45,492 bases of DNA from an uncultured Eubacteriales bacterium (lineage in GTDB: Bacteria; Bacillota; Clostridia; Christensenellales; UBA1242): the NCBI GenBank assembly GCA_949841245.1, contig CATKYT010000006.1, positions 1 to 45,492 of the forward strand. The letters run 5' to 3'. This document shows, piece after piece, positions 1 to 45,492 of the stretch. The notes below the pieces were generated by a model, which saw only the letters and a program-made list of their open reading frames with translations, did no database searches and was not told the DNA's origin. Within the stretch, counting starts at the first letter, position 1, and each line of letters starts with the position of its first letter. The translations under genes were made by a program, and so were the position numbers.

Positions 1-3000
1 ATAATTGGCAGTTTAGTGGTTGGACAACTTCTTTAAATTCGGCAACGGAAATTTATTCGGGTGGGTCTAAGTTCCGCAATCTTACTGCAAAAAATAACGA
101 CATATTCAATGTTTACGCCATTTATAAAAGAACAGTTTCATTGGTTTATGAAGCCAATGGTGGAACAGGAACAACGGCAAACACCACTGGCACACAATAT
201 GGAAATCTTTATTCTGGAACAGTTGGAAGTTTTGACATTCAAATTGCTTCAAACAATTTTATAAGAAGTGGATATACATTTCTTAATTGGAACTTAAATG
301 CCAATGGCACAGGTGCAAGTTTCACAGCAGGTGCCATCAGTACACAAGGAAATGGGCAACAATTGTGGACAACTTATACTTCAAATGCTACACAAAAATT
401 GATTGCCAACTGGGGTATTGTTGAATACACTGTTACCATTAGACCTTTTTATTCCGACAATGGCGGTGGTAAAGTCAGTTACAAGGCGGGAGTGCCTGCA
501 AAATATACTGTTTCAACAACTGGTGGGTCAAGAACAAATTCTGTTGATCTTACCAGTGCCGAAGCCAAAACTTTAAGTGTTAATGCTGAATATGGGAACA
601 AAATTGTTGTAAATCACAATTTAGATTCTCAATGGCAACTTATGGGAATTTATACATATCAAACAACACCTAATATGATTCAATCCAATCCACAAGTGAC
701 AGTTATGGATGAATCTGACACAAACATATATGTGTATTTTGCACGAAATTCTGAAAATAAATTGAAATACACATCAGATAATGGCGGATATTTCTATTTT
801 GAAGACGGTTATTTCCCACAAAGCATGGTGACAGGCGTTGCCACAAGTGGAACACCAAGCGGAAAAACTTACAACATTGCAGGAACAAACATTGCAAGTT
901 ATATGGTAAATGGACAGGAATATGTCTATGTTAAAGGTGCCGTGTTTAAAGTGGAACCAATCAGATGGAGAATAAGCGAATATGGAACTTCAATAAATAA
1001 TTTCCCAAGTCGTTTTGCTGATTTTGGAAGTTATTACACCAATTTCAGTGCTGTTAGTGATTTGGTTTTGAATGTTGGCAGTGCAATGACAAAAGAACAG
1101 TTTGACGCCAAACAAAAAGACGGCTCTTGGAAAGATTGGAGTATAGCAGATTCTGCATTACCTGCTTTGGTAAGCGGAATAAATGTAAATTATGCTAAAC
1201 CATTTGCACAATCATATGACAAGTTTGGAAGTGTGGGAAATACAAGTGTTGTTTCTGGAACAACGACAGGGGCAAGCAGTAATATTAGAATAGCATCTGA
1301 TTGGGATGTTATAAGTTGCTCTTCCGATTTTAATTGCATGGCAAGTGATTTGGTTAAACATTTGCTTGGATGTGGAACATATGCAAGTTATTGGATGCCA
1401 AATCTGGGCAGTCAATATGGTGCTGGAAAGATAATCACAACCAGCAATCAATTTAAAGACCTATGGTTATATGAACAAGCAGGCGTTCGTTTTGCAATAA
1501 CATTTACTGATGGTGTCAGACATATAGGCGAAAAAGACACTTATCAAGTGATTCTTAAAGATGTTTATAATGGTGCGGTTGTCAAAGTTTACAACAGTGA
1601 TGAAACTGTTTTGAAAGATACTTATACAAATATTGTAAATAATCAAATTGCTTTGAATGTCAATTATGATGATGTTATTGTCATTTCAAATCTTGTTCGT
1701 AACGGTTATGACTTAGGTTCAAATGGTAAGATATTCAGTGTGACAGGAACGAGTGGTAACTCTGGTAATTCTCAATCTGGTTTGGTGACTGCAACCAAAT
1801 TTAGAAACTTAAATGACAATAATGGCAGTGTTAAGATTCAAGTTTTGTGGACTATGACAAACAATGCAATCAATTATTACGACAGATTTTCATTCTCTTA
1901 TAATCATGCGGAAAGAACAGTCAGTGTTCGTGCAGCAAACACAAACATTTCTGGTGAAATTGTCATTCCAGATGTGATTACACACCATACAAATGGATTG
2001 GAATATACAATTACTAAAATTTCTGCAAGTGGTTTCCAAAATTGCAAAAACATTACTTCTGTGATTTTACCTGACACTATTTTGGATATAAGTAGTAACT
2101 CATTCTATGGTTGTTCAAACCTTAAACAAATCAAGCTGTCAAAAAATCTTGTAAACATTAATAGTGGTGCTTTTGACAATTGTATTAATTTGACATCTAT
2201 TTCAATCCCTGCTTCAACAAGAAAAATTTCCAGTGCATTCATGAATTGCACAGGTTTGAATTATGTAAATTTTGAAGGCACATTGAGACAATGGGCAACA
2301 GAAATTGCTTTATCAGCTCAAACTCCAACATTATACAGTAAGAATTTGTATATTAAAAATGAATTGGTTACAAGTGTTGACTTTACAGGAACAAGCATTA
2401 CAAAGATAAATAATTACGCATTCAGAAATTTAACATCAGTGACAAGTTTAAAATTGCCTAACACAGTTGTTTCTATTGGTAAATATGCTTTTGCGGGCTG
2501 TGTGAATATGGCAGGAAATTTTAACACTTCCATCACTCGTGTGGAAGAACGCGGTTTTGATGGTTGTTCTAAACTTACTGGAACAGTTGGAGCATTAAAC
2601 TATATTGACGATTACGCTTTTGTTGATTGTAGAGGACTTACAAGCATAACTTTTGCAAGCAATATTACACAAGTAGGCAATTATGCATTCTTAGGGTGTA
2701 CAAACCTTAAAAACACCACTTTCCAAGGTAATGTTGCACAATGGGCTAGTATATCTTTTTGGAGTGAATTATCAAATCCAGTTATGTATAGCAAAAACTT
2801 GTTTATAAATGGTTCCAATTTGACATCTGTAAATCTTTCGGGAACAGGAATTACAAAAATTGGTGCGCACGCATTTACAAATTTGACAAACATAACAAGT
2901 TTGACATTGCCAACAACTTTGACTCGAATTGAATCTGATGCATTTAGAAATTGTGCAGGAATTACTGGGTCACTTATTATTCCAGACAGTGTAACTTATA

Positions 3001-3434
3001 TTGGATCCAATGCTTTCAGTGGGTGTCAAAGAATTTCTTCCGTTGTTATAGGAAATGGCGTTAAACAAATTTATAGTGATTCATTTAAAGATTGCAGAAG
3101 CATGGTTTCATTGAAACTTGGCAACAGCACAACAGACATTTATTCAAATGCATTTAGATATTGCTATAATTTAAGAAGCGTTTATTTGCCATCAACTGTT
3201 TCCAACATAAATTGTGTTGCTGGTTCAAGTCCTTTCTATGGATGTTCAAGTTTGAAAATTTATTGTGGTGCAAGTTCTAAACCAAGTGGTTTTGATGAAT
3301 ATTGGGATACTTGGTATTATCGTGCTGCCTTTACAGATGCAAATGGTTATCATCCTTTAATCAATTATAAAATCAGTGTTTATTGGGGTTACACTTATTC
3401 CCAATATCAAAATGCAACGGGGGGGGTATTTTAA
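1..3434 (+). CDS. Large secreted/surface protein with InlB-type (Listeria-Bacteroides) repeat and BspA-like leucine-rich repeats; 5' end lies outside window; ends at a frameshift in a G8 tract
   Basis: Frame 3 is open from the first codons of the window (NWQFSGWTTSLNSATEIYSGG...). InlB-like segment VSLVYEANGGTG...GYTFLNWNLNANGTG...LIANW. Many LRR_5 units (TKINNYAFRNLTSVTSLKLPNTVVSIGKYAFAGC etc.). ORF stops right after ACGGGGGGGGTATTTTAA. Confidence 0.85.
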   Translation, partial: NWQFSGWTTSLNSATEIYSGGSKFRNLTAKNNDIFNVYAIYKRTVSLVYEANGGTGTTANTTGTQYGNLYSGTVGSFDIQIASNNFIRSGYTFLNWNLNANGTGASFTAGAISTQGNGQQLWTTYTSNATQKLIANWGIVEYTVTIRPFYSDNGGGKVSYKAGVPAKYTVSTTGGSRTNSVDLTSAEAKTLSVNAEYGNKIVVNHNLDSQWQLMGIYTYQTTPNMIQSNPQVTVMDESDTNIYVYFARNSENKLKYTSDNGGYFYFEDGYFPQSMVTGVATSGTPSGKTYNIAGTNIASYMVNGQEYVYVKGAVFKVEPIRWRISEYGTSINNFPSRFADFGSYYTNFSAVSDLVLNVGSAMTKEQFDAKQKDGSWKDWSIADSALPALVSGINVNYAKPFAQSYDKFGSVGNTSVVSGTTTGASSNIRIASDWDVISCSSDFNCMASDLVKHLLGCGTYASYWMPNLGSQYGAGKIITTSNQFKDLWLYEQAGVRFAITFTDGVRHIGEKDTYQVILKDVYNGAVVKVYNSDETVLKDTYTNIVNNQIALNVNYDDVIVISNLVRNGYDLGSNGKIFSVTGTSGNSGNSQSGLVTATKFRNLNDNNGSVKIQVLWTMTNNAINYYDRFSFSYNHAERTVSVRAANTNISGEIVIPDVITHHTNGLEYTITKISASGFQNCKNITSVILPDTILDISSNSFYGCSNLKQIKLSKNLVNINSGAFDNCINLTSISIPASTRKISSAFMNCTGLNYVNFEGTLRQWATEIALSAQTPTLYSKNLYIKNELVTSVDFTGTSITKINNYAFRNLTSVTSLKLPNTVVSIGKYAFAGCVNMAGNFNTSITRVEERGFDGCSKLTGTVGALNYIDDYAFVDCRGLTSITFASNITQVGNYAFLGCTNLKNTTFQGNVAQWASISFWSELSNPVMYSKNLFINGSNLTSVNLSGTGITKIGAHAFTNLTNITSLTLPTTLTRIESDAFRNCAGITGSLIIPDSVTYIGSNAFSGCQRISSVVIGNGVKQIYSDSFKDCRSMVSLKLGNSTTDIYSNAFRYCYNLRSVYLPSTVSNINCVAGSSPFYGCSSLKIYCGASSKPSGFDEYWDTWYYRAAFTDANGYHPLINYKISVYWGYTYSQYQNATGGVF
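3419..3426 (+). repeat. G8 homopolymer at the junction of two overlapping reading frames
   Basis: ...aatgcaac GGGGGGGG tattttaactgag...; G9 or G6 would fuse the upstream ORF to the ORF ending at 3808, G8 gives a stop. Confidence 0.95.
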
Positions 3435-3808
3435 CTGAGTCTGAATTAGAGGAAATGGTTGTTGACCTTGGTGGATATTTGAGTAAATTTGGTGAAGTTT
3501 ATTCAGTTGTAAATAATCCTTCAAACAACAGATATAATTTCTTTAAAGTGCAATTGGTAGATGCAAATGGCAGTTATCTTAGAGATGTATTAAACACTGA
3601 CCAATTGGGGGAAATAATTGTTCAAATTCCAAGTGTTGGAAATCAAGTAAGTGCTTTAATGATTGGTTTCAATGGCAGTACAGTTGACGCTAAACTTTTT
3701 TTAGATTTAAGCAATTTGCCAGTGGGGAATTATTATATAAACATTAAACTTGTACAATTCAATTCGACAGGTGGATCGTTTAAAATTGACTATTTGGTAA
3801 AAGGTTAA
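3427..3808 (+). CDS. Out-of-frame C-terminal region of the LRR surface protein (tract ORF 3383..3808)
   Basis: Frame 2 reads GGILTESELEEMVVDLGGYLSKFGEVYSVVNN...KIDYLVKG* immediately after the G tract; no RBS or plausible own start; followed by terminator. Confidence 0.6.
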
Positions 3809-3814
3809 AATAAT

Positions 3815-3845
3815 AAAAGCAGGGAAAAATCTCTGCTTTTTTATT
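3815..3845 (+). terminator. Rho-independent terminator
   Basis: AAAAGCAGggaaaaatctCTGCTTTTTTAT. Confidence 0.8.
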
Positions 3846-3900
3846 TAAAATGGTTTCATTATGTTGTCATTTTGTCTGTTGGACAAACATATTATATAAC

Positions 3901-4629
3901 ATGAAAGCAAAAATTTGGACGGTTAATGCTCACAGATTTGTGTCTAACCTTGTTATTGTGGTAATGTTGGTGGCAGTTTCTTGTGTCGCCATGTTTGGTG
4001 TCAATTTTGTGACATCTTCCACTGTTGTAAATGGTGTTTATTACAGTGGTGATGAAAAATCAGACAAAATAACTTTAATGATTAATGTTTATTGGGGAAC
4101 AGAGTTTCTTGATGACATGCTTAAAACATTGAAAGATAATGAAGTCGTTACAACTTTTTTTGTTGGTGGAACTTGGGCTGTAAAGGAAGCCGATATGCTT
4201 CAAAAAATTGTGGATGCTGGACATGAAATTGGTAATCATGGTTATTATCACAAAGACCAAGGCAAACTTTCGGCTGAGAAGAACAATGAAGAAATTGAAA
4301 CCACTCACAAACTTGTTAAGTCACTTGTTGGCATTGACATGAATTTGTTTGCACCACCAAGTGGGTCTTACAACAAAAAGACTGTTGAAGTGGCAAAAAG
4401 TTTGGGATATAAAACAATTATGTGGACAGAAGGTAAGGACACGATTGATTGGCGTGACAAAGACAGTGAATTGATTTATTCTCGTGCAACCGCGAATGCG
4501 AAAGGTGGAGATTTTGTGCTTATGCATCCCACAGAAGCAACTGCTAAATCTTTGGACAGAATTATTAAAACATTAAAACAAAAAGGACTTAAAATTACTA
4601 CAATAAGCGAAAATATAGGACAAAATTAG
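3901..4629 (+). CDS. Polysaccharide deacetylase family protein (NodB-like; YlxY/PdaB-type), N-terminal TM segment
   Basis: Start trimmed from 3850 to the ATG at 3901 (MKAKIWTVNAHRF...). AGHEIGNHGYYH, FAPPSGSYN and VLMHPTEAT motifs. Confidence 0.8.
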   Translation: MKAKIWTVNAHRFVSNLVIVVMLVAVSCVAMFGVNFVTSSTVVNGVYYSGDEKSDKITLMINVYWGTEFLDDMLKTLKDNEVVTTFFVGGTWAVKEADMLQKIVDAGHEIGNHGYYHKDQGKLSAEKNNEEIETTHKLVKSLVGIDMNLFAPPSGSYNKKTVEVAKSLGYKTIMWTEGKDTIDWRDKDSELIYSRATANAKGGDFVLMHPTEATAKSLDRIIKTLKQKGLKITTISENIGQN

Positions 4630-4650
4630 TTGATTTTTTGTTAAAACTGT

Positions 4651-4679
4651 TTGTTGTTTTGTGCCTTTAATGCTATAAT
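4651..4679 (+). promoter_or_regulatory. Sigma-A-like promoter for ftsK-family gene
   Basis: TTGTTG-17 nt-TATAAT. Confidence 0.5.
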
Positions 4680-4738
4680 TATTTTAGTAATATGGCGTAT
4701 TCTGCAAAATTGCGTCAATTTGTGACCTTGGGGGTTAT

Positions 4739-7600
4739 ATGGCAGTTTACAATCTCAACAGTAAAAAGAAAAAAGATAATTTAAACATAAAAAAGAAAGT
4801 CGGTTTTGGTTTAATCGGCTTTGCTTCTTTATGTTTTTTGTTTTTGGTTGGAATAGTTGAACCCGTGCAGGCTTTCTTGCTTGGTATAATGGGCGTTTTT
4901 GGTTATCCTTTGTGCATCATCATGTTTGTAGTTGGGCTTGCATTGGTTAACAATCGCCGTTATGTAATGTCGAAAAAATATACTGTTTGTCTTATTTTGT
5001 CGATTTTCTTTTTGCTTTGTCTTTTACAACTTATTATTGTTGGCGGAAAAGGTCAATTCTCTTATGGTCAACATTTGGCTGAAAACTATTTAAGAAAATG
5101 GACTGCTGGCGGTTTTATTGTTGGATTTTTCACTTCTTCATTTGTTTATATGTTCACATTAGCAGGTGCTTACATTGTGTCTGTTTTGGGTTTGGTTATA
5201 AATGTTGCTTTGCTTATCGACAGTTTAAGTTTTTTGAAAAAAAATAAAACAGCCACTGATCCTGTTTCAGTCCAGATTAAGGACAAAGAAACAAAAGTTA
5301 AAAAAGTGGAAGAAACCAAAATTGTTGAGCCTAAGCAAGAAGTGAATGTTGTTTTAAATGGCAATATTAAAGAAGAAAAAGAAATTGAAAAACAAAAACC
5401 ACTTACTGCTCGTCAGATTTTGGGGCTTGACAAAAAAATCAACAGAGTGGATCTTTCTGGAAAAACTCACGAAAGTGAACCAGTTAGAAAAGTGAAAGAA
5501 GAACCAAAAGATTACAGAAAAATAATTCTCACTCCGCCACAAGTCAACATTGATGAAATGTTTAAAGACATCAGAAAGAAGAATGATGTTCCAACTCAAA
5601 AAGAAATTCAAATGAATTTTGACGACCTTAAAAAAGAAGAAACAGAAATCAATCCTGCACAAGTTTTTCATGAAGATGAGTTTAAACCTGAAAACAAGCC
5701 ATTTGTAAGAGTTAATTTGCCAGATGTAAAAAGTGAAGAACTTGTTGAAAAGGCAGATGACATTTTGCGCAGTGCAATAGCCGAAGAAAAACAAGAAAAT
5801 CCTGATATATTTGAAAGCGTTTATGAAGAACCAGTAACCCAAGTTGACCCTGAAAAAAATCTTTTGGACAGGCTTCCTGAAAGGGATAATTCTGGAAGTT
5901 TTGAAAGACGCAGTTTTGAAAGAACAGGTGACAGAAGTTCGTTTGATCGTTCAGATCGTGACAGACTGTTTGGTAGAGATGAAGCAACAGAAAATACAGA
6001 ACAGGTTGATGAAGTTTCTGACAGCAGAGATTTTGGAAGAAGTGCTTTTGAAAATCACGAAACCACTACTCGTGAAAGAATGTTTAATTTAAGACAGCCA
6101 GAACCTAAACCAGAACCTGTTTTGCCACCAGAAGAACCTTATGTCTATGAAAAACCACCAATTGATTATATTACAACCAAAAGTGTGGATTTGTCGACTT
6201 TAAATGAAGATGTTGCCGTGAAGCGGGTGCTTTTGGAAAACACTTTGGAAACTTTTGGTGTTCCTGCCAAAGTTCAAGGTGTTGTTGTTGGACCTGCGGT
6301 TACAAGATATGAACTTGAAATGCCACAAGGTGTTTCTGTAAGCAAAATTAAAAATCGTGCAGATGACATTGCTTTGTCACTTGCTGCGGAAGGGGCAATT
6401 CGCATTGAAGCACCTATTCCTGGCAAAAATGTGGTGGGAATTGAAGTTCCGAATTCTTCCATTGCCACAATCAGTTTAAAAGATGTTTTAAGTTCTCGTG
6501 AGTTTATGGAAAGTTCTTCTCCACTTACTTTTGCTCTTGGGAAAGATATTACGGGAAGCATTATTTGTTGCAATATGCAAAAATTAACTCATCTTCTTGT
6601 TGCTGGTTCAACTGGCTCTGGTAAGAGTGTGTGCTTGAATGCAATAATTTTAAGCATAATTTACAAGGCTTCACCAGAAGATGTTAAGATTGTTTTGATT
6701 GACCCTAAACGCGTTGAATTTTCAAATTATGAAGCGTTGCCACATCTCATTATGCCAAACATTGTTTGTGAAACTCAAAAAGCCATAAGCACACTTAGTT
6801 GGGCTGTGGAAGAAATGGAAAGAAGATTTGAAATTTTAAGACTTGCAAGAGTTAAAAACATCGATGAGTATAATCAAACCAATGATGTTTTAAGCGGAAA
6901 AATTAAAAAGATGCCTTTTATTGTCATCATTGTGGACGAACTTGCTGACCTTATGATGACTGGCAAGAAAGAAGTTGAAGAAAAGGTTTGTCGTTTGGCT
7001 CAGAAATCTCGTGCTGCTGGTTTGCACTTGATTTTGGCTACACAAAGACCATCTGTTGATGTTGTTACTGGGCTTATTAAAAGCAATTTCCCATCTCGTA
7101 TTTCTTTTGCAGTTACAAGTGCTGTTGACAGCATGACCATTTTGGACAGAGTTGGTGCAGAAAAACTTTTGGGTAAAGGGGACATGTTCTATTTTCCTGT
7201 TGGTGCTTCTGAACCTAAGCGTGTTCAAGGTTGCTTTATATCAACAAATGAAATCAACAACATTGTTGACTATACTCGCGACAACAATAAACCAATTTTT
7301 GATAAAGACATTGAAGATGCAATAAACAATCAGAATAAAAACACTGGGGCAAACAATGGACTTATTAATAATGACATTGACACATTGCTTCCACATGCAT
7401 TAAGGTCGGCTATTATGTGGGGAGAAGTTTCCACTTCAAAACTTCGCTCTAAGTTTGCCATTGGCTATCCTCGTGCTGCACGAATAATTGACCAAATGGA
7501 AGAAGCGGGATATATTTCAACAGCAGATGGGGCTAAGCCAAGAACGGTTTACATCACCGAAGATGAATTCAGACAAATTTTTGGTGACCAATACGAATAA
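4739..7600 (+). CDS. ftsK: DNA translocase FtsK/SpoIIIE
   Basis: N-terminal TM helices, long charged linker, motor domain (HLLVAGSTGSGKSVCLNAII, IVDELADLMM, LILATQRPSVDVVTG) and C-terminal winged helix (SKLRSKFAIGYPRAARIIDQMEEAGYI). Confidence 0.95.
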   Translation: MAVYNLNSKKKKDNLNIKKKVGFGLIGFASLCFLFLVGIVEPVQAFLLGIMGVFGYPLCIIMFVVGLALVNNRRYVMSKKYTVCLILSIFFLLCLLQLIIVGGKGQFSYGQHLAENYLRKWTAGGFIVGFFTSSFVYMFTLAGAYIVSVLGLVINVALLIDSLSFLKKNKTATDPVSVQIKDKETKVKKVEETKIVEPKQEVNVVLNGNIKEEKEIEKQKPLTARQILGLDKKINRVDLSGKTHESEPVRKVKEEPKDYRKIILTPPQVNIDEMFKDIRKKNDVPTQKEIQMNFDDLKKEETEINPAQVFHEDEFKPENKPFVRVNLPDVKSEELVEKADDILRSAIAEEKQENPDIFESVYEEPVTQVDPEKNLLDRLPERDNSGSFERRSFERTGDRSSFDRSDRDRLFGRDEATENTEQVDEVSDSRDFGRSAFENHETTTRERMFNLRQPEPKPEPVLPPEEPYVYEKPPIDYITTKSVDLSTLNEDVAVKRVLLENTLETFGVPAKVQGVVVGPAVTRYELEMPQGVSVSKIKNRADDIALSLAAEGAIRIEAPIPGKNVVGIEVPNSSIATISLKDVLSSREFMESSSPLTFALGKDITGSIICCNMQKLTHLLVAGSTGSGKSVCLNAIILSIIYKASPEDVKIVLIDPKRVEFSNYEALPHLIMPNIVCETQKAISTLSWAVEEMERRFEILRLARVKNIDEYNQTNDVLSGKIKKMPFIVIIVDELADLMMTGKKEVEEKVCRLAQKSRAAGLHLILATQRPSVDVVTGLIKSNFPSRISFAVTSAVDSMTILDRVGAEKLLGKGDMFYFPVGASEPKRVQGCFISTNEINNIVDYTRDNNKPIFDKDIEDAINNQNKNTGANNGLINNDIDTLLPHALRSAIMWGEVSTSKLRSKFAIGYPRAARIIDQMEEAGYISTADGAKPRTVYITEDEFRQIFGDQYE

Positions 7601-7611
7601 GAAGGAAAGTT

Positions 7612-8940
7612 ATGGATAAAAGTTTGAAGGGTAAAAAAGTTTCTGCTATTTCACTTGGGTGCGACAAAAATCGTGTGGATTTGGAAAGAATGTTGTTTGC
7701 ACTTAAAAATTATGGACTTGATGTTGTCGATGATGTCAACGATGCTGACATTGTCGTTGTCAACACTTGTGCTTTTATTACGCCAGCGAAAGAAGAAGCA
7801 ATTACAAGCATTTTTGACATGTGTGCTTTGAAAGAAAAAGGCAGACTGGAAAAAGTTATTGTAAGTGGTTGTCTACCACAAAGACATAAATCAGAACTTG
7901 TCAAAGAAGTTCCAGAAGTAGATGCGTTTTTATCAGCCGATGACAATGCTAACATCTGTGAAATTGTGGAAAAACTTTATAATGCAACTCCAAAGAAAAC
8001 AAAGAAAGGGGTTGGCAGACTTTTTACTTGTCATGGACCATATGCTTACCTTAAAATTGCAGAAGGTTGCAGTAATGCTTGTTCTTATTGCACTATTCCA
8101 AGAATTAAAGGCAGATATGTAAGTTTTAAGATGGATGACATTTTAGATGAAGCAAAATATTTGGCAGAAAATGACATAAAAGAAATCATTTTGGTTGCAC
8201 AAGATGTTTCACGATATGGGGAAGATTTATACGGCAAAAATTGCCTTATGGAACTTTGTAAAAAACTTGTTAAAATTGATGGAATTGAATGGATTAGACT
8301 TCATTATTGTTATCCAGAAAAAATTGATGAAAAGTTTTTGGATTTCATGGTTCAAGAACCTAAAATGTGCAATTATTTAGATGTTCCTTTCCAACATGTT
8401 GATGACAGAATTTTAAAAAGTATGCGAAGACATATAAATGAAGAAGAAACACACAAATTTGTTGAAATGTTGAAAAGGCACCCTGAAATTGCTTTAAGAA
8501 CGACATTTATTGTCGGTTATCCAAGTGAAACAAAAAAAGATTTTAAAAAACTTTGCAAGTTTATTGAAGAAAGCAAATTTGATTATGCGGGGTTTTTCCC
8601 ATATTTTAGAGAAGAAAATACTCCAAGTTATTTTATGGATGGACAATTGCCACAAAGGGTTAAAAACAGCAGGTTTAAAAAGATTAAAAAATTGCAAAAC
8701 AAAATTGCAGGAGAACTTGCTTGTCAAAAACTTGGGCAAATATTTAGGGTTTTGTTGGATTATTTTGACGAAAGCAAAGGTGTTTTTGTTGGACATCCAG
8801 AGTTTTGTTCTCCAACAGTTGACTTTGGTGTGGAAATTGTGGATAATGGGAATATACAAGAACGACAATTTGTCGATGTTAAATTTTTAAGTTTCGATGG
8901 TGAAAACTTTAAAGGAGAATGTTATGAATCTTCCAAATAA
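7612..8940 (+). CDS. rimO: Ribosomal protein uS12 methylthiotransferase RimO
   Basis: ISLGCDKNRVDLERM, NTCAFI, radical-SAM motif CSNACSYCTIPRIKG, C-terminal TRAM-like region; precedes pgsA. Confidence 0.92.
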   Translation: MDKSLKGKKVSAISLGCDKNRVDLERMLFALKNYGLDVVDDVNDADIVVVNTCAFITPAKEEAITSIFDMCALKEKGRLEKVIVSGCLPQRHKSELVKEVPEVDAFLSADDNANICEIVEKLYNATPKKTKKGVGRLFTCHGPYAYLKIAEGCSNACSYCTIPRIKGRYVSFKMDDILDEAKYLAENDIKEIILVAQDVSRYGEDLYGKNCLMELCKKLVKIDGIEWIRLHYCYPEKIDEKFLDFMVQEPKMCNYLDVPFQHVDDRILKSMRRHINEEETHKFVEMLKRHPEIALRTTFIVGYPSETKKDFKKLCKFIEESKFDYAGFFPYFREENTPSYFMDGQLPQRVKNSRFKKIKKLQNKIAGELACQKLGQIFRVLLDYFDESKGVFVGHPEFCSPTVDFGVEIVDNGNIQERQFVDVKFLSFDGENFKGECYESSK

Positions 8941-9553
8941 AATTACTGTTGCAAGAATTTGTTTAATTCCACTTGTGGTGTTTTTCTTTCTTGCAAGTTT
9001 TATTCCTTATGGAAAATTGATTGCAACACTTATTTTCATTCTTGCTTGTCTGACAGATTTCTTAGATGGTAAAATTGCCAGAAAATATAATATGGTGACA
9101 AATTTAGGTAAATTCCTTGACCCAATTGCAGACAAAGTTTTGGTTATGGCTGGTCTTATTCTTATTGTGGCAACTCCAATCACTGCAAACGGTGGAGATG
9201 TTTTGCCACAACCTGCAATTTTTCCTTATTATGTAGGCATTATTACTTTAATCATTATTTTGGCTCGTGATTTCATTATTAATGCTTTTCGTCAGATTGC
9301 GGCAACAAGAAACATTGTTATTGCTGCTGACATCTATGGAAAAATTAAAACCACTTTTCAAATGATTATGCTTGTTTACTATTTTGTTTATGCTTTCATT
9401 GTTGAAGAATTCTATTATGCCATTGCTGGTGTACCAAATGTGGTTTTAAGCATTATTGGTTATGTGCTTATTGTGATTACCTTGGTTATGACTGTTATTT
9501 CTGCTTGGAAATATATTGCAAAAAATATACAGGTGTTGAAAGATGCAAAGTAA
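8924..9553 (+). CDS. pgsA: CDP-diacylglycerol-glycerol-3-phosphate 3-phosphatidyltransferase
   Basis: RBS AAAGGAG then ATG at 8924 (MNLPNKITVARICLIP); CDP-alcohol phosphotransferase motif DFLDGKIARKYNMVTNLGKFLDPIADK. Confidence 0.93.
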   Translation: MNLPNKITVARICLIPLVVFFFLASFIPYGKLIATLIFILACLTDFLDGKIARKYNMVTNLGKFLDPIADKVLVMAGLILIVATPITANGGDVLPQPAIFPYYVGIITLIIILARDFIINAFRQIAATRNIVIAADIYGKIKTTFQMIMLVYYFVYAFIVEEFYYAIAGVPNVVLSIIGYVLIVITLVMTVISAWKYIAKNIQVLKDAK

Positions 9554-10538
9554 AGTTGTAATTTTTGCCGAAGAAAAGGCGATTGTTTCAAAAGAATATG
9601 AAATTTTGGAGATGGATTTTCTGCAAAGAGGAATTTTTGATGTTCAGATGACGACAACATCAATCTTTGAAGAATGTATTTCTGTTTGTAAAGAAAGCAA
9701 AAACAACATAGAACAGACAATTCTTATTTGCAAAAATGACATGTTAAACAATTTTGTGGAAAGATTGAAAGATGGCGATGACACTTTAAGTTTAATCAAA
9801 GAACAAGCTGTAATTTTAGAACGCAAAACAACTTTTGGAAAGATGTATTTCATTCCTGTTGAAGCAGATTTTGGTTCTGTTTTAGATGAAATTTTGCCAA
9901 GAAAGGAAGTTCATAAATGTTCCATTTTTGGCAAAAACAAAAGGTTTGTGGAAGATGCTTTTGAAAGTTTTAATGTAAAATATGCCATGCTTTCAAAGTC
10001 TTCATTTTTACATACGGTTTATTATTCGGGCAATTTAAATCAACAAAACTTACTTTCAGTTTTTGGCGAAAACTTATATTCCAATCAAGATAAAAGTTTG
10101 GCGTTGTGTTGTCAAGATTTGTTGGCGGAACACAATCTTTCGTTAAGCATCGCCGAAGGTGTTTCAATGGGAAATATTAATGCTGAGTTTTGCAAGGAAA
10201 AGGTTTATTCAAAACTTATGGAATGTCTTGTTTTGACTAATGAGCAAGTTTTTAATAAAGTTGGCTTAAATAAAGAATTTTTGGATGAATTTGGCACTGT
10301 AAGTAAAGAAACTGTTTTTGCAGTTGCCAAAAATTTGCTTAGAAAACAACAATCTGACATTGTTTTATCAGTGCTTGGGTTTGATTGTGATGCTGGAAGA
10401 TGTTTTGTTGCAGTTGGAAATAAAGATGAAATTCATGTTTTTTCTTCTGTTTTCTATGGAAACAGAGAAAATATAGTGGAAAATTTAACTGATTTCGCTT
10501 TATTTAGACTTTTAAACTTTTTGAAAGAAAAATGTTAA
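9543..10538 (+). CDS. Divergent CinA-like protein (C-terminal CinA/PncC-like domain with degenerate motif)
   Basis: Sits between pgsA and recA (classical pgsA-cinA-recA order). C-terminal pattern LSLSIAEGVSMGNINA...GTVSKETVFAVAKNLLRKQQSDIVLSVLGFDCDAGRCFVAVGNKD resembles the CinA C domain. Confidence 0.6.
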   Translation: MQSKVVIFAEEKAIVSKEYEILEMDFLQRGIFDVQMTTTSIFEECISVCKESKNNIEQTILICKNDMLNNFVERLKDGDDTLSLIKEQAVILERKTTFGKMYFIPVEADFGSVLDEILPRKEVHKCSIFGKNKRFVEDAFESFNVKYAMLSKSSFLHTVYYSGNLNQQNLLSVFGENLYSNQDKSLALCCQDLLAEHNLSLSIAEGVSMGNINAEFCKEKVYSKLMECLVLTNEQVFNKVGLNKEFLDEFGTVSKETVFAVAKNLLRKQQSDIVLSVLGFDCDAGRCFVAVGNKDEIHVFSSVFYGNRENIVENLTDFALFRLLNFLKEKC

Positions 10539-10552
10539 TGGTCAAATTTACT

Positions 10553-10580
10553 TTGAAAAAATGTGATAATAGGTTATAAT
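10553..10580 (+). promoter_or_regulatory. Sigma-A-like promoter of recA
   Basis: TTGAAA-16 nt-TATAAT upstream of aggag/ATG. Confidence 0.6.
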
Positions 10581-10609
10581 ATTTTTAAATTTAGATTAGG
10601 AGAATTATA

Positions 10610-11659
10610 ATGGCTGAAAAGAAAGATGCAAGAGAAGAAGCTCTTGAACAGGCACTTCTTAAAATTGAAAAAGATTTTGGTAAAGGTGCAATCATGAAAC
10701 TTGGTGACACTCCATACCAAAAAGTGGATGTCATTCCAACGGGATGTTTAACGCTTGATTTGGCTCTTGGAATTGGTGGTGTTCCACGCGGAAGAATTAT
10801 TGAAATTTATGGTCCAGAATCTTCTGGTAAAACAACGGTTTCCCTTCATGTGATTGCTGAATGTCAAAAGATTGGTGGAAGAACTGCGTTTATTGATGCT
10901 GAACATGCATTAGATCCAAGTTATGCTGAAAAGTTGGGTGTAGACACAAAGTCTTTATATGTTTCACAACCTGATAATGGCGAACAAGCACTTAACATTG
11001 CTGAAACTCTTATTCGTTCAGGTGCTTTTGAACTTATTGTTATTGACTCTGTTGCTGCACTTACTCCAAAAGCAGAAATTGATGGTGAAATGGGTGACAA
11101 TCATGTTGGTTTACAAGCAAGAATGATGAGTCAAGCACTTAGAAAAATGACTTCTGTTGCAAGCAAAAGCAACACTGCTGTGATTTTTATTAACCAACTT
11201 CGTGAAAAGATTGGCGTTATGTTTGGAAATCCTGAAACAACAACTGGTGGTAAAGCATTGAAATTCTATGCAAGTGTGCGTATGGATGTAAGAAAAACTG
11301 ACACCATTAAAGAAGGTCAAAACATCATTGGAAACAGAACCAAAGTTAAGGTTGTTAAAAATAAAATGGCTCCACCTTTCAAAGTTGCCGAATTTGACAT
11401 TATGTATGGAACAGGCATTTCTAAGTCTGGTTGCATTTTGGATACTGCAATTTCTCTTGGAATTGTAAAGAAATCTGGTGCATGGTTCTCTTATAATGAT
11501 GAAAAAATTGGTCAAGGTAAAGAAAACACAAAAATATATTTGGAAAAGAATGTTGATGTTTTGCAAGAAGTTGAAGCAAAAATCAGAGAACAACTTTCCA
11601 GCAAAGATTTGCCAACAACAGAAACTGAATCAGAAGAAGTTGAAGAAACTGAAGAATAA
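10610..11659 (+). CDS. recA: Recombinase RecA
   Basis: [38 protein letters not shown], acidic C-terminus. Confidence 0.98.
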
Positions 11660-11692
11660 AAAAAGAGTGGGAAACCACTCTTTTTTTAATGA
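11657..11692 (+). terminator. Rho-independent terminator after recA
   Basis: AAAAAAGAGTGGgaaaCCACTCTTTTTTT. Confidence 0.85.
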
Positions 11693-11713
11693 TTTAAAAT
11701 AAACTTTATAATT

Positions 11714-13111
11714 TTATAATCTTTTAATAAGCATCAAATTTGAGCCACTTTTGCCCGCAACCAAACCACTTACAAACACCACTTTGTCGCCAGTTTTTAA
11801 GATTTTTGTTTCAAGTGCTTTTTTGTAGGAACTGTTGTTAAGTTCGTCTATGTTTTTAAAGTTTTTGTCCATAATTGGATTTACGCCGTAAAGTATGCTC
11901 ATTCTGTTGTAAACTTTTTCACTTGGAGTTGATGCAATGATAGGCACTTTTGGACGAAATTTGCTGATGTTTTCCACTGTTGCACCTGATTTTGTAACTG
12001 CCAACACTGCTTTTACATCTTCTGTTTGAGTGAGTGCATAAACGGCATAAGACAAACTTTTGGTGGTGTTGTGAGTTTTAAATTCCACATTTTTTGCAAT
12101 GGTGTAATTTTCCGTTTCAAGTGCAATGCGTTTCATTGTGGCAACTGCTTCGACAGGGTTATTTCCCGAAGCGGTTTCTCCTGAAAGCATTATTGCTGTT
12201 GAACCATCAAAGATGGCATTGGCAACATCGCTGATTTCGGCACGGGTTGGGCGGGGATTATTTATCATGCTTTCCAACATTTGTGTGGCAGTGATGACTG
12301 TTTTTCCGTTGTAAATGCATTTTTCAATGAATTCTTTTTGCAATATAGGCAGTTTTTCATAGTCAATTTCCACGCCAAGGTCACCACGAGCGACCATTAT
12401 TCCATCCGATTGTTTCAAAATTTTATCAAAATTTTCCACGCCTTTTTGACTTTCAATTTTTGATATGATTTTAATGTCGCTGTAACCAATTTCTTTAAGA
12501 TATTTTTTTACATCAACGACATCTTGTGCGTTATTTACAAAAGAAATAGCCAAAAAGTCAGCGTTCATTTCTTTGGCGAAAAGAATGTCTTTTTTGTCTT
12601 GTTCGCTTAAATATGGCATTTCTGTGTCAACGCCAGGGATGTTGATGGATTTATTATTGGAAAGTTCTCCACCATGCACAACTGTGCAGGTGATGTCTGT
12701 GGCTGTTGTCTTTTTAACTTTAAGTTCAATGTTTCCATCATTCAAAAGAATTTTTGTGTCTTTTGACAGAATTTTTGGAAGATTTTTATATGTGACAGAA
12801 ACTTTTTCTTGATTTCCAAGAATTTCTTTGGTTGTCAAAACAAAATCTTTTTCTTCTTTTAAAAACACTTTGCCGTTTTCAAATTGTTTAACTCTTATTT
12901 CAGGTCCTTTGGTGTCAATTAAAATGCCTATCGATTTGCCTTTGTTTTTGCGTGCTGTTTTCACGGCGTCAATAAGGGATTTATGAGATTCATGTGTGCC
13001 ATGACTCATGTTAAAGCGGGCAACATTCATGCCTGCGTCAATCATTTTTTCCAAAGTTTCAACCTTGCTTGAAGCAGGGCCAATGGAGCATACTATTTTT
13101 GTTTTATTCAT
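11714..13111 (-). CDS. pyk: Pyruvate kinase
   Basis: MNKTKIVCSIGPASSKVETLEKMIDAGMNVARFNMSHG, GDLGVEI, TATQMLESMINNPRPTRAEISDVANAIFDGSTAIMLSGETA. Confidence 0.96.
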   Translation of the reverse strand: MNKTKIVCSIGPASSKVETLEKMIDAGMNVARFNMSHGTHESHKSLIDAVKTARKNKGKSIGILIDTKGPEIRVKQFENGKVFLKEEKDFVLTTKEILGNQEKVSVTYKNLPKILSKDTKILLNDGNIELKVKKTTATDITCTVVHGGELSNNKSINIPGVDTEMPYLSEQDKKDILFAKEMNADFLAISFVNNAQDVVDVKKYLKEIGYSDIKIISKIESQKGVENFDKILKQSDGIMVARGDLGVEIDYEKLPILQKEFIEKCIYNGKTVITATQMLESMINNPRPTRAEISDVANAIFDGSTAIMLSGETASGNNPVEAVATMKRIALETENYTIAKNVEFKTHNTTKSLSYAVYALTQTEDVKAVLAVTKSGATVENISKFRPKVPIIASTPSEKVYNRMSILYGVNPIMDKNFKNIDELNNSSYKKALETKILKTGDKVVFVSGLVAGKSGSNLMLIKRL

Positions 13112-13305
13112 ATTAAACCTCTTTTCTTATCATAACAATTTATATAAAAAAAATCAAATCAAAGTGATTAATTTTAAGCAATTTTTTGGTTTCATCTATT
13201 TTTTGTTAAATTTTCTACAAAAAAGTGAAATATTTAATTACAAAAGAGTTGAAAAATGCGTTTGAATATGTTAAAATAATTTAAACAAACTAAGGAGGGT
13301 TGCTT

Positions 13306-13542
13306 ATGTTTGGCTTATTATTGAATTTTAAACCTTGGGTAGATTTTAAACAATGGGTATCTAATGGTTGGAGCGACACCGTTTTTACAATTGTTTTGTG
13401 CATTCTTTGCGTTTGCATTGGTGGTTTGCTTTTAAGTTTCTTTAAAAAAGCCGTTAACAAAGGAAAACTTAAATGGGTAAACATTGTTTTAATTGCCATT
13501 CTTGGCGGTTTACTTGCTTTACTTTGCTTTGCACGATATTAA
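13306..13542 (+). CDS. Small two-TM membrane protein of unknown function upstream of secG
   Basis: Strong RBS aaGGAGGgttgctt-ATG at 13306; MFGLLLNFKPWVDFKQW...two hydrophobic helices. Confidence 0.7.
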   Translation: MFGLLLNFKPWVDFKQWVSNGWSDTVFTIVLCILCVCIGGLLLSFFKKAVNKGKLKWVNIVLIAILGGLLALLCFARY

Positions 13543-13564
13543 TTTAATTTTAAGGAGTTAATTT

Positions 13565-13885
13565 ATGTTTAATATGTTGCTTGATGATTCTACTAAATTG
13601 TATGAACCTTGGATTACAAATTCATTTCCTATTATAAGAATTGTTTTATTTTGTTTGGTTGTTGCTTGTGCCATAATTTTAATTGTTACAACACTTTTGC
13701 AAAACCAAGATTCAAGTGAATCAAATGTTATTACTGGACAACAAGAAAGTTATTATTCAAAAAATAAAGGCGGTTCTCGTGATGGAAGATTGAAACTTAT
13801 TACCATCATAACAGCCGTTGTTGCAGTGGTTTTGATTATTTTATACTTTGTTTCAATTTTGATTTATCCAGGAAGTGGCGTTTAA
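13565..13885 (+). CDS. secG: Preprotein translocase subunit SecG
   Basis: Two TM helices with LLQNQDSSESNVITG...KGGSRDGRLKLITI between; immediately precedes rnr-smpB-ssrA as in many Firmicutes. Confidence 0.75.
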   Translation: MFNMLLDDSTKLYEPWITNSFPIIRIVLFCLVVACAIILIVTTLLQNQDSSESNVITGQQESYYSKNKGGSRDGRLKLITIITAVVAVVLIILYFVSILIYPGSGV

Positions 13886-13887
13886 TC

Positions 13888-15969
13888 ATGACAAAAAAAC
13901 AAGAAATTTTATCTTTAATTGAAAAGAACAGTTTGGTTTTCTCTAATACAGACAAACTGTTTTTATTCTTATCATCAGCACTTAACACTTCACAAGAAGA
14001 AGTTAAGAAAATTTTTTACACCCTTGTTGCAAGTGGTGATTTGGTGGAAATAAGACCAAACAAGTTTGTTGTTGTGCCTTCTCATGGTTATGTTAAGGGC
14101 GAATTTTTTGGTACAACTAAGGGCTTTGGTTTTGTAAAAGTAGACGGCTTTAAAGATGACATATTTATTCCTGCAAATAAAACTTTAAATGCTTTGGATG
14201 GAGAATTTGTCATTGTTAAAGTGCTTTCAAAAACAAGTGATGGAGTGGATGGTGAAGTTGTTAGCATTTATAAAGAACTGGATGGCATTGTTGGTGCAGT
14301 CAGAATTGTTGGCAATAATTATTTTTTAGACCCTGACAACAACAAAATTATTGTTGATCTTCCAATCATGAAAACAGGCTTAAAGTTGCAAAAAAACATG
14401 AAAATTTTGGCAAAAGTTATCAGAACTGATAAAAGAATTAAGTGTGCTGTTCAAGAAATTTTAGGTTTTGAAGATGATGTAAAGGCGTTGGAACTTTCTA
14501 TTATCAGAGAACATAACCTTTTTGAAAGTTTTCCAACTCATGTGGTTGCAGCAGAAGCGAAATTACCTAAAACTGTTTCTGCAAGTCAAAAGAAAGGCAG
14601 AGTTGACCTTACAAAAGAAACCATTTTTACCATTGATGGTGCCGATGCAAAGGATTTAGATGATGCTGTAAACATTAAAAAGTTTGATAAATATTATGAA
14701 TTAGGTGTTCATATTGCTGATGTGGGCGAATATGTCAAGCAAGGAAATGTCTTTGATGAAGAAGCCTACAAACGCGGAACAAGCGTTTATTTCCCAACTT
14801 CTGTTTTGCCAATGCTTCCGAAAGGTCTTTCAAATGGCATTTGTTCTTTAAATGAAGGTGTGGAAAGATTGACTCTTTCTTGCATTATGAAAGTGGATTT
14901 TTCTGGAAAAGTGATTGATTATAATATTTGTGAGTCTGTCATAAAAAGTGTGGCAAGACTTACTTATGACGAAGTTTATGACGCAATAAGTGGAAAAAAA
15001 CTTAATGCAAAAACAAAAAACTTGAAGAAAGACTTTGTTTTAATGCGTGAACTTTGTGACATTTTGGAAAAGAATACACTTGCTCGTGGGGCTCTTGATT
15101 TGGAAGTTCCAGAAGTGCAATTCATTTTTGATGAAAATGGCATGGCTGTCGATCTTACTAAGCGTGACAGAAATGAAGCACACAGATTGATTGAAGATTT
15201 TATGGTTTTGGCAAATGAAACTGTGGCAGGACATTTCAAAAAACTTGGCATTCCTTTTGTTTATCGTGTGCATGAACAACCAACCAAAGAAAAAGTGAAT
15301 TCGGTTTGTGACTTCTTGAAAGGAATTGGAGTTCCATATCCACAAGTTCCTGAAAACATTACACCATCATATTTCCAAAAAATTTTGGATGCTGTTGAAG
15401 GTCTTAACACAAAAGAAATAATCAATAAAATTGTTTTACGCTCTATGCAAAAAGCAAGATATTTAAACAAAAATTTGGGGCATTTTGGTTTGGCATTGGA
15501 AAATTATTGTCACTTTACTTCACCAATCAGAAGATATCCTGATTTGACAATTCACAGAATAATTAAAGAATGGCTTCATAAAAAAGTTTTGTCTGATTTA
15601 AGAAAAGATGAATTAGAAGAATTTACTTTTGAAGCCGCAGAACAATCTTCTTCTTGTGAGCGTAACGCTGACTATGCCGAACGAGATGTTGATGACCTTT
15701 GGAAAGCATTTCTTATGAAAGACAGAGTTGGTCAACAATTTGACGCAACAATTTCTTCTGTTACGAATTTTGGAATTTTTGTGACTTTAGAAAACACTGT
15801 TGAAGGTTTAATTAAGATTGAAGATTTGCCTGACGATGCTTATTTATTCTTGGAAAAACAACTTAAATTAAAGGGATCTTCTCATGTCTTTTCTTTGGGT
15901 GATAAGATTAAAGTAGAACTTGTAAACTGCAATTTGCAATCAAGAAACATTGACTTCAAATTGGTTTAA
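13888..15969 (+). CDS. rnr: Ribonuclease R
   Basis: RNB domain (TIDGADAKDLDDAVNIKKFDKYYELGVHIADVGEYV), HFTSPIRRYPDLTIHR, C-terminal S1 domain. Confidence 0.95.
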   Translation: MTKKQEILSLIEKNSLVFSNTDKLFLFLSSALNTSQEEVKKIFYTLVASGDLVEIRPNKFVVVPSHGYVKGEFFGTTKGFGFVKVDGFKDDIFIPANKTLNALDGEFVIVKVLSKTSDGVDGEVVSIYKELDGIVGAVRIVGNNYFLDPDNNKIIVDLPIMKTGLKLQKNMKILAKVIRTDKRIKCAVQEILGFEDDVKALELSIIREHNLFESFPTHVVAAEAKLPKTVSASQKKGRVDLTKETIFTIDGADAKDLDDAVNIKKFDKYYELGVHIADVGEYVKQGNVFDEEAYKRGTSVYFPTSVLPMLPKGLSNGICSLNEGVERLTLSCIMKVDFSGKVIDYNICESVIKSVARLTYDEVYDAISGKKLNAKTKNLKKDFVLMRELCDILEKNTLARGALDLEVPEVQFIFDENGMAVDLTKRDRNEAHRLIEDFMVLANETVAGHFKKLGIPFVYRVHEQPTKEKVNSVCDFLKGIGVPYPQVPENITPSYFQKILDAVEGLNTKEIINKIVLRSMQKARYLNKNLGHFGLALENYCHFTSPIRRYPDLTIHRIIKEWLHKKVLSDLRKDELEEFTFEAAEQSSSCERNADYAERDVDDLWKAFLMKDRVGQQFDATISSVTNFGIFVTLENTVEGLIKIEDLPDDAYLFLEKQLKLKGSSHVFSLGDKIKVELVNCNLQSRNIDFKLV

Positions 15970-16045
15970 TTGTAAAAAATGTTGTTTTTTACGCTAAAAA
16001 CCTTAAAAAAAGTTGAAAAAATGTGCATTTTTTTTAAAAATGCTA

Positions 16046-16074
16046 TTGAAAAATGAAAACACAAGTGTTATAAT
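16046..16074 (+). promoter_or_regulatory. Sigma-A promoter of smpB with ~4-nt predicted 5' leader
   Basis: TTGAAA-17 nt-TATAAT; ATG at 16085. Confidence 0.55.
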
Positions 16075-16084
16075 AGGAGAGGAA

Positions 16085-16525
16085 ATGAAGATTATTTCAA
16101 ATAACAAAAAAGCGTTTTTTGATTACTTCGTTTCAGACTTAGTTGAGGCTGGAATTGTGCTGGAAGGTTGTGAAGTTAAATCTGTAAGGGCTGGCGGAGT
16201 GAGTTTGATTGACAGTTTTGTTGTCATAAAAAACGGTGAAATGTTTCTCAAAAATTGCTATGTCAAAACTTACGACAAAACCACATCTTATAAACCAGAC
16301 GAAAGAAAAACAAGAAAATTGCTTTTAAACAAAAGTGAAATTCAAAAGTTTGAGCGTATGGTTAAAGAAAAAGGTTTCACACTTGTTGCGACAAAAGTCT
16401 ATTTCAATAATGCTGGAAAAGTAAAAGTTGAAATTGGCTTAGCAAAAGGTAAAAAACTTTACGACAAAAGACAAACCCTTAAAGAAAAAGCAATTAAGCG
16501 AGAAATTGAAAGGCAAGACAGTTAA
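16085..16525 (+). CDS. smpB: SsrA-binding protein SmpB
   Basis: MKIISNNKKAFFDYFVSDLVEAGIVLEGCEVKSVRAGGVSLIDSF...KVEIGLAKGKKLYDKRQTLKEK; ATG at 16085 preferred over ORF-track start. Confidence 0.95.
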   Translation: MKIISNNKKAFFDYFVSDLVEAGIVLEGCEVKSVRAGGVSLIDSFVVIKNGEMFLKNCYVKTYDKTTSYKPDERKTRKLLLNKSEIQKFERMVKEKGFTLVATKVYFNNAGKVKVEIGLAKGKKLYDKRQTLKEKAIKREIERQDS

Positions 16526-16653
16526 TTGCAACTTTTGGATGTTTCTCGGGGTTCACGAAAGTGTTTGCACTTTTGGGGAAAGCGAAAATTAAATTGCTTA
16601 ATGAAATGGTTTGCAAAAAGCAAAACGCGCATTAAAATTTAATTTAAGCGTGC

Positions 16654-17051
16654 GGGGACGATTTTGGTTTCGACGGAGATTTAAACCGAATATGTAAAGC
16701 ATGTGGTTTTGCCCATAACCTAAAAATGAGCATTGCGAAATAAACGCAGACAATGATCATAATGCAGTTTCTTTTAACAATGTTGCTTATGCAGCTTAAT
16801 TTTAAGAAAACAGCGACTTGATTGGAATTTCCAATCTGCTCAACTTTTGACTTGCCATTGAAAGAACTGAGTATCATCTTAGGCAAAAATTTTGTGTCCA
16901 GTTGCCTTTGTAAACACAAAAAATTTTAAAGGATTGTTTTTAAAACTTGTTTATGAGTGATTTAAAAATGAAATTTATGCATAAACTAAACATGTAGAAA
17001 AGTATTCAGTTTTGTTTTCGGACGAGGGTTCAATTCCCTCCGTCTCCACCA
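16654..17051 (+). ncRNA. ssrA: tmRNA (SsrA); tag reading frame 16746..16799 encodes ADNDHNAVSFNNVAYAA*
   Basis: 5' GGGGACGATTTTGGTTTCGACGG pairs with 3' ...GGGTTCAATTCCCTCCGTCTCCACCA; frame gca gac aat gat cat aat gca gtt tct ttt aac aat gtt gct tat gca gct taa. Confidence 0.95.
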
Positions 17052-17118
17052 AGTAAGTTCTGAAAGGGTGTAATCGTTTTTGGATAATCTCAATTTTTTA
17101 AAAAGGAAGGTATTTACT

Positions 17119-18270
17119 ATGTTTAATTCTATGTTGATGGAAACCGTTGGAATTGACACTTTGCTCTTGAATGTCTTGATTATTCTTGCTGTTATCGTTG
17201 CTGGCGCTTTAATTGTTTATTTAATCTGGGAAGCCGTTACTTCTTTTATCTCTAAGAATAAAAGCGGTAAAACTGATGAAATCAATCTTAATTCTAAGAA
17301 AAAAGATGATTCAGTTGAAGATTTTGACCTTGACCAACCAGTTCAAGAAATGGTTGCAGAGTCAGAAGAAGTTGTTGAACCTGTTGAAGTAGATGAAGTT
17401 AAAGCAGAAGAAGAACAACAAGAACTTGAATCTGCACAAGAAAAAGAAGAACGCGAAAACGCTGAAAGACGCGCATATTTGGAAGCAAGACGCCAAGAAC
17501 TTATCAGAAGAATGCAAGAAGAAATGGAAGAAGACCAAGAAACAGAAGAAGTTGAAGAACAAGCTGAAACTGTTGAAATTCCAGAAGAAACTGAAGTTGA
17601 AGAAGAAATCGTTGAAGAACCAGTTGTGGAAGAAGTTGCACAACCTGTTGTTGACGAAGACCTTGAAAGACAAAAAGCAGAACTTGCACAAGAAAAAGCA
17701 AGATATGAAACCATGGTTAGGGAACTTGAAGAAGCAAAGCGTGCTTTGGCTGAACAAAAACCTGAAACAATCATCAACACTGTTGTTGAAACTGTTATTC
17801 CAGCATCACTTTCTTTGGATGAACTTAAAGAAAGACTTGCTTTGGCAGAAGACCGTTTGAAGGCAACAGAAAAAGAATATAAACAAGTTAAGAAAGAATA
17901 TTTACCACTTCGTAGAATTTGGAACATTCATGAAAGAGATGAAAAGAAACTTAGAAGAAAAGAAGCAATTGTTGCTAGACAAAAAGTTTTGCTTTATGGT
18001 GTAAACAACTATTCTGACATCGATGAAGAAAAGGCTAAGAAATTGGCAGAAGAACTTGATCTTCTTGACGGACTTAAACTTTCTGTTCAACATTGTGAAG
18101 AAGTTATGTCTGAAAATAAAGACAGATATCCACTTCTTGAAAAAATGTATAATGTTTTGAAAGAAAGAGATGAAGAAATTAAAAATGACATCGAAACTTA
18201 CAAAGAACGCATTGCTAAACTTGAAGCAGAAGAACAAGAAAACGCTTCAGAAAATTCAAGTGAAGAATAA
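17119..18270 (+). CDS. Membrane-anchored, Glu-rich coiled-coil protein, unknown function
   Basis: ATG at 17119 after aaaaGGAAGG; one N-terminal TM helix (TLLLNVLIILAVIVAGALIVYLIW), then a long E/Q/K-rich helical region. Confidence 0.75.
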   Translation: MFNSMLMETVGIDTLLLNVLIILAVIVAGALIVYLIWEAVTSFISKNKSGKTDEINLNSKKKDDSVEDFDLDQPVQEMVAESEEVVEPVEVDEVKAEEEQQELESAQEKEERENAERRAYLEARRQELIRRMQEEMEEDQETEEVEEQAETVEIPEETEVEEEIVEEPVVEEVAQPVVDEDLERQKAELAQEKARYETMVRELEEAKRALAEQKPETIINTVVETVIPASLSLDELKERLALAEDRLKATEKEYKQVKKEYLPLRRIWNIHERDEKKLRRKEAIVARQKVLLYGVNNYSDIDEEKAKKLAEELDLLDGLKLSVQHCEEVMSENKDRYPLLEKMYNVLKERDEEIKNDIETYKERIAKLEAEEQENASENSSEE

Positions 18271-18271
18271 A

Positions 18272-18312
18272 ATTAAAAAAAGAAAACCGCTTAACATAAG
18301 CGGTTTTTTTAA
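18272..18312 (+). terminator. Bidirectional-type terminator between convergent genes
   Basis: AAAAAAAGAAAACCGCTTaacatAAGCGGTTTTTTT. Confidence 0.8.
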
Positions 18313-19137
18313 TTATAATACATTATATCCTAACAATTTGTATGTTTCTTTCAAGAAGTTGGATTCTGTAAATTTTGGAGTGTTGAAATTTATAAGTTTG
18401 ACATTTTTAAATTTTTCTGTAAGTGCTTTTGTGGTTTCAACCTTTTCTTGATTTGTAAAATCTGAATTTGATTTTTTTACAGTTGTGTTTGTTTTCTTGT
18501 TGCTTTCAAAGACATAGATTTCATTAATTTTATCTGCTGTTATGTTATTTTTGTTGGTTAATACCACTTCTTCTTCATGAAAACTGTAAACCCCATCATT
18601 AGCTGCCTTAATTTCGAAATATTGATAACCATTTTTTAACGCAAAGGTTTTTTCTGGCATATATGCTTGTAATAACCATTTATCATTAGTATTTGTTTTG
18701 ATGATCATAACTATATTAATATTATTGTTTGCATCAAACAAATTTATTATAAGTGAATCTTCGTTGACTTCATAGAATAAATAGCCTGTGCCTGTTATGT
18801 TTGTTTCATCTATTTTGTATGTTGCACTTGATGAATAATAGGTGTTTTCTTGTCCGTTTTCTATGCAAAACTTTGACCAAAACAAAATGGCTTTAATTTG
18901 ATGTTCTGAATTGTTGTAAAAATCTGTTGTGTTTGAATTGCTGTCTTTAAATTCTTTTTCACTTATAAATCCTATGTCATAACAAACTGTATTTATCAAT
19001 CCTTTCGCATCAAGTTTGTTGTTTTTAAACAATTTTGAAAGGTATAGCGAACCAAATAATATTGCTGCAATTGTAACAATTGTTACATAGACTGTGAGAA
19101 CAATTTTTCCCACATTTTTTGTTTTTACATTTTCCAT
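18313..19137 (-). CDS. Predicted single-pass membrane/extracytoplasmic protein, unknown function
   Basis: RBS aaaGGAGaaaaat-ATG; N-terminal TM helix (IVLTVYVTIVTIAAILFGSLYL), remainder hydrophilic. Confidence 0.75.
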   Translation of the reverse strand: MENVKTKNVGKIVLTVYVTIVTIAAILFGSLYLSKLFKNNKLDAKGLINTVCYDIGFISEKEFKDSNSNTTDFYNNSEHQIKAILFWSKFCIENGQENTYYSSSATYKIDETNITGTGYLFYEVNEDSLIINLFDANNNINIVMIIKTNTNDKWLLQAYMPEKTFALKNGYQYFEIKAANDGVYSFHEEEVVLTNKNNITADKINEIYVFESNKKTNTTVKKSNSDFTNQEKVETTKALTEKFKNVKLINFNTPKFTESNFLKETYKLLGYNVL

Positions 19138-19178
19138 ATTTTTCTCCTTTTTTGAAACTTAAATGTTTCTTCATTTCA

Positions 19179-19205
19179 ATGATATCATAGCGGGGGGGGA
19201 GTCAA
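19179..19205 (-). promoter_or_regulatory. Promoter with C8 homopolymer in the -35/-10 spacer
   Basis: On the minus strand: TTGACT-CCCCCCCC-GCTATGA-TATCAT (15-nt spacer; extended -10 TGATATCAT). Confidence 0.55.
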
Positions 19206-19259
19206 GCGTTTTTCAAAAAAAGAAATGATTTTTGAATAATAAATATACAAATAAAAGAT

Positions 19260-19288
19260 TTGGAAATTACTATGTTTTGTGGTATACT
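19260..19288 (+). promoter_or_regulatory. Sigma-A promoter of prfB
   Basis: TTGGAA-17 nt-TATACT upstream of aaGGAGatttttATG. Confidence 0.55.
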
Positions 19289-19320
19289 ATATAAGTATTA
19301 AGTTTTTTAAGGAGATTTTT

Positions 19321-20428
19321 ATGTTAGTTGATGTTCAGAAAGAAAAATTGGTATCTTTAAAAGATAGTTTTAATTTTATTAAGGAGTGTCTTTGACCCAG
19401 TTAAACTGGAAGAAGATCTTGAAAAAATTAAGGAAGAACAACTTTCCGATGGCTTTTTTAATGATGCTGTAAGAGTTTCTAAGGTAGGCAGAGAGCAAAA
19501 ACTTTGTGAATATAAGTTGGAAAAAATAAAAAGATTGCAAACAGAGATTGATAATTGTGAAGCAAGCATAGAATTGTTGGAAGAATTGGATGACCAAGGA
19601 ATTTTTGATGAGTTATGTCAAACTTTGGTTGTTTTGGAAAAAGAAATTGAAAGTTCTAAATTGGAAACTTTGCTTTCTGGAAAATATGACAATTATAATG
19701 CAATTTTGACATTGCATGCTGGTGCAGGCGGAACAGAAGCACAAGATTGGACAGACATGCTTTATCGTATGTATGGCATGTATGCCGAAAAAAATGGTTA
19801 TAAAATTAAGGTGTTAGATGTGCTTGACGGAGATGAAGCTGGCATTAAGTCAATTACTTTTTCTGTGTCAGGCGAATTTGCTTATGGCTATTTAAAAGCA
19901 GAAAAGGGTGTTCACAGATTGGTAAGAATTTCGCCTTTTGATGCCAATTCACGCAGACACACCAGTTTTGCAAGTGTGGAAGTTATGCCAGAAATTGAAG
20001 AAGCACCAGACATCACCATAAGACCAGAAGATTTAAAAGTGGATACATTCAGAAGTTCGGGCGCTGGTGGACAACATGTCAATAAAACAGAATCTGCCAT
20101 TCGTATTACTCATATTCCTTCTGGAATTATTGTTGCATGTCAAACTGAGCGATCTCAGATGCAAAACAGAGAAACTGCCATGAAAATGCTTTATTCGAAA
20201 CTTGTGGAAAAGCAAGAATCGGAAGAAATGGAGAAATTGGCGTCTATTCGCGGAGATATTAAAAAAATTGAATGGGGAAGTCAAATTCGTTCTTATGTTT
20301 TTTGTCCTTACACCATGGTTAAGGATCACAGAACAAACTTTGAAACAAGTGATATTCAATCGGTTATGAACGGCGATATTCAAGATTTCATCAATGAATA
20401 TCTTAAAAGGACAAGTGTTAAAAATTGA
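19321..20428 (+). CDS. prfB: Peptide chain release factor 2, expressed by programmed +1 frameshift (join 19321..19392, 19394..20428)
   Basis: ATG at 19321, frame 1 reads to AAGGAGTGT CTT TGA C (in-frame TGA at 19393); +1 shift joins the frame-2 ORF with GAGGQHVNKTESAIRITHIPSGI. Confidence 0.96.
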
Positions 20429-21483
20429 GTTATACAGAACTTGCAAAACAAAAATTTGATGAATTAAGAAGTAAGGACAATGTCCTTATTCTTTCTGTGG
20501 AATCATCTTGTGATGAAACAGCGATTGCACTTGTTGAAAATGGAAGAAAGGTTTTGGCAAATGTAGTTTCTTCTCAGATTGAAATTCACAAACTCTTTGG
20601 TGGGGTTGTGCCAGAAGTTGCGTCAAGAAATCACATTAAAAATATTGTGGGCGTGCTTCAAGAAGCAATTTCAAGTTCTGGTAAAACACTTCAAGATGTT
20701 GACGCTATTGCTGTGACATATGGTGCTGGTTTGGTTGGAGCGTTGTTGGTTGGGGTAAATTTTGCCAAAACTTTGGCTTATGCTCTTAAAAAACCGCTTA
20801 TTGCTGTAAGTCATGTGCATGGACACATTGGTGCGAATTATATTTCACATCCTGACCTTAATCCGCCTTTTTTGTGCCTTATGGTCAGTGGTGGACATAC
20901 TGCTTTGGTGGATGTGCAAGATTTTTGTAAGTTCAACTTGATTGGGTCGACAGTAGATGACTCTGTCGGCGAATGTTTTGACAAAGTGGCAAGAGTGCTG
21001 GGTCTTTCTTATCCTGGTGGACCAAATATTGACAGATTGGCAAAAATTGGAAAGGATAATGTTAAATTTAATTATAAAAGCCCACTTAAAGATACATATA
21101 ACTTTTCATTTAGTGGTTTGAAAACAGCAGTGGTGAATTATGTTCACAACAAACAGCAAAAGTCAGAAGATTATTGTAAAGAAGACATTGCTTGTTCTTT
21201 TCAGGAACTTGCAACTGATGAATTATGTTTAAAAACCTTTCATGCATGTGAAAATTTAGGATATAAGAAACTTGTTGTCGCTGGTGGTGTAGGTGCAAAT
21301 GCAAGATTACGAGAAAAACTGGTGCAAAAGGCACAGACAAGTGGAATTCAAGTTTTTATGCCAGACCTTAAATATTGCACCGATAATGGAGCAATGATTG
21401 GTTCGATTGCTTATTTTTATGTGAAAGCAGGTATTGGTCTTGCCGATTTAACTTTAACTGCCAAACCAACTGTGAACATTTAA
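20425..21483 (+). CDS. tsaD: tRNA N6-adenosine threonylcarbamoyltransferase TsaD (TTG start overlapping prfB stop)
   Basis: ILSVESSCDETAIALVENG, HVHGHIGANY, LMVSGGHTALV, VAGGVGANARLRE. Confidence 0.94.
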   Translation: MSYTELAKQKFDELRSKDNVLILSVESSCDETAIALVENGRKVLANVVSSQIEIHKLFGGVVPEVASRNHIKNIVGVLQEAISSSGKTLQDVDAIAVTYGAGLVGALLVGVNFAKTLAYALKKPLIAVSHVHGHIGANYISHPDLNPPFLCLMVSGGHTALVDVQDFCKFNLIGSTVDDSVGECFDKVARVLGLSYPGGPNIDRLAKIGKDNVKFNYKSPLKDTYNFSFSGLKTAVVNYVHNKQQKSEDYCKEDIACSFQELATDELCLKTFHACENLGYKKLVVAGGVGANARLREKLVQKAQTSGIQVFMPDLKYCTDNGAMIGSIAYFYVKAGIGLADLTLTAKPTVNI

Positions 21484-21505
21484 TGGATTTCTAAGGAGTT
21501 TGAAA

Positions 21506-22270
21506 ATGAGTGAATATAACACAAGCACTTTTAAAAAATATTACAATCGTGTTAAATTGATTTCATGGATTTATATAAAAAGATTTTTGCAACAAATAAA
21601 ATGGTTTGAATGGCTTTATATGTTTCTTTTTGAAGCCACAATAATTGTTTTGGGCTGTGTTTTTGGTTCTGATGCATTGGTTATTATTTGCTCTGGTTTA
21701 AGTGTATTGGCTGTGTTTTTGACTTGCAAAGGCATTTGGGTCGGGGCTTTACTCGGTGCAATTCAGGCGTTTATGTATTGTTTTATTTGTTTAAACAATC
21801 AGTTTTATGGAGAAATAATTACAAATGTTGTTATTTCCATTCCTTGTTATTTGATAAGCGTTTATACTTGGGCTAAGAATGCCAACCGTGGAAACAAAGT
21901 TGTCAAAGTTTCCAACAAAATATCTTGGAAAGAATGGTTGATTTCGTTTGTTGTTGTAACTGCAATTACTGTGGCTTTTTACTTTATTTTAGACTTATTA
22001 CACACTGACAACATTGTTTGGTCAACAATTTCACTTGGAATTTGCATTTATGCATATTACATGATGATTCGAAGATGTGAATTTATGTTTATTCTTTACA
22101 TCGTTGCCAATGTAGTGGGAATAATGCTTTGGATTTTCAAGATTGTTGATGACAAAGATGTAACAACTATCCCTGTTTTTGTAAGATATTTTATGTTTAC
22201 TGTTTTAAATATATTTGGTTTTATCAATTGGTTGAACATGAGAAAGAAACAAAATGTGAGGAACAAATGA
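21506..22270 (+). CDS. PnuC-like membrane transporter, copy 1
   Basis: Start at 21506 after AAGGAG. Seven-TM-like protein with KWFEWLYMF..., WAKNANR, C-terminal NIFGFINWLNM. Confidence 0.6.
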   Translation: MSEYNTSTFKKYYNRVKLISWIYIKRFLQQIKWFEWLYMFLFEATIIVLGCVFGSDALVIICSGLSVLAVFLTCKGIWVGALLGAIQAFMYCFICLNNQFYGEIITNVVISIPCYLISVYTWAKNANRGNKVVKVSNKISWKEWLISFVVVTAITVAFYFILDLLHTDNIVWSTISLGICIYAYYMMIRRCEFMFILYIVANVVGIMLWIFKIVDDKDVTTIPVFVRYFMFTVLNIFGFINWLNMRKKQNVRNK

Positions 22271-23022
22271 AAAATTTTTTAAAGAGTGTAAAATGGTATG
22301 AATGGGTTTTTATGTCTGTGTCTTACATAGCCATTTTAACTTTGGGCATTGTTTTTAAATCCAGTGCTTTAATCATATTGAATTCTATTACGGGCATTAC
22401 AGCAACATTTCTGATTGCAAAAGGCTTATGGATTGGAAATGTCATTGGAATTATGCAAGTCGTTTTATATTGCACTATGTCGTTTTTTAATAATCTTTAT
22501 GGTGAAATGATTACTTGCGGAGTGTTTTCCTTTTCTACATATTGTTTTTCATTATACAGTTGGCGTAAAAACAGAAAGGAAGGAAGCGGAATTTTAAAGA
22601 TTTCCAATGGCCTTAAATGGCAAGAATGGGTTTGTGTTATTTTGGCGTTGTCTTGTGTTTCAGTTGGCATGTATTTTGTTTTAGGTGTTTTAAACACCAA
22701 CAATTTAATTATAAGTACAATTTGTGTTGGGTTCAGCACTTTGGCGTATTATTTAAGAATAAGAAGATGCGAAAAAAACTTTATTTTTAGTTGCCTTATA
22801 AATGTCATTAAATTTGTGCTTTGGATGAGTGTAATTCTTAACGGAGGCGGTTTGAATTATATTCCAACGATTATTAATTATGTGATATATTTTTGTATCA
22901 ATGCATTTGGTTTGTTTTATTGGATTAAACTTAAAAAATTGCAAAACTTGCGAAAACAAAAAGCAGAACAAAGAATTTTGTCTGTGGAAAGCAAACTTGA
23001 AGAACAAAAGATTGAAGAATAA
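22267..23022 (+). CDS. PnuC-like membrane transporter, copy 2 (tandem paralogue)
   Basis: ATG at 22267 overlapping copy 1 stop; same layout: KWYEWVFMSV...KGLWIGNVIGIMQ...LYSWRKNRK...NAFGLFYWIKLKKL. Confidence 0.6.
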   Translation: MKNFLKSVKWYEWVFMSVSYIAILTLGIVFKSSALIILNSITGITATFLIAKGLWIGNVIGIMQVVLYCTMSFFNNLYGEMITCGVFSFSTYCFSLYSWRKNRKEGSGILKISNGLKWQEWVCVILALSCVSVGMYFVLGVLNTNNLIISTICVGFSTLAYYLRIRRCEKNFIFSCLINVIKFVLWMSVILNGGGLNYIPTIINYVIYFCINAFGLFYWIKLKKLQNLRKQKAEQRILSVESKLEEQKIEE

Positions 23023-23042
23023 GTTTTTAAAGGAGAAATGTT

Positions 23043-24230
23043 ATGGAACTTTTAGCACCAGCAGGAAATTTTGAAAAATTTTTAACAGCGTTGCATTTTG
23101 GCGCTGATGCTTTTTATTTGGCAGGTGGTCGATTTGGTTTAAGGGCTTTTGCAGGAAATTTTTCTGATGAAGAAATTGAAAAAGCAGTTAAATTGGCACA
23201 TGAAAAAGGCAAAAAAGTTTTTGTAACTTTAAACATCATTGCAAAAGACCAAGATTTTGAAGGGTTGAAAGAATATTTGTTGTTTTTGCAACAAGTTAAA
23301 GTGGATGCCGTTATTGTTGCGGATATTGGGCTTTTAAAATTTGTTAGAGTGCATGCTCCGATGCTTAATGTTCATGTCAGCACGCAGGCAAACATAATTA
23401 ATTCTTATTCGGCAAATTTAATGGTGGAACTTGGTGCTAAGAGATTGATTTTGGCAAGAGAATTGTCACTTGAAGAAATCAAAAAAATAAGAAAAAATGT
23501 TTCTCCAAAGGTGGAAATTGAAGTCTTTGTTCATGGTGCAATGTGCATGGCATATTCAGGAAGATGCTTGCTTTCAAATTACCTTACTGGCAGAGATTCC
23601 AATCATGGCGAGTGCGTTCAGGCATGTCGTTGGAAATATATGGTTCGAGAAGTCAACCGTGAAGATGAAATGGAAGTGCAAGAAGATGAAAAAGGGTCTT
23701 ATATTTTTAATTCCAAAGATTTAAACATGTTGACATATTTAAAAGAATTGAAAGACGCGGGTGTTGACAGCATTAAAATTGAAGGAAGAATGAAATCTGC
23801 TTATTATGTTGCAACAGTTGTCAATGCTTACAGAAAAGCACTTGATATGTTGCCTAAAAAACCACCACAAAAGTTGTGTGACGAACTTTTGAAAGCAAGT
23901 CACAGAAGATATACAACAGGTTTTTATTTTGGCGATGAAAAAAAGCAATATACAAATGATTCCATGCCTGTCCAAGACAGTGAGTTTGTTGCCTTAGTTT
24001 CGCAAGACATGAAAGATGATTTTGTGGAAGTGGAAATGAGAAACAAATTCTCTGTGGGTGATGTGTTGGAAGTGTTGAGTCCAAACGACAAAACTTTCAA
24101 CAAAAAAATCAAAATTGTTTCCATTATAAACTCCAACAATGAAAAAGTGGAAAGTGCAAAAGTTGTTCAAGAGAAAGTCAAAATTTCATGTTCTTTGCCT
24201 CTTGTTGCAGGGGACATATTACGAAGATAG
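23043..24230 (+). CDS. Peptidase U32 family protein (TrhP/RlhA-like tRNA/rRNA hydroxylation or collagenase-like)
   Basis: MELLAPAGNFEKFLTALHFGADAFYLAG, FVHGAMCMAYSGRCLLSNYLTGRDSNHGECVQACRWKY, IKIEGRMKSAYYVATVVNAYR. Confidence 0.9.
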   Translation: MELLAPAGNFEKFLTALHFGADAFYLAGGRFGLRAFAGNFSDEEIEKAVKLAHEKGKKVFVTLNIIAKDQDFEGLKEYLLFLQQVKVDAVIVADIGLLKFVRVHAPMLNVHVSTQANIINSYSANLMVELGAKRLILARELSLEEIKKIRKNVSPKVEIEVFVHGAMCMAYSGRCLLSNYLTGRDSNHGECVQACRWKYMVREVNREDEMEVQEDEKGSYIFNSKDLNMLTYLKELKDAGVDSIKIEGRMKSAYYVATVVNAYRKALDMLPKKPPQKLCDELLKASHRRYTTGFYFGDEKKQYTNDSMPVQDSEFVALVSQDMKDDFVEVEMRNKFSVGDVLEVLSPNDKTFNKKIKIVSIINSNNEKVESAKVVQEKVKISCSLPLVAGDILRR

Positions 24231-24312
24231 AAAACTTGTTGGTTAATCTTAATTTTTCTTATTTTAATTTGACATAACTAATTGGCTGTGGTAAAATTTT
24301 TTAAGGTAAAAA

Positions 24313-24816
24313 ATGGCAAGACTTAACATTAATAACATTGAAAATGTCGAAGGAAAATATCATGTTATGTTTTTCGAAGGCAAAAATATGGTTGAAAATG
24401 CAAAAACAAACATAAGAAATTCTTTCTTTTTGTTGTTGTTTTTTTCGCTTTTAGTTTTTCTTTTTATTGTTATTTCAGGTTTTAATCTGTTCTTTGTTGG
24501 TTTCCTTGTCATTTATTTGATTTTCTTTGTCACGGTTGAAATTTATTATTTCAGGCAAAAACGAATTGGAAGAAAACAATGTATTTATGCTGTGGAAAAC
24601 TCACATTCAAGTGAAATTATTGCCAAACAAGTGGACAACAGAAAAGCAACTCGAGCGATTATTAAATCAATGTCAAGCACGGTTGATAAATATGATGCAC
24701 GAGAAAAATATCCAAAATTTAGGCAAAAAATTAAGCGGTCCAGAAAACATCGCCATATAGTTGGTGTTATTATGGATTTTGAAAAAGAAAATAAAGTTAA
24801 AAATAAAGTTAATTAA
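24313..24816 (+). CDS. Hypothetical protein with two TM helices
   Basis: Promoter TTGACA-17-TAAAAT (24269..24297) and short leader with AAGG; central hydrophobic hairpin, basic C-terminus. Confidence 0.65.
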   Translation: MARLNINNIENVEGKYHVMFFEGKNMVENAKTNIRNSFFLLLFFSLLVFLFIVISGFNLFFVGFLVIYLIFFVTVEIYYFRQKRIGRKQCIYAVENSHSSEIIAKQVDNRKATRAIIKSMSSTVDKYDAREKYPKFRQKIKRSRKHRHIVGVIMDFEKENKVKNKVN

Positions 24817-24831
24817 AAAATTGGAGATTAT

Positions 24832-26649
24832 ATGAAAACAGACAGACAAATGAAAGAATTGTGGTTTAAATTCTTTGAAAAGCATGGTTTTAAACGCATT
24901 GAAAGTGCTTCTATTGTTCCTGAAAATGACCCAACAGTTTTGTTTACAACTGCTGGTATGCATCCGCTTGTTCCTTATCTTCTTGGAGAACCACATCCAG
25001 AAGGAAACAAAATTTTTGATGTGCAAAGATGCATCAGAACAAGTGATATTGATGATGTTGGCGATGACAGCCACTTGACTTTTTTTGAGATGCTTGGGAA
25101 CTGGTATCTTGGAGATTGCCCAAAAGAAGAAATGATTGCTTTGTCTTATGAATTTTTGACAAGCCCTGAATATCTTGGCATTCCACTTGACAAACTTGCT
25201 GTTACTGTTTTTGCAGGCAACGATGTTGCACCACGCGATGATGTTGCTGCAAACGCTTGGATTAAATGCGGAGTCAAAGAAGATAATGTTTTCTTTATTA
25301 AAGACAACTGGTGGGCTTTGGGCAGTGGGGTTGGACCATGTGGACCCGACAGTGAAATGTTTCTTGACACTGGAAAGCCTAAATGCTGTGAAGATTGCAA
25401 CCCATCTTGTGATTGTGGAAAATATTTGGAAGTTTGGAACGATGTTTTCATGCAATATAAAGTGGAAAATGTTGGGGATAAGGCAGTTAAACTCGCTCGA
25501 CCAAACATTGACACTGGAATGGGTCTTGAAAGAGCCGTAGTTGTTTTGAATGGCAGTAAAAGCGTCTATGACACAGGCTGTTTAAAGCGTGTGATTGATT
25601 TCATTGAAAGCAAGTCTAAAATTAAATATTTGGAGACTGAACTTGCGAAAAAATCTTACAGAATAATTACTGACCATTTGCGTTCCGCAGTTTTTGTGCT
25701 TGGGGACTATCGTGGAGTTGTTCCTTCAAATGTCGGACAGGGCTATATTTTAAGAAGATTTATTCGCCGTGCAGTAAACTGTGCAAGAAACATTGGTTTT
25801 GACATAAATTATTTTGAAAATGTTGTAGACATGTATGTTGATGAATATCAAGATTATTATTCTGATTTAAAAGCCAACAGACAAAAAGTTAAAGATGAAC
25901 TTAAAATTGAAGTTGAAAAATTTTCTAAGGCTTTGGAAGATGGTCATAAGGAATTTGAAAAAGTGCTTAATGGAATTGAAAAACACAAAATCTTTGCTGC
26001 TTCTAAGGGGGAAGTGGTTGAAGATATAATTCCTGGTAAGGCTTGTTTCAGACTTTATGACACTTTTGGCTTTCCATTCGAACTTACCAAAGAACTTGCA
26101 AAAGAAAAAGGTTTTGAAGTGGATGAAGAAGGTTTTAAAAAGGCTTTTGAAGAACATCAAGAAAAAAGCAGAACTGCATCTGCTGGTGTATTTAAAGGCG
26201 GTCTTGCTGACAGTTCTTATGAAAGTGCAAAACTGCATACAGCAACACATTTGATTATGGCAGGTTTAAGAAAGATGTTTGGAAATCAAGTTATGCAAAA
26301 AGGTTCAAACATCACTCCTGAAAGGCTTAGAATTGATTTCAATCTTGACCATAAGATGTTGCCAGAAGAAATTGAAACATTGGAAAAATTTGTCAATGAT
26401 GCAATTTCTGAAAACATTGATGTTGTTTGTCAAGAGTTAAGTTTGCAAGAAGCAAAAGAAAGTGGTGCTGTTGGTGTTTTTGAAAGTAAATATGGTCAAG
26501 TGGTCAAAGTTTATTCCATTGGCAATGTTTCCAAAGAAATCTGTGGTGGTCCACATGCGAAAAACACAGGTGATTTACATCATCTTAAAATTGTTAAAGA
26601 AGAAAGTTCTTCAAGCGGAGTCAGAAGAATTAAAGCAATATTAAACTAA
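24832..26649 (+). CDS. alaS: Alanine-tRNA ligase, short form (catalytic and editing domains; no C-Ala domain)
   Basis: MKELWFKFFEKHGFKRIESASIVPENDPTVLFTTAGMHPLVPYLLG; editing motifs HTATH and CGGPHAKNTGDL; ends at SSSSGVRRIKAILN*. Confidence 0.92.
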   Translation: MKTDRQMKELWFKFFEKHGFKRIESASIVPENDPTVLFTTAGMHPLVPYLLGEPHPEGNKIFDVQRCIRTSDIDDVGDDSHLTFFEMLGNWYLGDCPKEEMIALSYEFLTSPEYLGIPLDKLAVTVFAGNDVAPRDDVAANAWIKCGVKEDNVFFIKDNWWALGSGVGPCGPDSEMFLDTGKPKCCEDCNPSCDCGKYLEVWNDVFMQYKVENVGDKAVKLARPNIDTGMGLERAVVVLNGSKSVYDTGCLKRVIDFIESKSKIKYLETELAKKSYRIITDHLRSAVFVLGDYRGVVPSNVGQGYILRRFIRRAVNCARNIGFDINYFENVVDMYVDEYQDYYSDLKANRQKVKDELKIEVEKFSKALEDGHKEFEKVLNGIEKHKIFAASKGEVVEDIIPGKACFRLYDTFGFPFELTKELAKEKGFEVDEEGFKKAFEEHQEKSRTASAGVFKGGLADSSYESAKLHTATHLIMAGLRKMFGNQVMQKGSNITPERLRIDFNLDHKMLPEEIETLEKFVNDAISENIDVVCQELSLQEAKESGAVGVFESKYGQVVKVYSIGNVSKEICGGPHAKNTGDLHHLKIVKEESSSSGVRRIKAILN

Positions 26650-26652
26650 TTA

Positions 26653-26681
26653 TTGACAAAAATTTTTTGCTGTGATATAAT
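26653..26681 (+). promoter_or_regulatory. Consensus sigma-A promoter
   Basis: TTGACA-17 nt-TATAAT, perfect hexamers. Confidence 0.8.
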
Positions 26682-26735
26682 TTTTGTATAAGTATTTCAC
26701 ATGATAAATGTAAAATTGGTTTGGGAGGAATTAAA

Positions 26736-28241
26736 ATGGCACAAAATCAAATAAGAAAAGGTTTTTTCTTCTATTTTGGATTGTTAATTTTGTTTTTAGT
26801 GACTTTGTCACTTATCTTTTTAGTTGTATTAATTTTCAGTCCAAACAAAGACTTTATTGGTCTTAGATATTTTTCTTACACAAACCATAGTTATATTTCA
26901 CAAACTTCGGGTGACGAACCTGTTAACATTGATTACAGCACAGTTAAATCAATTGAAATTGATTGTGGTTATGCAGATGTTTCTTTGAAAAAAGGTAATG
27001 GCGATGATGCATCTTGGAGAGATGGAATACATATCAACAATGACGCAAAAGGTTTTACAACTGCTGCGGATGCCATTGATTTTACTTACAACGCAACACT
27101 TGAAAATGGAAAACTTGTTGTTAAACTTACTGAACCAACAGGTTTTATGTATTTCTCAAAAAATATTAAGGTAGTTATTTATGCGTCTGCAAATTCAAAT
27201 TTCTTAGATGGAAAAGAATTGATTGTTAAGACTGCTGACGATGGAAACATCTTCCTTGGCGAAGCATTGCATGCTAACACAATTAAATCAAATGGTGTGA
27301 CTATTGCCAAAGCCGACATTAAAACTGAAAAAGGCAACATTTATGTTTCAAGTGGTCTTGTTTTTGACAATGGAAAAGAAGGCGAAGAACATAAAACTGT
27401 TGAATCTCTTGAACTTTATTCAGGTAGTGGATCTATTAATTACAGACCAGGTCAACAATGTGCTGATGTTCTCAATATTCCAAAAGATTGTGCTGTTAAG
27501 TTGAGAACTGCTAATGGAAGAATTGATTTTAGTGCAATCAATGGTTCAGACTTGATTGTTGAATGTGATAATGGCAGTGTTCGTATTGATACATTAAACT
27601 TAACTGGTGATTGTAAAGTTCACAGTAAACAAGGTAATTTCACTTTTAAAAATGCAACTGTTGGTAAATTGGATTTCACAACTTCTGAAAACACCATGAT
27701 TTCTCCTGACATCGACATTTTAGAAACTTTAACTGGCGATTTGATTTTGTCTAATGCAACTGCTGGGGCTTCTCCTAATGTGGTTATAAATAAAGTTATT
27801 GGCAATGTCAACATCATTTCAACTGATGGCAGTTTAAAAATTAAAGATTCAATTAAAGGAACTTTAACAGTTGATGGCAGAGCAGGTTCTTTCTCGGTTG
27901 AAGCAGGAATTGCTAATGTTGAAGGTCAAGCAAATTTCAATATTCAACTTAAAAACGGACATATTAATCTTAATTTGAGAGACTCAATCAACAACAATGT
28001 AAACAACAATCTTGCAACTGAAAAAGGCAACATCACTCTCAACATGAAAAGCGAAGCGAAATTTGAAGCAGAAGCAACACTTTTTAATGGAAATAAGAAA
28101 ACTGATAAAATTCAATCAAGCAGCAGTTTTGCTTCGCTTAATGACAATGTTTTGACTGTTAATGGTGGAACAAGAACAGATGGATTTGTTAAACTTTCAA
28201 CAGATGAAAATATTAAATTGAACTTGGTTGCAAGTTTTTAA
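26736..28241 (+). CDS. Membrane-anchored beta-helix/DUF4097-like adhesin-type protein
   Basis: RBS GGGAGG then ATG 26736; N-terminal TM; repeated short beta motifs (GNIYVSSG, GSGSINYRPG, GRIDFSAINGSDLIVECDNGSVRIDTLN, GDCKVHSKQGNFTFKN). Confidence 0.65.
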   Translation: MAQNQIRKGFFFYFGLLILFLVTLSLIFLVVLIFSPNKDFIGLRYFSYTNHSYISQTSGDEPVNIDYSTVKSIEIDCGYADVSLKKGNGDDASWRDGIHINNDAKGFTTAADAIDFTYNATLENGKLVVKLTEPTGFMYFSKNIKVVIYASANSNFLDGKELIVKTADDGNIFLGEALHANTIKSNGVTIAKADIKTEKGNIYVSSGLVFDNGKEGEEHKTVESLELYSGSGSINYRPGQQCADVLNIPKDCAVKLRTANGRIDFSAINGSDLIVECDNGSVRIDTLNLTGDCKVHSKQGNFTFKNATVGKLDFTTSENTMISPDIDILETLTGDLILSNATAGASPNVVINKVIGNVNIISTDGSLKIKDSIKGTLTVDGRAGSFSVEAGIANVEGQANFNIQLKNGHINLNLRDSINNNVNNNLATEKGNITLNMKSEAKFEAEATLFNGNKKTDKIQSSSSFASLNDNVLTVNGGTRTDGFVKLSTDENIKLNLVASF

Positions 28242-28246
28242 GAAAA

Positions 28247-28273
28247 TAAAATCGGCGAAAAGCCGATTTTTTA
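28247..28273 (+). terminator. Rho-independent terminator
   Basis: AAAATCGGCgaaaAGCCGATTTTTT. Confidence 0.85.
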
Positions 28274-28298
28274 TTGTTTGTCTTATTCTTAAATTGTT

Positions 28299-28327
28299 TT
28301 GAAAATTGCAGTTAAATTTGTTATAAT
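28299..28327 (+). promoter_or_regulatory. Sigma-A promoter, predicted leaderless transcript
   Basis: TTGAAA-17-TATAAT, ATG at 28334 exactly 7 nt after the last T of -10. Confidence 0.6.
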
Positions 28328-28333
28328 TTTCTT

Positions 28334-29407
28334 ATGAAGATTATACATTGTGCTGATTTGCACATCGACTGTAAATTTAAAAATTTAAGTAAAGAAAAAA
28401 GAGAAAGCAAAAGGTTTCAACTTTTGCAAAATTTTGTTGCCCTAGTGGACTATGCTGAAAAGAATGAAGTAAATGCCATTCTTTTATGTGGAGATATATT
28501 TGACAATAAAAATGTTTTGAAAAAATCTTTAAAAGTGCTTCAAGACACAATATTAGGTCATAAAAACATCAAGTTTTTCTATATTAATGGAAATCATGAT
28601 GAAAATGTTGAAATCTTTGACAGAGAAGTGTCAAATTTTTATGCTTTTGGAAAAGATTTTTCCAAAGTTAATTTAGGCGATGTGTGCATTGGCGGAATAA
28701 GTTTTCACAGACAATTTCCAATTTCCTTAACACACCAATTAGTTTTTGAAAAAGAAAAATTTAACATATTATTATTGCATGGAAGTATGATTGACGACCA
28801 ATATTGTGAAGCATTTAAAATGAAAAGTTTTGCTGACAGAAACATTGATTATGTTGCATTGGGGCATATACATAACAAGTCAGAAGGAAAAATTGATAAA
28901 CGCGGAATTTGGGCTTACAGTGGCTGTTTGGAAGCCGTGGATTTTGGAAGCGTTGGAAAAGAATTTGGTTTTTATGAACTTGAAATTAAAGAAGATAAGT
29001 TTTTCAAAAAGTTTGTGCCATTTTCTGAAATAAATTTTCAAGTTGTCGAACTTAATGTTTCTGGTGTTGAAACAAACGACCAATTGTTTAAAAATGTTCA
29101 GGATGCACTGGCTGGTTTTGCAAAGAAAGACATTGTTAAATTGGTTTTGACGGGAAGAAAAAAAGAATATACAGAACTCAATTTTGGTTATGTGGCAGAA
29201 AAATATAAAAACACTTTTTTTAATTTTGAATTGGAAGACAAAACTAAAACTGTGTTTGACATGAAAAAATATGCCAGTGAAAAACTTTCTTTGAAAGCAG
29301 AATTCATCAACATGGTTATGGCAGAACAAAATCTTTCCGATGAGGAAAAGGAAAAAATTTGCAATGTGGGAATTGAAGTTTTGAAAGGGGAGGATATATC
29401 GTTATGA
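28334..29407 (+). CDS. SbcD/YhaO-like DNA repair exonuclease (metallophosphoesterase)
   Basis: MKIIHCADLHIDCKF, LLCGDIFDN, INGNHDENV, LLLHGSM, VALGHIHNKSEG. Confidence 0.88.
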   Translation: MKIIHCADLHIDCKFKNLSKEKRESKRFQLLQNFVALVDYAEKNEVNAILLCGDIFDNKNVLKKSLKVLQDTILGHKNIKFFYINGNHDENVEIFDREVSNFYAFGKDFSKVNLGDVCIGGISFHRQFPISLTHQLVFEKEKFNILLLHGSMIDDQYCEAFKMKSFADRNIDYVALGHIHNKSEGKIDKRGIWAYSGCLEAVDFGSVGKEFGFYELEIKEDKFFKKFVPFSEINFQVVELNVSGVETNDQLFKNVQDALAGFAKKDIVKLVLTGRKKEYTELNFGYVAEKYKNTFFNFELEDKTKTVFDMKKYASEKLSLKAEFINMVMAEQNLSDEEKEKICNVGIEVLKGEDISL

Positions 29408-31260
29408 AATTGATTTCATGTCATATTGACTCTTTTGGAAAACTTAAAAATGTTGACATTAATTTTGATGATAATCTCAGTGTTTTCTATCAAAAAAATG
29501 GAAGTGGTAAGACGACACTTTCACAGTTTATCAAAGCAATGTTTTATTCATTGCCAGCCGTTTCTCGAAAAGCAAATCAAAAAAGCGAAAGAACTTTATA
29601 TAAGCCTTTTGACAGTGAAGGTAAGTTTGGTGGAAGGCTTGTTTTTTCATGTGAAAAGGGAAAGTTTATTGTTGTAAGAAAATTTGGAAATTCCCCAACT
29701 TTGGATGAGTTTGCTTTGTTTGATGCAAAGACAAATTTGGTGTCAAAGGCTTTTTCACAAGATTTGGGAGAAGAACTTTTTGGTGTAGGCAGAGAAACTT
29801 TTGAGTCTTCAACTTTTTTTGGTCAACAAAAACTTGAAAGCGGAATTAATGATGATATTCGAGCATCTCTTTCAACAGGTGTTTTAAGTGGTGACGACAT
29901 TGATAATTTTGATAAAGCACAGGATAAGATAAGCAAAAAATTGAAAGAGTTTCGCAGTGAACTTAGAAGTTTGAATACAGAGCAAATGGAAAGAAATTTA
30001 AGAAATCTTGAAATGCAACAGGAAGAAGAAAAAGAAGAACTTAAAAAAGTCAACAATCAAATTGAAGAATTAAATCAACAGATTTCTTTGTTTGAAAGCA
30101 CAACAAAAGTTGATGAAAATAAAAATGTAAGTGAATTTAAAAACAAAGAGATTGCCTTAAATGCTTTGATTGAACAAGATAACAATAGATTGAAAGAAAG
30201 TTATGAAAAAAAGCAATTATTGGAAAATTCTAAGCGTTTTTCCGAACAAGATTATTATTATTTAAAAACCAATAAATCTCAAAAACCTGTTAATAATTTT
30301 TTGACAGTTGCAGTTATGTTTTTTGTTTTGGCTTTGATTTTCGCGGTTTCTGGGATTGTTTGTGTTTTTGTTTTGAACAATGTTGTTCCAACTGTTATTT
30401 TGTTGATTGTTGGGGTGGTTTGCCTTGTCTGTGGATTTTTGTTTTATGCAAAAACCAAAGGTGACAAAACAAGTTTTGGCGAATTTCAATCTGTGTTGAA
30501 AAAATATGATTTAATTCAATCTCAGTTGGAAGAAGTTTTGCATCAACAAGAAAAGACAATGGCTGAAATAAAATTTGTTGAAGAAGAAATTAAACAGAAT
30601 TTAACTTCTGTTGAAAAAAATAATTTTGAATTGTCAAATTTAAAAAAATCTTTTTTGCAAAAATTTGGTTGTGATTTAAATGATTATGAAAAAAATGCTT
30701 TTTCAAGTCAAAACAAAATTTCTGAAACAGAAAAAAACATTGTGATGTTGAAAACTGACAAAAAACATATCATTTCAAACATCGATAAAATTGAAGAAAA
30801 AATCTTTGAACTTAATGATTCTTTGCAAGAAAATAAGCAAAAAGAACATGAAATTGACCAAAAAATGGAAGTTTTAAACAAAGTTTCCATGTTTTTGACC
30901 TATTCTCGTGACAATATTTCTAATCGTTATATAGAGCCAGTTTCTGAAAAATTTGAAAACTATTATAAACAATTTGTTCAAAATGGAGAAAACATTATAA
31001 TTGACACAAACCTTGATTTAAAGTTTGGAGATTTTAAAGAAGTTGATTATTTAAGTGCTGGTCTTTTGGATTTGGTTTATATTTGCAAAAGATTTGCATT
31101 GGTTGAACTTATCTTTAAAAAAGAAAAACCTTTTATAATTTTGGACGACCCTTTTGCAAATTTTGATGATGAAAAATTGAAAACGGCAAAAAACATTATT
31201 GAGCAGTTGAAATTGAATTATCAAATTGTTTTGTTTACTTGTCAGAAAAATAAGATTTAA
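29404..31260 (+). CDS. SbcC/YhaN-like AAA ATPase with coiled coils and two central TM helices
   Basis: FYQKNGSGKTTLSQFIKAMFY Walker A; LSAGLLDLVYICKRFALVELIF, PFIILDDPFANFDDEKLKTAK Walker B; overlaps preceding gene by 4 nt. Confidence 0.87.
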   Translation: MKLISCHIDSFGKLKNVDINFDDNLSVFYQKNGSGKTTLSQFIKAMFYSLPAVSRKANQKSERTLYKPFDSEGKFGGRLVFSCEKGKFIVVRKFGNSPTLDEFALFDAKTNLVSKAFSQDLGEELFGVGRETFESSTFFGQQKLESGINDDIRASLSTGVLSGDDIDNFDKAQDKISKKLKEFRSELRSLNTEQMERNLRNLEMQQEEEKEELKKVNNQIEELNQQISLFESTTKVDENKNVSEFKNKEIALNALIEQDNNRLKESYEKKQLLENSKRFSEQDYYYLKTNKSQKPVNNFLTVAVMFFVLALIFAVSGIVCVFVLNNVVPTVILLIVGVVCLVCGFLFYAKTKGDKTSFGEFQSVLKKYDLIQSQLEEVLHQQEKTMAEIKFVEEEIKQNLTSVEKNNFELSNLKKSFLQKFGCDLNDYEKNAFSSQNKISETEKNIVMLKTDKKHIISNIDKIEEKIFELNDSLQENKQKEHEIDQKMEVLNKVSMFLTYSRDNISNRYIEPVSEKFENYYKQFVQNGENIIIDTNLDLKFGDFKEVDYLSAGLLDLVYICKRFALVELIFKKEKPFIILDDPFANFDDEKLKTAKNIIEQLKLNYQIVLFTCQKNKI

Positions 31261-31302
31261 AAACATTTGGCTTATTTCAATTAAGGCGACAAAAAAATCT
31301 GT

Positions 31303-31337
31303 AAAAAATAAAAGTCAAGTTTTCTTGACTTTTATTT
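31303..31337. terminator. Bidirectional terminator between convergent genes
   Basis: AAAATAAAAGTCAAGttttCTTGACTTTTATTTTT. Confidence 0.8.
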
Positions 31338-31949
31338 TTCTAGTTTTGCAAGTTTTTCTTTCAAATTTTTATTTTCTTGTTCATAGTAAAATGCTTCTAA
31401 AAGATAACGAGATTGATAATCAGTAACATCTTTTAAAACATCTGGAAGCAAGGAAAGTTTGGTTGTGAAGAAATTTATTTTTTCTGTTTGGTCAAGATGT
31501 TGATTGCCAAAATCTGGTTCTATTTCAATATAAAAACAAGCGACTGATTCATCAATTGCACCAATTGAAGTGTAGCAAGCACCAAAAGATTTGTCAATTT
31601 TTTTTATTTTTGCACCGATTTCTTCAAATATTTCTCTGTGCAACGCTTCAATTTCACTTTCTCCTTCTTCAACTAAACCAGCAGGAGTTCCAATTATAAA
31701 TTCATTTGCAACATATCTGAATTCTTTTAACAAGACAACATAAATTTCATTATCTTTATAAAAATAAGGCACGCATCTTACAGCATCAGTTGTTTTTTTA
31801 TGGTCAAAAATTCTTTTTCTCACACTTTCAAAAGGTTTTCTTGAAGCAAAATAATATGTGAAATCTTTGCCATTATCCAAATTAATCTCTAAATTAAACG
31901 AATTTAAAAAGGGGGATTGGGTTGTTTGTTTTAAATTTTTAATTTCCAT
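31332..31949 (-). CDS. NUDIX hydrolase (ADP-ribose pyrophosphatase-like)
   Basis: GTPAGLVEEGESEIEALHREIFEEIGAK Nudix box; start trimmed to the ATG at 31949 (MEIKNLKQ) with upstream GGAG. Confidence 0.88.
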   Translation of the reverse strand: MEIKNLKQTTQSPFLNSFNLEINLDNGKDFTYYFASRKPFESVRKRIFDHKKTTDAVRCVPYFYKDNEIYVVLLKEFRYVANEFIIGTPAGLVEEGESEIEALHREIFEEIGAKIKKIDKSFGACYTSIGAIDESVACFYIEIEPDFGNQHLDQTEKINFFTTKLSLLPDVLKDVTDYQSRYLLEAFYYEQENKNLKEKLAKLEK

Positions 31950-32038
31950 TACTGTTCTCCATGAATTTTTTAACAAAAATATTATAACTTAAATATATAT
32001 TTTAAGCAAGAAATTTTGTTTAGATGTTGATAATTTAT

Positions 32039-32067
32039 TTGTAAAAATTTTTTTGTTGTGATATAAT
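32039..32067 (+). promoter_or_regulatory. Sigma-A promoter of nfeD-like/SPFH operon
   Basis: TTGTAA-17-TATAAT. Confidence 0.5.
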
Positions 32068-32091
32068 TATTTTGTATACGGAGGGGAAAAT

Positions 32092-32865
32092 ATGGATTTT
32101 ATGTTTTGGGTTTGGCTTGGCGTTATTGTTGTAACTGCCATTGCTGAATTTGCAACAATGGAAATTGTGTCCATTTGGTTTACATTCGGTGCAATTATTC
32201 CATTTATCATGGCGGCAACCAACAGCGTTGGTTGGGAAGCGCAAATCATCGTTTTTGTGGTGATTTCCGCACTTTTGATTGTTTCTTTAAGAAGTGTTAC
32301 CAAGAAATTTTTGTTTAAAGGAACAGGAGAAAAAACAAATCTTGAAATGTATATTGGCATGCAATATCGCATGATTTCAAGAACAGATTTTGAAACTGTG
32401 GGTTCCATCAAAATCAACGATGTAATTTGGAGTGCAGTTGGCTTAAATCGTGAAACGATTGAAGAAGGTGCTGTTGTTCAAATTATTGACATTGATGGCA
32501 ATAAATTTATTGTAAGGGAAATTGGTAAAATTGACAAAAATGCAGAAGAAGTTGATTTTGAAGAAGAATTAGTTGTTGAACAACCACAAGAAACTGCTGT
32601 TGTTGAAGCAGAAACAAATACTGTGGAAACAAAAAAAGTGGCTAAGAAAGCACCTTCAACAAAAAAGACTGGTGCCACAGCAAAAACAACTTCAAACAAA
32701 ACCGTTGCAAAACCTGCAACTAAAAAAGTTTCAGCTGTAAAGACTGAGCCAAAGACGGCTGGTGCAAAAAAGCCAGTTGCTAAATCGGTTTCAACGAAGT
32801 CAACAAAAACAACTTCGATTAAACAAACAACCAAAAAAACTGTTAAAAAGGGGGATAATAAATAA
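32092..32865 (+). CDS. NfeD-like membrane protein with long Lys/Thr/Ala/Pro-rich basic C-terminal tail
   Basis: TM helices, OB-like domain (GMQYRMISRTDFETVGSIKINDVIWSAVG...GAVVQIIDIDGNKFIVREI), then KKVAKKAPSTKKTGATAKTTSNKTVAKPATKK...; precedes SPFH gene. Confidence 0.8.
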   Translation: MDFMFWVWLGVIVVTAIAEFATMEIVSIWFTFGAIIPFIMAATNSVGWEAQIIVFVVISALLIVSLRSVTKKFLFKGTGEKTNLEMYIGMQYRMISRTDFETVGSIKINDVIWSAVGLNRETIEEGAVVQIIDIDGNKFIVREIGKIDKNAEEVDFEEELVVEQPQETAVVEAETNTVETKKVAKKAPSTKKTGATAKTTSNKTVAKPATKKVSAVKTEPKTAGAKKPVAKSVSTKSTKTTSIKQTTKKTVKKGDNK

Positions 32866-33818
32866 TGGTAGTAGGGATTGTTTTAGGCGTTTTAGGTGTT
32901 TTGCTTTTAATTACACTTTGCTTTTCAATTAAAATTGTAAGACAGGCAAACGCAGTAGTAGTAGAAAGATTGGGTAAATATTACAAAACTTTGGAAACAG
33001 GTGTGCATATGATCATTCCTTTCTTTGATCGTTGCAGTAAACCTATTTCACTTAAAGAAATTGTGGCTGACTTTAAACCACAACCAGTTATCACAAAAGA
33101 TAACGTTACAATGCAAATTGACACAGTTGTTTACTTTCAAGTGACTGACCCAAAACTTTTCAGTTATGGTGTTGACAATCCAGTTCGTGCGATTGAAAAC
33201 TTAACTGCAACAACTTTGCGTAACATTGTTGGTGAACTTGAACTTGATGAAACTTTGACTTCAAGAGATACTGTAAACACAAAAATGCGTGTTATTTTGG
33301 ATGAAGCAACAGACCCATGGGGAATTAAAATCAACCGTGTGGAACTTAAAAACATTCTTCCACCAAAAGACATTCAAGAAGCAATGGAAAAACAAATGCG
33401 TGCAGAAAGAGAACGCCGTGAACAGATTTTGAAAGCGGAAGGTGAAAAGCGTTCCAGCATTCTTGTTGCCGAAGGTGAAAAAGAAGCACAAATTTTAAGA
33501 GCCGAAGGTGAAAAACAAACAAGAATTTTGCAAGCAGAAGCAAAGAAAGCAGAACTTATTGCAAAAGCCGAAGGTGAAAACCAAGCCATCGAACTTATTA
33601 ATAAGGCACAACCAAATGCATCTTACATCACTTTGCAAGGTTTTGAAGCATTGAAAGTTTTGGCAAATGGCAAAACAACAAAAATCATTGTGCCAAGTGA
33701 AATTCAAAATGTTGCAGGTCTTTTGACTTCTATGGCAGAAGTTGTTAAGAACGGTGACACAGCAATTGAAAACAGCACTGTTCAAACAACTGCTTCAAAA
33801 ACAAGAAAGAAAAAATAA
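32865..33818 (+). CDS. SPFH/Band 7 (stomatin/paraslipin-like) protein
   Basis: QANAVVVERLGKYYKTLETGVHMIIPFFD, DVTMQIDTVVYFQVTDP-like, AEREKREQILKAEGEK repeats. Confidence 0.93.
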   Translation: MVVGIVLGVLGVLLLITLCFSIKIVRQANAVVVERLGKYYKTLETGVHMIIPFFDRCSKPISLKEIVADFKPQPVITKDNVTMQIDTVVYFQVTDPKLFSYGVDNPVRAIENLTATTLRNIVGELELDETLTSRDTVNTKMRVILDEATDPWGIKINRVELKNILPPKDIQEAMEKQMRAERERREQILKAEGEKRSSILVAEGEKEAQILRAEGEKQTRILQAEAKKAELIAKAEGENQAIELINKAQPNASYITLQGFEALKVLANGKTTKIIVPSEIQNVAGLLTSMAEVVKNGDTAIENSTVQTTASKTRKKK

Positions 33819-33828
33819 GAATAATAAA

Positions 33829-33858
33829 AAAAGGACTTTAATCAAAGCCCTTTTTTTT
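33829..33858. terminator. Bidirectional terminator
   Basis: AAAAAAAGGACTTTaatcAAAGCCCTTTTTTTT. Confidence 0.65.
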
Positions 33859-33868
33859 ATTTATATTT

Positions 33869-34114
33869 TTAGTTGTCTAAGTCAAAATTATCAAAATCAA
33901 AAGTTGAATCGTCAAAAAATTGTGACAAGGGAACATTTAATGCTTTGCAAATCATAATGATTGTTTTTAAATTCACACTTTCATTTTTGCATGACATAAT
34001 ATTTGCCATAGTTCCATGTGTGACGTTAGCCATATTTTCAAGTTTATATAAAGTCAATTTTCTTTCTTTAATTAATCTGTTAATTTTGCTTGCAACAGCA
34101 CTGCTTATTTTCAT
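33869..34114 (-). CDS. XRE-family HTH transcriptional regulator with acidic C-terminal tail
   Basis: INRLIKERKLTLYKLENMANVTHGTMANIMSCKNESVNLKTIIMICKALNVPLSQFF; RBS GGGAG. Confidence 0.88.
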   Translation of the reverse strand: MKISSAVASKINRLIKERKLTLYKLENMANVTHGTMANIMSCKNESVNLKTIIMICKALNVPLSQFFDDSTFDFDNFDLDN

Positions 34115-34139
34115 GAATTTCTCCCTATGTAACTTTTTT

Positions 34140-34235
34140 TACCGTAATTTTTATTACGTATTTATTTTATACTTAACTAAATTAATTATTATGTTGTAAA
34201 TAATACGTATTTTTATTGACATATTTTTATACGTT
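34140..34235. promoter_or_regulatory. Candidate operator array between divergent XRE and SLOG genes
   Basis: TACCGTAA (34140), TTACGTAT (34154), ATACGTAT within palindrome AATACGTATT (34201..34210), ATACGTTA (34228). Confidence 0.4.
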
Positions 34236-34243
34236 AGTTATAA
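34215..34243 (+). promoter_or_regulatory. Consensus sigma-A promoter, predicted leaderless transcript
   Basis: TTGACA-17 nt-TATAAT; ATG at 34251. Confidence 0.75.
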
Positions 34244-34250
34244 TAGGATT

Positions 34251-34760
34251 ATGGAAAATTTTAAAGATAGAAAAAGTTTAACTGAAAAAACAGTTGAAAA
34301 GGTTTGTTGCTTTGCTGGACATAATTTGTGTTATGTAAATGAAAATCTTAAAACAAAGATTTATAACACTGTTGAAAGGCTTATTGTGGAAGAAGGCTTC
34401 AATGTCTTTTATGATGGTGGGCAGGGCAGTTTTGATGAAAGTGTTTTAGAAATTCTTTTTAAATTAAAAGAAATTTATCCACACATAAAAATTATTAAGG
34501 TTCTTACATATGCAAGATTGGGGGAATGTAAATACGAAGGACAAAACGACCATTGGGATGATTATATGGTTTTTGACTATGAATTAGTTTATCCAAAAGC
34601 CAGAATCACTTACAGGAATAAGTGTATGGTGGAAGCATGTGATGTTTTAGTTTGTTATATTATTTACACTTTCCACAGTGGGGCTTATAATATGTTTAAA
34701 CATGCCCAAAAAATTGGTAAAAGAATTATTAAATTGGCTGATAATGATGAATCTTTATAA
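34251..34760 (+). CDS. SLOG-superfamily (DUF1273/YpsA-like) protein
   Basis: VCCFAGHNLCY...FNVFYDGGQGSFDESVLE...RNKCMVEACDVLVCYI...SGAYNMFKHAQKIGKRIIKLA. Confidence 0.7.
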   Translation: MENFKDRKSLTEKTVEKVCCFAGHNLCYVNENLKTKIYNTVERLIVEEGFNVFYDGGQGSFDESVLEILFKLKEIYPHIKIIKVLTYARLGECKYEGQNDHWDDYMVFDYELVYPKARITYRNKCMVEACDVLVCYIIYTFHSGAYNMFKHAQKIGKRIIKLADNDESL

Positions 34761-34808
34761 ATATTTGCTTGATTTTTGGTGTGCTTTTTTGTTATAATTT
34801 TATTGGCT

Positions 34809-35603
34809 ATGGAAAATGCAGTGGAATTAAACAAAATTGATGATACAGTTAAGGTGGAAGAAAGCAAAGATATGCTTTTATCTTCTGACGCTTACAGATT
34901 TAAATTGGACAACTTTGAAGGTCCATTAGATTTATTGTTGCATTTGATTAAAGAAGCCAAATTGGATATTACTACTGTCAGACTTGCTGACATTACCGAA
35001 CAATATTTGGAATATATGCAAGACATAAAAAATGTCGATATGGACAAGGCAAGTGAATTTATTACTGTGGCGGCAACACTTATTGAAATTAAATCAAAAA
35101 GTGTTTTGCCTGTTGAACAGGAAGAAGTGCCAGACGAAGATGATGATGAAGCATTGCTTTTACGCCGTTTGGAAGAATATAAATTGTTTAAAGAAACAGG
35201 TGCCAAACTTAAAGAAATTGAAGATATAAACAAACTTTATCGTGCACCTGGGAAAGAAACTGAAAAAGTCAAAGTTGTCATGAAGGATGTTGTGCTTGAC
35301 CAACTTTTGGATGCTTTTGCCAAACTTTTAACTCGTGAAGAAATTAAGAAAACTGTTCAGGATGAACAACCTAAGAAAATTGTTAAAGACAGATTTACTG
35401 TTGCTGAAAAAATAATTTCAATCAGAAATTATGCCAAAGAAAGAAAGCGTTTTGCGTTTGAAGATTTGTTTGGTGAAGACATGACCAAAAGCGAACTGAT
35501 TAATGTCTTTTTGGCACTTCTTGAACTTTTGAAATTGCAAACTGTGAAAGTCATTCAGGGTGGAACTTTTGGAAATATAACTATTGTGGCAAATGAGGTG
35601 TGA
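34809..35603 (+). CDS. scpA: Segregation and condensation protein A
   Basis: YRFKLDNFEGPLDLLLHLIKEAKLDITTVRLADITEQYLEYM; followed by scpB; ATG 34809 preferred. Confidence 0.94.
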   Translation: MENAVELNKIDDTVKVEESKDMLLSSDAYRFKLDNFEGPLDLLLHLIKEAKLDITTVRLADITEQYLEYMQDIKNVDMDKASEFITVAATLIEIKSKSVLPVEQEEVPDEDDDEALLLRRLEEYKLFKETGAKLKEIEDINKLYRAPGKETEKVKVVMKDVVLDQLLDAFAKLLTREEIKKTVQDEQPKKIVKDRFTVAEKIISIRNYAKERKRFAFEDLFGEDMTKSELINVFLALLELLKLQTVKVIQGGTFGNITIVANEV

Positions 35604-35605
35604 TT

Positions 35606-36271
35606 ATGAATATTGAAAATAAAAATGAATTGAAAGAAATCATTTTATCTGTGTTGTTTGTTGCTGGCGAAGGCATTGAAAAATCTTTCATTTTGGAAAA
35701 AATAAACATTACAGAAAAAGAACTTGATAAAGTTATAAAGGAATTGCAAGAAGAATATTGTGGAGAAAAGGGAATTCACATCATAACTTTTAAAAACAAA
35801 ATTCAACTTGCTTCAAACCCTTTGTATGCTGAATATATAAGTGAAGTTTTAAATCCAATCAGAGAAAAAGCGTTGACCAGAGCAGCATTGGAAACTTTGG
35901 CAATTATTGCTTACAAACAACCAATTACAAAACTTGAAATTGAAGATATAAGACGAGTTAATTGTGACTATGCTGTGCAAATTTTGGTTGACCAAAACAT
36001 GATTGAAATTGTTGGCAGAAAAGATGCTGTTGGGAAACCACTTTTGTTTGGCACAACAGAAAACTTCTTAAAGAGATTTAATTTGCAAGATTTGGCAGAA
36101 CTTCCTGATTATGACGGGCTTTTGGAAAGAATTAAAATAATTGAAGATGGCGAGTCACAACAAAAAAGTGACAGCCTTTACAATGAGTTTAAATTGCCTG
36201 ATGAAGAAATTCCTGAATTTTTGCAAGGTGAAGTTGACATTCAAACTGTTGATGGTGGTGACATTGCTTAA
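35606..36271 (+). CDS. scpB: Segregation and condensation protein B
   Basis: ALETLAIIAYKQPITKLEIEDIRRVNCDYAVQILVDQNMIEIVGRKDAVGKPLLFGTTENFL. Confidence 0.94.
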   Translation: MNIENKNELKEIILSVLFVAGEGIEKSFILEKINITEKELDKVIKELQEEYCGEKGIHIITFKNKIQLASNPLYAEYISEVLNPIREKALTRAALETLAIIAYKQPITKLEIEDIRRVNCDYAVQILVDQNMIEIVGRKDAVGKPLLFGTTENFLKRFNLQDLAELPDYDGLLERIKIIEDGESQQKSDSLYNEFKLPDEEIPEFLQGEVDIQTVDGGDIA

Positions 36272-36298
36272 AAGAGAGTAAATCTCTCTTTTTTTGTT
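36265..36298 (+). terminator. Rho-independent terminator after scpB
   Basis: AAAAGAGAGtaaatCTCTCTTTTTTT. Confidence 0.75.
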
Positions 36299-36343
36299 TA
36301 AATTTGGCGTTTTATTGTTTTTATTGGTTGCATACATTATTAT

Positions 36344-36481
36344 GTGAACAAACAAAAATCTTACGGAAAAATTTATAAGCAAGTAAGTCTTAAACACAAG
36401 TTTTCAAAAGTGTTTATTTTTTCCACGCTTATAAGTTGTGTTTTGGGTGTTGCTGTTGTTCTTATTGGTGTGTTGCTATGA
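36344..36481 (+). CDS. Small (45 aa) single-TM protein overlapping the M50 protease start (GTG start)
   Basis: GTG at 36344: MNKQKSYGKIYKQVSLKHKFSKVFIFSTLISCVLGVAVVLIGVLL*, stop in ATGA overlap with the ATG at 36478. Confidence 0.45.
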   Translation: MNKQKSYGKIYKQVSLKHKFSKVFIFSTLISCVLGVAVVLIGVLL

Positions 36482-37329
36482 AAAATTTTGCCGTTCATCC
36501 TGTTGGGGTCATTATTTGGATTTGGCTTTTAATTGTGCTTGGGCCTGTTGTGGCGTTGAGTTATTTTTTTGCCATTTTAATTCACGAGTTGGGACATTTC
36601 TGTGTGGCTAAGGTTTTGGGATATAAATTAACCAGATTTTCTGTTTCGCCTTATGGTGTTTCGCTGTCTTATTTGGACGAGCAGTTACAACGAAATGACG
36701 AACTTAAAATTGCTTTTGCTGGACCTTGTGCCAACTTTCTTTCTGTCATTGTGGTTTTGGGGCTTTGGTGGTGTTTTCCCAATTTTTATTTTTTAAGCCA
36801 CGATTTTGTTGTCATCAGCGTGATGCTGGCGCTTATGAATTTACTTCCTGCTTATCCACTTGATGGCGGAAGAATTTTTGTAGATTTGGCATCTTGTTTC
36901 TTTTCTGAAAAAATGGCAAAAAGAATAACTTTAATTCTAAATTTAATTTTATGTTGTGGATTTTTTTTGCTGTTTATTGTAATGTGCTTTATAAATTTTA
37001 ATCCAACTTATTTGTTGTTTTCTGTCTTTCTTTTGGCTGGTGTGTTGGATTTGAATTTTGAAACTAAGTTTGAAAAATTTAATGTTTTTAAGAAAGTTTA
37101 TAAAAATTTTTCTAAATTGAATTTGGTTTATGTCAATCCAGAAACCAAATTAAGTGAACTTATAGGCAAAATGCAAACATCTAAAAATTTGCTTTTTTGT
37201 GTAATTTTTGAAAGTGGAAAAGTTGTTAATTTAAGTGAAAAAATGCTTTTAGAATTATCTTTAAGATTTTCAATTGACACTAAACTTAAAAACATTTTTA
37301 CAACTAAATTAAGCATGCCATTAAATTAA
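36478..37329 (+). CDS. M50-family (SpoIVFB-like) site-2 protease
   Basis: AILIHELGHFCVAKVLGYKLTRFSVSPYGVSL; LMNLLPAYPLDGGRIFVDLAS; start trimmed to 36478. Confidence 0.88.
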   Translation: MKNFAVHPVGVIIWIWLLIVLGPVVALSYFFAILIHELGHFCVAKVLGYKLTRFSVSPYGVSLSYLDEQLQRNDELKIAFAGPCANFLSVIVVLGLWWCFPNFYFLSHDFVVISVMLALMNLLPAYPLDGGRIFVDLASCFFSEKMAKRITLILNLILCCGFFLLFIVMCFINFNPTYLLFSVFLLAGVLDLNFETKFEKFNVFKKVYKNFSKLNLVYVNPETKLSELIGKMQTSKNLLFCVIFESGKVVNLSEKMLLELSLRFSIDTKLKNIFTTKLSMPLN

Positions 37330-37358
37330 AAAAAACGCAAAATCGCGTTTTAATTTTC
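37330..37358. terminator. Bidirectional terminator between convergent genes
   Basis: AAAACGCaaaatcGCGTTTTAATTTT. Confidence 0.7.
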
Positions 37359-37799
37359 TTTTAAAAATGGAAGTAATCTTTCCAGATTATTTCTTTCAAT
37401 TTCATAAAGTTTATCCAGAATTTCATCAAGTTCTGTGGAAACCCCTTTGTGGTCGTCTTTATCTTTAATGCAGGTCAACAACCCCATGAATGTTCCAAGC
37501 ATCATCATCTCGGCAATGTTTCTTGAACTTTTATCAAGCATCGTTCCCACATTGATGCTTGTCCAAAGACGGGCTTTTTCAATCCAGTTGTTGTCTTTTA
37601 AATCTTCTATGTCTTCTGCTTTTGAAAAATGTTCACATTCTTTGGCAAGACATGAATATTCATCTTGCTCGCGAGAAAGTTCGCTGATGAGATTGTTGTC
37701 TTCCACTTTTAAAATGATGTCTTCAATTGACTGTATTGCTGTGCGTGTGTTTTGATAAATAGCATTCAAATATTTCATTAATTCTTCTTTTTCTTCCAT
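37350..37799 (-). CDS. Uncharacterised all-helical protein
   Basis: RBS GAGGAG then ATG; MEEKEELMKYLNAIYQNTRTAIQSIEDIILKVEDNNLISELSREQDEY... Confidence 0.7.
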   Translation of the reverse strand: MEEKEELMKYLNAIYQNTRTAIQSIEDIILKVEDNNLISELSREQDEYSCLAKECEHFSKAEDIEDLKDNNWIEKARLWTSINVGTMLDKSSRNIAEMMMLGTFMGLLTCIKDKDDHKGVSTELDEILDKLYEIERNNLERLLPFLKEN

Positions 37800-37904
37800 G
37801 TTTTTCTCCTCTTGTGTATTGTGTGTTGTCTTAGGCAGATTATACTTATTTATAAAAAAACACGAAAAAAATTATGTTTTTTGATAGTTTTTGTGTATTA
37901 AAAC

Positions 37905-39341
37905 ATGAATTTTACTAAAAATAGTGGCATGAGAACATCTACAAAAATTTTAATTATTGTAACTTTACTTTTGGTTGTGCCAAATGTTATTCTGACTCCA
38001 TATCTTATGAAAGGCATTGTGCCAACTAAGGATGGTTTTCAATTTTCATTTGATGTTTTGGCATGGGTGGCACTTGGTTTTCAAGTTTTAATCAACATAA
38101 CTATGGGAATTTTGTTTTTCAGATTTTTAAAATCCCAACGACTTACGAATGCCATTTTCTTTTCTGTTGTTCCGCTGACTTTGTTTTATGGTGTGTTTAT
38201 GGTTTACATTTCAGATGTGAAAAATAAAACTGACATGACATCTCAGGCAGTAAGGTCAACACTTAACATTGCCACAAACGAAAATGCATACAATAATTTG
38301 CTTTGGGCAGGTCTTGCGACGCTTGTTTATTTGATTGCTTTGTTTGTCATAATTTTATTTTCATGCAGACCGCTTTCTAAGGTGGAAAATATTACTCAAA
38401 AATTGGGCGATGGACGCATGAAATTTGAAGATTATAAAGTGGGTGGCGGAAAACAATTTAAACAGATTGAACATTCACTTAACAAGATTAATTATAATTA
38501 TAAAGAAAAAGAAAATAAAATTCGCTTGACTAATTTGGAAGCACAAAAATTTGTTCCTAAGGAGTTAATCAAATTTTTCGGTAAAAGCGGCGTGCATGAG
38601 TTGGAACTTGGAAATCAAATTAAAAAGAATGCTACGACTTTGTTGTGCAATTTAAAAAGTTCTGGTGGTCAGACTGTTTTAAGTTTGGAAGAAAATTTTA
38701 ATTATATAAATTCTTATTTTAAGGTGGTTACACCGCTTGTGAAAAGATATGATGGTTTCACTGACCGCAACACAAACGAAGGACTTTTCTGTGTGTTTGC
38801 AAAACCACAAGATGCCATTGAATGTGCTCATGCAATCTTGCGTGCCATTGATGTAAAAAACAAAAATCAGAAAGAACTTCCACCGATTGATGCAAGAATA
38901 AGCATAAACACAACTGATGTTACTTTTGCCATAGTGGGTGACGATGAAAGAAAAATTCCAAGCATAATTTCCAACGCTATTGAAACTTGTGTGAAGATTG
39001 AAGAAATCAATGACTACATTGGAACTAAGTTGTTGGTGTCAAAACAGGCAATTACAGAACTTCCACAAAATTTTGTTTTTGAGCATCGTTACACTGGAAC
39101 ACTTACCACAGACTTTGGTCAAGTGCCACTTTTTGAAGATTTCAGTTATCATTTAAAAAGCAAACGCGAAAAGATTAAGAAATTGAAAAATAAATTTGAA
39201 TCAGGTGTATGTGCTTACAACCAAAAAAATTATAAAGAAGCAAAAGAAATTTTTGAGTTTATTTTGAAATATATCCCTGATGACAAACCTTCATTTGTTT
39301 ATTTTAATAAGGCAGATGAAAAAATGAAAGAAGTCGCTTGA
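37905..39341 (+). CDS. Membrane protein with degenerate class III adenylate/guanylate cyclase-like domain and C-terminal TPR-like region
   Basis: Several TM helices; ATTLLCNLKSSGGQTVLSLEENFNYINSYFKVVTPLVKRYDGFTDRNTNEGLFCVFAKPQDAIECAHAILRA...ISINTTDVTFAIVGDDERK. Confidence 0.7.
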   Translation: MNFTKNSGMRTSTKILIIVTLLLVVPNVILTPYLMKGIVPTKDGFQFSFDVLAWVALGFQVLINITMGILFFRFLKSQRLTNAIFFSVVPLTLFYGVFMVYISDVKNKTDMTSQAVRSTLNIATNENAYNNLLWAGLATLVYLIALFVIILFSCRPLSKVENITQKLGDGRMKFEDYKVGGGKQFKQIEHSLNKINYNYKEKENKIRLTNLEAQKFVPKELIKFFGKSGVHELELGNQIKKNATTLLCNLKSSGGQTVLSLEENFNYINSYFKVVTPLVKRYDGFTDRNTNEGLFCVFAKPQDAIECAHAILRAIDVKNKNQKELPPIDARISINTTDVTFAIVGDDERKIPSIISNAIETCVKIEEINDYIGTKLLVSKQAITELPQNFVFEHRYTGTLTTDFGQVPLFEDFSYHLKSKREKIKKLKNKFESGVCAYNQKNYKEAKEIFEFILKYIPDDKPSFVYFNKADEKMKEVA

Positions 39342-39366
39342 CAAAAAAGCGACTTTTATTTAAAAT
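39331..39366 (+). promoter_or_regulatory. Overlapping terminator hairpin and consensus promoter
   Basis: Hairpin AAGTCGC-ttgacaaaaaa-GCGACTT; TTGACA (39338) -17 nt- TAAAAT (39361..39366), ATG at 39374. Confidence 0.6.
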
Positions 39367-39373
39367 ATAATTA

Positions 39374-41064
<1,691 letters not shown>

Positions 41065-41125
41065 AAAACAAACATTTCTAATTGACTTTTTACTTGAAAA
41101 TATGATAATTTAAAGTGGAAAGAAA

Positions 41126-41188
41126 TGGAAAGCCATTAAAGGTAAGGGCTTTGGCAGTGACAGAGTTTAACACAGTTATGGCTTTCCA
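41126..41188 (+). repeat. 11-bp perfect inverted repeat upstream of tRNA-Ser
   Basis: TGGAAAGCCAT (41126..41136) and ATGGCTTTCCA (41178..41188). Confidence 0.85.
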
Positions 41189-41194
41189 GTTTGT

Positions 41195-41284
41195 GCAGAG
41201 ATGTCCGAGTGGTTTAAGGTGCAGCCCTGGAAAGGCTGTGTGCGAGAAATTGCACCAAGAGTTCGAATCTCTTTCTCTGCGCCA
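41195..41284 (+). tRNA. tRNA-Ser (anticodon GGA), CCA encoded
   Basis: GCAGAGA...TCTCTGC acceptor, CAGCC-CTGGAAA-GGCTG anticodon arm, long variable arm, discriminator G, CCA. Confidence 0.93.
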
Positions 41285-41285
41285 A

Positions 41286-41320
41286 AATGAAACATCCTTT
41301 TAGGATGTTTTTTATTTAAA
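41286..41320 (+). terminator. Terminator after tRNA-Ser
   Basis: AAACATCCttttAGGATGTTTTTTATTT. Confidence 0.8.
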
Positions 41321-41372
41321 AAAGGCTCTTTAAATCTGTTTGTTTTGTGTTATAATCAAACAGAGTGGTGTT

Positions 41373-41620
41373 ATGAATTAAAAAGCATACAACAGTTTTA
41401 AAATTCAACCAAAACATACCTTATTGCAAAAAAATAAAGAAAATTTTGCTTAGGAAACAAGCCAAAGTAAAACTTAATTTCTCGTTATAAAACTTGCCGT
41501 GAAGAAGAAAGAAAAACCATTAAATATGAAATGATTTTAAGTGAAGAAAAATTTAAAAAACTTGCTGAAGAAGTGTTGGAACTTAAACAGAAAGTTAAAC
41601 ATTTAAGAAAAAATGCTTAG
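41373..41620 (+). pseudogene. Possible frameshifted small gene (basic, coiled-coil C-terminus)
   Basis: TATAAT at 41351, ATG-AAT-TAA; other frames read KHTTVLKFNQNIPYCKKIKKILLRKQAKVKLNFSL* and RYKTCREEERKTIKYEMILSEEKFKKLAEEVLELKQKVKHLRKNA*. Confidence 0.35.
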
Positions 41621-41640
41621 AGAAATCTAAGCATTTTTTA
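41609..41640 (+). terminator. Rho-independent terminator
   Basis: AAAATGCTTAGagaaatCTAAGCATTTTTTATT. Confidence 0.8.
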
Positions 41641-41718
41641 TTTTGAATTATATTTGAAATTTTGAAGTTTTATGCTATAATTATATTGAATAATTAATTA
41701 GATAAAAGGAAACATAAC

Positions 41719-42123
41719 ATGTTTAGTGAAGATAAAAAATGGTTTAAAACAATTTACAAATTATTTAAAAAAGGTAAACTTGAACAACCTTATTACAGTT
41801 TGTTTGATTATTATAAAGACATAACTTGCGAAAAGGAAAACTTGTTATGGAAAAAGGCAAGCATAAGTCATTATATTTATTTTAGACAAAAATGTTATAC
41901 AAAAGATTTAGATGAATTGAGTAATCAATTAAATCAAATTTTATTGCCTGCTTTAAAAGACAATTTTGAAAGTGCTCTTGAAAAATATAAAAAAGCAAAA
42001 GATTATTTTGATGCATACAACAATTTGGGTATGTTCCAAGAAGATGATTTTGCTGATGAAAATTCTGAAGATTTAAGAAAAGTTTTAATTGATTATGTCA
42101 GAGATTTAAAATTAAAAATGTGA
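41719..42123 (+). CDS. Hypothetical protein
   Basis: TTGAAA-16-TATAAT upstream, AAAGGA RBS, followed by terminator; no family recognised. Confidence 0.65.
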   Translation: MFSEDKKWFKTIYKLFKKGKLEQPYYSLFDYYKDITCEKENLLWKKASISHYIYFRQKCYTKDLDELSNQLNQILLPALKDNFESALEKYKKAKDYFDAYNNLGMFQEDDFADENSEDLRKVLIDYVRDLKLKM

Positions 42124-42148
42124 GAAAAACTCTCACATTTTTTATTTA
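42114..42148. terminator. Bidirectional terminator between convergent genes
   Basis: AAAATGTGAGaaaaaCTCTCACATTTTTTATTT. Confidence 0.8.
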
Positions 42149-43194
42149 AAAAATTGTTCATTGTAAAGCACCGATGGGTGATTAGGGCTGAATTCTTTTG
42201 CTTTTTGATGAAATTCTTTTGCTTTGCCAAAGTTTTTAGATTTATAATAAAGTCTTGTAAGTTCCAAAAGTGGAACTATGTTTTCATAGTCTGTTTGCAC
42301 AAATCCAGTTTTTTGTTTTTCTGTTTGAAGGGCAAATTTATACCAGAAAATTGCTTTTGTGGTGTCACCAGTAAGGTCATATAAATAACCAATTTTGCAA
42401 CACATTTCCGCAGTTGGAATGTGTTTTTTAATGCAGATAAACATTTTTTTAAGGGCAGTTTCATATTGTTTTTTAATGATTAAACAATCACATAAAATAA
42501 GATATGCTCCAAGATTATCTGGCGGAAATGTGTTTGGCATTTTTAAAAATTTATTCAAATTTTTAATGGCAGTGGTAATGTAATTGTTGTAAAACAGTTC
42601 GCGAGCATAATAATATTGTTCACGGGCGGAAAACTCTTTTCCTTGCTTTTTGGCATTTCGGTATAAATTTAGGTTGCGTTTAGGATTGGAATGTTTAATT
42701 TTTCTGTGTTCAATTTCTATGTCACAATATTCAATGTGTCCTTGTGGAACAATTACTTCATGGACAAAACCTTGCCAGAGAAAATTGTTTTTTCTTTTTA
42801 AAAGGCGTTCACGGTAATATGTTAAAATTGGGGTGTTTCTTGCATCAAATCCGCAGGAATATTTAAACATAAAAACATCTGCATCTATTCCTGAGTTTTT
42901 AAGCCGATTTATTTTGTTTATGTTCTCGATTGTGATTACATCATCTGCGTCCAGCCACATTTGATAGTCACATGTTGCTTTTGAAAAAGAATAATTGCGT
43001 GCTTTTGAAAAATCATTACACCAATCAAAATGAAAGACTTTGTTTGTAAATTTTTTCGCTGTTTCAACGCTTTCATCTGTTGAACCAGTGTCAACTATGA
43101 TGATTTCGTCTGCAAACTTTTTTGCACATTCCAAAATTCGAGCAAGAGTTTCTTGTTCGTTTTTAATTATCATACACACACTTATTGAAAACAT
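42142..43194 (-). CDS. Glycosyltransferase family 2 with C-terminal TPR-like repeats (SunS-like architecture)
   Basis: SVCMIIKNEQETLARILECAKKFADEIIIVDTGSTDESVETAKKF, MWLDADDVI, WQGFVHEVI; helical repeats after residue ~180. Confidence 0.85.
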   Translation of the reverse strand: MFSISVCMIIKNEQETLARILECAKKFADEIIIVDTGSTDESVETAKKFTNKVFHFDWCNDFSKARNYSFSKATCDYQMWLDADDVITIENINKINRLKNSGIDADVFMFKYSCGFDARNTPILTYYRERLLKRKNNFLWQGFVHEVIVPQGHIEYCDIEIEHRKIKHSNPKRNLNLYRNAKKQGKEFSAREQYYYARELFYNNYITTAIKNLNKFLKMPNTFPPDNLGAYLILCDCLIIKKQYETALKKMFICIKKHIPTAEMCCKIGYLYDLTGDTTKAIFWYKFALQTEKQKTGFVQTDYENIVPLLELTRLYYKSKNFGKAKEFHQKAKEFSPNHPSVLYNEQFFK

Positions 43195-43335
43195 AAAAGA
43201 CCTCTTATTTTATATATTCTTGAATTTTAAATGTGTGAATTTTAATTAAAAGATTTTAAGTAAATTTTTGGTAAATTAATAAAATTTGTTTGAAAAATTT
43301 TTTATTTATGTTACAATTTTCCAGTAGGTAATTTT

Positions 43336-43986
43336 ATGAAGAAATTTAGTTTTAAAAGATTTAACGACAGGCGTAAAAAATTTTTAAAAGAAAATGCCAA
43401 TCAAAGTTTTCAAATTTTAAAGGGGAGCATTCCTGTAATGATTTCTGCACCGCATGGTGTTTCACAAGTCAGACTTGGTGCTTTTAAGTTTGCTGAACCA
43501 GGTTCTTTGGGGCTTGCTTTGGAAATTCAAGAACAAACCGATGCTCATCTTATTGCAAAAACTGAAAATCGAAATGATGACGCAAACTTTGATGATGTTT
43601 GTCCTTACAAAGAAGAATTAAAAAGATATATAAAGAAAAACAAAATTAAATATTTGTTTGACATTCATGGACTTGCCAAGAAAAGACCGATAGACATCAA
43701 TCTTGGTGTAAATTTTGGTGCTAATGTCAAACCAAATGAAAAATTGTTTGACTTCTTAAATCAGCGTTTAAATAAAAAAGGATTTGTTGTTTCAATTGAT
43801 CAACCTTTCTGTGGAAAATCAGGAACTGTAAGTGGTTACATTTCAAAAGAACTTGGAATTTGGACAATTCAATTTGAAGTTAATCACAAATATACAAATG
43901 AAGCAAAATATGTGACTTATTTAAAAGATTTGATTGATTGCTTAGTGCAAACTATTGAAATGTCAAAAAATAAAAAATTAATTTAA
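43336..43986 (+). CDS. N-formylglutamate amidohydrolase-like protein
   Basis: PVMISAPHGVSQVR, YLFDIHGLAKKRPIDINLGVNFG, IQFEVNHKY. Confidence 0.75.
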   Translation: MKKFSFKRFNDRRKKFLKENANQSFQILKGSIPVMISAPHGVSQVRLGAFKFAEPGSLGLALEIQEQTDAHLIAKTENRNDDANFDDVCPYKEELKRYIKKNKIKYLFDIHGLAKKRPIDINLGVNFGANVKPNEKLFDFLNQRLNKKGFVVSIDQPFCGKSGTVSGYISKELGIWTIQFEVNHKYTNEAKYVTYLKDLIDCLVQTIEMSKNKKLI

Positions 43987-43995
43987 GGGTGGGTT

Positions 43996-44862
43996 ATGAA
44001 AAAAATTGCGGTTGTTACAGATACAAACAGTGGTATTTTGCCTGAGGAAGCTGAAAAAATCGGTTGTTTTTTGGTGCCAATGCCATTTATTATTGACGAA
44101 GAAATTTATTATGAAAATGTAAGTTTAAAGAAAGATAAGTTTTATGAAATTCAACAAAGTGGGAAAAGAATAACTACTTCACAACCAAACATTAATGAGA
44201 TTGTGGCACTTTGGACGAAAATTTTAAAAACTTATGACGAAATTGTTTACATTCCTATGTCAAGCGGATTAAGTCAAAGTTGTGAAACAGCAATTAAATT
44301 TTCGGAAGATTTTAATGGAAAAGTTCAGGTTGTTGACAACCGCAGAGTTTCCATCACAATGAGATCATCTGTTCTTGACGCCATCAACATGGCAAAAGAC
44401 GGTAACAGTGCTGTGGAAATTAAAAAGTGGTTGGAGAACAGTGCACTTCAATCTTCCATCTATTTGGTGGTGGACACTTTGAAATATTTGAAACAGGGTG
44501 GAAGAATAACTCCTGCCGCTGCCGCCATTGGAACTGTTTTAAACATTAAACCAGTGCTTCAAATTCAAGGTGGAAAACTTGACACTTATGCCAAAGTTAT
44601 GAATATTAAAACAGCTAAACAAAAGATGGTCGACGCTTTGAGAAAAGATTTAGAAGGCAGATTTAAAGGGCTTGTGGATGAAGGTAAAATTAAAATTTCT
44701 GTTGCTCATACAGCAAATGAAGAAAACGCTTTAATTTTTGCAGATGAATTGAAAAAAGAATTTCCAAACATACCTTTTGAATATGTTGATGAATTGGCAC
44801 TCAGCATTGCCACCCACACAGGTCCTAAGGTTTTGGCTTGTGGTTGTTATGTTTGTTATTAA
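43996..44862 (+). CDS. DegV family protein (fatty acid-binding)
   Basis: IAVVTDTNSGILPEEAEKIGCFLVPMPFIIDEEIYYENVSL, TTSQPNINE, IPMSSGLSQSCETA, LKYLKQGGRITPAAAAIGTVLNIKPVLQIQGGKL. Confidence 0.93.
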   Translation: MKKIAVVTDTNSGILPEEAEKIGCFLVPMPFIIDEEIYYENVSLKKDKFYEIQQSGKRITTSQPNINEIVALWTKILKTYDEIVYIPMSSGLSQSCETAIKFSEDFNGKVQVVDNRRVSITMRSSVLDAINMAKDGNSAVEIKKWLENSALQSSIYLVVDTLKYLKQGGRITPAAAAIGTVLNIKPVLQIQGGKLDTYAKVMNIKTAKQKMVDALRKDLEGRFKGLVDEGKIKISVAHTANEENALIFADELKKEFPNIPFEYVDELALSIATHTGPKVLACGCYVCY

Positions 44863-44880
44863 ACCTTTAAGGAAGTTATG

Positions 44881-45492
44881 ATGAAAGATTGTGTTTTTTG
44901 TAAAATTATTGCAGGCGAAATACCTTCATTCAAAATTTATGAAGATGATTTTTTCTTGGCTTTTCTTGACATTTCAAATGATGTGCTTGGTCACACTTTG
45001 GTTGTGCCAAAGAAACATTATGAAAGCATGATGACTTGTGACAACACAACTCTTTCTCGAATCATAGAAACTTGCAAAAAAATTGGGAATTTTTATGTTA
45101 AGGAAAAAAGTTTTGATGGTTTCAACATTTTAAACAACACAGGTAAGGTTGCAGGTCAATCTGTGCAACATGTTCATTTTCATATCATTCCAAGAAAAGA
45201 AAATGACGGAGTTAATCTTTTTAATCAACTTCCAGATTGTGGCGCTGACCTTAAAGTTATTTGTGAAAATTTGAAGTTGCCAAAAGAAAATGTGATTGAT
45301 TGTGCATGTGATGATGCTGTTGTTATTTACACAGACGGGGCTTGTTCTGGAAATCCTGGTGCGGGTGGCTGGGCAGCAATTTTAAACTTTAAGGGAAAAG
45401 AAAAAATTTTATCTGGTGGCGAAGAAAACACAACCAATAATCGCATGGAACTTATGGCAGTTATTCAAGGGCTTGAAAGTGTTAAAGAAAGC
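44881..45492 (+). CDS. HIT-family protein fused to ribonuclease HI (3' end beyond window)
   Basis: Single frame from ATG 44881 with no stop: [23 protein letters not shown]...[21 protein letters not shown]...[68 protein letters not shown]. Confidence 0.9.

Follow-up and report, generated by a model that had tools for sequence, protein, structure and literature searches.

A poly-C tract in a promoter spacer as a candidate phase-variable switch, one of some 28 G/C tracts in the genome of an uncultured gut clostridium

Homopolymeric contingency loci are textbook matter for a few host-adapted pathogens, Neisseria among them. The closest described parallel to the promoter considered here is that of porA in Neisseria meningitidis, where a homopolymer lies between the -35 and -10 elements and one base more or fewer alters their spacing and the strength of the promoter (van der Ende 1995, as cited in PMC5084427). 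In the same species a poly-C run stands in the promoter of opc, also a membrane-protein gene, and its length sets expression (Sarkari 1994, as cited in PMC5084427). The length of a short C-run likewise changes transcription in fim2, fim3, and fimX of Bordetella (C7/C8 in fimX; PMC1891110). Repertoires of a size similar to that reported below have been described in Neisseria (PMC5084427), and Helicobacter canadensis has about 29 tracts in one genome, in promoters and near the starts and ends of genes (PMC2823697). Slippage in a G-tract also operates as a switch in a gut commensal, in the pilus genes of Bifidobacterium breve (PMC9187656).

The window discussed here is a stretch of 45,492 nucleotides (assembly GCA_949841245.1, contig CATKYT010000006.1, positions 1 to 45,492) from an uncultured member of the Eubacteriales (Christensenellales; UBA1242). 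I propose that a run of eight cytosines within it serves a phase-variable sigma-70 promoter as its slippage tract and is one unit among about 28 G/C-tract contingency loci, a reading that the sequence comparisons below make probable at roughly 0.87. A literature search that left out most subscription journals returned no paper on phase variation in this lineage, the Christensenellales, and none on such homopolymer tracts in assemblies from gut metagenomes. The mechanism belongs to a known kind; the lineage, the number of loci, and the target genes are, within the literature searched, new.

A promoter with a C8 spacer tract

The minus strand from 19205 to 19179 reads TTGACT-CCCCCCCC-GCTATGA-TATCAT. 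An uninterrupted homopolymer thus lies, at 19192, between the -35 and -10 elements of a recognizable promoter, which is the mark of promoters of the porA kind. The sequence-only reading had placed a C8 inside a 15-nt spacer ahead of an extended -10 element, and the letters bear it out. The features of the locus are these:

19200 to 19205, minus strand: -35 element TTGACT, read from the sequence; TTGACT or TTGACA stands likewise in 112 tract promoters of the genus
19192 to 19199, minus strand: C8 homopolymer between -35 and -10, the candidate slippage tract; C7 at the orthologous place in the nearest congener, G035 (L243/L165)
19179 to 19191, minus strand: remainder of the spacer, GCTATGA, with TG at 19187-19186, and the -10 element TATCAT at 19184-19179, read from the sequence
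19144 to 19149, minus strand: Shine-Dalgarno sequence AAGGAG, read from the sequence
18313 to 19137, minus strand: gene driven by the C8 promoter, for a 274-aa single-pass membrane protein (sequence, structure model)
18283 to 18307, minus strand: intrinsic terminator 3' of the membrane-protein gene (terminator scan)

The promoter lies about 42 nt ahead of the membrane-protein gene, whose ATG is at 19137-19135. A single membrane helix stands at the N-terminus of the protein, and its external domain is mostly beta (model pLDDT 78). A Pfam search gave no match to the protein, a fold search of the model against the PDB gave none that convinces, and the family, so far as could be seen, does not extend beyond the genus. 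The divergent neighbor, prfB, has its own promoter at 19260-19288, so the C8 tract belongs to the membrane-protein gene, and the idea that it forms part of the prfB promoter is ruled out. Within prfB, at 19390-19396, is the usual RF2 programmed frameshift site, CTTTGAC, with an SD-like AAGGAG ahead of it.

How might such a promoter switch? Slipped-strand mispairing during replication would cause the C-run to gain or lose one C, the distance between -35 and -10 would shift, and the strength of transcription of the gene at 18313-19137 would change with it. A weak promoter is the probable outcome of C8, with its spacer of 15, and a strong one would be expected of C9 or C10 (spacer 16 or 17). A standard promoter scan, in which spacers of 16-18 nt are allowed, does not report TTGACT-C8-TATCAT, and this fits a weak state at C8.

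Promoters of the porA kind share with this one the position of the homopolymer within the -35/-10 spacer. In the account of porA cited above, however, the run is poly-G, the gene is for a proteobacterial outer-membrane protein, and such promoters are few, whereas here the runs are mostly poly-C and found in 12 promoters in 1 Mb, in an uncultured genus of Clostridia known here by one genome per species. The opc gene, from what is cited of it, differs in belonging to an unrelated organism and encoding an unrelated protein, and the tracts are shorter here. Of the precedents offered by the sequence-only reading, that of porA is the exact one, since its run bears on the -10/-35 spacing. In Bordetella fim the C-run sets the distance from an activator region to the -10 box (PMC1891110) and does not, as here, lie between a near-consensus -35 and the -10.

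G/C tracts in the window and the genome

Within the window G-runs grow rarer by smooth steps up to length 5 (41 of length 4 and seven of length 5), lengths 6 and 7 are missing, and then come two of 8, a gap that has no counterpart among A- and T-runs. It had been claimed that a run at 3419 is the only other long G/C run in the window. That is right, but its place inside a gene, where it breaks the reading frame, had been overlooked. It could be argued that long G/C runs are everywhere, the product of chance or mutational bias, and that one of them happened to fall in a promoter. The window by itself lends this some color: two sites with at least seven C or G are reached in 3 of 100 shuffles, so it is only mildly unusual, and its 4 overlapping matches stand against 0.69 expected. 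Yet the genome is AT-rich, and elsewhere in the window C-runs reach at most 4 and G-runs at most 5. In the entire genome, of 1,003,652 bases, uninterrupted G/C runs of 8-10 nt number 28: 14 of length 8, 11 of length 9, and 3 of length 10 (figures worked out from overlapping matches). If the window is extrapolated, the numbers to expect are about 0.6-1.7, 0.1-0.4, and 0.01-0.09, respectively, for a total of about 2. The genome-wide excess over chance is overwhelming. There is moreover a trough at lengths 6-7, with 7 to 9 runs among the matches listed, as against 28 of at least 8, and a trough followed by a peak is expected from selection for a slippery length, not from neutral drift.

Location tells the same story. 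Of the 28 tracts, 12 occupy -35/-10 spacers, 14 fall within reading frames (that at 3419 included), and two are at ribosome-binding sites. Eleven, all of them C, begin no more than 6 nt from TTGAC, with a -10 box after them, where the expected share is 1.4% (p ~1e-13), and the reversed-pattern control gives 0 in this genome. Together the location bias and the run-length spectrum have already refuted chance and mutational bias, and the retention of tract positions between species, taken up below, also counts against them. The 11 C-tract promoters have spacers of 13 to 19 nt, and a twelfth carries G9 in place of C (L040). Each of the 12 stands ahead of a gene that has a Shine-Dalgarno site, in most cases at 30-70 nt from the tract.

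A separate regularity is that a C precedes the G-run (equivalently, a G follows the C-run) in 24 of the 28 tracts here, 25 of the 29 in G035, and 78 of 109 promoters from the genus. The bias holds in promoters and genes alike and compares with about 12% for shorter G-runs of the window.

The two tracts at ribosome-binding sites are G9, directly before start codons (L038:4001 and L054:4001), a placement that suggests translational switching as a possible third class. Tracts in reading frames are always G on the sense strand. The one in the window interrupts a gene for a BspA-type surface protein:

3419 to 3426, plus strand: G8, the other tract of the window, within the gene for a leucine-rich-repeat surface protein of the BspA type (sequence)
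141 to 3434, plus strand: upstream reading frame of that gene, in the truncated state (sequence)
3428 to 3808, plus strand: downstream reading frame; with the tract at G8 it is out of frame with 141-3434 (sequence)

At G8 the frame stops at 3434, and one extra G would extend it by about 126 codons. In a paralogue (L049:9029) the corresponding codons carry G9, and there the frame is kept. At their present tract length four genes are out of frame and, by arithmetic, would be restored by one base more or fewer: the BspA-like gene (in its C-terminal part), a YdjC-family gene, split such that positions 1-114 of the family profile match before the tract and 115-257 after it, a GNAT gene, and an isochorismatase-like gene. 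Of the other genes with tracts, about eight are in frame. The genome thus has what defines a repertoire, many tracts, in promoters and in reading frames, in on and off states.

Perhaps the out-of-frame genes are pseudogenes or assembly errors, having nothing to do with the promoter tracts. Each species is represented by a metagenome assembly, homopolymers are prone to error, and tract lengths in such assemblies may be off by one. The parts downstream of the tracts nonetheless remain open and match their own families (YdjC 115-257, GNAT, isochorismatase), two of the orthologues are intact in G035, and the promoter tracts do not depend on these genes in any event, making this account very unlikely. 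More improbable again is that tracts act through slippage by RNA polymerase or the ribosome, that is, by programmed frameshifting, with no heritable change in DNA. Such a mechanism would suit the out-of-frame genes, and prfB close by makes use of one, but it can have no action in a promoter spacer, which is untranscribed, and it does not account for orthologues that differ in DNA length and frame state.

Tracts in related species

The genome of G035, the nearest congener, has 29 tracts of length at least 7. Sixteen tract positions are common to it and the window's genome, amidst flanks that are merely 75-90% identical. Length is equal in ten of the 16, which counts against slippage, and different in six. 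In four of those six the flanks match closely (lengths here/G035: L032 10/9, L034 10/8, L035 8/9, L040 9/8), and the gain or loss of bases is therefore the simplest account. Three of the four, L032, L035, and L040, are promoter tracts. The tract at 19192-19199 itself is less telling: it is C8 here and C7 in G035, yet TTGACT and the AAATGAAG downstream are equally far apart in both, so the difference could be a substitution and not slippage. A search for another strain by flank pattern in viral contigs gave no match.

Frame state differs between the two genomes in three genes. The isochorismatase-like and GNAT genes are off here and on in G035, with the qualification that in both cases neighboring bases differ too and the tract is not the sole difference, and the N-terminal tract of a long BspA-like protein (L049) is on here and off in G035.

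The promoter of the membrane-protein gene can be followed beyond G035, whose orthologue has its C7 at that position. Remote homologues in G061, G044, G072, G050, and G038 have C8-C10 promoters in the same place. Several relatives of the protein (L166-L168) lack the tract, a point against the preferred reading; the remote homologues in G124, G062, and G026 have no such promoter. At the prfB-side locus of named relatives, the closest of which is Candidatus Caccovivens faecavium (PrfB 81% identical), both the membrane-protein gene and the promoter are absent.

Across the genus, TTGAC-N0-5-C7 occurs in about half of 73 genomes, with up to 17 overlapping matches per genome. The reversed control gives almost none, and the pattern is rare in other families of the order. 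G/C runs of at least 8 are found in 73 of 81 genomes. From the genus 112 distinct tract promoters were collected, 109 with a good -10 box, and their tracts are C7 in 5, C8 in 29, C9 in 66, and C10 in 9. Their spacers range from 12 to 20 nt with a mode of 16, and the correlation between the length of the tract and that of the remaining spacer is 0.00. A promoter requiring a fixed 17-nt spacer would show compensation between the two, and none is seen; tract length is independent of the rest, which leaves the spacing scattered over that whole range. Of 89 tract promoters in other species, 74 have a gene with a Shine-Dalgarno site after them, at a median of 38.5 nt.

These figures bear on the view that the C-run is a fixed DNA element, a binding site for a regulator or a stiff spacer, whose length is constant in the cell. 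The recurrence of a TTGACAAAT-Cn-GTGTTATAAT motif within and between genomes would fit such an element, as would the ten shared tracts of equal length and the G that follows the C-run in 78 of the 109 promoters. Tract lengths of 7 to 10 at promoters otherwise alike, with spacing that is not constant, would not. Nor would the G-runs that take the place of C-runs in promoters of some species (L040/L246), and runs that also occur in reading frames and ribosome-binding sites would be senseless for such a regulator. I regard the fixed element as unlikely. A phase-variable promoter, as the sequence-only reading proposed, is the best-supported reading of 19179-19205, its architecture recurring at 11 loci here (plus one with G9) and at 109 places in the genus, with tract lengths of 7-10 uncompensated by the spacer. 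The sequences show this architecture and its recurrence, the excess over chance, tract positions that are kept while lengths change from species to species, and reading frames in opposite states; slippage as such, the way expression would respond, and any benefit are inferences from them.

Species-specific promoter modules with G-runs in the spacer were noted in G060, G020, G055, G046, and G121. In G060, for example, TTGACAC-G7-9 appears at about 13 places; it is as if each of these genomes had multiplied one module of its own. In G023 a single strand carries all 51 overlapping G8 matches, which may reflect one very long G-run or an artefact of assembly.

One might look to loss of mismatch repair as the cause of slippage. 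That was rejected, since MutS is present in all 81 congeners searched, and the system therefore does not rest on lost mismatch repair. The persistence of MutS also weighs somewhat against slippage, as does the shortness of the tracts, which in this genome do not exceed 10.

Target genes and what switching may mean

By a crude rule, 21 of 74 promoter targets in other species are lipoprotein-like, against none of 35 ordinary genes of the window, and by the same rule 20 of the 74 have membrane segments, against 18 of the 35. Many targets in this genome are soluble enzymes. The targets here also include NUDIX hydrolases, a radical-SAM protein, an inositol monophosphatase, and YdjC, GNAT, and isochorismatase-like genes, along with what are probably RBBP9-like hydrolases, an SDR, and an LTA-synthase-like protein of the sulfatase family. 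So wide a list of targets distinguishes this repertoire from most described ones.

Of these, that of Helicobacter canadensis has gene-end tracts, with C-terminal switching, that resemble those at 3419 and L034, but 5 promoter tracts as against 12 here, and variation of length in reads was demonstrated there (PMC2823697). The system of Bifidobacterium breve has two tracts, both within pilus genes, and none in promoter spacers (PMC9187656). Here a repertoire of pathogen-like size, in which tracts in promoter spacers make up a main class, is found in a commensal with a 1-Mb genome from an uncultured lineage of Clostridia. A tentative extension, to which I give somewhat less than even odds, is that these uncultured gut Clostridia, a genus with reduced genomes, use one standard poly-C promoter module at about a dozen loci per genome, together with coding poly-G tracts, and that these independently switch surface proteins and small-molecule enzymes (NUDIX, RBBP9-like hydrolase, SDR, inositol-phosphatase, YdjC, GNAT, isochorismatase-like). 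The benefit to a commensal may then be metabolic bet-hedging, with spacer length as its stochastic element. If switching is real, an assembly of such an organism captures just one expression state out of many, what look like frameshifts and weak promoters in it may be reversible, and the metagenome reads that already exist would allow switching in the gut to be measured at once.

One target adds a point in favor of the phase-variable reading. In the inositol-monophosphatase gene, G8 covers the conserved EAGG motif both here and in G035, while tract-less homologues from other species have A-G-G or A-G-A at the corresponding place, with mixed Gly codons. In two further genomes (L267 and L276, of G053 and G002) an inositol monophosphatase is fused in frame to an alpha/beta-hydrolase-like domain, and there a G9 tract lies at a Trp-Gly-Gly codon stretch of the hydrolase-like part.
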